From: Hydnum rufescens UP504
Lineage: Eukaryota; Basidiomycota; Agaricomycetes; Cantharellales; Hydnaceae
Assembly (NCBI GenBank): GCA_014904985.1
Contig: MU128934.1
Coordinates: 265,313 to 329,312 of the forward strand
Direction: 5' to 3'
Length of the DNA: 64,000 bases
Every line of letters starts with the position of its first letter. Position 1 is the stretch's first letter. A model generated the notes under the pieces. It worked only from the letters and a program-made list of their open reading frames with translations. It did not search any database and was not told the origin of the DNA. A program made the translations under genes and the position numbers. This document shows, in pieces, positions 1-64,000 of this stretch.

Positions 1-1116
1 CCACCAAAGTCTGAGATATGGATGGACAAGATACGGATGCACCGAACAATGCGCCTTAAAGAGTTCAAGTCCCCTTTGTTGTGGGAAATGTCAATATGAA
101 GTTTCTCACCGTAAGTTCAGGTTGAGTCAAGAAAGAGCATCGTACGACCTGAGATCCCGTACAATTAGGGTTACTGAGACACGTCAAACCTCAAATGCGT
201 CATGGAGGTTCTCTGGGACGCTTTGAATCCTCTACCAATTATTCTCCCCCGTTTCATCACCTGGCTCTGCGTTACGTCGCCTCGAGTCTAAGGTAGGAAT
301 CATTCTTTTAGGTTCGAGATTCTCAAGAGTCTGTACACATGCACTTGGGCTTACACGTTGAAAGCGAGCTGATTTGATTGCACCGGTCCCGGTTCATACA
401 ATAGGCAATAACGATAGGGGGTCATTTTGCTTTTGTTAAGATGGGCGCCTGATTGGTTCTGAGCTGTGTTCTGGTGTCCAACGCAAGTTTGCGGCCACCA
501 TTGTCAGTCTTGTTCCACAGCAATTAAAGTACCAGTTTTCTGGTCGCGCTCATCGTTTTCTGTGGTGATGAGGAGGTCGTCCGGACAGAGCACAAATAAA
601 GCCAATATTGAATTACATTCCAAAGAGAAGGATAGAGATTCGTCACAAGGGGTGCCTAAGGAGGGAGAAATTTCTCTGCTTGTATGCCATGCCAAGTCGC
701 ATCAACAACCAAACCTGAGCCTTAAAAAACTGCTCAGTCATCGTGTTCAGATTCAGGTCTCATCCCAAACAGAGCTTTGACCTGCAGTAAACCGAACTTT
801 TGGTTTAATAGCCTGACGAGAGTAAGCGCCATAGAAAGCGGATTATTAAATAGCATCACAAAGGCAGGTGCTATCCAATACGAACCGTCGGGTCTATGTC
901 CCCATTGCATACCACCTCTGTGGTGACATGTATCCTTGTAGCTGTGAAGCTCTCCTAGGAAAACGGACAAGTAACGGACAAGTCCCGATCAGTGTCAAGT
1001 AACATCGAATCATCCCCCTGACGCCACAAAAGGCCACGATATATGCATTGAGACGTACACCTCCATAATCCCCCGTGCTCTGCCGCTTTCTCTTTTTGGG
1101 CGCGTAGTTGATTAGT
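1..1116. other. No gene recognised
   Basis: Only short open frames without recognisable protein features are present on either strand. The stretch may hold the 3' region of the minus-strand DUF6534 gene and the intergenic sequence beyond it. Confidence 0.4.
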
Positions 1117-3021
1117 TCAAGGGCGCCTGGGGCAGCAAGCCTCGTCCGGAGTGTGGTTCGCATGTGTAGACTGCGAGGCCAAACATGAAATTAAGCTGTT
1201 CAGCATGGCACGTATAACGAGCCATATTATATGGACGTACTTGGCGAGCATGCTGATAGAATAGCACGAGCCCATTGCCTAGAACAGGATCAAGGAATTA
1301 GTCTTGTATAGAAATATACTCATTCCCGAACGAACAGGAGACCGAAAAATCGAGTAACCTACCAAGCCGACAGCAACTACACTAAAATGGAATCCGTATT
1401 TGGCAAACTGTCCCCATAATCAGTTCGGTACCAGAATTATCATACTGAAAGGCAAAAACAAAATTGCTGAAACGCACCAGCCCAACACCAATACACGAGA
1501 GAATGCTAGTGACCAAGCCCGTATTAATGGTGTACAATACCATGCGGTTGATTACTGAATTAGTCCTGAGGTACGCAACGACGCGTGAGATCATTAATCA
1601 GACGAAAGGACCCATTTAGTACATCATAAAGGCATCAGAATACACACTTCTGGAGCCCGTCCGCCGATGTCGCAATAAGAGACACATACAAGTTGCAATC
1701 ACAACGTCTGCAATTGCCTGAAAGCCACATAATCACACCATATACCACGTATCAATGAAGACCAGAGAAAGTGGCCAAAACGCACTTGAATAGTCAGCCA
1801 TACTTCAACGAGCCACGTGCACTCCTTGACTATGACTTGAAATTCCAGTAGTATATTCCTACAACAGTCAGTGAGAGATGCAGCCAAATCAGATCAACGA
1901 GTTGTTAGCTGTGGCCTTGTACATAGAGAATATGGGGATGCATACGCTTTGACACCGGTTGCTGCAGCAAGCCAGGTCATCCATTTGATCGGAATACAGT
2001 AAGTCGCGGACAATCGAGATATGCGAAGATGGCTACTAACTTGCACCGAACACTAGCACACGAAGAATAAGACAGAAGAAGCACACCGGAAAGCGATGGT
2101 AAGCGGCAAAGACTAACCAAACTGAAGCAACACCAGGGCTTCCTACAAAGTCATAGCTCATGCCTTTCGGACTGACCCAGCGCGACATCAGGGTCACAAC
2201 GTACCACAAGCACTCCCACATAGAGATTGGAGCTTACTATGGAAATCGAGGGGAACTATGAATGTGACATTTTCCGGCGAGATGTGGTAAGACCTACTAG
2301 AATAGAGACGATACGCGAAGAATGTCTGGACAGTGAATGATGCGCAGACCTCGAAAGAGGTAGCGCGAAGCTAAGATGAGGGCATCCATAACAAGAGCCG
2401 ACTCAGTACACACTGCGTGGATTTGATATGTTCCGAATTCCCTATAAATATTCAATTATTTCATAGGTAGAGGGGGTCGGTAAGGAGAGGACAGGGGACG
2501 GCTGTGAGATATCCGATACGCACCATGTTGCCCTCTGCAGTGCCAAAGGATTATTATAATTTGTGACAAACCACCAATATAAAGACTGGGTAACGCATGC
2601 ACTGTATAACACGTCAGCAGTTAGCCTCTACAGTTTTTCCCGACAACAATTGAAGGGTACAGGAAGAAGATACCAACAGTTTGAAAGCTTCCAAAGTCCT
2701 TTAGAATGGAAGATGAGGAATATGCTTTGGAAGGTAAGTGTGCGAGGCTCACCATAAAAAGCCAACCTGAGAAAGGCATAGATAATGGGTGATAAGTGCA
2801 CATTTCAAGTGAACATGGAGGGACGTACTGCTAGTTTCAACGGCCTTTTGTCGTTTGGAAACGCATGATAATAGCTAGCGGTCTGGATAGTGAGGACCCC
2901 GAAGCATCTGAAAAATTAGGTGAGCGGGGCCGTGCCCATGGTTAAGGCTGGAGGAGACTGACACAGCGGCGAGGACGTCACCAATAAATGTGCCACCAAA
3001 GGTATTGGAAGGGATAACCAT
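1117..3021 (-). CDS. DUF6534-type multi-pass membrane protein
   Basis: The product looks like the basidiomycete DUF6534 family of seven-helix-like membrane proteins of unknown function. The start is the ATG at 3021 (MVIPSNTFGGTFIGDVLAA). Removing a 55-bp intron (2908-2962) joins this to CFGVLTIQTASYYHAFPND, the usual family N-terminus. Further exon pieces on the same strand follow in family order: VLYSACVTQSLYWWFVTNYN near 2.58 kb, FTVQTFFAYRLYS near 2.32 kb, SSNLYVGVLVV near 2.2 kb, MTWLAAATGV near 1.97 kb, and INRMVLYTINTGLVTSIL near 1.52 kb, the family's conserved late helix. The order, the hydrophobicity and the family match are seen or known. The middle exon borders and the stop at 1117 are inferred. 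Some junctions do not keep frame, so small indels or unrecognised introns are possible. The family often occurs in large expansions; its role is unknown. Confidence 0.68.
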
Positions 3022-3199
3022 CACTGTCGTACCACGACCCCCGCGAGCTCTATAGGGCAGCCGGTATCCCCCTGATCCCCCCGAAATCAGTGAATCTGGG
3101 ATCTTGCCTGTCCGGGGCAAGTGGCACTTAGAGTTATCAATTAAGCCGCAAATGATATAGATCACATGATTATTATGTAATGATCTTATGAGCCCGAAC

Positions 3200-3862
3200 A
3201 CAACACCAAGAGGAAAACAGCACCCACATGTGGTAACATAAGGTGAGCATCAGTCGCGCAAAGGGAGCAGCGAAAGCTGCTCTTTTTGTGCCTTAACATC
3301 TTTAGCTAACATGTGTTTTTTTTTTTTGATTCATCTTAGCGAAAAGTGCTCAAACCCGGCCTACGAACCCCCAAACTACGAACTAGTGTTGCCGCGATTT
3401 GGGCTGTCTCGGGCTTAGTTGATTGATTATAAATCATTGACTTCAACTTCGGTCAGGGGAAAATAAGAACAAACACTCCCGATACTTGTTCATATGGCGG
3501 TACTATGCGGGAAATTTTAATACAGTGCTACCTTGCGAGTGCTATGATGCTGGTCAAATTGCAAGCCGAGTCCGCAGCGGGATGCTATGCCCAACTTTCA
3601 TACTTTCATCAAATATGAAGCTTAATCTCGCAAATGACGATGCAGAATGAGTGGAAACAAGCTTGCCATTAGGGTGTTTCAAGATAGAGCTCAAATGAAC
3701 CCAAAAACAGTGTTTTTGAGGCCAACTGAATTGGTTTTGCGTTGTTTTTGTACCATTTTTGCCTCATTTTTGTTATTGTGAAAGACCCTATTTACATCGA
3801 GCCCCCAAGGCAAATTTCTGCCACCTCTTTATCAGTGAGCTTAATGCTTAGTCAGCACCTGA
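3200..3862. other. AT-rich intergenic stretch
   Basis: No coding signal is visible. The stretch holds a run of T near 3315 and several TTTTTG-rich tracts around 3700-3780. It would contain the promoter of the DUF6534 gene at its left side. Confidence 0.4.
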
Positions 3863-3922
3863 CCGGTCGTTTGTCACGTGGGCCTCATTTCTCAGAAATG
3901 AAGCAAACCTGACAGACGACTG
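3863..3922. repeat. Palindromic repeat, copy 1
   Basis: An imperfect palindrome centred on CCTCATTTCTCAGAAATGA, with outer arms ggTCGTTTGTCA and TGACAgACGACTgg. The same design and much of the sequence recur at 4650-4734. This may be a miniature inverted-repeat element, or the two copies may be the terminal inverted repeats of one element of about 870 bp. Confidence 0.6.
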
Positions 3923-4649
3923 GCAAACTATGTGACTTTATTTGCCCCAGAAATTTTATTGCCTTGAGGAGAGCTGGAGGAAGTGAACCCCCGTCATCAT
4001 TTCTCTTAAGCTTCACACATCTATGTAATTAGAACCAAATGCCTATTTTTTCTCTGTCACTGTCAGGAGGAAATGAAGTAGCCTATGAGCTTGGGTTCTC
4101 CTCTGCCCCAATGGGACTGGGAATGATTTAGTGGGTAACATTGATGATCTCCATTGTCACTCAGATATCAATCATTCAGTTGAGCAACATGAGGATAGGG
4201 ATTGTGAGAGTTACGGTATTCGCGCGAGAACTCCCCCTGATTACTAAGCGGGTGAAGACGAATTCGAGAGATCGACGAGACTTGAGGAACTCAGGTGAAT
4301 AAGCAGCGGCAGGAAGAGACACTAGAAGTCCTTGATATTTTTGTGGGACAAAGCCCGTCTTTTATAGTATTTACAGGAGAACAGAAGACACATGAAAATG
4401 GGAAAAACCTGAGGTAAAAGATGTCCGAGTGCCAGTGGTGCCGGCGAGTAAAGATGTAAGAGGTCGCCGGTGAAACCTGGCTGCGAGATCTAAAGCGTAG
4501 ATTGGCGAATGTACGATTGGCGAGGTCGTCGGCATAGCCTCATAGGGGTCGCGCTTGTCTCCGACGTCGCACCCGGTAGCTTCCGTGTCCACTCGCTCCA
4601 ACAAGGGAAACAGGTCTCCTCAAGGCGATAAATTTCCCTGACAAATAAA
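3923..4649. other. Stretch between the two palindromes
   Basis: Only a 77-codon minus-strand frame (4371-4604) and shorter ones are present; none resembles a known protein. If the flanking palindromes are termini of one element, this would be its interior. Confidence 0.35.
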
Positions 4650-4734
4650 CCAGTCATCTGTCATCAGGTTGGCCTCATTTCTCATTTCTCGGCTGTTTCT
4701 CAGAGAAATGAGGCACACATGACAAACGACTCGG
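4650..4734. repeat. Palindromic repeat, copy 2
   Basis: Shares the ggCCTCATTTCTC ... GAGAAATGAGGC core and the outer CAGTCATCTGTCA / TGACAAACGACT arms with 3863-3922. The centre carries a short insertion (atttctcggctgtttct) relative to copy 1. Confidence 0.6.
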
Positions 4735-5158
4735 TAGTCTGATGATCTGCATGATTTGCGGGCCTTAATAAGACTCAGCAATGGAACTTCATATCAAGAG
4801 GTGTAGAGCAAAAGCTTCTGAATATGGATAATGAAGAAAGCAGAGTCTCAATGCAACATCCGAAACGTGGAGCACGCACACCCCGGAGATTGCTCCGCGA
4901 AACCCGTCCCAAAAAGACGTATGGAGGGAAAAAAAAAAAAAAAGTGGTGTCCGAAGCGAGGGCGATAATATGATAAACCATGATGTAAGGTCCGAAAATC
5001 CCCACCAATAATTGGATTTGATTAACGATCGCTGGGCTCAGGGTGTTCTTCCGGAAGCATCCCAGGTCGTGCAAGGATGAATCCAAGACGATGTTGATTA
5101 GCCCCCTCTGTAGCACGGATCTACATCGCATAGGGTGTGAAGAGAGTAAGTAGGTCAT

Positions 5159-6620
5159 TCAGTCACATACGTGCAAAGGAGACGAGATATCGCAGGATCG
5201 CATTATAACACTCCCAAAAAGTCTATGAGCAAGGTCGCCAGTACTCACGTATATTTCTGCAGCAACCATGTGAATCACGAGCGCGACCCAGATTGCCATT
5301 CCAGAATTTACACGTCGCGCAGAGGCCAAATTGATGCGCGCCTCGCGGGTGGACGCATGGATGGCAACTTGCAGATGGGCAAGATTGTCTCCTGCTTTCT
5401 GCGCCGCCAAGCACGAGGGATAGGCGGTGAGGTTACCGCGCGTGACGAATAATAACTCGTCGCATTTCCATAGCTGGATGAGAAAGTGAGAAGAAGAAAT
5501 ACAATCCAAGTTAGCACAAGCTTACAGCATAATACGAGCCAATGTCTGTGACGATCTCGTTGGCGCATAATATAATAAGTCGCAGGGTAATGATAACACC
5601 AAGCAGTGCAGAAAATCCTATAGGGAGGGAATCGAGCGTATGAGGGAATTCTCGTACAGTTAATTGTTGAGATTTTGGAGGGGGGAACGTACGCAACATC
5701 CAGTGACGATGCCGGCGAGTATCGCGGACGGTGCGGAGCCCTTGAACACCAAATGAACTTTGCAAGATCCCAAGACAGTAGAATCCGGCCTGGTCACTAA
5801 TTTCCCCTCCAAAAGCGTGCCGTGCGACGATCATACCAAACAAAATGGCCGGGAAGAGGATTAATAGGGATAGGTACCCATTGATACGATGGAATCCAAT
5901 ATAATGCTGGAGAACCGCGTCAGAGATCCCACTTGATGGATAAGAGGGCGGAGGACCCACCCGTCGGACAGCTGGGACGAATTGCCAAATAACTAGAATA
6001 CCTCCCACTGTGGAATGATCCCACAATTGGGTTGCTGACGATATACCCATGGGTGTCGATGAGGGACGTACAAAAGCTGAGTACAACATGTGCCGTGAGC
6101 AATCCCTTCCATGGTTCCCTCCTGGCCCAAAAGTTTTCGCCTGGAATGGGAAACGCATAAACTTCGGGCCCATCAGAAACGAGGAGGAAAACGACCTAGG
6201 AGTAGCTGGTGACCAAAGTTATTTGGATTAAACGATGGGGTTCTTGCTGAGGAAAACGCGTGTCTGGGTCAATCCGAATACTTTGATGCACGCATGGCAC
6301 AAGTACCCAGTACAAATCCTACGAGGGCGCCACCAAAGACGATGACTTAAGGGCCAAGGAATAGTTAGCCCAGGCCTTATCTCCCACTAAAAAAAATGGC
6401 GAAGAGACCACGGACAAAATAGCAAGCTGAACCTCTCCCTGAAGCCCAGTATATTGCTAAGGACGAGGTAGGGTGGAAGGCGCTGGATGTCCATTGCCGC
6501 CAACAGGGTCCCGCCTTTTTCGAAATCGTTATTGGAGTCTGGTGTTGGAACGATCCCAGCCGATCGGACGGGGATCGTTTCGTATGGAGACTGGGGAGTG
6601 GGAGCGTACAGGGATGACAT
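5159..6620 (-). CDS. DUF2306-like multi-pass membrane protein
   Basis: The central exon region (about 5520-6000, read on the minus strand) encodes hydrophobic helices followed by HYIGFHRINGYLS, a helix LLILFPAILFGMIVA, a small soluble loop, and DTRRHRHWMLR. The HR..GY and HR.WMLR patterns are the hallmarks of the DUF2306 family of predicted membrane proteins of unknown function. A later helix LGVIITLRLIILCANEIV follows. A downstream exon near 5200-5460 has GMAIWVALVIHMVAAEIY, matching the usual last helix. The proposed N-terminus is the 77-codon exon starting at 6620; linking it to the core requires introns in 6000-6440 that I could not fix. The C-terminus may run further, since a 127-codon minus frame continues at 4775-5158. 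The family call is fairly secure and the exon borders are not. Confidence 0.58.
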
Positions 6621-7967
6621 GGCCGAAAGATAACGAGGGAAGTGGGAGCAGGAAGAGGAAGCCGCGTGCGACTGCCATTATTCGCTTTTCGGTTCAGACT
6701 GTAAAGCTGACGTGTGACAAAATGCCTGTGACCAGAACTGTGGCGCGCACAGCATTAGATCTTCCTCGATTTAGCAAATGGATTCCAAAAGAAACTCTCA
6801 AGCCGCTCCAGTCATCCCCAGAGGCATCTTCCACAGCTCTCTCCAAACAACCGCTTCCGATCCACGAGGAGCACCAGCAGATGATGATGGATATCTCGAT
6901 ATTTAACCTGAAAATACCGGCTGCTCCCGAAGGGCCCAGGGATTGTAGAATCACCTGAGATACCACATCCAATATTAACATCATCTGAGAGTCAACACAT
7001 CTTGATGGGATTCGTATGTTGATTGGTCGAGTCCAACTCGGATCTCATCTTCAATCTCCGCGCCGGGGCCTTAATTGGCTCATCTAATTGAATTACTGTA
7101 ATATCAGCTTCTGAAATCCGTGACGCCAGCTCAGCCTAGCTAGGCACCAACCTAGCAGCCAGATCTCAATCCGCATCCTTGCAATAATGGGGATAATATT
7201 TGTTTGAAGTGTATACCAACATACCCCGCCATCTAAGTCTATGCTCGTCCTACTGGAAAGTGGATCTAGGTACGTACTACCGCCGCCCGAGAGCTGAAAT
7301 CCGTCAGCAAAAAAACCTGGGTTCCCTGCGTTCTTGCGCTCACAATCCGAGAACTGGACCTACGTTTCGCCAGAATTTCATCCAACAATCTGTAGACCAC
7401 GAGCTGATAGAGCTCATGGCTGCGGCTCAGGCTTCGAGTCCATTTGATTGATTGCAAAGCATTGAATTGGACCTTGCTTGGAAATCATTCCAGGTCTCTG
7501 GAAAGTAGGGCTATCGAGGCTGGACCAGCGAACCGTGATGCAAAACCAAACCCCGTACGAAGTGGGAGGATTATTAGATAATTGTGCTGGCGACCCCTAG
7601 CAAGCAAGTGTGTCCATGAGCACGAGCAGGGGAAGCGCCGGGCGCTTACAAGCACCGCAATGCACATTCATGATACACACTCAGAGAACTTTTTTACGAA
7701 TCGGTGCGAAAGGTGACACCACATGCGGCAACATACATTTCCTCGTGCACGAAATTCTTATCCACTATGAAATACACAACATGCGTGAAAGGTGGACTGT
7801 GGAAGTACACTACTGTATATATTGCAAGCTTACCACCATGATTTGAAAATCAATATGAAAATGACACCACGAACGCATCACCATCGGCCCACATCCACGG
7901 TCTTCTCTGTGATCGGGAATTGTGCGGATCAAGGTTGATGACCGAAATGAGGGATGGGCGAGTGGAT
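6621..7967. other. No gene recognised
   Basis: A plus-strand frame covers 6473-6958 but is largely antisense to the first exon of the DUF2306-like gene and has no recognisable features. The rest is intergenic between two minus-strand genes and would include the promoter of the 5.2-6.6 kb gene. Confidence 0.35.
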
Positions 7968-9336
7968 TCATGGGAACACTCTCCCCATTCCGTTGCACGT
8001 CGGACACCTCTCCTCGTCAAAGAATAACATAACCGGAACGAGGCCTCTGCCATTACAGCTCCAGCACAGGCGTCCACCGATGCGAGGGTCCCCAGGTTGA
8101 ACTACGAGAGCCCCAGGAGGAGGTCCACCGGGCGTGAAAGCGACCTGGGTGGGGGGTGAAAACACTGGGATGAAATATTGGACGTCAGCGAATTGATTTG
8201 GATCACGATCCGAAGGTTGAGAATATGGGGGTTCAATCAATGGGCTAACACTACCTACCTGAATGAGGGCGAGGGGCAACCGGCGGCGGGAATGTTTGGG
8301 ATGGAGGACGGAATGATGGGAGGGGGCGCTGGAAGTTGGGTGATCCCGGAGACCAGGTAGCGTATTGCAATGCGCCTGCATACGGCCTGCTATATCTTTC
8401 CCAGCACTACATGAAGAAATACTCGGCATAAATTAATGAATAGAGCGCAATAAAGTATCAAAATACCGTTCGACAAGGATGCGTAGGATCAAAGTTTTTG
8501 TATCCTATATTATGACCTAAGGCACGTCGAAAACGTCACTCAAGGTAATGGGGCAAAATTTGTCGCACAGATCGACTGACATTTGGAGCACATATAATTT
8601 GGAGGATATATTAGAACCCTTCCATTGTTTAACAGTGGATGACCGGGAACAGGCATTGAAGTCGGCTTCCCGTCATCGGGGATTCCTCCAGGTCCGGAAG
8701 GAGGAGGTGCTGGGGGAACGTGGCCCGTAGTGCTATTCTGTCTTCCCATGGATGGTGGTGGCGACTCACGGGGGGGAGGGAATGATCCTGGCATCGCGCC
8801 AACATTTGGACTTGGTGGTCTCAGCCTTGATACTTCCGGCTGCGAGGGTGAGGGTGAGACTGTGCTTGGGTGTCGAGGAGGCAGTTGTGGTGGCGGCAAT
8901 CCAGGACCACCGGTACGCTGTGGAGGGACATTTACTTGATGTTGTGCTGTCGGAGCATATGGTTGCCATTGAGGCTGATTTGGAGGTATTTGTGACGGGA
9001 ACGTAGGCCGTGGCACTGGTTGGAATGGACGTGCGGGACCATAATCGAGGGTAGACTCCCCAGAATAGCTATCAGCGGAGGCGGTGTACGGAGGGGGTAT
9101 ATCATCCCCTCCATTAATATCTGGATCATCAATGGGGGGACGGTCACACTGGATGAAGTTTGAGCTGTCGCAATGGGCGAATGTACCGCCTCCTGCAATG
9201 GTGGGGGCTCAGTCGGAGGGGCATATGTCGGTCTTGGGGGAATTGGGGGTGCCTCCGGCCCTTGGGGGCCAGTGCTAGATCCCGTCACACTTTGTGTTAG
9301 CCTCGCCTTGAAAGGGTTTCTTGAGGACGCCTTCAT
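7968..9336 (-). CDS. HUA1: Hua1-like proline-rich zinc-ribbon protein
   Basis: Four exons give a convincing Hua1-type protein: 9336-8581, 8516-8467, 8406-8259 and 8164-7968, with introns of 64, 60 and 94 bp. The first exon encodes a Pro/Ser-rich region with PPxPPRP motifs that may bind SH3 domains, then GHPLLNNGRVLIYPPNYMCSKC. Splicing at T|GTCAGT adds HNIGYKNFDPTHPCRT and CWERY, the first Cys pair set. The last exon has GDPRIGGRLCWSCNGRG and CPTCNGMGRVF, the second DnaJ-like CxxCxGxG set. Yeast Hua1 is a cytoplasmic protein implicated in actin-patch and endocytic factors and binding Rsp5-linked partners. The first exon contains a frame break in a run of six C (minus strand, about 9135-9140). 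One more base would join TSSSVTVPP to IDDPDINGGDDIPPPY and the rest of the gene. This looks like a homopolymer error or a recent lesion. Confidence 0.85.
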
Positions 9337-9503
9337 GCTGCTCTGACGAAGCTCGGAATGATCCGAAAATCAAAACACGATTACATGCTAGGTTTCATTT
9401 TAACCTTGCAAACAAAACCACCTGATTGTTATCAGAATGTTCCTAGTGCTTATCTTCACTGTACGAACTACCGAAATTCAAAGGACTTTGGGCAACCTCT
9501 ATC

Positions 9504-10138
9504 AGGACCCCTGCGAGCCCTAGGTGAACCGGTATCCGGCCCATCTGGGATCTCCCTCTAGAACACCGGAATTTTTGGCTCAAATTTGCTCCCAAAATAC
9601 GTGAATTTTTTGCCTCGGTTGGTCCGAAGCACCTAAAATACGTGAATTTGACCCCTAGGTCCCAAAAAAGCCCCAATCCCCCCAAATCGCTCCCAGGCGC
9701 TCCCTGGTGCTCCCAGGCACTCCCAGACCCCCCAGAACTGCCCCAGACCCTTGAAAGTTGCCCGGCCAGCCTCAGCTATCCTCTCCCTCGGTTTCATCCC
9801 CTTCCTCCGGCTGCTTACCACGTAGATTTTTCCCCCTTTTTGAGCCAAAACAAATACTCCAAAAACAAACTCACGCTATCCAGGAATCAAAGCCAAGACC
9901 TCTTGGTATGATTTTCCACTGGCACTTACACCCAGCCCACTGTCCTATCCACAGGGATTCCCGGAATTCAACACCTATGTTCCTCACCGCATGGGGAAAC
10001 CAATCCCGGAACTGGCACCCATGTTTAGGCCGGTTTTTTTGGCCAAATCCCGGAATTTTACGCCTATGTTTTCGGTCAAAATTGACCTCAGGACACCGGA
10101 ATTGGGATACCGGTTCACCTAGAGCTCGCAGGGGTCCT
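9504..10138. mobile_element. hAT-type MITE with 8-bp target duplication
   Basis: The terminal inverted repeats begin AGGACCCCTGCGAGC at 9504 and end with the complement at 10138. They match over about 34 bp (left ...CCTAGGTGAACCGGTATCC; right arm 10105-10138 with two or so mismatches). The flanks are perfect 8-bp direct repeats CCTCTATC at 9496-9503 and 10139-10146. An 8-bp duplication is the hallmark of hAT-superfamily insertion. The 635-bp interior has no transposase; it holds repeated GCTCCCAGGC-like and AATACGTGAATTT motifs. It is therefore nonautonomous. Confidence 0.85.
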
Positions 10139-10234
10139 CCTCTATCGTGGCGTAAGCTGCATTCTCAGCGATTGCCGAGATATTTCCAAATACCGCCCGT
10201 CCCTTGATCTTATCTTATATCGGCCTCTCGGCGG

Positions 10235-10330
10235 TGTTGAGACGGATATAGGCTTGATTACATAATGTACATACTTCGTGTTTCTCTTCTACATGTGCGT
10301 TACGCTTCCGCCGAGCACCGTCGCTCATTA
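10235..10330 (+). repeat. 5' LTR of the miniature element
   Basis: 96 bp starting TGTTGAGACGGATATAGG and ending GTCGCTCATTA. It is identical base for base to 11001-11096. It begins TG and ends TA rather than the usual CA. Confidence 0.9.
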
Positions 10331-10344
10331 GGTTATGGGCCCAT
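10331..10344 (+). promoter_or_regulatory. Primer binding site for half tRNA-iMet
   Basis: GGTTATGGGCCCAT abuts the 5' LTR. Its complement ATGGGCCCATAACC covers the GGGCCCATAACC anticodon region of initiator tRNA-Met, with the CAT anticodon inside. This implies priming from an internally cleaved tRNA, as in copia-lineage elements. Confidence 0.8.
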
Positions 10345-10359
10345 GCGGCATTGTAGGAG

Positions 10360-10701
10360 GCGGCAGTAAAAACCGCAGCGGCAGGAAAAACCGCCTAAAA
10401 CCCTCACTCGAGACACGAGGTCTGCCAGTAAAAAGCAGCGCGGCAGTAAAAACCGCACCTAGGCGCTTGTGCCAGTAAAAAGCCAAGGCCTGACCCTGGG
10501 CCAGTAAAAAGCCCGAACCTTCCGCCAGTAAAAAGCGGCGCGGCAGTAAAAACCGCACCTAGACGCTTGCGCCAGTAAAAAGCCAAGGTCTGAACTCTGG
10601 GCCAGTAAAAAGCCCGGAATCCTATCTTCACCACCTCCCGTTGGCTTGGACCAGTAAAAGTTCACCCCAACGACCTTGGATTTGCGCCAGTAAAAAGCCA
10701 A
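10360..10701 (+). repeat. Array of 12 hairpins sharing a CAGTAAAAA loop
   Basis: The nine-base string CAGTAAAAA (one copy CAGGAAAAA, one CAGTAAAA) occurs 12 times, each flanked by self-complementary arms that differ between copies. Stems: GCGG/CCGC at 10360, 10378, 10440 and 10540; CTGC/GCAG at 10422; CCGC/GCGG at 10522; GGGC/GCCC at 10498 and 10599; CTTG-n-GC/GC-CAAG with a one-base bulge at 10466 and 10566; GGAC/GTTC at 10648; TTG-n-GC/GC-CAA at 10682. The arms vary together, so pairing rather than sequence is kept. The repeats lie in the first half of the miniature LTR element's interior. No function is known to me. Confidence 0.85.
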
Positions 10702-10987
10702 GCCCGACTCTCCCTCCGGTCCAAGCTCGACCGCCTATCTTATTCACTTTCACATTCCCCATTCGTACTCACTCGGAGTCCCGCTGTTAACATTCCACCC
10801 AACACAAAATCCGAATCCACAACCGTCATCGGTCCCACTTTCCCACGGATTGGACTCCCATTACGACCTTCGCACCATTTTCCTTTGCTTCACCCCGGAA
10901 ACCAAACTCTCAGCACATATTGCTATTTTCAAGGAGGACAATTGTATATCCAAAGGCACCCCGCATGCTCTCTAGGGTCACTATGCA

Positions 10988-11000
10988 GGTTGAGGGAGGG
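10988..11000 (+). promoter_or_regulatory. Polypurine tract
   Basis: GGTTGAGGGAGGG immediately precedes the 3' LTR, in the place where plus-strand DNA synthesis of LTR elements is primed. It includes two T, so it is not a pure purine run. Confidence 0.65.
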
Positions 11001-11096
11001 TGTTGAGACGGATATAGGCTTGATTACATAATGTACATACTTCGTGTTTCTCTTCTACATGTGCGTTACGCTTCCGCCGAGCACCGTCGCTCATTA
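11001..11096 (+). repeat. 3' LTR of the miniature element
   Basis: Identical to 10235-10330, followed by the GGCGG target duplication at 11097-11101. Confidence 0.9.
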
Positions 11097-11101
11097 GGCG
11101 G

Positions 11102-12139
11102 TTGGTGTCCATTATGTTCCTGAAGAAGTGGCTTTCATCAGTTGGAATCTGGTGTGATCATGTATGGCTCTCGCTCCATTCCGACTTGGGGAACGTCTCA
11201 TATCATTGTCCTCCTATGCTCTGTTATCCAACGTCTTGGCCGCATGATTGATAATTTTCTACTGCCTATTGCTTATTGGTGGCCACTGCAGCCATGTCGT
11301 TTTCAAATACTCTGCTTCAATTTTAGCTCATCCCGGGAGCTCTGTATATTGAGCTCGTCTATGCGATCCTAAGCATGTCGTACCTGACTTTTGTGGATCC
11401 CTCAAGGGACTTCCCTTCCTCACACCAAGAACTTCGCTGGATTCTTACTGCAGGTACGTCACTCTTACAAAAGTAGATTTCGCTGACCATAGGCTGAGCC
11501 GAGTGAAGTTTGAACCGAACACTAGTCCTTTCCTTTTCCTCCTGCCCGAATCAACAATTCAATTTTAATCATCTGGACACCACTTCTGGGTGAGATGCCA
11601 GGACTTTCAAGTTAATCTTGGATGTAGCGTTACTATCTTGTTATATCTCCAGCCAAGTTCCTTCTCATACTACACTTTCTAACTCGCGAGTGTTTCATAC
11701 CCAGCAAGCGTTTGACATCTGTGGGCAAGGATTGTTTGATCGCGTATTCCTTCGAATCTCCATCTGCAAATATATTTCCATGTTATCCTTCGGTACATAA
11801 GTTGTTCTCGAACTTGGTAAAAAATTGTTGCCGGGATGCAACGTGCGTGCGTTTCGGGGCATTGCTACTCCGCAAGACGAGCCGCACACTGCATTTTACA
11901 CTGGATCGCTGTATACGCAAAGTACCGCAGTATTATTCCAGGATCCATGATCGTTATGGAAGTGAGGATTGCCCTCCTTCGAAGCGCTTGCCTCTATTTC
12001 CGGGTTTCCGGGGAGAACCCGGCAAGGCGGGGAAGGCGACACGCCTCGAGGGCATGGACAACCGATGTAGCGGCCGTTCGTGGAGTGGATATCCTACGGT
12101 ACGATGGACACGACTGAATCCGAGAACGGGAAGCGCATG
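11102..12139. other. No gene recognised
   Basis: Open frames up to 143 codons occur on the plus strand (11712-12143), with others overlapping in different frames. None shows a domain, signal peptide or plausible exon chain. It lies between the miniature LTR element and gene A. Confidence 0.35.
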
Positions 12140-12966
12140 TTAGAGGTTTTTCCCTGAAACAGATGGCGGAGATTGGCATCTGAACAGGTTTCGTATGCGA
12201 TGCTTCGGCTTGCTAGAGGCGGGATCAAAGATCACGATAAGCACAGAAACTTGGGGGGGAGGTCCCGTGTCGGACTCACCTCTCTCATGCGGGACCCATA
12301 GAGATATTTTGGGCAGTACCATTCGACGTTTCTTGCGAGACTCTCCAAGAACAGGCCCTGTTGTTCGCTGATGTTCAAGGGATCCCAATTATGGTAATCC
12401 AACCTGTCAAGGAGTGCTGGGCCAGGTTCGAAATCAAATACGACTATGGTGTTCAAGGCGGCCCAGATGTGCTCCAGATTCTTTCCGGAGACGTCCTCTT
12501 GGATATCTAAGAGGATGAATCTGCGCAGAACTGTATGCCAGTCTGCATCGATCGCACGGAGTAGTTTAGCACGTTCTGTCACATATGAGGGGCCTTGTGG
12601 ATGTATGCGACGAGGGGACGATGTACGAGTAAGAGCCGCGATGATATGGTCAGGATAGACAGGCGCAATGGCATGTTCGGGGTAACCAATTTGACGAAAG
12701 TGTCCACCATCGTCATTAGCAAAGTCTTTAGGCTGTTCTTGATCCATAATGTTGTCCGCATCATAGTCCTCCATGTCGTAATCTTGTTCTTCATCGCTGG
12801 TGTCGATGTCGCTGTGGAGCCCACAGACCGAGGACCGGAAGAAATGGACAAGAAACGAGCCATGATGTTTCGGTAGGGAGGTTTGGGGAGCACCTCCTAC
12901 CCGAAAGTGGGCCCAACTTATACTGTTCTGCATGGTTGGGGAAAATCGAAATGTGGCGTAGGCCAC
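12140..12966 (-). CDS. Unrecognised family, gene A
   Basis: A 244-codon frame (12966-12232) that probably splices near 12285 at AG|GTGAGT to a short last exon ending FRCQSPPSVSGKNL (stop at 12140). The N-terminal part has an acidic stretch, DIDTSDEEQDYDMEDYDADN. The conserved part reads DWHTVLRRFILLDIQEDVSG, then about 55 residues later NVEWYCPK. The same arrangement (W-x3-L-x2-F-[IL]-x2-D-[IL]-x-ED-x-SG ... W-x-[FY]-CP) recurs in gene B at 28.9-30.0 kb. I do not recognise the family and assign no function. The start is uncertain: an in-frame ATG lies at 12966, but a 5' intron is possible. It is divergently arranged with the gene at 13082, about 115 bp away, so the two may share a promoter region. 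Confidence 0.55.
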
Positions 12967-13081
12967 TCAAGAGTGCGGCCCGTGCCACGTTGGATACCGT
13001 GCGAATAAATTCCGGCTCGTTCCAGCTGCCGCGACTCCTAACCCACAACCTGCAACGACTCATTACCATCCTTAACCACTG

Positions 13082-15073
13082 ATGGAGAACCGCTCGCTTT
13101 CCCCAACATCCTCTCTCGCCTCCCTCGATGCCGATCTCTCCGATTTCTCTGATTCGGACGAGTTTGACATTGTCTCTAGCTCAGATAGTGCCCGCAGTCG
13201 CGAGGACGACGTTGTGTCCATAGACAATGAATCCGAGGAGGATGGTAACCAAGCTCTCGACATTGGTCCCCCATTGACCCTGGAGTCTGAGTGGTTTGGT
13301 GTGGTCGGTCCCACGGATGTCCTTGATGATGCCTTGGCTCGCCACGCTCCCGTACACGTGGAGGAACCTACTGTCCCCCCCACTAATATCATATCAGACA
13401 GCGATGCTATGGTGATGGATGCCTTGTCCCAGTCGCTCGAGCGCTCTACCGAATCCGTCGAAGCGCATACTCCGATCAATGGTTCGATACCAAGTCTCCA
13501 TTTTGTGACATCTCCTCGAACCACTCGCCGTTCTTCTTCTGTTCTATCGCGCTCTCAGTTAGACCTCAATTCATCTTCTCATTCCGTCTCCACCCTTCAG
13601 CTCGCCTTTCCCGACCCCCTTTCCCCCGTTACTCATCCTGTCTCACCACTTGGTGAATCTCTGGTGGAGGAACCACATCCTGAACAGGTGGAGGAAGCCA
13701 ATTGGGAAGAGACTACAGCACATTCCTCATCCACTTCCGCTGCGTCCTCATTTGTCATTCCCTCCACAACACTTCCGACAGGCGCGCCTGATCTCGTGAC
13801 TGAGACAAACATTATTACCCAGAACTTGGATGAGCTTGGAACCACAGAGGAACCATCGCTGAAATCTCCGCTCCCTGTAGACCAGGGATCTCAAGCCTTC
13901 CTGGGAGGTAGTCACGTTGGGTCCATATCTCATTTTATTCTCAACACCGCCATTGGCCATCGATGGACTGCATCGGTGTAAGTTCGGGTCTTGTGGCTCA
14001 GCTCTAATCCAAAATGTTTACACGGTCTTCAGAATCATCTCCATACTAGCTCTGCTTCTCGGAGGAACGACATATTTAGGTAGCCCTGCGTCCATGCAGA
14101 CACCCTCTCGATCCATTACACCACCGTCTTCCACGACTTGGAATCTCCTCCAACCCGTAAACAAGTCGATTCTACCGAACCCCTCCTCTACTCCTTCGCC
14201 TACCTCAGTTAATCCTTTCAAGGAAATGTCGCTCTCGCTCTTTCCTGCTTGGAGTGTTTCGGGATCGCCTCGGGAGCAGGAAGAGCGTGCTGTGCGAGGA
14301 ATCAAGAGGAAACGGGGGTCGTGCTCTGAAAGGCACGGTGGCCCCGCCGTCACCTGCACCGAAACCGTGCCACCGCGTTACGTCGAGAACGTCGAGTCCT
14401 CTGGCAACATCGAATCTACTCTGCCTATTCTCCTCATCGACGCCCCTCGGGAGGGAGGTTGAGACCAAGATCTAAGAGAACAAAACTAGGATCGGATGGC
14501 TCCTCAGCGCACTCCTTGTCGCTTTCGCTCGCACTCCCTGTCGACATACCCGATGCAGCAGTCATGCGTGCTGCTATCGTTGATTATCTAAGCCCTACCG
14601 CCGAGTCTATCGCTGCACTTTCGGATGATCTGATGCGCGCCCTGGATGAGCTACTGGACGTCATCCATGCTCAGACGTCCCTTGTCTCTCTCGAGTCTAT
14701 CCGCACAGCCATCGAACGAGGGCGTGCAGAGGCAACCTATAGGCATCGACGGGCCAGACGAAATGCCCGAAAGATCAGAGAAAAGGGTGAGACGATGTTG
14801 TATGGTTTCAAACAGACAGTCGTTGCGCACGCGGCGACCAATGCGAGGGAATTGGCGGAAGGTGTTAGGGAGAAAGCCGCTGCCGTTGCTGATATTGCAA
14901 GGACAAGAGCTGTCGCTGTGGCAGAGGGTGCAAGGGATGGTTTTCGCCAGAGAATGATGATCAAGAAGTCAAAGCCGAGGTCTTTTCTTCGCAAATGCGC
15001 GAGCCACGAGTTCTTACTTGGTCGTAGGATCTCGGAACATCAGCGCCGCCGCAAACCATGTGCTGGTTGGTAG
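13082..15073 (+). CDS. Single-pass membrane protein with candidate AIM
   Basis: Three exons: 13082-13977, 14033-14457, 14508-15073 (introns 55 and 50 bp, GT-AG, frame kept). The N-terminal ~300 residues are Ser/Thr/acidic and probably disordered, starting MENRSLSPTSSLASLDADLS. SDSDEFDIVSS near residues 20-30 fits an Atg8-family interacting motif (acidic residues before F-x-x-V). A second aromatic motif, SEWFGVV, follows near residue 75. Splicing 1-2 creates one membrane helix, VIISILALLLGGTTYLG, near residue 300. The C-terminal third is an Ala/Arg/Glu-rich helical region (about 14.70-14.95 kb) that may form a coiled coil or amphipathic helix. The last exon may contain another short intron near 14985-15035. 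The layout resembles ER or nuclear-envelope autophagy receptors such as Atg39, but I see no sequence homology, so that role is a hypothesis. Confidence 0.75.
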
Positions 15074-15602
15074 CGGCAGATCCTTAATGCGCCGCCTCTA
15101 TACCTCCTTGAGGTTTCACATAACTTGGTGAGGGCAACTACCATTGTGGGAGTTTGGCCATTTACTGATAGATTTTGAAGTCTGCCTCGACTAACTGTTT
15201 TCCGTCTGAATCGTGTTTTCGGTTGCACCACTCCATTCGTCACTTTGATTGTCTTCCATTTTTCAATAGTTTGTATTCCTGCTCCATGCTGTCCACAAAC
15301 CGCATAAGCTTCAGCAGGCACCCCCTGTGCATTTCTTTGATGTATATTCCACACGTGTTGTCTTGAGTGTAGTGTGAATCAAATTTGTGGTTATATCCTT
15401 GTGTCTTGTAGCATCGTACCAACTGACCCTTGGGACCATATCGATCCCCATCATCCCAAACTATCATGGGCCAAGATGAATGTCACGAATGCTGACATAA
15501 TCATTTTAGTACGCGTCCTTCTGGGTTTCATCCGTGAGGAACGAACGAACTAACTCCCATAGAAAGAAAAGCTTGCTCCTTCTAAGCGATAGCTCCTTGG
15601 AG

Positions 15603-17403
15603 ATGTCAGACCGTGATCAGCTGCTTGCAATGGGATTCCCCCAGGATCGCGTAGATTGTCAGTTACATGATGTTTTCAATCCTCGGAACATGCGAAGCTA
15701 TAACCAACCTTTTCTCATTGAAAGGGGCTCTCAAGGCTACTTCTAATAGAGGGCTGCAGCCCGTATGTTTCCCTTGAATCATGCAGTCTTCTTCATTTAA
15801 CCTTCAAGGCGAAGGCTATGGACCACATTCTCGAGAACAACGACAATCCCGTTCCCGATCTCTCCGTCGTCTCACACAGTGACCCTCCCAAGCATTCAAC
15901 AAGTGGGGATGCCATGGACGAGGATGAGGATGATGCTGCTGTTCTGCGTGCTGCGATCGGGCTGTCCACCGGTGGCACTTCTCAAGCAGGGGGGGCTGTG
16001 GCATCCGCGACCACCGAGGCCAAAGTGCGTATATGGGATTAGTGTACCCCTTCTCACTCCTTCGACCCGCCGTTGGCCCAGCGTAGGCTGATTGGGGCCT
16101 TTGATAGTCCATCAAGTGCTCCCAATGCGGCAAAATATTCAAGAACGTCGATCTTGCGAATTTCCATGCTGAAAAATCGGGCCATGATCAATTTGAAGAA
16201 TCCGCTGAGGAAGTGAGTTATCTCTTCCTGCCAACTGACTCTGAGGTGTCGATTCTCCCCAAATAGATTAAACCCCTGACCGAAGAAGAGAAGAAGCAAA
16301 AGCTCGAAGAGCTGCGTGCAAAAATGGCGGAGAAGAAGACGAAGAAGGCAGCCCAGGACCTCGAGGAGAATAAAGCAAACGAGGCCCTGAGACGCAAGGC
16401 TGGCAAGGTGCGTTGCTCTCTAATGATATGCCATATTTTGATACGATCCGCTTTATATATCACCGTCTTGTTGCATTCGTGTTTCGTTAACGAACCTCAA
16501 TTTAGGATCAAACTGCCGCAAGGGAGGAACTCAAACTCAAGCAAGCCGCTAAAGACGCTGAAGCGAAACGACGAGGTCAGCATTCGCACCCAGCTTATAT
16601 TCTGGTCGTTCTCGATTCCCAATGCATCAAACGTTCTGATTTTTTTAAACCCTGTTTTGTAATACTCGGCCCCTCCAGAAAAAAGTCGAAGACGCCAAAG
16701 CAAAAGCCGCAATCAAAGCTCAGATCGAAGCGGATAAGAAAGCGCGCGCGGAGAAAGCTGCGAAGGAGAAAGCGCTCCGTGAAGGAAAGTCGTGGACTGA
16801 TGCAGGTCCCTCCAGCACTGCTGCCACCCCCACCGCCATTCCCACCACGGTAGCGTCGGCGACGAAAGGTGCCGAATATAAAGATACACGACTGCAGGTG
16901 TGGGAATTGATTATACGTTTAGCGCACTCTTTTGTTTACATCGCATTAGATTCGACTTGTCAATGGCGGCACCCCTATCGCTATCACATTACCTAGCGAT
17001 AAAAGTAAGCACCAGGGTTTGGCAGTGTTTAGACCATCCGGTCTGTTTTTTATCTCGTAGTTGACGGTATATTAACTGTAGCTCTGCACGATGTGGCCAT
17101 CCACGCTGCCAGCCATAATGATACTATTGAAGTGGATACGGTGACGTTTTCTACGACGTTCCCTCGGTGCGTCCTCGCGTGTTAAAGCCCCTATCTGCGA
17201 GGGCTGACCTCAACGGAATCCTGTTCATTTAACCGTAGGAAAACGTTTTCTCGGGCCGACTTCACTAAGTCACTGCGAGAACTTGGCTTAACGCCTTCAG
17301 CGGTACGTATCTTCCCTCCCTTTGATGCTATTCTCTGTCACCCTCATTCGTGATTCGTGGTCGGTGTGGCTACCTGTGGCGACAGGTTCTTCAAGCATCG
17401 TAG
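15603..17403 (+). CDS. UBA-C2H2-UBX protein, UBXN1/SAKS1 type
   Basis: Start at the ATG of MSDRDQLLAMGFPQDRVD, a UBA domain that binds ubiquitin. Splicing at T|GTCAGT gives WALKATSNRGLQP and then AMDHILENN, completing the UBA. An acidic linker with DEDEDDAAVLRAA follows. Next is a C2H2-like finger, IKCSQCGKIFKNVDLANFHA, with a distal His after EKSG. A long charged coiled coil (about 16.27-16.80 kb) follows, with Ala/Lys/Glu repeats. The C-terminal UBX domain begins DTRLQIRLVNGGTPIAITLP and ends FTKSLRELGLTPSAVLQAS; the last exon starts at 17386 (GTT CTT CAA). UBX domains bind Cdc48/p97 and couple it to ubiquitinated clients in the cytosol. At least eight exons are needed; the frame is open throughout, unlike some neighbours. 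The UBX loop near 17,000-17,085 has one junction I could not settle. Confidence 0.88.
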
Positions 17404-18323
17404 CATATCATTCAGTTAATCATGACATTCTTGCTTCATTGTAACCTGTTCTCCACAATAAACTGAACTTGTCACCAATACGTATGCTTGACTTATCTAG
17501 ACTGATTATTGCTCTGTTCATGTCCCCCTTACCTTAGCCTGTCAATTCAGAGGAACTGCGATAGTATGTCGAAGTTCTCGGAGGCAGCAGACACATACAG
17601 CTTGATCTTCCTGTTCCCCATTCAGTCCTTGTCTTGCACACCCAGATATAGCCGGATGAGTGTGTGAGGAGAAACACAGAACATGGCCATTGAATGGGCT
17701 GGGCAATCCGGCCACAACCCTACGCAGCTGTGTCCAGCATGCAATTAATATTAGTGATTTCGCTCTGTGAAAAAAGGACTTGAACTGAAAGAGGCGAAAG
17801 AACAGTCGAGTGCCCGAGGACGTTTGGATCTGTGATGTCCAGCGCATCGTAGTGATTGTTCACGAGACGGCAGACGCGAGGCGTGTTATATTTGTTTCCG
17901 ATGTCAACACGTTCAATCGCGCCTCAAAGCCATGGCGACAGCTATCAGCGTCCACGCCACAGAGGGAATGCTACAGTCCAGCCCTGTTGCTCACGTAATG
18001 GACTTGGCCACAATTCCGGAAATTACCCTACGTCGAGCTGTGTACGAAGTGGACCATCAATCTTCCCCCGATCGATCCCTCCCCAACTGCTTGACACACT
18101 CCCATATGGCTCCTTTCCAGCGGGCCCACCTTCATCTAATACGCACGAAATTTATCAAACTTGGAACACTTTTCCCGTGACGGTTTTACGCGCATTTTGG
18201 ACGATCCTTTGCTCTATGGTGTGGCAAAAGAGGATGTTGCCACCGAGGTAGGAAGGTATGGGTTGGCCAACTTGTGTGTAATAGGCAGTTGGTGTAGTTG
18301 GTGCGCATCCTAATGGACTCGAA
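17404..18323. other. No gene recognised
   Basis: Overlapping plus-strand frames at 17810-18251 have no recognisable domain and no good exon chain. The stretch lies between the convergent UBX gene and the 18.3-20 kb gene. Confidence 0.35.
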
Positions 18324-19976
18324 TCACTCGATTGCATATAGCGGTTGCAAGACATCTGCATTGCGATCGCCCTTCACACCCGCGGCCCCTCCATCCAAAT
18401 CTACCGTTGCCTTCCAAACCCGATCCATCGCCTTTTGCATATCTTTCTCTACTTCGGCTGGAGAACCGAGTTGATAACGGCCCACCACACGGCCATGTTC
18501 TCGGATAAGTTTTAACATGTACGGCTGCAGGTCGGAATGTGTGACATCGGCCAACGCAGCTATGAATTTGGAGTTGGACACGTGATGGAGGCGAGAAGGG
18601 AGCTGGGCAGGTTTTATAAAAATGATCGTGGTTTCATCGTAGGTTGGGAAAACTTACCGTATTTCCCCAAGCGATGTGAAGGTGAGTGTCCGGGAGAGTC
18701 TTGACCACAGAATAAGCCAGCGCATCGCTCACTAAATCCGTCATTTCGTTTAGAGCGGCTCGTGCACTGTCTAGTATCTTTTGGCGGACGAGTTCCCACG
18801 CGGCAATCCAGTCGTCCATCAAGGCGCCCCATCGTCCCGCCCGGTCTCCCTCCGCATCTTCCATTACGTCTTTGACTGCTTCTCGAATCGTATCCCGAAT
18901 CGAGTTCCAAACCTCGTCCCACTTCCCGTCCTCTGTTACGAAATCCGCGCCGTGGGCTGCGAAAAGTGGAGTGGCTTGCATAAGGGCATTAAACCCTGCA
19001 AAAAGTGCCGCGCCCCCCCTTCGAGCTTTAAAGACGTGGTGATGGGAAAAGTACACTGATACAGAATAGAAGGCATCCGCATCCTCCGGCGTGAGTTTAA
19101 TACTTGACATTGCGGTGGCTCCGGCCTTTAGTAGGCTAGCCATCACGTCACGACGAGCAGCGTCTCGCACAGCATCCCCGACGTGTCTTTCCAGAGAGTA
19201 GTTCGCAGCGTGGAGACCTGCATGTCAGCGAATGCAGAGCGGAGAGTTGACGGGAGCGCTGAGAGTAGCGCCGATCGCAACCTGCGTCGCAGATGGGTGT
19301 GCAGCTTCGACCTCCACGAAGTTCGGAGCATTACTCGCAAAGCAAGGCGTATGAGCCACCGCGGCATCACCCAGGCCAAGCGAGCACGCCGCGACAGCTG
19401 TGGCTTCACTTTATACCGGATGGCCATTATGGTTATTACTGTTCCATCGACCATCATATTGACCAAGGCATCCGCAAACTTCGTCGACAGTGCGTCAGCT
19501 AAGGTTTCAGAAAGCGTTTTCCAGGGCGAATCGAATGGGAATGCGTCCCATGGCTCTGCGTGTCGCGCGGTGGCAACAAGGATTGTCCAAGCGAAGAAGT
19601 AGCAATTGAAGCGCTGAAGCGTGTAACGTCCTGCCTTGGGGTCACTGTGAATGCCAAAACAAATTTTAATGACGTTCAAAAGATCTACGTCACTGCCCTG
19701 GCAATGAAATTCGGCCAAGCAGTGGGAGGTTTTGTCCAGGTCGGACAATGAATCAACATCCGCAATACTGTCAATCGACTCGATCCCATCGCTTGTCACG
19801 GCATCTGTTGGGTTCGCTTCCTCACCCCTCCGATCCAAACGCAATATGCAGTCGTCGGAAAGGATGAGAACAATATACTGGTGGGTGAATGGTTCTGATT
19901 TCTCCTTACGAAGCTGAAGCGTGTCGATCGTTGGTAGGACGGGGGCCAAGGGAATGATGCCAGTCCAGTATCCCAT
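18324..19976 (-). CDS. Unknown protein with permuted papain-like signature
   Basis: Three open exon blocks on the minus strand: 19976-19143, 19170-18634 and 18581-18324. The first has EPFTHQYIVLIL near residue 30 and GRYTLQRFNCYFFAWTIL near residue 115. A His followed by a beta strand, then an NC-x-F-[FA] motif at the head of a helix, is the order in circularly permuted papain-fold enzymes (LRAT, NlpC/P60 and PPPDE-like families). Similar RFNCYFFAWT proteins are, to my memory, common and uncharacterised in Agaricomycetes. The rest is basic and helical, with ARRDVMASLLKAGATAMSS and a charged stretch, EVWNSIRDTIREAVKDVMED. The last exon ends DVLQPLYAIE. The junction between the first two blocks is unresolved (intron or frame break near 19,200). 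An upstream exon may extend the start to about 20,086. A hydrolase or acyltransferase role is only an inference. Confidence 0.6.
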
Positions 19977-20089
19977 TGTTTCGCCAGTCTGGTCCGAAAC
20001 TGGATGCGAAACGGACCTGCGGATCTGTGTGCCCTGGACGTGGTTATAACTGCGTTAGTGAATGAAGTTGTGGCCGCGGAAGACATGAA

Positions 20090-20543
20090 CTAGTAGGAAG
20101 GGGCAGTGGTTGGTGTCCAGATTGCTGAGAGGTGCAGATTTCAATAGCTTCCCAAACCGCCAAATGACCCTCAAAACTCCTTCCAGTCGCGTAGCTTCTG
20201 CGCGCTTGGTCTCCACATATGGCAGTGAATTCAAAATTTCGATCCTAATTACATAATATATATGAAATAATAACGGAAATCAGGTAAAATCCGATTACTA
20301 TATTGTTTACTCAGATACAACTTTATCCCCGTACAGCATACCTTCGCACATGTGTATGTCCCCCTTAATCAAATGCTTGATAGCGTTCTCCATTGAGGAT
20401 GTCCAATCTCGCTCAGCTAAGCAGTACAATGGTCTTGCATGTCTTTGGCAAGCAGAAGAACTGCTGAATCCAATTGTCTGGTGTCCCTATCTTGACTAAA
20501 GGATACATAACAGGCTTGCATATAATGCATTGGGCCTGTTGGG
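20090..20543. other. Intergenic, no gene recognised
   Basis: No coding signal is visible. The segment contains AT-rich sequence around 20,250-20,300 and probably the promoter of the minus-strand gene to its left. Confidence 0.35.
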
Positions 20544-20600
20544 ACCCCTGCGAGCCCTAGGCGAGGCAGTATGTGGGGCCCCGAAAACCTAGGGTGAAAG
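20544..20600. repeat. Orphan MITE terminal repeat
   Basis: GGACCCCTGCGAGCCCTAGG at this site equals the left terminal repeat of the hAT-type MITE at 9504, then diverges (CGAGGCAGTATGTGGGG). No second arm is seen nearby, so this is either a decayed element end or a related element with a different interior. Confidence 0.6.
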
Positions 20601-21555
20601 ATCTATCGCCATAAAGGTAGTGTTGCCAAAGACTCGAGTCCGAGCCAAGTCTGTTGAACCGAGCCACTCATTTGATTATTATACTATTACTACTACGAGA
20701 ACATTGAGGAAGGTAAATCAATATGAAGCCTCGAATCCATTCTTTTTCCTCCTTATCCAATGTTGGATCTCAGGGAATGGCAGCCAAACAATAGTCCCTC
20801 TGGCCTCTCCAAGCACCTAAAAATACTTCCTGTAGATCCCCTGTTGGAATTACATACACTCGTGTCGGTGGACGAGGTACAAATCAGCGGGGTATTTACA
20901 CAGTGTATGGGCCGTAAACATAGGGGTTTGTGGGCGATAGATTGCCGAGGAGGACAATGCGAGCATAACTGGAGGTGCCGGTAATGGGCCGCATTGTCGG
21001 CTGACGTCCCGAGTCAGTTGTTACTGTACCTCCGACGCTCCGTCGGTACCTCGGAAGATCGGACTTCATTGCAGACCTACTCCACCAATATCCCCGGCTC
21101 CCTCCATGCACACCATCGTGGCCCACTGCACCGGATCACATACGTTCTGTAAGCTCCGGGATAGTCCGTGCTGTGCAGTGGGCACACTTCTCAAGCTATT
21201 GGAGACATTTGTTTATGCACTAACGGAACAAGGTTTCAACCCCCACGGTATGAAAAACAAAACAACCCGGGGATTTTCAAGGCGAGCTCAGAACAACAAA
21301 CCCTATCATATCTATGATTGTTACAGAGGAAAGGCCAAAATGCGTGGTCTAGGGATTGCACCGCGCGAAACATAGCCCATTTGAATCTCACCAAAGGGGA
21401 TAAAAAAGTTAACGACTAGAAGCTGTACCACGACATGAATAAACAAGAAGATGTAAGGAGACCGAAGCCACATATATGTTCAACTTGCAAGCTACCAGCA
21501 AACAAAATTGTGAATACTGCCAATTCGGCGAGTCAGGCGACACATGCGGGACTAG
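20601..21555. other. No gene recognised
   Basis: Short frames only (up to 89 codons, 21106-21375). Nothing in it resembles a protein domain or RNA gene. Confidence 0.35.
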
Positions 21556-22766
21556 CTAAGCTTTGGACATGGGCGAAGGACGCGCCGCGGCCCGAATAGG
21601 GCGGGGAGGCCTGATGGACTGAGTAGTGCTCATGGGGGAATGTATCACCACATCTTCGAAAGGCCTGGTATCGCCCTCTTCATTGCTGTACAAGCTCTCG
21701 CTGGCAATGGAAGACCTGGATAGGGAGGTGACAGCATCTCCCAAACGGCCTTCAGACGAGTAATATTCTATACCCCTCGGGTCCATTATGATCCGAGGTT
21801 TGGGGTTCGGAACCAGCTGCCGGGTATTGACTGTTCGAGGGTGATCAAGGAAACGTGACCGAATATCCCCAGCGTGGGAGTCGTAAGATAATTGGGGCCT
21901 ATGTCCACCAAGTGCGCGCGCACGGACCAGTGTTTCCGGAGAGGCAGCTGGTCCCGTCTCGCTTGGTATGGGCGGAGAAGGGAGCGTCGCAATGTTAACG
22001 AACCTTGGGTCTCGGTCACGTTCATGCATCAAGGGCACAGGTGAGCTAATCTGAAGCCCTTCAGCCGGCGCAGTGTCGCTGATAAACGAGGTGTCGGACA
22101 GCCTAGACCCTGCTCGCGACCCCGGGCCACTGTGAAGATGTGCCCAGCGAGACTTGAGCCCATAATGAGAAGTCTGACCATGTTCATTGCCAGAGGTGCC
22201 TCGACGTCGTTTGTATCTCCAGAGCAAAAGGAAAAAAATGATAGCAGCAGCTAGGAGACCGCCAACTACCCCTCCTGCGATTGCGGCTGTGTTCCTGGAC
22301 CTAAAAAGAATCATGGCCTAAGATATAATCAGGGCCGCCTAGAGAACGCAAACATACACTACCCTTGTGCACTAGCTCTCACGCTTCCTATGGGGACTCC
22401 GCTAGACGTAGGACCCAGGGTGGCGCTAGGAGATGCACCATGGGAAGAGAGGATTAAAGGAGTGCTGGTAGATGGGTTTCCAGACAATGAACTGGCATTG
22501 GTACGCGATTGGGAAGACGTGGAGGACTGGCTAAAAGTGTAACCTATTCTTGTGGTGGAAGCTTTGCTCGCTGTCGAGGTTGATGGTTTTCGCTGCACAG
22601 GAGGTTGCGATGGCGGTGAATAGGTAACGGAAGATGAGAGCGGTGTGATCGATGACGACGTATCTTGCTGTGTGGAGGGGGTGGATCTGCTCGTCAACGA
22701 TGGCGATACCTCGGGAAGCGATAGCGATACAGTGGAACTAATAGATGGTGCGAAACCGTGGGCCAT
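21556..22766 (-). CDS. Ser/Thr-rich single-pass membrane protein
   Basis: Two exons are clear. The first (22766 to about 22362) is almost wholly Ser/Thr/Pro, from FAPSISSTVSLSLPEVSPS to PIGSVRASAQG, the kind of sequence that is heavily O-mannosylated outside the cell. The second starts SRNTAAIAGGVVGGLLAAAI and runs into FFLLLWRYKRRR, a single membrane helix with a basic stop-transfer signal. A cytoplasmic tail of about 210 residues follows, with many SR/SP sites, ending PIRAAARPSPMSKA. This is the layout of fungal Mid2/Axl2-like or SKG6-type surface proteins, which can act as cell-wall sensors. An upstream exon encoding the secretion signal is expected; the minus frame at 22813-23043 is a candidate but not convincing. 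No orthology is claimed. Confidence 0.7.
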
Positions 22767-23049
22767 GCTTTCAGACCAACTTATAAAGAACTCTAATCGG
22801 TCTCGTCAAACACTAGATATACGATGGTGGTAAATCCCCGGTCAGCACTGTGGAGAAATCGGGCCTCGTACAAGCGAAACGAGGGGGTCGCACAAAATCG
22901 CAGGAGGACCCAAGACACCAGGGAGGAAGCCAAGGGACTATGAAACTATTCTGTGGAAGCCCTGAGGTGAGAATAAATTTAGTTCTATTATCGTGAGGCA
23001 ATATATGCCCCGAAGTCGTTGGGCTAGTAACCGACCTGGACACGGATTA

Positions 23050-24069
23050 AAAATCAAGAGCCCAAACACATAAAGACGGAAGGGACGGTAGGTCTTTCAA
23101 ATACTCTTGAACCGGAGAGGAACCCGATGGACAGGAAGACATAATCGGATCACAACTCGCCCTGGTCGTGACCACTACGAAAGAGGCCTTGCATAGATCC
23201 GATACCAATCATCTTTGATGTGAGAGACCGTGAAGACGAAAGCGGTGCAAAGAAGCCGCCGCTTTCCAGCACTGGAAAACTCCGAAATTGTGAGGCCACG
23301 GCGACTCTCCACTCCGGTTCGGCGACGCGAAAAAACGAAGTGCGGCGATCTATACGTACATACATATCATACATATCAATTGGACCACCCCTTCATCCAT
23401 TGATACGTAAGAATAACTTTGACTCAACGTGTTATGAATTTCGGTTTTCCTACGGACGGAAGGTTATCAGGTCATTTACTCTATCAACTGCGAGAGTCTA
23501 CATAGCTCCTAACTCGGTATCGCGGCGACATTCTTACATGTATACACATATGATTAACCCCTGAATGCACTGTAAAGCGGCGTGCAAATGTGCATATAGA
23601 TTTCAATCATCTCAGGAACGTGCTGAAACCACGGCAGAAGCCCTCTATTAGTGTCCAGCTAGTTCCTCAGGGCTAAGATGACTGTTAGCCAAATATCCAT
23701 GTAGACCAGCCTCTCAGCTCTCAGGAGCAGCCCTGCTCTGACACTTGGTATCCTGCGGCCTTAACCGGCTCCATTCGAATTACGATCCATTACCTTCAAC
23801 ATCTCCTGCTAGCTCACGAAACAAATTTGGACCTCCTGTTGACCTTCAGATATGTGCTTCGGATATACGGTATTAAACAGTATATAGGTCCGGTAATATG
23901 GAAGTGTCTGTTGAGGGACGAGAGTGGCGCCTTCTGTGACGCCGGCGTGACGCGTGTGGAGGTCACTCACGGCAAGACCTGCGTCACGAATCCAACCGCC
24001 AGTGAACCTGCGCAGCTGGTCTTGATTAGGGTGGGGTCTTCCCGGGTGCCATTTCTGCCATTGAGTACG
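23050..24069. other. Upstream region of the NACHT-WD40 gene
   Basis: Short frames only. The plus frame starting at 23827 runs into the NACHT gene start but has no recognisable content before 24070. The stretch separates two divergent genes and should hold both promoters. Confidence 0.35.
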
Positions 24070-27000
24070 ATGGAAAATCGCATCCCTATCAGTGAGTTGC
24101 CTTTCTATCGGTTGTCGCCATACTCATCCATATCTGTTCTTAGTTACTGGGAATGGGGGCCTTGGGATGGATGGAGGTACTGGGGGTCGTGGGGGAGATG
24201 TCCATCTCAACTTCAATAATTGTGAGTGCCTCGTTCAAGCCTTTGCACTACTTACCCAGATTCGAGGCTCTTCCAGATGGGTCGGAATATCCTGATACTA
24301 CACTTTTAATGTCTCTTCCTCGTGCCGGATATGCGGCATATGACTCGGGTCGTGAGGGCGGTCCATCGTCATGTCTTGAGGGCACTCGTGTTGCTATATT
24401 GAAGGAGATTTTATCATGGTCGAGGAGTGCGAGAGGCAAAAGACTACCCGTATACTGGCTCAACGGACTCGTTGGCATCGGAAAGTCGACCATTGCCAAA
24501 ACCGTGGCTGAACGATCGCAAGAGAAGGCCATGCTGGGCGCCAGTTTTTTCTTCTCTCGCAGCGACCAACCTTTGCGGGATCCACGGCTCGTGTTCCCGA
24601 CCCTCGCTTTCCAACTCGCACACTCAGACAGAGAATTCAAGAAGTTTATCGTGGAGGCCCTAAGACAAGATCCGGCAATCGGGTACAAGGAGCTATTGCC
24701 TCAGCTTCAAGGATTAATTTTGACCCCCCTTCTGAAGATCAAACCTCGTCGGCGCCCAACGCTGATCATCCTTGACGCTCTCGATGAGTGTGAAGAAAGG
24801 GGCGCTGCAGATATTCTCGGGCTTATCTTTTCACACGCCATCCGACTACCTTTCCTCCGCATTCTGATCACAAGTCGTCCGCAACCTCACCTATCTTCAC
24901 TGTTTAGCAAGGCTCCGAACCTGGCGAAGACAGTTCTTCATGATATCGAAGCCTCGGTCATTCAGCAAGATATCCGCCTTTATATCTCCACCGAATTGGC
25001 CAAAATTCCGCAGAGACTTGATCTCCCCATGCCTGCGGACTGGACGACGGAGACCGAGAGGAGCGAACTCGTAGAAAAATGTGGCAAGCTATTTGTTTAC
25101 GCGGCTACAGCGATCCGATTCATCGGGAACGATCGTGTACAAGATCCTCCCAGACATCTAAGCCTCATACTTAACACCCGATCTACCCAACACGCCGGAG
25201 CCACACCATATTGGCAGTTGGACGAGCTCTACATGGGGGTCCTCCGCAACTCGCTTTCCCCATATAATCATCGAGAAATTCTGCAGAGGTTTCAAGTCGT
25301 CGTTGGGAGCATCGTGCTGTTGCGCGAGCCCCTCCCGCTACATTCGTTGGCTAAATTTGTTAAGTACGAAATACGGGTCGTCGAGGATGCTTTACGTCAT
25401 CTTCACTCAGTCATCGTCCCCCCCTCTAATATTCAGGAAGCACCACGTATCTATCACCCTTCATTTCTCGAATTTATCACGGATGCTTCGAGATGCTCTA
25501 TGGAGAGTTTGTGATTGTTCCTGTGCCAGAACAGGAACTGCGGCATGCTTTCCGGTGCTTCGAACTGATGGCGACAAATTTGAAGCGGGACGTAGCTGGG
25601 ATCTCGGATCCGTCGCTCCTGAACGGAGAAGGAGACCGATTTGAACAGAAAGTGAGAGATGCACTGTCACCGGAGGTGCAGTATGCATGCCGGTTCTGGG
25701 CGTCGCATCTCTCGCTTGTCGAGTTTGGAAAGGAGGTAATGGTGGAAGCTCTGGAAGTGTTCGCGATGAGGTCGATTTTGTGGTGGTTCGAAGCAATGAG
25801 CCTGATTGGGAGTGTGCCCACCGCCGTGACCTCAATTCAAGAAGCGCACCGCTGGGCGGTATGTGTATTATTATCAATCTTCAGGTCAGCCCTGACCGTA
25901 CTTCGAATCCGATTGCAGATGAGCTCGAAATGCAAGTCGACTGTTGTCACAACCCTCTCTGATGCCTATCGATTTATTCTCGCTCACGGGAAGTCATAAG
26001 AGGAAGTGCGCTGCACGTATATTATTCTGCATTGCCTTTCACACCACACAACACTGCACTGTACAAAGCCTATCATGAAGATAGAACAGATTCTATCAGG
26101 GTCCTCCAAGGTGTAGAGCCTCAATGGCCACAGAACCTGAGTACTTTACTTGGCCATTCTGATCCAGTTACGGCGGTTGCATTTTCGCCTGATGGATCGC
26201 GCTTGGCATCAGGATCCTCTGATGGTACCGTATGTTTGTGGGATGCCATTTCCGGTGCCCCATTGCAAGCCAGAAGCACCATTTAGATTTGATTACAACC
26301 ATTGCATTTTCGCCCACCGGATTGCGCTTGGTGTCAGCTTCCCGAGACCGTACCTTACGGTTGTGGGATGCCATGTCTGGTTTTCCAGTTGCAAAACCGA
26401 AAAGCCATTCTTTTAAGGTTACAACTGTTGCCTTCTCACCTGATGGATTGCGGTTTGCATCAGGCTCTGATGATGGTAGTCTACGGTTGTGGGATGCCAT
26501 ATCTGGCACACGCATTCCAAAATTGGATCCCCTTTCTCATTCAGTTGGGACTTCATTTTCACCTGACAAATTGCCTCAGGTGTTGGACTCTGATGATGGT
26601 GCCCTCCTGTTGTGGGATGCCATGTCCAGCAGGTCTGTTCCATGGAGTGGTGGTGATTCTAGTTCCCACATCAGGAAAACTGCACATGTTCCAGAGCATG
26701 TCACCCCTTCTGGAGGCTCTGAAACACCATGGGGCAGTGCTCTGGAGGACCCTGACCTTGTCAAAAGAGCTAATGAGTCTCGCTTATTGGAATTAAGAAG
26801 GCGAAGGTCTGCACAGAGAGACAACAGTAGTTCCAGTCAGCCCTCAGCTCATCCAATTTGGATTGTTGCATTTTCACCCAATGGATTGCGCCTGGTATCA
26901 GGCATCTCTGTCTTATGGCTGTGGGATGCCAGGTGTAATGTGCCCATTGCAAAATTGGAAACCTATTCTCTTCAGGTTACAACAATTGCATTTTCACCTG

Positions 27001-28034
27001 ATGGCCTGCACCTAACATCAGGCTATGATGATGGTACCCTGTGCTTGTGGGATGGCATGTCTGGTATACTTGTTATGAATCTGCAAGGCCATTCTGATTC
27101 AATAAGGGCTGCTGCATTTTCACCTGATGGATCTCGCCTAGCCTCAGGCTCCAATGATGGAACCCTGTGCCTCTGGGATACCATATCTGGTGCACCCATT
27201 GTAAATCTGAAAGGTCATTCTGGTTCAGTTATGGCACTTGCATTTTCACCTGATGGGTTGTGCCTGGCATCAGGCTCTAATGATGGTACCCTATGGTTGT
27301 GGGATACCATGCTTGGATCACCCATTCCAAAGATGAAAGGCCATTCCAGTTTGGTTAGGGCCATTGCATTTTCTCCTGATGGAATGCACCTGGTATCAGG
27401 TTCAGATGATTGTACCGTATGGGTGTGGGATGCCACATCTGGGATGCCCATCACAAAACTGAAAGGCCATTCTAAGTCAGTTACATCCATTGCATTCTCA
27501 CCTGATGGATCATGCATTGCATCAGGCTCCAAGGACCATACCATATTCTTATGGGATGGCATATCCAGTACACCCATTGCAAAACTCAAAGGCCATTCTT
27601 CAATAGTTACTACCATTGCATTTTCCCCTGATGGCTTGCGCCTGGCATCACGCTCTGATGATGGTTCCCTATTCTTGTGGGATGCAATTTTAGGTGTGCA
27701 CATTGCAACACTGGAAGGCTATTCTTGGGCGATTACATCTCACATTGGTGGCTCTCTCTTGATCACACATGTGGCTATGAAGCACTTGATACCCGATTTG
27801 ACACCCCAACCCCTTATGGACTTTGGTGGGCTCATTTGGTCTCTTCATGGCCGGTGGATACAAGTGGAACGACCGAAAGATCATCATGTCAGGCGGATTT
27901 GTCATATCCCTCCACATTACTCGCCCAGCACTGACATCCAGGTGTCGAGCCAGGAGACTCACACTCAGGTCGCAGTCGGATGCAGGGATGGTCGCATTAT
28001 AATCCTCACCATTCCATATGACCCATTTAATTGA
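24070..28034 (+). CDS. NACHT-WD40 NLR-like protein, frame-broken
   Basis: Fungal STAND protein of the NWD type. A short first exon (MENRIPI) probably splices to a Gly-rich segment, [18 protein letters not shown]. The NACHT domain follows with Walker [10 protein letters not shown] (about 24,465) and Walker [11 protein letters not shown] (about 24,765), then [13 protein letters not shown] linker, [17 protein letters not shown], precedes the WD40 repeats, as in other fungal NWDs. From 26.14 to 27.75 kb there are about 11 WD units of about 42 residues with the refrain [13 protein letters not shown] and LWDA, plus a degenerate tail. NACHT oligomerises on nucleotide binding; WD40 arrays recognise ligands. 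Reading frame changes at about 25,490, 25,990 and 26,265, and the Gly-rich exon does not join the NACHT exon in frame (about 24,240). The gene is either decayed or affected by indel errors. No N-terminal effector domain is visible. Confidence 0.82.
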
Positions 28035-28337
28035 TGTGATGGAGCTCTCTCTGATGTACTGCCTTAATCTGCCTAGAGGTGGTTATGAAGTACCACAGGA
28101 AGTCCTTGTACAGGAAAGTCTTACCCATTAGAATACACCTGACATAGTTACTTAGATCTCAGATGCAAGTAGGGATACTGCCTCATTGGGGGGATCAATG
28201 TCTCTAATCGGCCTCCCAATTTAGGTGTATACTGAGGTATCACCTCGTTACGCACTCAAACCAGTACCTCAGCTATACTCACGGTGTCGAACTATCCATT
28301 GCTCTATGATATGCAATGTGGCTAGAGCGAGGGCATT
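28035..28337. other. Intergenic, nothing seen
   Basis: No coding or repeat signal recognised between the NACHT-WD40 gene and the convergent minus-strand genes. Confidence 0.4.
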
Positions 28338-28883
28338 TTAGAGATTATACAATCCCCTGGCTCGCACCCTGGCGGTTGCGAGAAATTGTGAGGCACTGTA
28401 ATGGCGCCCGCGGCCTGGAAAAGCGTGTGGTCCGACCCAGTGGCGGCGCCTGCCCATCTTTCGGCCCCGACTTATGCGGCCAATGATAGTGAAAAAAATT
28501 GATGACAATGAGTGACGCTTAACCTCGGCGGTTTCTCGGTCAACATCTAAAGGGCAGAATCCCTGGCCTCTAAATCTGGGAAGGTGGTATGGTTCCAAGG
28601 GACATAGTAAGTCAGTTATACATCGTGTGTACCTGTGCGCCCCCTCCCTCCCGAAAAGCGCACTCACAGGTACACCTCGAAGTGCATAATGACCCCATGC
28701 ATTAGGCCCGAAAATGAGAAAGAATATAACAATGCAGCCTCTGCCGCATGAATCTCTGAAGGAGAGCACATGCAGCTGATAGCCTATCATTGTGGCGGAA
28801 GTCCGGGGTCGACACAGTGAACCCACCAATGGTACAAAAGGGAGCGCGCGGCATAGACGTATTAAGATGACTGGGCTCGCCAA
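28338..28883 (-). CDS. Hypothetical protein, doubtful
   Basis: A 181-codon frame with hydrophobic stretches (PVILIRLCRALPFVPLVGSL and IVIFFLIFGP) and a basic C-terminus. It overlaps the end of gene B by 22 bp in another frame. No family is recognised. It could be a downstream exon region of gene B, a separate small membrane protein, or chance. Confidence 0.22.
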   Translation of the reverse strand: MASPVILIRLCRALPFVPLVGSLCRPRTSATMIGYQLHVLSFRDSCGRGCIVIFFLIFGPNAWGHYALRGVPVSALFGREGAHRYTRCITDLLCPLEPYHLPRFRGQGFCPLDVDRETAEVKRHSLSSIFFTIIGRISRGRKMGRRRHWVGPHAFPGRGRHYSASQFLATARVRARGLYNL

Positions 28884-30023
28884 ATCACTCCACCGGCTTT
28901 CCCCATGAGGTTGACTAAGATCCTCTTCATGAGTTCATCTTTCTTAAGCTCCGACTCGCAGACAAAGTTTCCCTTGTGGAGGGGGGACATAAACACGTCC
29001 TCCACAGGGGAAGGGACTTCCTCATCGATGCGAAGATGACCACCGTTGAGTCCCTGAACGAGTGTCTTCCCGGTACGCCTCGCGTAGGCTATACCCATGT
29101 TACGACCAGGAATAGGTGTAGGTACACGTGGCCGCGGTCCACCGGGACCATTGTTGTCAACTGAGGGACTTGTTTTGGGATTTTTGCCGTCCCTGCGAAA
29201 CCCACACGTGGACATTGGGAACCATCCTGCATCACGAGAAGCGGTGTCGTCATAGATCGTGTTTTCAATGACAAGATCGAACACAGGGCGACAGGGATTA
29301 TAGGTGATGAATGAACGATTTGCGGGAGTGGAACAATAGCCATGTCTCCGTTCGAAGTGCGGTAGCTGAGATGGCGATTTTGCAGTCGAAGGGGTGAATG
29401 TCAATATGCACAACCGTTGGGACCAGCGGCAAGCGCAGGGAAACATTGCACCTGGCAACATCGATTCGGAAGTAGCACTAGAAGCGACAGAAATACAAGG
29501 ACAAGGACTGAGAGAAAGTCGGGAAAGCGACAGGCTTGGTTTGCGTTTGTGCCATATCGAAGCGCCTCTAGTACTTCTTGGCGTCTTGATCGTCACACAC
29601 CTCGGATCCTGCTCGTGAGGTTAGTTGGACGGTTTCAACGATCGGCAGAATTTCAAACACCTGGGGGCAGGGTCCCATCGTCTGAGGGCAGAAGATCCAG
29701 GTCGCATTGTTGGCAAAACACCCGTACATGTCGCTGTAGGTCTCGTCGTTCAGTTGATAAAAATCTGCGAGCCTCAGGAGAGAACGAGTTTCGTTAAGAT
29801 AGTACACAATCAAGCAGTTTTTCTCCGGCCATAAATGCATCCGCGGGCCAGAAGCGTCTTCTTTAAGATCTTGGACAAGAAACGAGTGTAGGGTATCTCT
29901 CCACTCTTCACCAATGGACTCCGCAGCATCGTCAGGAGGGTCGAGATAAAGAGGGTTGATATGAGCTCGGAGCGAGGATATCCAAGCAGTATCGTGAAGA
30001 GCCGCCGCGTACAACGCATTCAT
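28862..30023 (-). CDS. Unrecognised family, gene B
   Basis: Two minus-strand blocks: 30023-29600 and about 29596-28862, linked by a splice near 29,600 that I could not fix (candidate donor GAG|GTGTGT). The first block has EEWRDTLHSFLVQDLKEDASG and, about 50 residues later, NNATWIFCPQ. This matches gene A at 12.1-13.0 kb (W-x3-L-x2-F-[IL]-x2-D-[IL]-x-ED-x-SG ... W-x-[FY]-CP). The second block has a conserved-looking tail, IPGRNMGIAYARRTGKTLV and KKDELMKRILVNLMGKAGG. I do not recognise the family. The start at 30023 (MNALYAAALHDTAWISSLRA) is plausible but could be preceded by another exon. It converges on the NACHT-WD40 gene. Confidence 0.5.
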
Positions 30024-30029
30024 GGAGGT

Positions 30030-30999
30030 GCCTAAAGGAAATGAGGGACATCATCCATTAGCCGGAGGAGAATTCGAATCCGGCTCTAGGGTTAGCCGGC
30101 GGTAGGACATCTTGTTATATGCACAGATGTGGCTAGTCTGCTTCAGAATGGAACCATCTGAATGATTGGCCTTTGCTGAAACAGATGCAGCAATGCAGAT
30201 TCCACAGGATAGGCGTGTGCGAGATATAAAACCGGGCCCCAGAGCGATCTTAGGGCCAGATTCACTATAGCTTTCAGAAAGCGAAGGCGGGGATAGCTCC
30301 TCAGCACAACACTATGGCTGGTCTGCGGACAAGCAGTGCTGACATCGAATCGCCCGAGGATATTCCTTTAGAGTTCACGAGGTGTTTGAAAAGGCAGAAG
30401 CCTCAGCAAATGTGATCGACCAAAGTTAATGACAAGGAAGCGGAACTTGCCGAAGGGGATTGGCTACATGCCCGTGCGATAGACTCGTGACCAGATCCCT
30501 CCTCGCGGAGGAGGAGGAGGAATCTTGTTTATATACCGCATTAGGCTGCCGGGCGGCGCCGAGAGCGGTCTCGTACTAAGCTAATGTACATGTGTGTGCT
30601 ATATCTATGTGCGAGAAGGAGCAATCAGGGGGACTGGGGTGTGTGCAGTGTGGCTAGGCCGGGGTGCGGGGTCGAGGGTGGTGGGCTTTCTAGGTATCGG
30701 TGGTTATATAGACGTTTGGACAATAATTGGAGAGATCAGAGAGAGAATGGGGTGAGAGAAATATGGGGGGGTTCGGTATCGCGGGGGGTTGGTTCCTTCG
30801 TTCCAATGTGGTACGGGGTGTGACTCTCCCGTACTGCTGGGGTTATGAATTCATCGTTTGCTGTCCTTTGGGCATCAGTGTTTGTCGAGTGCCCCGGATG
30901 AGGTGAGGAAGTCTGCGAGGCGGATTATACCGTCACTTGTCCCTAGGAGGGTCTTGATTTCCCGCTCATCCCCTCCTCGCGGAGGGACTGGTAGTAATT
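30030..30999. other. Intergenic with CTCCTCGCGGAGG palindromes
   Basis: TCCCTCCTCGCGGAGGAGG at about 30,496 and CCCCTCCTCGCGGAGGGAC at about 30,970 form a similar inverted pair, with a G-rich plus strand between them (30,600-30,820). They may bound a small element. No gene is recognised. Confidence 0.35.
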
Positions 31000-31539
31000 G
31001 ACTTTGGGCAACATCCGGATGCAAATCCGGAAACTCGGCTCGCCCAGCAACTCGGCGGCGGATCCAGATGGTGTTATATACATACGAAATTAGGACTGGT
31101 TGTATTCACCACTGTAGTGTAGTGGCTGATGTGCTGGCAGAATGTATTGTTTTTTGCATTTCCCCGGTTCGAAACCTGTGCAAGTCAAGAGATCAAATTA
31201 AGCGCCCATCCCGGTGTTCCGCCGTGAAGCATGCAGGATGTTTGGGAAACCTCCTTTTAGCTTATTCCAAACGTTATCTCAACTCCACATTCATCCCCCA
31301 TATGAACCACCCTTGCGCGCGCGAGAAGTCAGATATTTCCTTTTTGGGAATGTTCGATTATCTTCTTCAAATTCACCCGGGACTTCTCAAGTAACTTTAA
31401 AATATAACTAATAACCTAATTATGTAAATTTTACGAGCCCAAATACCGTATTTACCGACTTACACACCCCTCACCTTCGGCCGGCGTTGAGTTGTGGCGC
31501 CGAATTTCCGGTTTTTGCTTCCGGATGTTGCCTAAAGTC
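31000..31539. mobile_element. Nonautonomous TIR element
   Basis: The left end GACTTTGGGCAACATCCGGA at 31000 is the inverted complement of the right end at 31539 (reverse-complement GACTTTAGGCAACATCCGGA). Similarity extends inward through CCGGAAACTCGGC versus CCGGAAATTCGGC for about 45 bp. No transposase is encoded. I could not identify a clean target duplication. The interior contains the Pol III-like boxes listed next. Confidence 0.65.
31110..31190 (+). other. tRNA-like segment with A and B boxes
   Basis: TAGTGTAGTGG (about 31,115) fits the Pol III A-box consensus and GGTTCGAAACC (31,166-31,176) is a perfect B box, about 50 bp apart. The sequence does not fold into a full cloverleaf: the T-stem is weak and a run of six T lies between the boxes. 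It is probably a decayed tRNA or the head of a tRNA-derived SINE. Confidence 0.5.
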
Positions 31540-33011
31540 CTCAACTGGGACTGGTACGATGGGTTATTCCGTTGAATGGTACACCATACATCCGAGGCCA
31601 GTTGATTTTGAAATCACTATTAGACAATCCGCACGTTCCCTCTGCGCCTTCCGATAGTTCCTTCGCTCCTGTATGTGATTGGGGTGGACACTCATGGGAA
31701 ATATAAGTAGATATTTCTGTTGCGTAAGAGTGCTGTGGACAATGGGGAACCCTCAAATTACTGTATTGCTCACTCCCCATGTCTTCAGCGCATGGAAATG
31801 ACTCCATTCGAGAGAATGATTTGAACAAGGGTATTAATGGGCTATAAGGGAAGGGACCGAGTTGAAGGCATTGACAAGACCTGAGTGCGACATTACATGC
31901 GAAGGGAGGATGGATGGGTATTAAACGTAATTAACTGGAATTTTTTTATTTCTTTGATTGCGAAAGAGGCCGAGAAATAATCAAGTGTCATATAGTCTAA
32001 GATGAAATCTCGGATGTAAGGTGTCACAGTTGCCCGGCAACCCCATTGTACCAGTCCCTCCGGGAGAGGGATCTGGTCACGAGTCTACCCGTGCGATATT
32101 CTCATGCGTTACATTCGCTAGTTCAAGATTTTTCCAGGACACGGGTTTCTTCTCCCGGAAGGTCCATACATTCGCTGAATATGTTTTCCCCATCGTCAAA
32201 CAAGAACAAGCCATTACAAACGCAGGGTACGGCAGACCCCGAATTTCCACTGCATAAACGCGTTCTGATTCGATATATCTCACAGCCCTCCCCAGTCCTC
32301 GTACTGTGCGAGCCTCGATGCCGCGTCGTACTGGATTAAATGAGCTCCAACCCGGTGGTCTGCGTGAGCGCTTCCAAAATGGAGGCGCGCGTCTGTCCAA
32401 CCGGTCACGATACCAAAGTGAGTGTGTTCAATTTGGGGACCCTGTACATGCTGAAGGCAGAAGCTAGAGACCGATGGATGGATTCTCTCTGAAAGACACT
32501 TAAAAGACCAAGGTAAGCGCGAGATGGCGGACGCATTTCGGCCTGCTTAGCTACTGCAACACCAGAAACGCAAATTGAGGCACTAGACCCCCGATTTCCC
32601 CTTCTTTGGATGCGCCATGGGTCATTTTCCGGCTCGTGGCTGAGTATGGAGATCGAATTGGGGGGTCTGCAACTGCCTCCTCTTCTACAATCAAGAAGTC
32701 ATTAGGGGAAGTTATGAAATGGACGCTGGTATTGGTCACGGCGGTTCAGAATGTCCTTCTGGAACAGATAGATCATCTGCGACTCAATGGATGTTTGCCT
32801 ATCAATCCCATCCGTCGGCAACATGGACTCCCCGCTCGACTTCAGCTGTCGGCCCAGTGCGTGGACATTCTCTCGCAGCTGAGCAACCATGTCCGAGCTT
32901 TGGCTTCCAGCCCTGGCGAAAAATCGACGCTTCTTGATCGTGCACGTGAAATTCATTGGTCCGTTCGGCCCCGGCTGGCTTCTTGTAGTTTAAATAGGGA
33001 ACACTGACGCA
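31540..33011. other. No gene recognised
   Basis: Frames of 80-130 codons overlap on both strands (32021-32400 and 32606-33007). Neither strand gives a recognisable protein. The region just before 33012 would hold the promoter of the TPR gene. Confidence 0.35.
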
Positions 33012-36000
33012 ATGGCCCGTTTCAGGATTGTCGAATTGATCCTGTCTCATCTTCTTGACCCAGCAAAAGATAATGCAGATATTTCAGGGCTCCTCTCCGA
33101 GTTCAATCGTTCGGCACTCGGATATGTGTTGGATCAACATGTCTGTGGGATGCCCTTTGCGATGAGTGGACCTTCCTGACGTCGTTATTCTAGGTGGATC
33201 CTAGCTTCGTACTTTATGGTGATGAACCTCCGAATTTAAATCCCACCGTAAGTGGGGTATCTGTCGAGACCATGACGACATCTTTAGTGAACTTGACCTC
33301 GGTCTCATTGCACCCGATAGCTGGGACTTTGCCCACTTGAGGAAGCATTCGGCAATTTTCTCTCCGCTTCCAATGGTTCCAAGCACTCTTTGATTGCTTT
33401 CACCGCCTGGGCACAAATGGAACCCATAGATTCTGAGATCTCTCAGAACATCGGACCCGTGACTAGGTGCCAGCCTATACCAGGTATCAAAGGGTTTAAT
33501 CCGCCATGAGTTTGCCATCATCGCTTTGGGTGGCGGGAAGGTTCCAACAAGCTGGCTTCGGGCGGAGCGTTTGGCACGAGTCAATAGTGGGCAGTTTGGC
33601 TCTGGTGGCCTCGGCCCTCCGTTCTCTGGGACCAGTGCTTTTGATCTTGTGTCGTTCTCTGCCTCCAAATCGGCTCTTGTCGGAAACGATGTCATCAGGG
33701 TTGCAGATGTGTCCGTTGCGATGGACCCAGCGATTCTTCGGATGGGGATGTATATGAGCGAGTTGGCAGAGAGTCTTGTCTTGTTGTTTGGCCACCATCC
33801 TAAAGTTCGTTCTGCTGCGCTTTCATGTATTCTGACCTAAATGTCAGTTATCACTGTCCAGTATCCACTCTTGGCTTCCAATTCCCGCTACTTTGCTCGT
33901 CGTATGGTTTTGAACTTTGCAGAGCGTCACGCCAAGATACCGATCTTACGAACTCGCCTGCTTATTAAATTGATGCACAAGGAGCGTGTGTCGTATCGTA
34001 AATTGGCCGACAAACTCCAGGACGAGCTACTCCATGGGTCATTACTCATGGGCGAAACGAGTGTTCTCAGTGAGGCGGAAATAATGTTTGGTCAAGCCCA
34101 GAGGCACTTCATACTGTCACGCAACGTACATGCTCTCCGGTTGTGTGAAGAGGCTGTGGTATTCCTTGAAAGCGTTCCAAGAAACCACATTCCCAACCGA
34201 GTTTTGATAGGCCGGTGCTATACCCTCAAATGCGAGATTTATCGGAAACTCCATCGTCTTAGATTATTCCTATGCTGCTGGTCGATTGGCCTGTGATGTT
34301 CTGCGGATAGACGTTTGCGATGATTTGGCATCCCAGGGTAAGAATGACCAGTTCGTTGCAATAGGTCGAACCATACCTAACCATGTCCCAGCTTCGGAAG
34401 TCGACTGTCTTGCGCGTGCACTGGAACAATGTTCTCATCCTGCGCTGGAGCTTGGGTTTAAAGAGGAGGCCCTTCGATACTCCAGAGAAAGCGTCGCGAT
34501 TCGGAGGCTCTTACTTGGTTTTGAGCCCCAGGATTCCTACCATCTGTTTCACCTTGGACTTGCTCTTACGTCTCTCTCTCTTGCCTTGAGTGAGACGGGG
34601 GAAATGACCGAGGCAGTCGGAACTGGTCAAGAGGGTGTTCAAATTCTTCGAACCCTGCACTGTCAACAACCGGACGTCTTTGGTGATGGACTCGCAGCCA
34701 CACTGCACAACCATGCCCTCGTCCTCGCCCAGGCAAAGCGAGCAGAAGAGGCGCATACAGCTGCTGCGGAGGTAGTGGACATTCGGCGCAAGGCCAACTT
34801 GATACCGGAACGTCGTCTTCATCTTCTCGCGCTGGCATTGCATTCATATTCTGTTCATGTTGCCACTATTGAACGATGGGAAGATTCCATTGCGGCAGAC
34901 AAGGAATCCCTTGAATACTATAAATCTCTGCAGGTGTTCCAACCTCTCATGTTTGAAACTGAGGTTGCCTACGGCTGGGAGAACTATGCCAGGCATCTAA
35001 AGAAGGCCAATCGTCCGGAAGAGGCTCTTGCCTCCCGGCGGGAACTCCTCCAGGCCGTCCGACATCTCTTCGATACGGCACCGAGCCTGCACAGAGCTGA
35101 TCTTGCGCTTGCTCTCTATCGTTCCGCCCACTATGCGTGGGATTGTAATCACTCGGAGGAGTCGATGCAATTAGCTCAAGAGTCCCTCGAACATTACCGG
35201 ATCCTTGCTGAGGAGGATCCGAAATACGAGTTCGATGTTGCCAAGGGATTTTCAATGCTGTGCAACTATCTATCTCACAGCGGACTGGTGGAAGAGTCGG
35301 TCAGGCATCGACAACAACACATACTGGTCGTGCGAGGAGCATTTGCGAAGGACCCTGATTCATGGCGGAAGAATCTCGCCGACGCACTATACAACCTCGG
35401 ATCTGATTTGGCCAAGTTGAATCACTGGATTGAAGCAGTGGTGGCGGAAGAAGAGGCCCTACTGCTATATCGTGCTCTTGCGGAGGTCGATCCCGATAAA
35501 TTCAACTCTGACGTGGCCGATGCACACGGCTCATTATCTGTGCATCTCCCTCTCACTGGGAACTTGGATGCAGGTATTGACCACGGACGACGGTGGATTG
35601 AGATCTTGCGGTCCCTAGCGATATCATCACCGGATTTGCACCAAGAAAATCTTGCACTTGCACTTTCTCAACACACTACCAACTTGAATGCTGCCAAGTT
35701 ATGGGGAGAAACGATCACAGCCGCCAGCGAGTCCCTTGGGTTGTACCGCCATCTGGCCGGAACGAAACCCGAAGAATCTAATTCCCAGGTCATTTTTGCC
35801 CTTGACCTACTCGCCGCCCGTCTCAGTGATGCAGAGCGATTTCAAGAGGCACTGGACACCAGAACGGAATTGGTCGCAATGCTCAGATCCGCTGCCAGTC
35901 AGGATCCGGAAACTTATGAGCCCTACCTGGCTTCTGCACTCAGCCGGCTGGCCGATGATTCGCATAATGTCAAACGCTGGGACCAGGCGATCGAGCCGAG

Positions 36001-37694
36001 AATGAATCTCTCGTAATTTATCGCACTCTCGCAAAAGAGGACAAGGCGAAATATGAGTCGGACGTCGCAGACGGTCTCCGTAGCCTCGCAGATCATTTGT
36101 CAAGCTCAGGCCGGCATGAAGAGGCCTTCCCTATCCACAAAGAGTACGTCTCAATCCTCAGGGCCCGGCTTCTCACGCTCCGGAATCCCAGAAAGACCTG
36201 CTAGCTTCTTCTCTCGGCGAGCTGGCCAGCAGTGCGGCCGAAGCCGAGCTCTGGGACGAGGCGATCGAAGCCGCCAAGGAATCGCTTTCTATATATCGAT
36301 CTCTTGCGGAGGACGATGTGCTCGGGGAGTATGCGTCGAACGTCACACACAGTCTCCACTCCCTCGCAAACTATTTCTCACTTGCAGAACAGTCGGAAGA
36401 AGCATATAGGATTCAAAAGGAGTACGTCGTTTTTCTAAGGGCGGCGGTCGCCAAGGACCCGAAGAAGCATCAACCAACCCTGTCGAAGGCCCTGTATGAT
36501 GCAGGTGAAGCTGCCGCAAAGCTTGAACTTTGGGATGAAGCTTGCGAAACCGATAACGAAGCACTCCAGATTTTCCGGGATCTGGAGAAGGTCGACCCAG
36601 ACAAGTACATCGAGGCCGTAATGGAGAGTTTACAAAACTATGCCTCGCATCTGCAAAGTGCCGAGCGCGTTGAAGAGGCAATGGTTTATTACCGTGAACA
36701 ACTGGCAGTAAGCAGAACATTGTTCGCCAAAGATCCCAATTCCAATCGTCCCAAACTCGCACGAGCTCTTTACGATAATGCGTTTGGAGCGGAGGATCTC
36801 GAATTGTGGGATGAGTCAATCGCCGCCAATAAAGAGTCTCTGGAGTTGTACCGGATCCTCGCGGAAGAGAATCCGGACAGGTACATGACAGATGTCGTCC
36901 ATGGTCTCGATATTCTCTCGAGACATCTGGAGAGCGTAGGACGGCGAGAAGAGGCACTCATCTACCGTCGGGAACAAGTTTCTAATATCCGCGTCTCCAT
37001 CGCCAATGAGGCGGATTCGTATTGGAACCCGTCCACACTTGCCGAAGCCCTTCTTCATGTCGGATTAGATTCGGATGACTCGCAGCTCTTGGACGAAGCC
37101 ATTCAGGCCGACCAGGAGGCACTCGCGATATATCAAAAGCTCGCCGAGAATGATTTCGAGACCTACTGCTCAGAGATCATAAAAGGCCTCTGTTCCATTG
37201 CCAGGCACCTCTTCAGTCTTCAAAGGCTTTCAGAATGTGCTACTGCAGGAAAGGAAGCTTTGGCTCTGAGCAGCAGGATCTCAGGTGCCACACCTTCAGA
37301 CGATCGGCAAATTGTGGTCGACGTGTTCGAAGATTTCGCATTATTCTTGAAGCGGAACAATTTCCAGGCTCAGGCAAAGGAATTCGAGAGTCGTGGAGAG
37401 GAAATTGATGGATATGAGACCGAAGACAGCGACAGTGACAGTGACACTGGTAGTGACAGCGACAGTGACAGTGGCAGTGGTAGTGGCAGTGGCAGTGGCA
37501 GTGACAGCTCCAGCGACAGTGACAGTGACAGTTACAGCTCCAGCTCCAGTTCCAGCTCCAGTGGCAGTGGCAGTGGCAGTGGCCGTGGCAGTGGCAGTAG
37601 TAGCAGTAGCGGCAGTGGTAGTGGTAGTGGTAGTGGTAGTGGTAGTGGTGGTGGTGGTGGTGGTGGTGGTGGTGGTGGTGGTGATGAAGGGTGA
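33012..37694 (+). CDS. Long TPR-repeat protein with Ser/Gly tail
   Basis: The first exon begins MARFRIVELILSHLLDPAKD. From about 34.0 kb onward the protein is a superhelix of tetratricopeptide repeats, with units such as WEDSIAADKESLEYYKSL, HSEESMQLAQESLEHYRILA and ELWDESIAANKESLELYRIL. Each unit pair is about 80-90 residues and ends in a DP-x-x-x-x-x-x-LA step. At least 10 such double units are visible. TPR arrays are protein-binding scaffolds; in fungi they often serve as the sensor part of NLR-like proteins, and no nucleotide-binding domain is seen here. The tail is acidic, then Ser/Gly-rich, encoded by a microsatellite. Reading frame changes at about 33,840, 34,265 (an extra A in cgtcttAgattat), 36,000 and 36,170. 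Each break lies between segments that are clearly one protein, so indel errors or recent decay are likely. Exons before 33.84 kb are only partly resolved. Confidence 0.78.
37425..37683 (+). repeat. Coding microsatellite (GTGACA/GTGGCA/GGT)n
   Basis: About 260 bp of AGTGACAGTGGCAGT-type hexamers grading into AGTGGT and finally pure GGT. In the gene frame this is Ser-Asp, then Ser-Gly, then a Gly run; all six frames stay open. It encodes the C-terminus of the TPR protein and is likely length-variable. Confidence 0.9.
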
Positions 37695-37848
37695 AGATGG
37701 TGCTTCTTCCACAGATTCAAGAGAGCTGAGGTCAATGTACTTTGCAATGAGTGGGAATGCTAATCACGGGATCAGGAGTCATTGCTCATCGTGGCAATTA
37801 CTTTTACATGAGAATCAAAGAGGCTACAGAGTTTGAGAGTTTACAGCA

Positions 37849-37931
37849 GGTCTTTTAGCTCAGTCGGTTAGAGCGTGGTGCTAATATGATTATGCACGCC
37901 AAGGTCACAGGTTCGACCCCTGTAAGGACCA
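37849..37931 (+). tRNA. tRNA-Ile (AAU) with 9-nt intron
   Basis: Acceptor GGTCTTT pairs with AAGGACC, D arm GCTC...GAGC, T arm ACAGG-TTCGACC-CCTGT. The anticodon stem TGGTG/CGCCA encloses loop CTAATA-A with anticodon AAT, interrupted after position 37 by the intron TGATTATGC. The mature length is 74 nt with discriminator A. Confidence 0.95.
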
Positions 37932-38003
37932 CAATCTTTTGGGCAAGGCAGCTTGAATGCCTACGCCTACGCAGACTCCACAAGAGCCACAGGCAGATCC
38001 ATC

Positions 38004-39600
38004 TTATCCTATAAAGGGGTTGCATTTACACACTATCGACCGGACCCAAAAGCTCATCATGCTGCCCACAAATAACCCCCCGATAAGGCAGAACTGCGCG
38101 ACAGTCGCAGCACTTTCTACATTTTCCTCCTTGACTGCCTCATTATGATCTAGGGAGGAGGCCGCTATTATCCCCATGGATGCGAGATATCCGTTCGAAG
38201 CCCCGAAGGCGAGCACGATAGCGAAGTAGGCAAGATCGGAGTTGACAATGGGAGTTCTCGTGCCGAACAATGGTGTTGAGAGCAAAGGGGAGGAGGCAGA
38301 AATCGACACATTGCAGGCGAGGAATACCAGGATAAAGAGAGACCGCAATAACGAGTACCACAGTAACTTCCATGGGGACCAAACAAGAAGCGTTGGGAAA
38401 GAGCAGAGGTACCGGCCAAACCAGTCACCGGTATTGAAAAGGAGAAAATGGAATGATATAAACATCACCGGGGAAGTGATGATATCCCAGGAAGGAGGAT
38501 TGACGGAAAGGATCGTACTAGTTATTGGTGGAAACACCGACTACACGAGCGATCTTAGCGCTTCTTCCAAAGATGGGCATCTAATAACGCACCAAGGTGA
38601 TAGCCAACACGCAGGCCAAGGCAACATTATACACGATATTGGCTTTGGCAATTTCCCAGAGGCTTGTTTTTGCGACAGGCCTCGAACGATTGTAGCGAGA
38701 GAGCAATGGATCAGTCTCAGACGCTGCAATGGCTTGGGAGGTTTCCCCTTCTCGTAGTGCCCTCCTGGCCTCTTCGAAAGGTTCCATCACCTTCTGATAC
38801 GCGGGGGTGCGCACAAGGAGGGTGTGGGCAACTAACGCCAACAGCATATAACCGGTGGAGATGCCGAAAAATAGATACGCAGATAGTGCTAGGGACCGTC
38901 CATATTTCGTGCCTTGCGGTAGGCTGGGTGCTATGAGAACACCTTGTCCCAAAGATGTGGCCGCAGACAATAGTTGAAATATTGATATAACCACTGCAAC
39001 CCTGCCTGTCCCGAGAACGTGCTCTGCAGGGCTTGCGGCCCGAAAAGGGCTGCGAGTCCAATTACCGCTGTCTGGAGATAAGCCACGACCCCCGATTGGA
39101 TGACGTCGTTGGCGATTACGAAGGAGAAAAATCGGCCTCCTTGGAACGGGAGGATAGGAGACAATGCCAAAAAAAATAGCAAGATAATTAGCAATACCAC
39201 AGATCTTCTTATGCGAGTGGAGGGAGAAGATGTGGACGCGGAAGATGTAGCAATGCCCAGGAATACAATCCGCGTCGCGGTGTAAGCGACGCTGAGATAT
39301 GACGAAAACATGGATTGGTATCGTGATCCTTCTAATTTATTCAAGAAGTACGGTGTCGCAGTAATGAGAGCTATAATTTCAATCAGCGAATAGATGCCTA
39401 TTAAACTCTAGGAACCATATTTCTCACCGTTCCAGGGCAGAAGAACAGATGTCCCCATTATAAAAAAGAACCACGACAGCCGAGGCTCCAGATACAACGC
39501 TAGCGGACGAGTTAGTGGGGACGTTTCTTGAGCATCTGGCACTCCGTCCAACTCCGGTGCGTCTGTAGGCGACTGATTTAAGGGGGCAAGACCTTGAAAA
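38004..39600 (-). CDS. Equilibrative nucleoside transporter (ENT/SLC29, Fun26-like)
   Basis: The N-terminal exon reads SWFFFIMGTSVLLPWN, the signature first helix of ENT proteins, after a soluble stretch, PLNQSPTDAPELDGVPDAQE. Downstream exons give FSFVIANDVIQSGVVAYLQT, a long loop containing ASETDPLLSRYNR, and FPPITSTILSVNPP, followed by FLLFNTGDWFGRYL, the conserved ENT motif of helix 8. The last exon has VLAFGASNGYLASMGIIAA and ends SIVCKCNPFIG. ENTs move nucleosides across the vacuolar or plasma membrane; the single fungal Fun26 is usually vacuolar. The gene ends about 75 bp from the tRNA-Ile gene. The true start may be in an extra exon upstream of 39,600, since no ATG precedes the first helix in frame without a splice. 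Confidence 0.85.
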
Positions 39601-39880
39601 TTTTTGGACTCGATTGACCTTCCCTAACCATCCTCTCCAGCGTATGGAATGATGTTCTCCAAGTCTTATGTGAAAGCTTGAGAGATGATTGTCGTAGAGA
39701 TAAACTTCCCTACGGCATCAATTCTCAGATGGACCGGTCACGAGTCTAACTATCTAATCCCTGACTGTGTTCGGTAATGGCCGAGGTCACACACACTGGC
39801 CAGAAGCCAAATAAATAATAGAGCCTTGGCTAATTACAGCAAGGACGCATGCTGCTAGGAGGTAACAAAACAACTACGAA

Positions 39881-41902
39881 TTACTCCGATTGCAATGCTT
39901 TCGCAGCTCTTTGAGCATTGTTGCGTAATGTTTCGACCTGCAACTCTAGGTTCCGAATCCGTGCCTTGGCCTCTCTCAACTCCGCTGCGAGCTGTGCGTT
40001 CTCCACCTGGAGGGGCGACTACATGGGATGCATACACATCAGTGTCAACTCGGGAAGCCATCTATTGATCACACGAACGTCATTGGAGGGTGCACTGTTG
40101 GAACGAAGAGGAGAAGACTCCTCGCGCAAGGGTGTCTGCACTGGCAAAACCGAAATCGTACTCGATAACAGAGGTTCACTGCCCTTCCTCGACGGTCCCA
40201 ATTCTTCGGTACTACTTGAAGGAAGGGGTGCGGACGGTGTCTTCGAGGGCTGTCGCTGGGGGGGAGGGGCCGAAGTGGTTGCAATAGGTGCAGAGGCCAC
40301 AGGCGCAGAGGAAGACAAGATTGCACCTGAATCGAGGGCGACGAGCTTGGGCTGGGCGGTTTTTCCTGAGAAGAACTCAGGGGCGGTCAGGGGGCCTCGG
40401 ACGAAGGCGCTGGGGGATAGATGTCGGATTGGAAAGAGTCCGACTAGAGAGAGCATAAGCGGGAATTTCAAAAACAAAGATGAAGCGTGGATATACTTTA
40501 CGAGGGACGACGAAGGCGATCGGTTCGACAGTGGTACCGGCAACTTTGTAGGCTCGGGCGATTTCACATTCGCCAACATTCAGAGCCCGGCGAGGCAGGA
40601 AGGCAATCCCGCGCTGTGGATCAGAGGATTTATGCTCAGAGAGGGGGTAAAACTGATCACTCTCGAATTCATAGTATCTATGGGACCCATGTTTTTCAGC
40701 CGGGATTCTTCAGGATTCCCGAAGGCCACACACCGGATGTTCCCATCCCTGGACATTTCGCACGCATAATAAGGATATCAGAATAATTCTCAAGAAACGC
40801 AACATGCCCACAATGCTCACCCCTTTCCAGCTATGATTACCAAGGTTAAATGAGGTCCAAGAATATTGCCACCAAATTTGACACTTACCAAGGAAGAGTA
40901 TATTGTTGTCACTCCAGAATGGCATAACTACACCTGCCGACTGATCGATCGCGGAAGTCGTGATGTTGTTTAGAGATCCGGCTTCCCACAGTGACAGTTG
41001 ACGATCCGACATCTTACTAAACCCAGTGGTCGCGATTCTGTCTTTATCACCAAGCCAGACAATACGCGATCCTTTGATACCACCATGACCATCGGTAATA
41101 CGCACGGGGTCACCTCCAGTACGGGGATCAAACAGACGGATTTTGCGATCGCGGCAAGTCGTGGCAAGGAGCGTTCCAGTGTGATTAAAGGCAACTCCTT
41201 GAATGGAATCCGTATGTCCATGGAGCGTTGACCTGGGTTCATCTGTGGAGCCCAGATCCCACAGCTTCACAACGTGATCACCAGGAGCCGCGGCAAGGAC
41301 ATGGGATGCAGTGGGGTGGAATGTGACTTGACCGATCTTGCGTGCCGAGCCAGCGATACGCGCGACTGGGTCGAAGTCCTGAGGCTCCCATCGTTCTGAG
41401 CCCCAACCATCGAATTCCCCGGATTCTACTTTCCAAACAAGAATCTTTCCATCTTCGCCTCCGCTAGCGACAACGGAGTCATTAAATGGTGACCATGCAG
41501 TGTCGAGCACTGGAGCAGAATGCCCGCGGGCAAGCGGGATAATATCGGGGAGCTTGTATGGGATATTGTGGGGAAGAGGTGCAAATGGAGACGGCAAAGG
41601 AAGGATGGCAAATGCCCCTCCCCCTGCGGAGGCCCAGTTGATGCTGATATACAACTGCGTGACGATCACGATCAAGGATTGTGTTGGGGCGCTGCAAACT
41701 GTATACGCTCACCCCTGACGCGTGGATTAGGTTGGTATCCCAGGCACTAGTAGTGACCTTGACATTCTCAAGTCCATGTTCTTTTTTGGCTGGTTGCCCA
41801 AAGACATGGCTGGATGTGTTAGAATCAGCGGACCTAGCCATCATCAGCAGTACGAAGAGCAAGAACAAACCGATATTTGGACGGGCGAACAAAACGGGAC
41901 AT
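39881..41902 (-). CDS. CRN1: Coronin, actin-binding WD40 protein
   Basis: Start ATG at 41902: MSRFVRPSKYR is spliced to HVFGQPAKKEHGLENVKVTT, the invariant coronin N-terminus. The beta-propeller follows: ISINWASAGGGAFAILPL, GHSAPVLDTAWSPFNDSVVA, GHTDSIQGVAFNHTGTLLAT, and SDRQLSLWEAG. Later exons carry the conserved extension RGPLTAPEFFSGK and a Ser/Pro/Ala-rich unique region. The last exon ends in a coiled coil, VENAQLAAELREAKARIRNL, that stops at 39881. Coronin binds F-actin and Arp2/3 and acts at cortical patches in endocytosis; the coiled coil mediates oligomers. The order of domains is complete. Introns are present in the propeller near 40,620-40,880 and 41,600-41,700. Confidence 0.92.
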
Positions 41903-42048
41903 CCTTCCTGGGGAATCTATAACAGAAGGGATCAATCAGTATGGTACTGTGTTTACTATGCACCCTGTACTTGCACCGCAATGAGGGTGGCAACACGGCA
42001 CCCGCCGATTTTGGTTCCAAAAACAAGACATAACAATCGTGACGAAAT

Positions 42049-42868
42049 ATGCCTGTATCAACGCCAACTCAAGGGCTACCTAGTCCTCCTCCACGTACTC
42101 CGGCAACACCTTCGCGGAGTTTCCCCTACGTCTTCGCTCCGCACCTACCCAAACTTGGGACTGCGAAAGTCAGACTTCGGTCAAATGTTTTTGGGCTCTT
42201 TGGATACATCGTCATTTGGTGGCAAGGTACTTTGTACGGTTACGCCAAGGATGTCGTTATCCTCTTGTTCTCAAGTATTTTCTCTGCGGAATCTGTCAAA
42301 TGGGCTATTGGCTCCGTTGGTGCGTTTATCCGGCGTTTGAGTTGGGGGGATTTGCTGATAGGATAAGTCCATCACGGCGATAGAAAACATCCTACTCTTT
42401 GTCTTTGTGTGGAACATCCTCGAGGCGATTTTTGTCATTCGGAGAGCCCCGGCTCCCACTGCAATGCCTTCTACAGGGCAAACATCCCATACGCGGCCCT
42501 TCAGGCCACGTAAATCCGACCTAAAATTCCTTAGTTCGACCGTGGGTATGCTTCATTGCATGCGTCGGCTCGGAATGCTAATGCAGCTTTCCTGATAGTC
42601 GACTGCGTCAAGCCCACTTCAGCAATCCACTATCTCACCCTACTTGAATTCTTCATCACCATATACGACCCCGACCCGTATCGGGCGCTCGGCGAGGCAC
42701 TCCCTCCCCCATACCTCGCAACTCGGCCTGTCGTATGGGACCTCGAGCCCTTCGGCTCTAGGCTTGTCAACCACATCAACTGATTCGAACGTCTTGTTTG
42801 GCTCTCCGCTCGCGTCTTATTTGGGCAAACACTCTTACAGTTCGCAAGCAGGACGTTCGTATTTATAG
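42049..42868 (+). CDS. Two-helix protein, possibly nucleoporin Pom34
   Basis: Starts MPVSTPTQGLPSPPPRTPAT at 42049, followed by a helix GLFGYIVIWWQGTLYGYAKD. After an intron near 42,345-42,370 comes a second helix, ENILLFVFVWNILEAIFVI. The rest is Ser/Thr/Pro-rich, with NSSSPYTTPTRIGRSARHS, ending SYSSQAGRSYL. Two close membrane helices, short length and an S/T/P-rich tail fit fungal nuclear-pore membrane component Pom34. No invariant motif is visible to me, so the name is tentative. A frame change is needed near 42,600. The gene is divergent from coronin, with about 150 bp between the starts. Confidence 0.5.
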
Positions 42869-44461
42869 CCATTTCTCCTGCTAGGATTTTCAAGTAAAAT
42901 GCTCACGGAGGTCCCAACGTAGGGCCGTTAGATGGGCAATTGCTGCAAAAACTACTTGGACGCTGATGATTCATAGCCTCTAACCCCAATGGCATCTTTC
43001 TGCAATGATCTCATGACATTTACGCTTGATATACCGCTATACGTTACTATGGACGATCCTCAAGACTATTTGATCCTTCATGAATACATACTGTTCTTTG
43101 CGAAGACGAAGATGCCGCTACATCCTCTATATTTCATGTTGCTCCCCTCTTACCCAAGCAATCTCAGCAGTGGAAGCTGAAATGCAGGAACTGCTGTTAT
43201 ATTTCCCCCATTTGGGTACACGAGAAACGACCCAGAAACCCGTTTCTAGCCAAAGGTTCTCGGAAGTGCGACGATTATCTGCACTACAGACTATAACTGC
43301 ACCTTGTACCTTTGTTCTGTCCCATTTTTCACTAACGAATACGATCAGTGGATATGTCCTTACAGCCTGGGTTGGGTTGAGAGTATGGGTGGGGAGTTTA
43401 GAAATATCCAATCAGTCGAGCGTGTCCGGCGTACAAGAAGATGCCGAACGAGGGATGACAGTCCGGTAAATTAGATAGATGAGGGATAAAAGTGGCAAAA
43501 ATTATGTCAGAGCTCTGCGGGGAAAGCTTGGCAACAGAGGCAAAGAACGAAAGGAGAAAAGGAGCAGAGGATGATGGATGGAGAAATAGGGGCTCCAGAT
43601 GACGGGGTGGATGAGGAAAACTTTCGAAACAGCCAAAAAAATTTCTCATCTGAAACAGTACCGAGGTACTAGCTATTCGGGAGCCGCAGCAATATGGGGT
43701 GACATGTAGATGCGTGAGGCGGCAAGTGCGTAAAATCTGCTAGCAGGACCTAATCAATTCCCTACAGAGACACAGGGCTATTAATAAGCTGCAAGAGCTC
43801 TCGCGCGCGGCGACGGCCAAGATTAGTCGGTGTAATGCTTAAACAGCAATTAATAAGAAGGGACGTAACTAGTTATCCGAATCCGCATCACGGTCCTGAT
43901 CCGGGACGCTTCTGCATTATGATATGGGAGAAACGCTTCTCACGCAGCCGAAGGGGCCCATATTGGACTGTAGATTCGTCGATGGGAAAGATGTCATGGG
44001 AGGGTATGCATTCGATAGAGAATAGTCAGTGAACTTCAGTGCTTGAATTTGCCTTCTCACTCGAAATTTTTTTTTCTTGTCCAAGTAAACCTTCCAGCTT
44101 GATTACGACTTCTTTTCCAGTTTTGCTACATAATCGCAAGAACATTGCGGGAGGATCGGTTTGGAATAACGCACAGTCCTGCACATGAAAGAGGGTGAAA
44201 GCAGTGTCTCTTTCAGTATTGCCAATGAGATTACCCGGAAAAGAGGCGGAGGGTCAGAGGAAGTTCCCCTACTGCATCAATGTGTATTCGCAGCATATCT
44301 GTGATACCCATGGATTGCGGAGGCTGACGGCTTTGTAGTGACCCCGGCAACTTCCGAATGACAATTGAGGTATTGAGGCTGAGCTGAGCAAGACCAAGTG
44401 CTCACTAAGTCGATCTCCTCCACCTCGCCTCCCCATTTTTTGGCGGCATTCTCTTGTCTCC
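42869..44461. other. No gene recognised
   Basis: Short frames on both strands (for example 43080-43469 plus) show no recognisable features. It lies between two plus-strand genes and should contain the promoter of the Cdc4-like gene. Confidence 0.35.
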
Positions 44462-46879
44462 ATGAACCCAGCACCGAATAAGCCAACATGGCCTCCGAAT
44501 GTGCTCCCCGCTATTCTCCCCGAATCCTGCTCCAGCACGGTTGACCAGAAGCCATCCTTCAACACGTCCTTCATCCCGGTTATTTCGCCACCCACGCCAT
44601 CTCCATCCCCCCGCCCCTCAAAATGTCATTGTCCTGGTCGCAATGAACCCACTATTCTCCGTGATGTCCGCGTTGCATTTCAGCAATTCGATACTCAAGC
44701 TCGTAATCGACTTCTTACAGAGCTCCTTTCATGCTGTGAAGTAGAGACCCTTGTGCATGTATCCAACGATCATCGCACCCCGCATCAAACGCGACTTCCT
44801 CAAAGACCTTCCCATCGAAATTGCTTTACATATCATCTCATTTATCCAGGATCCACGAACCCTGGCTCGTGCTTCGGCCGTAGTCGCTTCTGGCGATTTC
44901 TGTTGTCCGACGAATACACATGGAAGAACATGTGTCGCATGCACAAATTCTGTCCGGATAGACTTGGATTTACATCGCTTGGGTGCCCATCTCCTCGGGC
45001 GCGTGTGGTCCGGAGACTTAGTGTTCCCGATCCAAATGAGGAGACTAATGGTGGGATTCTCGGCGTGGACATGAACATGGAATTGGATGCATTGGACAGC
45101 GAATCGGACTCGGATATTGACGCTGGCGACCAACTTATCGAGCCCATGCGTGCACTTTGCCCCTTAAAAGCTTCACCTGGGCCATGGCTGGAAACGGCTA
45201 ACTCCAAGCCTCGAGCCTCCCGAGAGAAGAAAAAGAAGACACCCAAACCTCAGCACTTTTCCTTTAGACAACATTTCAAAGCATCATATCTTACTGGTAC
45301 GACTTCCAATTCTCGCCAGAAATGACGTTCGCCTGACATAGTCACACCGAACACCATTCGCCGTCGCTCCCACCTTACTTTGCTCCTGACAGAGATGAAT
45401 TGGCGGCATGGTGGCCGCGTTCTGAAATCACATACATCCCCTGATGACGGCACTGTAACGAATGTTTCCATTGACGACGAATGGATTCTCGTCAGCCTAA
45501 CTAATCGCCGTGTGCACGTTTTCTCCGCCGAAACGGGGGATCTTGTGCGCAACCTTGTGGGCCACCTACAGGGCATTTGGGCCCTGCATCTCGTTTCTAA
45601 GCGGGGGAAGCCTTTGCTGCCCTCCACACCCTCTGCCATATCTTCATCGTCATCTTTTTCTCCAGTGCCCTCTCTGATGGGACCGACACCTCCTCGTGAA
45701 CGCTCACCCCTCTTCGGTGTCGGACTAAGAGCCTCCGCTGATGATCGATCACCTCCATCACCTTCAACACCTCCATTACCCAGCGAGCGTACCCCATCTC
45801 CTCTTCCCGGAGATTTGACTCAAAGCGATGTGTGTAATGCATCATATGGATGGGGACAAGAGGGGGCCCTGGCTATTACGGGTTCGTGTGACCGTGATGT
45901 GCGTGTCTGGGACGTGAGGTCTGGGTGAGTTACATGGAAAAATACTGCACGATCCGACTCCCCCCGCCTGGAGCTCGACCGTTACTTATTGGTCGTGATG
46001 CGTTGCAGGTATTGTCTACACGTTCTGAAAGGCCACACCTCCACTGTGCGATGCGTGAAAGCTCTGGATGGCCGCCCAATTGCTGTATCAGGAGCGCGCG
46101 ACGGTGTTATCCGGGTGTGGGATATTCAGAAGGGTATCTGTCTTCGTGTCCTGGAAGGGCATGAGAGTAGCGTACGCGCACTCGATATAGCAGGAAACGT
46201 TGCCATAACAGGGAGCTATGACCACACTGCCAGGGTGAGCAACGCTTCTCCTGGGTTTCCGACCTGATGGCTGATCGGCTGATGAATTTTTACCCAGTTG
46301 TGGAACGTCGATACGGGGGAGTGTATGAGAACCTTCCGAGGACATGCGCATCAGATTTATTCTGTTGCTTTGATGGGAAACATCTCGCCACCGGCAGTCT
46401 AGACTCTACAGTGCGACTATGGGATGCAGAAAGCGGGTTCGTAGTGGATTTTCTCAACTGAGAGATAATAGTCTTCATTCTCTTGTTGTTACAGGGAGTG
46501 CATGGCATTATTACAAGGACACACTTCTCTCGTGGGAAACCTCCAGATTCTCGATGGCGACCTCGTTACTGGTGGCTCCGACGGACGAGTGATCATTTTC
46601 AGCTTACGGGACTTTCGCACCGTTCTCCGGATATGTGCTCACGACAACTCAGTCACAACGATGCAGGTCGATAATTCCTATTTGATGACCGGCGGGAATG
46701 ACGGATGCGTCAAGCTATTCGAACGTGAGACTGGGACACTCGTGCGGGAGCTGACCGAAAGGTGCGATGGGGTGTGGAAGGTTGTCATGCGCAAGGATAA
46801 GTGCGTTATCATGTGCAAGCGCGGTGGGCGTACGGTCATCGAGGTGTTGAGCTTTGGGCCTACATCCAACCAGATTTGA
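44462..46879 (+). CDS. F-box/WD40 protein of Cdc4/Fbxw7 type
   Basis: The F-box reads FLKDLPIEIALHIISFIQDP (about 44.80 kb), then SRFWRFLLSDEYTWKNM, the substrate adaptor signature of SCF ubiquitin ligases. It follows a dimerisation-like stretch with LTELLSCCEVETLVHVSN. After an intron at about 45,297-45,342 comes NWRHGGRVLKSHT. WD40 units follow: VLKGHTSTVRCVKALDGRPI, VLEGHESSVRALDIAGNVAI, GHAHQIYSVAF and GHTSLVGNLQILDGDLVTGG, ending GGRTVIEVLSFGPTSNQI. Cdc4-type receptors bind phosphodegrons for ubiquitination in the nucleus. The F-box segment is out of frame with both flanks: compensating single-base shifts occur near 44,770 and 44,888, typical of indel error. An acidic Ser linker (LDSESDSDIDAGD) and a Ser/Pro insert in the propeller (about 45.60-45.80 kb) are present. 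Confidence 0.85.
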
Positions 46880-47596
46880 GGATCGCTTTCGCTTTTCTGC
46901 TTCTTCAGCTTTTTTTAGGTCATTTGTCAATCCGCGCTTTGGTTCCATTCGCTCACGATATCATACATTGTATTTCTGGATTCCTTCATTGCAACACGTT
47001 CTCGGCTTTTCAAAACAGGTTTTGGTGCGCACGATCCTACGATCGAAATGGTACACGCCTTTTTTTTGGGGGGGGGGACTTACAACAGGACTCAAAACAT
47101 TCCGGAAGTCATTTTCGTGTGCCGCGCCAGCTTGCCCACCCGCACTTGCGACCAAGCCTCTCCTCCTGGCGATGGGGAGGAAAATGTGCGATCCTCACCA
47201 ATCATCTGTCCACCCACACGGAAATGGGATGGATTTAGGCAGGTTCCTAGGATGGATTCTTATCTTGGCTCGACGTTGAGTCCACGGACAAAGGTCCTCG
47301 CGGTCAGGATCAACTACGAGTAATTTTAATGCCCTCTATGTAATCTAGGTAGCTAGATATCCTGATATTCATTTCTACGCTGGCGCTATAAATATAAAGG
47401 AGGACTTACTCTAACAAAAGTAGAACCACAAGGTTTAGCCCTTGGAGAACGGGTCCTATCCGGCGACTGGCCGCTCCCATTAATATTATGTGCCTTTCAA
47501 CAGTAATTAGGGGCTGAAGGTGTACCCGGATTCGGAATACTGAAGCCGGGCAGCATATGCAAGTGGTTACGGACTACGCCGGTCCGGCCGTAGCGA
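46880..47596. other. 3' and intergenic stretch, no gene
   Basis: Contains a T-run followed by a G-run (about 47,060-47,078). No protein or repeat recognised. Confidence 0.4.
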
Positions 47597-47679
47597 GGTC
47601 TTTTAGCTCAGTTGGTTAGAGCGTGGTGCTAATAAAGTTATGCACGCCAAGGTCACAGGTTCGACCCCTGTAAGGACCA
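47597..47679 (+). tRNA. tRNA-Ile (AAU) with 9-nt intron
   Basis: Same mature sequence as the gene at 37849 except one D-loop base (AGTTGG against AGTCGG). The intron after position 37 is AAGTTATGC, differing from the other copy in its first four bases or so and sharing TTATGC. Confidence 0.95.
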
Positions 47680-49113
47680 CGGAACTTTTACCCCCGCAGA
47701 ATTTTTTTTTTTCCCGTTGTGCAGTAGTAAGACTACGGGTTACCAGCAGGTTGACGATCGCCTCACAAGCTGAACGGTGACTACCCAGGAATCGGTTGAC
47801 GGCCAGGGGGATAGAAGACATTCGTGCGATTTAGCTAGGCTCGAATTTGGATTGAGTTCTGCCTGGTTGTCGTATATGGTACCTCAATCGTGCTTCGCTG
47901 CAGCGTGTTGTTGAGGCATATGGATTGGTTATGGAGAATCCTTCAACCCATAACTATATGGCACAAGTTGTGCAAGCCTTGGCATATGGCGGCGCCAATC
48001 AATTTGAAAACGGCTGTAACTAGGTGCGTGAATCCGTTGGAAATTTACTTCTATTTGCAGTCCCTGGCTCTCCTGTTTGTCAACAGGTCTCCCGCTCCGC
48101 TGGTCCTAACTTATCCTCTCTTATTCTTTCATTCCTACATATGGGTATCAACAATGATGATGCTCCCCCTTCTATCGTGTCCTTTCCATTCTGCTCCCTT
48201 TGGTCTGCACCTATGCACCAAGCCAGTAGAGCAACATCCCAGGGGAAAATGAGGCTGAAATTAACTTGATTACTCGTGCCGATCCCAGAATCCTTCCCCT
48301 ATTTCAAAAATTTTAATGTCGTATGCAGGAGGCGTACTGGAGATCCTCTTTGTTCTCAACGTCAAGATTGAAGTCTTGAAGTGAGTATCATACTCATTGA
48401 TGAACTTCCACTGTGCATTTCCGGCGAGCGACGGCCCTCTTTGGGCGTTCTCTTTGCCATTTACAGAAGATAGTATCGTCGCGATTTGACTGCCTCAAAG
48501 TCAACAACCAACCAAACCACTGGCGAACTCATACCGTGGCAGTTCGGGCCTGAGGGATGTTTAAACTCCGAACCTTCTCGGTCTAGAATCTGTTAGGCTC
48601 AGCTGCAGGAAGCAGTATTTGTTCCGTCTCATATGGTGACAAGCGCCTTTGTCCAAGTTCGTTCGACCCGCACCCGAACGATTACGCCTCCAAGGATTTA
48701 GGTCAATCATCCGTATGAATGCCTCTGCTATCGTCTTCAGCTTGGAAGTCCACCTGGATGACCTTGATTGAGCTACTCAGGTTCGGGCTCAGATTCGGAG
48801 TTAGGGATTTGAAAAGGCGAAATACACTTGACTTTTGAAGATAACGTTGCGATTCTACATCTTCCGTGCTTGCCGAAGTCAAAGCGTTGCCCATACGTTT
48901 ATAATGAGCGTGAAAGCAAGGTGTCGAATTCGTTGCTACGGAATAACCCCGGCACAGCCCTGGGAACTTGTCCATCAACCCATCATTGTTTCTGTAAAAC
49001 TGCGTGAAGTCTACTTCTGTATAACCCTCCTGTTGCTATATCCTAGCACCGTTCTTGTTACATTCTGCTATGACCCTACAAGCCCTGGATCAATCTAATG
49101 AGACCGAAGCCAA
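47680..49113. other. No gene recognised
   Basis: Frames up to 120 codons (47890-48252) without recognisable features. The stretch may hold the promoter of the RCC1-PHD gene. Confidence 0.35.
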
Positions 49114-51736
49114 ATGGGGGAGAGGTACTCCACAGTTCCTAGTAGCTGGTCCATTCCTGTTATTCACCCGGCTTCTTATGCAGTTTTGATCTGTGGAGGG
49201 ACTGACTGGTACGGACGTCCCCCCTGACATCCTGCTCTGACTTCACCTTCGTCTCTGATATCTCTTACAACCCTTCAAGGGCGAATCTCGGGAGAACCAA
49301 AAAGGCTGGCGGAGCACCTCAGAATGAGGACAAGTAAGTGGCCCCAGGCTTTCTTGGCCGTTCCACACTGACGGGCGGCCTGGAAATGACAGTCCCGACC
49401 TTCCCCATGCACATATCCTCCGCTCTTTGGCAAACGTCAAGGCGGTCTCTGTTCATACCTCGCACAGCGGTTGTCACGTCGTCGTGTTAGATATCTATGG
49501 CACTGCTTACCTTTTTGGAAGAAACACGTCTTCGTGTCTTGGAGTGTCTGCGTCCGCCGTCCCCACGATATCGGAGCGAACGCCTCGAAAACTCCGTCCG
49601 TCGCACTTGGGCACCCCACCCTCAACAAAATTCGTCAATGCTGCTTGTGGACGGGCCCATACTTTACTTATAGATGATAATGGGGACGTGTGGGCCGCAG
49701 GTTTGAACACACTCGGACAGGTGCCTTGTACTCCAGCTCTGCGTACCAATACCAATTCTGACGCTCGACCTCTTGTAGTGTGGGCATTCGCCTCGCCCCG
49801 AAGTTTCTTCATTCAAGAAGATAACAGGTCCCTGGAACAAGGGCGGTACCGTCACGGATAAAGCCACTAGCGCGTCATGTGGTATCACGTTCTCCCTTGT
49901 CTTGACGGAATCAGGAAAAGGTACCTACTCTGCCACTCCGACGCGTACTCTATATTTAGTCCCTTCTCTTTTGCCGTTTTTAGTCTACGGCTTTGGATCT
50001 GCTGAATACGGCCAGCTCGGAAATGGCCGTACAGGAGAGCATATCGCAACAGGAAATAAATCCGCCTTTGATATTGAGTCCGATCCCAGTTGAGACCTAC
50101 TGATAATATTGCTCGCGTGAGGATATCTTGCTAACAGTTTTACCCTAGTCCGGGTGAGAGGTTTAGAAAATAAGAAGATTGTCCAAATATCCTGCGGTCA
50201 ACAGCACAGTATTGCTCTGGATGACACTGGGTACGACTTCATTCCTAATTGTATTGTGACGCTGGCGTTGATCTGCACTGGTTTCGTAATCCAGTCTTGT
50301 GTATGTATGGGGTACGGGCGGTTATTGCCGTACAGGTCTTGGGAATCCTAAAGACCAACTATTGCCTGTCGCAGTCCCAAAGGTATGTGACTGCACACCC
50401 TTGCGGGTGATGATCTCTTCTAACCCTGGTTCAGTTTGCGACCGATGTAGTCGCGATGAGGGGCGAGTTTGTTATCGCGGGGGTTACAAGCTCTGCAGTT
50501 ATCGATCGACAAGGGATGTACTGGCTTGCTGGGAAATGGAAGAATTCTGGCGATGGTATTTTTTTTGTTTCCCTCTTGTAGCTTCGTTCCCATCACTCAC
50601 GTGACGATCAGGTTCCGGAGGGCAACCTTTCTCAAACTTCCGGATTCTTCAGGATATCATGTATGCTCCACCCTGCAGAACGTTCAACCCTCCTTACATC
50701 TTTCCCCCATGTAGGTCTTGTCGTATGCTAGGTGCATCATGTGGGGGTGTTACGCAATTCTGCTTTTGTCCTTCTGAGGAAGATGGTAACGTGATGACTG
50801 TCGGTGAGACCCTCCTTTCTGTGAAAAGATGCATGTCCTAACCCTGATGGTGATGAGGCTGGGGTCAAAATGCTCATAACTTTGAACTCGGCCTTGGTGA
50901 CGGCCTCCCTAAGAGCGCGACGAAGCCGCAGGAAATTTTTGCCCTCAAAGGGATTGATGTATTCCAGTTGCGTCCTTCTCTTATCATCCAAATTTATGTG
51001 GAGAGCGCGCTGATTCGTATTTAGAATTGCGGCAGGAGCTCATACAAGTTTCTTCCTCGCTCGACCGAATGACAAACTAAGTGACTTGGATCGATACCCT
51101 GAAGTCGATTCATCGGAAATCTGCACTGTTTGCCACATCGATAGGGATGATGAGGGTGCAGATCTACTCGAGTGCGAAAAGGTACGCTTTATTTTCTCAC
51201 ACTTGTATCCCAACGCATCTCTTGTCAGAATTGTACCGACGCCATCTTGCATTTTGAATCGTGAACGCACACCCCTGCCCTGTTACCCTTGCCTTTTTTC
51301 TTTTTTTTTCGGCGTGATGATCAGTGCGAAACTCCTTATCACCTCAATTGCCTCAACCCCCCACTGTCAAGCGTGCCAGATGGAGAATGGTTCTGCATGT
51401 CGTGCACGGCAGAATCTGACTCAACTTCGGTCCCGCCCCCTTCGAACCCCCCTGCTGTACCCGCCAAGCCCAAAGAAGCCAAAGTAAGCCGCAAGAAGCG
51501 AGCCCGCCCGGAGGAGGAGGAAAACGGGAAGTTGGATCACGAGGAGGAGGAAGACGAAGAAGAGGAAGAGGAGGATGACGATGATGATGACGAGCCCCCT
51601 TCAAAGAGAGCGAGAGGCAAGAAGGGCAAGGGAGGCGCAACAGGTGAGGGCCACTTCCAGTTTTAAAGATTGAATCAACTGCTAACGCTCCCCCTCGCTT
51701 CACAAAGGTTCAAGAACTACGAGGAAAAGAAAGTGA
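49114..51736 (+). CDS. RCC1-repeat protein with C-terminal PHD finger
   Basis: Start [20 protein letters not shown], then [12 protein letters not shown], the first RCC1 strand. Later units include [59 protein letters not shown], and [15 protein letters not shown] with [17 protein letters not shown]. These form a seven-bladed RCC1 (BLIP-II) propeller. The C-terminus is a C4HC3 PHD finger: [20 protein letters not shown], spliced to [20 protein letters not shown] and EWFCMSC. A Lys/Arg-rich then Glu/Asp-rich tail follows ([31 protein letters not shown]), likely nuclear targeting. The last exon joins at ACA G|GT and stops at 51736. PHD fingers read histone H3 tails, so a chromatin role is likely. 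About eight to ten introns split the gene; middle borders are inferred from the repeats. Confidence 0.85.
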
Positions 51737-52005
51737 CCTGTCCCTCTCACCGCTATTTTTCCGTTGCATTTATCTCCCCCACTCCCGTTCATCTTGGTGG
51801 CCCTATCAGACTATTTGCTCTCAGGATACACAGGCATATTTTGTTCATGTATAATTAAACTTTCTCCATTGGCCTTAATGCCGGGTTATCAAGGAAGCAA
51901 AAAATAGTGTTTACGTTACGGACGAGTGGCCCCTCAGCGGGAGAAAGAAAGAAAGATTACCAGCACTCTTGTTGCTCTAGGCCGAGTCCTCAATGGAGCC
52001 GAACC

Positions 52006-53656
52006 TTACGCCAGGAAAGTGACTACTATCCAAACCACAATCCAGGCAATACCCATGATCAGACCGAATGCAAGCCCCACGAGCGCCAGCAACTGCCATG
52101 AGAGCCCTCCTGGTGCAGAAGCCGCTTGAGGAGCCTGGATAGCTCGTCCCGGATCGCGTGCCAGGGTTTCGGCAGATTTGTGTTCGGAGAGAGCTTCGTA
52201 GCGCTTGACGATGCGCATACGAGCGTCGGATTCGTCGCCCTGGGCGCCGTGGATTCGGCCGCCACCAGAGGTGCGGAGGACTACGAACGATGGATAGTGG
52301 TGCTCGCACCACATTTCGATCTACGCCAGGTAACGATGAGGAAGGCATCAGGGGCGGGTGGGTGAGAAGAGTTGTAAAGCGATGCGCACCTTGCCCAACG
52401 CTACACTGATTTTGATAAAGTAAGGGTCGTCGGGAACTGCTTTGGCGTGCAGTTGCCGCGCATAGTTCCGGAACATATACGATACATCTCGTGGGTTCGT
52501 GCACTTCATAATTAACTGAAGGAATCAAGTTAGGACAGGGAAGCAAGGCAATTAGAGGAGGTCCACATACGTCAGCCGCCTGGGCCTTGCGAATCTTGAT
52601 GTTGCGATCAAACACGGCAGAATTCATGAAACATAGTTGGAGAGTAGCGAGAGCCATGGCGGCAGGGATGGCACAAAAATTGAAGACACTTTGGTTTTTG
52701 AGTAAAGAGAGGTAATCCAGTGCATCCGTCGCATGTCGTAGCGCGTCAAGGGTCATCGCACTAAGTACCCACAACGCCCGGTCTCGGTTTTCTATTTCAC
52801 GAAGTTCGGCTGGATGGCTGAAGCCGTGGGCTTCCAAAATCGATCTTGGCCAAAAGTATCGTGCGTCATCGATATCCTCGCGAATGTCGCGGAGGATGTT
52901 CACTTTTTGGAGAAGCAGGCCCATCGAGTTGGAGAGGACCAGTTCCTTGGCGAGCATTGGTGGTTCCTTCCCGGTTGCCGCAAATAGCCTAGAGAGGCCT
53001 TCACCCACGAGACCTGCGACGTAGTGGCAGTACAGATCGAAATCCTCAATTGTTTCGATGTAGGTTGATGTGGGGGACAAGACAGCCTTGTGTGCAAAGT
53101 CTGCCATACCATTCTCCATCTTGCGGGTGATGTCAATTATCACATTGCGAACGTCTGGTTCCAATCGGGCAGTTTCGTCGATGACGACGTTGAATTCCAC
53201 AAGGAGTTGCCGGTCCTTTTCATTGGGACCACTCCCGCCGAAGGACCACCCTTTTGTTTGGAGCTTTTCGTGGAAGGAACGAAGCATCGGCTGCTTGATT
53301 TCGTCTGGTATCGTCATGTCGTCTTCCACGGTGTCGAGACCTCGCAGAACAAGATAGAACAGCGCGATCTGTGGGGCTGTTAGTTTCGACAGATACCAAA
53401 TGCACGGACGGACGTGTGAACTCACGGTGCGGGCAAGATCCCCATCCAGCTCTTTGATTACAGCAGCAAAACTGCGACTGGTGAGGTCCAGGAATTCCCA
53501 GCAACGTCGCATCTCTTTTCGATTATAACCCGAAGTGTCGAACTCTGCTGGATTTGTGATATCACGCTTGACCTCATGATATATTTTGTACTGGATAAGT
53601 ATCCTGAGGTCTTCTGGATGAGTGACGAAAGTGATCAACCAAGAAAGTACGCCCAT
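52006..53656 (-). CDS. ERG9: Squalene synthase
   Basis: Condenses two farnesyl diphosphates to squalene, the first step committed to ergosterol, at the ER membrane. Four exons: 53656-53426, 53368-52571, 52514-52390, 52320-52006, with introns of 57, 56 and 69 bp; all joins keep frame. The N-terminus is MGVLSWLITFVTHPEDLRIL. The first Asp-rich motif is RGLDTVEDDM, binding Mg-diphosphate. The second is NILRDIREDIDDARYFWP. Family blocks MENGMADFAHKAV, YCHYVAGLVGEGLSRLF and FNFCAIPAAMALATL are intact. The last exon ends in a membrane anchor, LLALVGLAFGLIMGIAWIVV. Length (about 490 residues) is normal. It converges on the RCC1-PHD gene with about 270 bp between them. No frame break is seen here. 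Confidence 0.96.
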
Positions 53657-53659
53657 GAT

Positions 53660-55380
53660 AAATCGGCGGGGAGGCAGCTACATGATGTGAAAATTGTTAG
53701 AACGCATAGAGATGCGCACTGAGGATGCGGAACGAACGGGGGGGAAGGCCTGCAAGAAATAAGACGAGTTGTTACGCAACAGCTGTAATTTAGCCTTTAA
53801 AAGTGTGCCCACTCTGAAATTGCCTCCGCGGCGCGCACCGCGTGTGTGGAGCAATTCAACACTCGCCCTTCCTAAGAATTAGGGATTGGGAGGAAGCTAG
53901 AGCAGGGCAGGTCTCAATCATCTCGTTAGATCTTCTTACGAAAATGTCTTATTTCTGGTCCTAAACTCATTTGTCAAAAGTTTGTCCGAATCACTAAGAA
54001 CTGCCATATGATCAAGCCCTACAGACTATGCGAGAGCGACATATATTGGGCGAACGAGCACTGATAGGGATAGAGGGACTGGCACCGTAGCACTTGTGGT
54101 AAGTATCAGGTTTGTTTAAGCAGGAAGGGAAGCAAGTGGCCATAAATTTCCCGATCGCGATCCAGCGCCTTGAGCAGGTAAGAAAAGCGTCGATAGGTAG
54201 TGCACAATGCGGTTCGCGCGGATGTATGCCTTCGTCCGTCTTGTGGCATAGTCAACGAAACCGACGTAAATAAAGTTGGGCGATCTGACCACGCTGAGTG
54301 TCGAAATAAATTCACCTTATTACATAAGCTTCATTGTTTGAGGCGACCTCATCTTGATGCGACTGGAGGTGTGGCCTTGGATATATTCGGCACGATATGG
54401 ATGGGTGAGGACAAGCACTATCAAAATCGCCCCCTGAGCACCACCCGAGGATTCTGATCCCCAAGATCTCAGCTTTTCACAGGATGGACTCGCATCTCAG
54501 CGGCATCTCAGTGGCGAAGGGTTTCTGTGGTATCAAATGTGGGAGCAGTATTTGTTGTTGTAGGCGGTTATCGGCTACGGCGTATTAGTGTCACGTGCCC
54601 GTTTGTGGGCGGCCCTTACCCCTCGCCGCTCTTCTGGCCCGCTCTAGGGCCAACCCCTTTTATTATATATAGCGTAGGTACTACAGTTAGTTTCTCACTG
54701 GTTTGTACCTCCGCATCCTTGATCTATTGCACGAGGTTCTTTTCTCACAAGTATTCAGGTGTGCAGGGACCTGCGAAATTCGGGTGGATCCCTGTGTCAC
54801 CGAAGGAAATAACGAAGGACATAATGCTCTTACAGATACAGTAGATTCGCCGTTGAGCTACTAGACCACGGATGGGGTCAATAACCCAGTGAGTGTGATC
54901 GTCAGGGAAGTTCTTCACGTTCCTTGGGAAATAATGAGTATTAAACAAGTGTGGAACGTGCCCGCCTTAATATCCCAAGTACATAGAGAACATGCATGTG
55001 GGTTGTCAACGTCAAAAAAGTCGTTCAAACTTCTGTAGAAAGAGCAGAAGGTGAGATCTTTCATGGTGCAGTACATAACCAGCCAGGCGGTATCAATATT
55101 GATGTAAAGGAATCATGCCTCCAGCACTGCCTCGATTATATAATTTTAAGTTCATTTGTTTTTAGCTCCCTAATTCTGTTTGATTTGCGGCAAGGTTTAC
55201 TATTAAGGGACTCTCTCCCGTTATTATGGTTATCTTATACTGTTCGCATCGTACCACCCCCAGTTCAAAGCTGTTGGTGTTACTCCTCGCAGTAGGCATC
55301 TGTTGATTTCCCTGCCCTTACGGATCTAAAGAAGGCCTACGATCTTTCTGCACAGATTTCCCTCAATAACACCGTTAGTC
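53660..55380. other. No gene recognised
   Basis: Contains ERG9 upstream sequence on the left. Short frames only. A weak tRNA-like A box on the minus strand near 54,870 has no good B box. Confidence 0.35.
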
Positions 55381-57164
55381 ATGGACTACTCAAACGAAAG
55401 CACACCGCTCATTGCGTCTCGCGAGGATGCTGTGCTCCCAAGACATCCTTCTAGGCGTCCCTTTCCCCGAGTGCAGTTCGGCATCATCATAATGTTACTG
55501 TTCTCGGAGCCCATGGCCTATTGCATCATATTCCCGTTCCTCCCTCAGGTACGGCCTATACTATGACAATGCGGTCAGATATTCAGGGAGAGGTATCCAG
55601 CTTGTGACCGATTTAGGGCTAACGAAAGGGAATCCAGCCTCGACGGGGTACTATGTTGGCATCTTTGTATGAACCACTGAGTCAGGATGTCGTTCCATTG
55701 TCTGGTGCTAATAAGCCCTGGCTTTAGGAGTCCTTGTTCTTTGTTACCCAAGGTAGACATTCTCTACAGCAGTCGGCCATACCTTCCCCTCATTAATAAT
55801 CGGTATAGGGATCAGCATTTTCCAATGGGGAAGACTCTCCGATAGAATCGGCCGACGTCCTGTCTTGACAATCGGTGTCCTCGGCTTAGCAGCATCGATG
55901 TTCTCGTTTGGTTTATCCACAACATTTCTTGGCTTTATCTTGAGCCGGGCGATTGCAGGTCTCTTGAACGGTAATTCAGCTGTCACAAAGACTATGATGG
56001 GGGAAATCACAAATGACTCCAATCGTGCCCGCGCATTTTCAATGATTCCCGTCACTTGGACTATGGGCGCTACCCTAGGTTTGAACCGTCCTTTGTCTCG
56101 TCATTCGTCTCAAACCAATGGTGTTATCTAGCACCGTTGATTGGGGGAGCGCTGCAACACCCAGCAGAACGGTTTCCGCATCTTTTTGGGGGTATCCAGT
56201 TCTTCATAACGTATCCATATTTCCTTCCATGCGCGGTGGGAGGGACTGTTTCCGTGTTAACATGGATCGTGTGTATTTTCTGTTTGAAAGAGGTGTGCCT
56301 CAGTACTGTGCCTTCGGGGACGCAGCGTGATTTTCTCCCCTGACAGTCCAATCCCGTTTTTGTTCGAAAACGAACCTGCGCATCACTCGAGGGATCGGAA
56401 CCAACCCAATCGGCCAGAGGAATACGTTCATCTATGCGCGAGATTATGGTCAGACCAGTTCTGGTTTCCATTCTTAATTATGGTATCCTGGCGAACATTC
56501 ACATTGCATACTACGCTGTTCTATCCGTGTTCTTTGCTGTGCCCCTGTCTTCGCATGGGCTAGGTCTCTCCCCTCCGATAATCGGGCTCGCATTTTCCGC
56601 CCTTGGTTTAGTCAGTGGTGTTTCGCAGGTTCTCTGGTTTCCCATGCTGTACCGACGACTAGGAGGCCGGAGATTATTTATGTGTGCCCTGTTGGCCACA
56701 TGGCCCCTATACGCCATGATGTCGATCATGCATATGATCGCCGTGTCCTCGGTGGAGCGTTATGGGAAAATGTCAAATTGGGTATGGGTTGCGCTAGCTG
56801 TGATGATCAGTTGTTCTGCAATACTCGACATGGGATTTAGTCAGTTAATGTGTTCAACTCGTTCGCTTCATCCGAGAGTGACTTGTTTTCAGGCACTATC
56901 TTTATGTTTGTGACTGCAGCATCCCCTTCGCCTGCACTACTTGGGACCACAAACGGAGCAGCGCAGACCCTGGTCAGTTTTGGTCGTGTGGTTGGCCCGC
57001 TAGCATCCACAACGTTGTTCTCGTATTCCGTCGAGCAGAAATGGGCACCCGGTGGGTATGGTGGTTTCCTCGTACTATCCTCTTTGACGCTCGTTGCGCT
57101 TGGGTGTGCGTCATTGTTGCCTACAACACCCGCAGACTGGAAACAGCGTGCCCAAGCTGAATGA
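55381..57164 (+). CDS. MFS transporter (DHA1/ZIFL-like), copy 1
   Basis: Starts MDYSNESTPLIASREDAVLP, then the first helix QFGIIIMLLFSEPMAYCIIF. Exon 1 ends at 55548; exons continue with GYYVGI, ESLFFVTQ and FQWGRLSDRIGRRPVLTIG, the MFS signature loop 2-3. LSRAIAGLLNGNSAVTKTMM and PVTWTMGATLG follow, then PLIGGALQHPAERFPHLFGG and a helix with PYFLPCAVGGTV. The second half starts PVLVSILNYGILANIHIAYY and ends with helices GRVVGPLASTTLFSY and SLTLVALGCASLLPT, stop at 57164. Length (about 480 residues) fits 12 helices. Fungal proteins of this type (YCR023C/ZIFL-like) are predicted proton-coupled exporters; the substrate cannot be told. The next gene is a tandem paralogue in the same direction. 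Confidence 0.88.
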
Positions 57165-57566
57165 GGACCGCGGTTGGCCACCATGATTAGACATTTTCCT
57201 CCTAGATAAAACCAAACAGAAATGTAACACATATTTACGTTCGCCCCGCAATGCTACATGTCTTAGACAATTTTCACTATTCATACAATGGCGCTACTGC
57301 CAGCGTTGAGTTCCTGCCGGTTTTTGCATCCGAGTGTCGGTCGCCCGACTTGCGCATTGATAAGTTTGACGGGATTGCAATTCCCTGAGAACATTGTCAT
57401 CAAGCATGGCACCTGTCCGGCGAAAGTAGCGCATGCCACTTGCCGTGATTGTGCGGTTTTTTTTTTTCAATTGCTGTTCTTACATTCTTTGGAGATAGTG
57501 GAGTCATCAGCATATTGTATCTTCCCCGCTGAGAAAACGGCTTCTCTCGAGCCATCGTCCACGATC

Positions 57567-59505
57567 ATGGACACCCCCTCGAATGGCCTTTCCTCTGCGG
57601 GCGAACCTATATCCTATTCTATAGAAGGTGCTATTGAAGGGCAAGTACCAAAGTCCAGGCCATTGCCAGTTGTTCAACTGGGCGTGCTTCTTTGCGTCCT
57701 GCTATGCGAACCGATGACCTCCTGCGTTATATTTCCTTTCATTGCGAAGGTCTGCAAGGGTCCCCTTCCTTGTCAACCTGTTCCTGACCCATGCTCAGTT
57801 GGTGGACGAAGTTACAGACTCTAAGAAGGATGATGCAGCAACTGGATACTATGTCGGGCTAATAGTGCGTTGATGATCCATTAGTTTCTCTACCGGCTTT
57901 GGGTGTATAATAGCTGACGACGGCTAACAGGAGTCTCTCTTTTTTCTTGCTCAAGGTCGGTTTGCTCTTTTTGCAATATATTGCAATCGGCATTGATGCA
58001 CTCGAACTGATGCAGGGCTTTGCGTTCTCCAATGGGGAAGACTATCAGACAAAATTGGAAGACGTCCTGTCTTGTTGCTAGGATTGATAGGCCTTTGCCT
58101 ATCGATGATATCGTTCGGATTATCTCGTACATTTGTTGGGCTGATCGTCAGCAGAGTGATTGCCGGATTGTTGAGCGGAAACATCGGCATAACAAAGACT
58201 ATGGTAAGCTGCTGTACGACTATAACGTAGAGCAGAAGGCTAAAATGCATATGCACTTCATCAAGATGGCAGAGTTAACGGACGAATCGAACCGCGCGTT
58301 CGCCTTCAGCTTGTTTCCTGTCACCTGGGTCGTGGGTGCTACTCTAGGTATGTAGGTAGTTCTATCCGAATAATTATTTGTAATTCACCAAAGGCGGCTA
58401 GCACCCTTAATTGGTGGAGCCCTGCAACATCCAGCGGAGACGTATCCGAAAATTTTCCGTAATTCATTTTGGTCAAATTATCCGTACTTCCTTCCATGCT
58501 CGATAGTAGCTCTATTTTCGGGGTTTACTTATTTGGTGGTACTCATGTGCTTAAGAGAGGTAAGATGGCCATTGCTCAGTGTTTGAGATCATTCCCGCTG
58601 ATCTTGTGCACCCATGTAGACATTGCTTAATCAAAAACGTTCCTATCACGACAAGACCTATTCCCCTATTCCAGACCCCCCTGTAATTTCCAGCGATGAT
58701 TCTCAGGTTCATCCCCAGCCTCAAGCCCTTACCAAGCCTGTCATGTTAGCCATTCTAAATTATGGCTGTCTGGCGATCCTCGAAATTTCGTATTTGTCCC
58801 TTATGACTGTCTTTCTCGCAGGTATGTCTAACGCTTTAACTGCTCTTGGATGTTTCAATTCACCTGGAAATCATCTCCAACTCAAGTGCCGATTACCTCT
58901 GGTGGCCTGGGTCTTCTTCCTTCCGAGATAGGCATCATTCTGAGCGTAATAGGGCTATTCAGTGGTACCATTCAAGTCACTGTTTTTCCTAAGGCATTTC
59001 GCCGCTGGGGTGCGAAGTCGGTTCTGCACGCCGCATTCGTGTCTTTTCTGGTTTTGTTCCCGTGCTTCCCTCTCATGCATGTGATGGCGTCGACTTCGGT
59101 AGATGCGGATGGCCCATTACCAAGGCCGGTGTGGGGCATCATGGCCCTGATGGTCGTCTCTTCTGCGGTGGTTGACATGGGCTTCAGTGCGTGTCCTCCG
59201 CTCGAGCCGTAAGGCTGTGCATCTAATTGTTGACTGCCATAATCACCCTCATAGGCTGCGCCTTTATGTACACCACGGCGGCCTGCCCGTCTCCGAAGGT
59301 CCTTGGAACTGTGAACGGATACGCACAGATGGTCATTAGCTTCACTCGCGCCCTAGGTCCTGCGGGTGCCACAACGCTATTCGCACTTTCTGTGGAGAAT
59401 AACTGGGCGGGCGGATACGCGGTATTTTGGTTCTTCATGGCGCTGGCCTTGGTGGCCTTGTGGTGCACACGATTTCTGCCGAAGGAACCTTCTCCCATCA
59501 GCTGA
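57567..59505 (+). CDS. MFS transporter (DHA1/ZIFL-like), copy 2
   Basis: Start at MDTPSNGLSSAGEPISYSIE (57567). The N-terminal helix is QLGVLLCVLLCEPMTSCVIF, directly comparable to copy 1. Exons continue with GYYVGL, ESLFFLAQ and LQWGRLSDKIGRRPVLLLG, then LSMISFGLSRTFVGLIVSRV and ELTDESNRAFAFSLFPVTWV. After an intron (about 58,345-58,393) come APLIGGALQHPAETYPKIF and the central loop. The second half has PVMLAILNYGCLAILEISYL, PSEIGIILSVIGLFSGTIQV and ends FTRALGPAGATTLFAL and ALVALWCTRFLPKEPSPIS. It lies about 400 bp downstream of copy 1. Many residues differ while all signature loops are kept, so the duplication is old and both copies look functional. Confidence 0.87.
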
Positions 59506-60055
59506 AAGCCCTGGCATCGAAACAGTAGGCCGTTGGGCAGACCAAAATGTTGGATGATTGTAAAACCCTAGAGTGTTTTGTTTAGATTCAACACGATGCA
59601 ATAGGGCTTGTCATGTCTTCCTTGTACCACAGGGGAAGTCCGCCCTGCCGACTTGCTGGGTGATACTGATCCGTGGAGTCTGTGCCCATAGGAATGTGCA
59701 GCTGAACTGAACTGAAAACGTCGTGGATATGTATCTGAGCATGCGTGGCAAAGACCTATGCCAGACAATCCATTCGTTCTTACTTAGGATACTGTTCAGC
59801 ATATAAATGGAATATGGAGGGGGCAGCCAATCCCGCTCAAATGCTTGTGTAAGGATGAGGTTCCACCATCCTTGTTGATCCTATACTTATACGCTCAATT
59901 TTGCGCGCAACTGGTCCGAACCGAGCGTCTTGATGACAGCAGCTAGTTAACCTATCACTCTCAACAGTTGGAACCAACGTAGGACACGTGAGGCAACCAA
60001 AATAATCATAGTGCACATACACATGTTGGTACCCCACAGAGTCTAAGGAAGACAT
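59506..60055. other. Intergenic between convergent genes
   Basis: Nothing beyond short frames; convergent ends of MFS copy 2 and the J-domain gene. Confidence 0.4.
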
Positions 60056-61127
60056 CTACTCTTGGCCCTCGTCTTTTCTAAATGTATCATCCGCTGACTG
60101 GATTCGCTGCGGACCTTGCTGTGGCCCACCATGGCCAATATCAGCCCCGAAGCCCTTCAAGCCACCGTCTTCGACCCATTTCCGTAATTCCAGCCTGCGG
60201 GTCTCACCCCGCTCTTTGGCCATCCGGCGCGCCTCTTCTAAATTCTGCCGTGCTTCGAGATGCTTCTGTGCAGCCACCGTTGTAGGCGATATATACAGCA
60301 TGCGTGTAATGAGGATGCTTAATGTCTGGAGTGCCAATGTCTATACTGTGTATCCACAACACGGGTCAATATATTGTGTGCGTACCACGACTCCGACCAG
60401 CGTGAACATGACATTATTGCGCGATAGAGGGAACGGCTCAGTCAGGCCATCTGGATGCGGCGTGACATCCGGTTCGTAATCGAATCCGCCCGCTTGACTT
60501 GGTCTTCTACTCCAGGTCCTACCGCCAGGAACAGAATCAGACTGTCTGGCGCTTGCAGAGGCAGACATGGGCCACTGGTTTCTTGACCAAGGTCTAGGGC
60601 GCGAGGATACAGGACGTCGGATTCCACGTAGATCATCGTAAGCAGAACTAATGGAATTGAAGCGTGCTTGTCGAATTTCAGGAGGTACGGAATGCGATTG
60701 GGCTGAATCGGGATGATAGATTTTCACGAGCTCGTAGTCTTAAATTCGTCGCCGGACCAAGGATATGAGCAAATAAGCCCAGAGATAGTGCGATAGAAAG
60801 TCGATGTCATGGGGAAGAGGATGGGCGGCAATTAGCTTGGGAGGCTTGACTTTATCTCACAGGCTCACATCTTGATTTGATTTCCGCTGAAGAAGCCGAG
60901 CGAGGGAGGTTAAATATTTGATGTGCTGTGGGGTAAGGCTGGGTGGGGAAAGGGTACGCGGCACGATCGGATGAAGACGAAGAAGAAGACGACGTGGAAG
61001 AGCTAGCCGATCGAGAGTTGGACACCAAGCAATATACACTGTGTCGATAGGGAAAGAACACTATTACTGGCTCTCCCATAAAATGGCGCGTGCACAGAGC
61101 ATTAAGAGGGAATGGCGTATGGACCAT
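60056..61127 (-). CDS. J-domain (DnaJ-like) protein, probably mitochondrial
   Basis: A first exon beginning near 61127 encodes CLVSNSRSASSSTSSSSSSS and PYPTAHQIFNLPRSASSAEI. A splice (about 60,740-60,880) joins KSR to YYELVKIYHPDSAQSHSVPP. Together this is a J domain with the HPD triad that stimulates Hsp70 ATPase. NSISSAYDDLRG completes it. The middle is Arg/Ser/Pro-rich, followed by NNVMFTLVGVVV, a probable membrane helix. After another intron (about 60,338-60,360) comes MALQTLSILITRMLYI, then a charged helix, EARQNLEEARRMAKERGETR, ending FRKDEGQE. A Ser-rich start, a J domain and a later helix fit small mitochondrial inner-membrane J proteins. The exact start could be the in-frame MGEPVIVFFPYRHS downstream of 61127. 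Confidence 0.75.
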
Positions 61128-61253
61128 GCTCGTACCGATGAGATCAATTCGGGAGCATCATGAGTGCGTCGCGGAGGTTCCCGACTGGGCCAGTTGGTCC
61201 CACTCACGGTTGCTTTGACTTTTCACACGCATACTAGAAGGGACTATAACACC

Positions 61254-62292
61254 ATGTTGCCCCAGGAGCACCTTGTTGGGCATTATTTTAATCGTGGGGC
61301 CATACCTGTCAACGGTGGGCCGGCCGAATTCAAAATCAGGCTACTTGCCTCTGCAACATTAAATGGGTCAGTATTTGGCTTGCTTTGGCCTCAACGATCC
61401 TTCGACTATCACTTCGGGGCCCGCTTCACTGTTCTCGATGTCTGCCACCATCTCCACCTCTTTCGAGTCTTCGAATTTTTTCTCAGGAAGAGACTTTATC
61501 CCTGTCCATTATTATTCTCCCCCACGCCTTGAAAAGACTCAAGGAAAGTGGATCTCGGGCTTGGAAGACAGAACCTGGAGAGCGGATCTCCGCATGCTCA
61601 TTCTCAAAGACCTTGCCAAGGGTGCTCTGGGGACTCGACAGCATCGGATCGACGGCCCGATTCTCTCGTATACATTGACCTACCAAATTAGGATGCCCGA
61701 TGATGCCCTCTATCGTTTCGCCCGTGACCCCACTGGTGCTTTGGATGACCCAGACACTCCCACTCTCTTCCAGATTTTTGAATGCACAAAAATCTGGGTC
61801 TCATGTCCCCAAACTAGCAGTGTAGTTTCTCATTCGAACCATCAGATGACAGAGGAACTAGCGACCTTCCCTGGGTCTCACGCCGAAGCGGAGGTTGCGT
61901 GTGCTATCATCCACCAAGCGAACAGCGACAGTAGTGAGAATCGCAAAGCCGTCACTTTCCACCTACCTTCGGCCCACCCTACTCCTCGTCTCTCCTCTAA
62001 TTATCTTGCGTTCAACACCTATCATAAGGCAACACCATATCCTCGCGCTGAAGAATTGCAAGGAATCGTCCGGCAAGCTCCACGAGAGCTTAAGGATGAT
62101 ACGTTGTCCAGGTTTCTTCGTGTTTTTCATCGTGCATTCAAACAAGGGAACATGCCTTGTATCCGTCACGCGGACGCTCATCCTATTCCCTCGGGACCAC
62201 GGGAGCGACTTGTTCATGTGGGAAGGAGCGATTGGTGGAGAGTGTCGCGTGTACACGCACATATCCACCATCACATACTCCTTGTTCTGTGA
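61254..62292 (+). CDS. Unrecognised protein, possible family member C
   Basis: A first exon starts MLPQEHLVGHYFNRGAIPVN at 61254 and ends near 61366 at a GTCAGT donor; the acceptor lies near 61,490. The main exon runs from DFIPVHYYSPPRLEKTQGKW to HVGRSDWW. It contains DRTWRADLRMLILKDLAKGA and, about 60 residues later, FECTKIWVSCPQ. The spacing and residues (W-x3-L-x2-L-I-x2-D-L ... W-x-x-CPQ) recall genes A and B, but the match is weaker: the ED-x-SG core is absent. No function is assigned. It diverges from the J-domain gene with about 125 bp between starts. Confidence 0.5.
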
Positions 62293-62299
62293 ACGAAGG

Positions 62300-63624
62300 C
62301 CAGGCCCTGGTCTCTGATCTATCCACCTTATCTTTTCCTTTGGATCTTCATCATCTCTGTTATTGAATAATTTTCATCTTTTCTTCGACCTGGCGAACCG
62401 ATTTTCTCTCTAGTTTCCGGTTCTTCATATCCACTTTATTTTCGTTTGAGGGGGCCTATCCGTTTTAAGTCCATTATTCTGACGCTTTCCCATCATTTTA
62501 ATCCCGATTTACTTCAAATTGCGCAAATCGTGCTTTCAGTTTGGCCTTGGGCCTTTCTCGGTATTTTTTCCCTTCCGATTCATTATGGTCCCGTCTCTGC
62601 CTTTCCCACTCCCTGGTCTATCGCGTGCTTTCCACTGGCGGGTCAGATGTGGGCTTTGGTTCCTCAACATTCATGACTTTTCCTTTTTCTGACTCGAATG
62701 AAGTTCTATTGGTTACCAGAACTGTAGTTAGCAGCACTCAGGCTGGTTCCGACACTGAGCCATTGCCACACTGCAGACCAGGCGTCGGGCGGCCTACCCT
62801 GTAGAACTGAATTTGAACTGTTTGCAAGCGGATTTTGACCGCAAACAAATGGTGATTCTTCATCCATATACTGTATTGGAATGTCCTATGTGTAAGCCAC
62901 AAATTGAGTCCTACGCACCAACGGCTCAGGATGTCTTTCTGGTTGTAGGATAATTGAAATATGGACGCTCTCTTGGTCTGAGGACGAGGAGCGGTCTCCT
63001 ACCTTTTCGCGAGTGAAGGAGATAACTTTGCCTTTCCCCACTCATCCGCGGTTTTATTACTTTCAGCTCGAAGGCGACACAGTGTGGGTCGACAAACATC
63101 TATGGTGAGGGTTTAATATGGACTTGGCGCGACAATACTTGGGGAACGGTGCCATTTCCCGCCCCGATTTACGTCTTTGTTTATGGTGACACAAGGTAGC
63201 TGATAAATTCCCCCCAGGGTATTGGCACCGCCACTTGGATATATGTATACAGGATTGCGGATCCCCAGAAGATTGCAGGCTATATTAGTCCGTAAACAGT
63301 GCGTGAGACTTGTCCGGAAGGCACGCCCGGAGGGTGCATGAGGCCTCGCCCGGAGATAATTTGATTTTAAAATCTCTACTCAACGCCAGAATAGGCGCCC
63401 CGTCCTAGAGCAATTATTGCTCCGTTTTAAATCCGGACACTCCGGAAATCTCAGGCCCCATCCTAGTCTTCAGGTGCTTGAGGTTTTGACCATAAATTCC
63501 CATATTTAGAATAGGAAATGCCCAGAATGGGTTGATTTATGTGAATATTTATGTCCGGAATGACCCAGGATGGCTCTAATGTATGCACTCTTATGAGTAC
63601 CATGTATTGCCTTTATTTACGGGA
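62300..63624. other. No gene recognised
   Basis: Frames of up to 87 codons, none recognisable. Around 63,300-63,500 are repeated short GC-rich motifs (CGCCCGGAG twice, TCCGGACACTCCGGA) that may be transposon remnants. Confidence 0.35.
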
Positions 63625-64000
63625 CCATAGGGCGTCGCCGGGCCCGTTTAATTTAAACCAATTTCTTGTCACACGGCATATGGGCGCTTGCACATCTTGG
63701 CCAGTGGTGTGTATACAAATATAATGGTCAAATGGATTGATTTTACACAAATTCTGGGAGAGACCAGGATCCAGATCCCAATGCATTTAACTGAAATTGT
63801 CCAAAATGTGGAAACAAATAAAAATAAAAATAAAAACTTTAAGAAGGGCTTGATCATTTCCCAGAGTGTTCCCCCAGAATTTGTGTAAAATTAATTTTTT
63901 GACCATTATATTTGTATATCCACCACTGTTAAGATATGCAAGCGCCCGTATGCCGTGACAAGAAATTGGTTTAAATTAAATGGCCGGTGACGCCCTACGG
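63625..64000. mobile_element. Long inverted-repeat MITE at the window edge
   Basis: The left arm 63625-63758 begins CCATAGGGCGTCGCCGG. The right arm 63873-64000 ends with the complement of CCGTAGGGCGTCACCGG. The arms of about 130 bp are roughly 85% complementary, sharing long blocks such as TTTAATTTAAACCAATTTCT and ACAAATATAATGGTCAAA. The 114-bp centre contains AATAAAAATAAAAATAAAAA. Nothing is coded. The right end coincides with the window end, so a target duplication cannot be checked. Confidence 0.85.

What the first reader, a model, noticed from the sequence alone, without database searches (positions are those of the whole stretch)
10360..10701. Twelve hairpins with one constant loop and covarying stems
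The string CAGTAAAAA sits in the loop of 12 short hairpins whose stems differ (GCGG/CCGC, CTGC/GCAG, CCGC/GCGG, GGGC/GCCC, GGAC/GTTC and a bulged CTTG-n-GC/GC-CAAG) yet stay complementary. Simple duplication would copy stems too. Changing both arms together while the loop stays fixed suggests selection on RNA or single-strand DNA structure with a loop-binding partner, for example a packaging or dimerisation signal that lets a nonautonomous element use a helper. I know of no described family with this feature.
Basis: seen in the sequence. Interest (0 to 1): 0.86.

Follow-up and report, generated by a model that had tools for sequence, protein, structure and literature searches.

The report
Hairpin array in a mini retrotransposon leader
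A small, recently inserted jumping element carries about twelve RNA hairpins that share one loop sequence but have different stems, and distant cousins in the same genome carry a similar array with a different loop, which suggests an address label for being packed into the particles that copy such elements.

Summary
Window 10235-11096 is an 862-bp TRIM (96-bp LTRs, 0 of 95 compared bases different; TSD GGCGG). After its PBS lie 12 CAGTAAAAA-type loops (10 exact), closed by about five stem types. Arms of different types rarely pair (1 of 116), and 0 of 20,000 re-pairings reach the observed pairing.

The covariation reading is half right. Different stem types each pair, but across 14 copies of the same array covariation equals shuffles: copies decay mostly at CpG, as neutral decay would.

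The array is the 5' leader of a gag-only copia element; some copies still carry (broken) gag after it, and the TRIM is a gag-deletion derivative. Five copies of a related gag-only family (Gag 33-36% identical) have the same PBS and, in the same place, another constant loop, TAGTGTC, on up to six stems. A scripted scan of 40 other leaders with this PBS (about 16 families) found no such array.

Best explanation: a lineage-specific, multi-site Gag-binding packaging signal, kept by the coding-less element. Gag binding is inferred, not shown. Nine literature searches listed no such array.

The parts
10230..10234 (.). 5-bp target site duplication GGCGG, left copy (right copy 11097-11101)
   Evidence: read; flanks printed
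10235..10330 (+). 5' LTR, 96 bp, TGTTGA...TCATTA
   Evidence: 100% direct repeat with the 3' LTR; 0 of 95 compared bases differ
10331..10350 (+). primer binding site region GGTTATGGGCCCATGCGGCA; resembles a copia-type half-tRNA (initiator Met anticodon) site, which is recalled and not verified
   Evidence: AGGTTATGGGCCCAT occurs 234 times in the genome, reversed control 0; no matching tRNA gene found
10360..10376 (+). hairpin 1, GCGG/CCGC, loop CAGTAAAAA
10378..10394 (+). hairpin 2, GCGG/CCGC, loop CAGGAAAAA
10422..10438 (+). hairpin 3, CTGC/GCAG, loop CAGTAAAAA
10440..10456 (+). hairpin 4, GCGG/CCGC
10466..10487 (+). hairpin 5, bulged CTTG-T-GC/GC-CAAG
10498..10514 (+). hairpin 6, GGGC/GCCC
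10522..10538 (+). hairpin 7, CCGC/GCGG
10540..10556 (+). hairpin 8, GCGG/CCGC
10566..10587 (+). hairpin 9, bulged CTTG-C-GC/GC-CAAG
10599..10615 (+). hairpin 10, GGGC/GCCC
   Evidence: in copies C21b and C19b it is GGAC/GTCC and in C445, C19a and C90 GGGC/GCTC
10648..10663 (+). hairpin 11, GGAC/GTTC with an 8-nt loop (weakest; no stem around a 9-nt loop in the window copy)
10681..10702 (+). hairpin 12, bulged TTTG-C-GC/GC-CAAG with one G-U pair
10890..11000 (+). remnant of the gag C-terminal region, 84% identical over 112 aligned bases to the gag region of copy C19b
   Evidence: translation similarity
10992..11000 (+). polypurine tract GAGGGAGGG next to the 3' LTR
   Evidence: read
11001..11096 (+). 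3' LTR, identical to the 5' LTR

Best explanation
The array is the 5' leader of a small copia-type, gag-only retroelement family and of its gag-deleted TRIM derivatives, of which the window copy is one. In the element's RNA it forms a row of short stem-loops that show the same single-stranded word (CAGUAAAAA) about twelve times; the stems only hold the loop open, so their sequence is free if the arms match. The family's own Gag, with a CCHC zinc knuckle, most likely binds the loops cooperatively and so selects this RNA for packaging. The coding-less TRIM keeps the array, so it can be packaged by Gag from gag-bearing relatives, while reverse transcriptase and integrase come from a third, pol-bearing copia element. 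A sister gag lineage uses another loop word (UAGUGUC) in the same place, as expected if loop and Gag co-diverged. SHOWN: element anatomy; loops and stems; gag-only relatives; second array; absence in the sampled other leaders; TRIM copies of one form at several sites. INFERRED: RNA rather than DNA as the acting form, Gag as the partner, packaging as the function, the source of pol, and that an intact Gag of the CAGTAAAAA family exists (the copies seen here have stops).
For: Position: between PBS and gag, where retroviral packaging signals lie. C21a is a contiguous LTR-PBS-array-gag-LTR copy; the window keeps only a gag remnant. Gag has PF14223 (E 3.8e-20 for C21a; 3.1e-13 for C32), and C32 and two database relatives have a zinc knuckle just under Pfam's cut-off (20.6, 18.3 and 18.0 v 20.8 bits). 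Second family: C32, C70, C115, C427 and C237 are about 1.36 kb, LTR pairs 94-99% identical around gag alone, open in C32; Gag 33-36% identical to the first family's over the matched part; same PBS. Loop TAGTGTC sits on six different stems with at least 5 pairs each in C32 and C70. Specificity: counting distinct stems around one shared 6-nt loop word, 580 shuffles never exceed 2; 40 of 40 other leaders with this PBS score 1 or 2; the second family's five copies score 3-5; 7 of 11 first-family copies score at least 3. Stem types differ yet pair: 0 of 20,000 re-pairings of all 12 window hairpins; 32 of 32 cells v 61% shuffled on 11 chosen simple hairpins. Loops vary less than spacers at non-CpG sites (27 of 1252 v 136 of 1461 cells). 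The 60 and 17 exact longer-motif hits all lie in or beside this family's copies (by eye). Two different gag deletions (window form, C445) kept the array. No loop complement in the element, which favours a protein partner.
Against: No binding or packaging data. Global folding is not better than shuffles; three loops of C32 are mostly not open in local folding (0.21, 0.21, 0.44). No covariation between copies at the same hairpin. In the older subfamily copies, stem columns vary as much as spacers at non-CpG sites (55 of 478 v 82 of 684; loops 23 of 605), and in the young TRIM group there are too few changes to test (loop 3 of 638, stem 3 of 472, spacer 2 of 746). Strand test: allowing G-U (sense RNA) instead of A-C (antisense) helps in the TAGTGTC family (155 v 121 pairs) but not in the CAGTAAAAA family (344 v 346), so RNA sense pairing is not shown for the window's own family. 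The re-pairing test is weaker for the second family (116 and 82 of 20,000; mismatched arms pair in 6 of 30). Two of its five copies have broken stems (C115 3 of 5, C237 4 of 6 sites with 4 or more pairs). A deletion inside gag leaves the leader anyway, so keeping the array may be chance. A related family (C28/C33, Gag 39% identical) has the same PBS but no clear array, and C68 has no PBS found. Co-divergence of Gag and loop rests on one contrast. No pol-bearing partner was identified.
Confidence: 0.48

Rival explanations
1. The loops bind a host RNA-binding protein that stabilises, exports or localises the element RNA; Gag is not the partner.
For: A short single-stranded word shown many times in hairpin loops is also how host RNA-binding sites can look; the array is kept without gag.
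Against: Two sister gag families in one genome use different loop words, while a host protein would be shared; 40 other sampled leaders with the same PBS and host lack such arrays. Neither fact excludes it.
Confidence: 0.17
2. The array controls translation: Gag or another protein bound to the leader represses gag translation, switching RNA from translation to packaging.
For: The array lies upstream of the gag start in gag-bearing copies.
Against: The array is present, with the same loops, in gag-deleted copies that have multiplied at several sites, where a translation switch has nothing to switch.
Confidence: 0.12
3. Unselected by-product: the array grew by tandem and segmental duplication of a palindrome-rich unit and the differing stems are decay and chance.
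For: A duplication copied several hairpins; between copies the stems decay like shuffles, mainly at CpG; stem columns vary as much as spacers in the older copies; CTGC/GCAG v CCGC/GCGG is a double CpG decay.
Against: CpG decay cannot turn GCGG/CCGC into GGGC/GCCC or CTTGnGC/GCCAAG; re-paired arms do not match; a second family has six other stems around another constant loop; 40 other leaders have none.
Confidence: 0.11
4. The hairpins act on DNA or during reverse transcription, for example as pause or strand-transfer sites on minus-strand cDNA.
For: The array is right beside the PBS; the strand test shows no preference for the sense RNA in the CAGTAAAAA family (344 v 346 pairs).
Against: In the TAGTGTC family sense pairing with G-U is better (155 v 121 pairs; 25 v 15 of 29 sites with 4 or more pairs); a constant loop word is not needed for pausing.
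Confidence: 0.1

Closest known systems
TRIM elements (terminal-repeat retrotransposons in miniature), e.g. ta-TRIM of Echinococcus (PMC4558846, passages read); TRIMs are also counted in Boletales genomes (PMC5689174, passages read)
   Same: Short LTRs, PBS, PPT, TSD, under 1 kb, no coding capacity, multiplied in trans.
   Different: PMC4558846 says the packaging signal is conserved only as secondary structure and so hard to identify; here a concrete repeated candidate is visible.
TR-GAG elements (PMC8704663, passages read; Chaparro 2015 known only through its citation there, not held)
   Same: LTR element with gag as the only ORF; PMC8704663 reports transposition of one in Arabidopsis.
BARE1/BARE2 of barley (PMC3735527, passages read)
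   Same: A copia element that cannot make Gag is packaged in a relative's particles and is said to keep packaging and dimerisation signals.
   Different: No multi-copy constant-loop array is mentioned in the passages read; loops here have no complement in the element, so kissing dimers are not suggested.
Ty1 packaging region (PMC8396678, passages read)
   Same: 5' RNA with a packaging signal; Gag prefers it in competition assays.
   Different: That paper describes Ty1 Gag binding as high-affinity, low-specificity, with pseudoknot stems as primary sites; here repeated simple stem-loops with one loop word.
Multiple dispersed packaging signals of RNA viruses such as MS2 (PMC6281560, passages read)
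   Same: Many stem-loops with a shared loop recognition motif and varying sequence around it, bound by the coat protein.
   Different: In those viruses the sites are dispersed along the genome; here they are clustered in the leader of an LTR retroelement and protein binding is untested.

Membership tests
TRIM | Two short LTRs with TSD, PBS and PPT | tested here: met
   LTRs 96 bp and identical, TSD GGCGG, PPT GAGGGAGGG; primer tRNA not verified
TRIM | Small internal region without coding capacity | tested here: met
   element 862 bp; the only coding trace found is a gag remnant of about 110 bp
TRIM | Multiplied as a non-coding form | tested here: met
   four near full-length copies of the same form, 94-100% identical, at different sites; TSDs read for three of them
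TR-GAG (for the relatives) | LTRs flanking a single gag ORF and no pol | tested here: met
   C32: 281-aa open gag between LTRs at 918-1007 and 2184-2273 of L084. In the CAGTAAAAA family gag has stops in C21a (1) and C19b (5)
Copia superfamily | Copia-type Gag | tested here: met
   PF14223
Copia superfamily | pol order with integrase before reverse transcriptase | not testable with these tools
   no pol found in array-bearing copies; none of 150 scored RVT_2 places (of 313 candidates) lies within 8 kb of one (compared by eye)
Retroelement packaging signal | Lies in the 5' leader between PBS and gag | tested here: met
Retroelement packaging signal | Bound by Gag and needed for packaging | not testable with these tools
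   needs binding and packaging assays
MS2-type multiple packaging signals | Several stem-loops sharing a loop motif, stems variable | tested here: met
MS2-type multiple packaging signals | Coat protein contacts at those loops | not testable with these tools
   no experimental data
Known Rfam RNA family | Match to a curated covariance model | tested here: not met
   0 matches at E up to 1 for window 10200-11130

The most novel reading that the evidence does not exclude
Gag-only copia elements of this genome carry a modular RNA address: a row of interchangeable stem-loops that differ in stem but share one loop word, read by the family's own Gag. Sister Gag lineages use different words (CAGUAAAAA, UAGUGUC; both contain YAGU), so particles sort their cargo, and an element that has lost all coding stays mobile by keeping only LTRs, PBS, PPT and the address array.
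Probability: 0.37. Interest if true: 0.88.

Novelty: new variant of a known kind. Interest (0 to 1): 0.74.

Why it matters
How coding-less LTR elements get their RNA into a helper's particles is an open question, because their packaging signals are hard to recognise (stated for TRIMs in PMC4558846, passages read). Here there is a visible candidate, repeated about twelve times, with a natural comparison (same place, other loop, related Gag) and a natural deletion series (gag-bearing, gag-deleted). This makes the question testable with purified Gag and short RNAs. If right, it would extend the idea of many coat-protein stem-loops from RNA viruses to LTR retrotransposons, and would give a sequence signature by which to search for helper and passenger pairs.

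Tried and rejected
Covariation between copies: tested and not found. A CpG asymmetry test (if RNA pairing were selected, C>T giving G-U should outnumber G>A more in stems) gave 73:50 in stems but 58:26 in spacers, so no support. Sense v antisense pairing: sense better in the TAGTGTC family, no difference in the CAGTAAAAA family (run while checking this report; an earlier count of 24 G-U among 150 pairs, allowed only G-U and is no strand test; after it I lowered the best explanation from 0.50 to 0.48 and the novel case from 0.38 to 0.37, and raised the DNA rival from 0.08 to 0.10). Constraint within the young TRIM group: too few non-CpG changes. Kissing-loop dimerisation: no loop complement in either element. 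Coding origin of the array: spacings between loops (18, 44, 18, 29, 29, 24, 18, 29, 30, 49, 36) are not all multiples of three and 11 of 12 loops contain TAA. Known RNA family: none. Initiator tRNA gene to confirm the primer: one pattern hit in which ARAGORN calls no tRNA and a second pattern with no hit, so the primer's identity stays recalled. Relatives in viral contigs: none. Family C28/C33 has TATCGGT four times in the C28 leader but no clear hairpin array. The C59 rows used another PBS upstream of its array and are no fair test of C59.

Literature: nine searches; listings read, and passages of six papers. No listed title or abstract start describes such arrays, but the library lacks most subscription papers.

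Full report
What was checked. The loop word CAGTAAAAA occurs ten times exactly in the 64-kb window, all within 10364-10696 on the + strand (shuffles: mean 0.36, largest 2); two more sites carry one substitution. The twelve sites are flanked by complementary arms of about five types: GCGG/CCGC (h1, h2, h4, h8), CYGC/GCRG (h3, h7), GGGC/GCCC (h6, h10), a bulged CTTG-n-GC/GC-CAAG (h5, h9, h12) and GGAC/GTTC (h11). Joining 5' arms to 3' arms of other types gives four or more pairs in 1 of 116 cases (15 of 132 with same-type arms included), and 0 of 20,000 random re-pairings reach the observed total. A segment was duplicated 100 bp on, so hairpins 3-6 and 7-10 look like copies of each other; the independent evidence is the roughly five stem types, not twelve.

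The element. Window 10235-11096 is a TRIM: 96-bp LTRs without a difference in 95 compared bases, TSD GGCGG, a PBS at 10331 and a purine tract at 10992-11000. The genome holds 39 matching places, among them four near full-length copies of this form (C26 = window, C134, C326, C65; 94-100% identical). Target duplications were read for C26, C134 and C326. Of 12 LTR-sized loci shown, 8 have perfect 5-bp duplications, 3 have 4 of 5, and 1 is followed by a PBS-like stretch and is not solo. So the coding-less form has itself multiplied, and the window copy is recent. The 60 places of GCCAGTAAAAAGC (reversed control 0) and the 17 of GGCAGTAAAAACC (reversed control 3) all lie in or directly beside copies of this family, compared by eye.

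Where the array comes from. Copy C21a has, after the array, a copia-type gag (PF14223) and then the 3' LTR, in one piece. C19b also has array, gag and 3' LTR, but its 5' LTR and PBS lie about 4.8 kb away, with a stretch in between that I fetched but did not characterise. C21b carries gag fragments. The gags of C21a and C19b are interrupted by 1 and 5 stops; the zinc knuckle is seen, with a stop in it, in C19b and open in the database relative P0003. The window keeps about 110 bp of the gag C-terminal region (10890-11000), while copy C445 keeps a different gag piece; the pieces of C90 and C35a that were given to that search had no gag match. The array is thus the leader between PBS and gag of a gag-only (TR-GAG-like) element, and the window TRIM is its derivative.

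A second family. A search with this Gag led to related gag elements. C32, C70, C115, C427 and C237 (Gag 33-36% identical over the matched part; 34% over 180 aligned positions for C32) are about 1.36 kb with LTR pairs 94-99% identical; C32 has an open 281-aa gag with a zinc-knuckle match just below Pfam's cut-off. They use the same PBS. Their leaders carry another constant loop, TAGTGTC, closed by GCAAG/CTTGC, GGCAA/TTGCC, CTGTC/GGCAG, TGCGG/CCGCA, ACTGTC/GAYGGT and GTTTGGC/GCYGAAC, with decay in single copies. All six have at least five pairs in C32 and in C70; re-paired arms reach the total in 116 and 82 of 20,000, a weaker result than in the window because mismatched arms pair in 6 of 30 cases. 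C427 keeps 6 of 6 stems of four or more pairs, C115 3 of 5 and C237 4 of 6. A sixth, more decayed copy, C176, was aligned but not scored. A third related family (C28, C33) has the same PBS but no clear array; in C68 no PBS was found.

Specificity. The PBS word occurs 234 times (reversed control 0; 100 places listed). I fetched 40 leaders from the first part of that list, leaving out those already held; they fall into about 16 families. A script counting distinct stems around one shared 6-nt loop word gives 1 in 37 and 2 in 3 of these 40; 580 shuffles give 1 (534) or 2 (46). The second family's five copies give 4, 5, 3, 5, 4, and C28 and C33 give 2 each. First-family copies give 5, 5, 2, 3, 3, 4, 3, 2, 4, 2 for C26, C134, C326, C65, C35a, C21b, C21a, C90, C445, C19a, and 1 for C59, where the script had taken another PBS; so 7 of 11 score at least 3. 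Counting repeated 7-mers, the 40 leaders reach at most 3 copies, C28 4, the second family 4-6 and the first family, C59 aside, 7-11.

Selection or decay? Across hairpins within the family, 32 of 32 stem cells pair, with 11 double changes against 2.9 in shuffles. Those 11 rows (8 distinct) were chosen: 8 simple window hairpins and 3 from C21a and C21b that I had seen to pair; the four bulged or 8-nt-loop window hairpins were left out. The re-pairing test above uses all 12. Across 14 copies at the same hairpins there is no excess: 91.3% paired against 91.4%, and 11 double-change cells against 11.1. At non-CpG sites, loops vary less (27 of 1252) than spacers (136 of 1461); stems give 26 of 788, or 48 of 854 when hairpin 11 is counted and thin columns are dropped, with spacers then 111 of 1371. 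In the first 125 columns of 12 copies the order is the same but the gap smaller (7 of 463, 7 of 300, 16 of 468). Split by age, the young TRIM group has no power (3 of 638, 3 of 472, 2 of 746 for loop, stem, spacer), and in the older copies only the loops stand out (23 of 605, 55 of 478, 82 of 684). So conservation is clear for the loops, and weak or absent for the stem letters, as expected if only pairing matters or if stems are unselected. Hairpin 10 shows a non-CpG series GGGC/GCCC, GGGC/GCTC, GGAC/GTCC in different copies, as expected for a stem maintained in the source lineage; it is one case. My reading: stems are kept in the multiplying source and decay freely after insertion.

RNA or DNA? 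If G-U pairs are allowed (sense RNA) instead of A-C (antisense strand), the TAGTGTC family gains (155 against 121 pairs; 25 against 15 of 29 sites with four or more pairs), but the CAGTAAAAA family does not (344 against 346 pairs; 51 against 49 of 106 sites, 5 and 10 copies). Sense RNA is therefore supported in the second family only. Global folding does not stand out, and local folding supports open loops better in the window (0.80) than in C32 (0.55).

Mechanism. A protein that reads the loop is the simplest partner: the loop word is fixed, the stems are free, and neither loop has a complement in its element. Gag is the best candidate because the array sits in the leader of a gag element, because a sister Gag lineage has another word, and because sampled other elements of the same host with the same PBS lack arrays. 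Both words contain YAGU, which may be chance. That the array is kept in gag-less copies fits a cis-acting packaging role better than a translation switch. Packaging, Gag binding and the source of pol are inferred. None of 150 scored reverse-transcriptase places (of 313 candidates) lies within 8 kb of an array-bearing copy (by eye), so a pol helper remains unidentified.

Known relatives. PMC4558846 (passages) states that TRIM packaging signals are conserved only in structure and hard to identify; PMC3735527 (passages) describes a gag-less copia parasite with conserved packaging signals; PMC8704663 (passages) reports a TR-GAG that transposes; PMC8396678 (passages) describes Ty1 Gag as of low specificity, with a preference for packaging-signal RNA in competition; PMC6281560 (passages) describes many stem-loops with a shared coat-protein motif in RNA viruses. 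Nine searches listed no paper whose title or abstract start mentions constant-loop arrays in LTR retroelements.

Noticed in passing
window 9496-10146: A short element directly upstream: 34-nt terminal inverted repeats (9504-9537 and 10105-10138, 97% complementary) flanked by a perfect 8-bp direct repeat CCTCTATC (9496-9503, 10139-10146, read), like a non-autonomous DNA transposon of a type with 8-bp target duplications.
   Followed up: no
L080 and L081 (C28, C33): A third gag-only family (LTR pairs 98% and 92.5% identical) whose C28 leader repeats TATCGGT four times without a clear constant-loop array; possibly a decayed or different version.
   Followed up: partly
L011 (C90) and L013 (C19a): Two array copies appear to share flanking DNA on both sides (motif neighbourhoods, identical 5' flank), so one probably arose by duplication of a larger segment and not by its own transposition.
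   Followed up: no
genome-wide: Stop codons inside the 150 listed copia reverse transcriptase matches are mostly TGA (by eye), which with the CpG decay in the array points to strong CpG deamination of repeats in this genome.
   Followed up: partly
window 10235-10330 and 11001-11096: The LTR begins TG and ends TA (TGTTGA...TCATTA), not the usual TG...CA (recalled); in the second gag-only family the LTR end before the PBS reads CAATA or CAACA.
   Followed up: no
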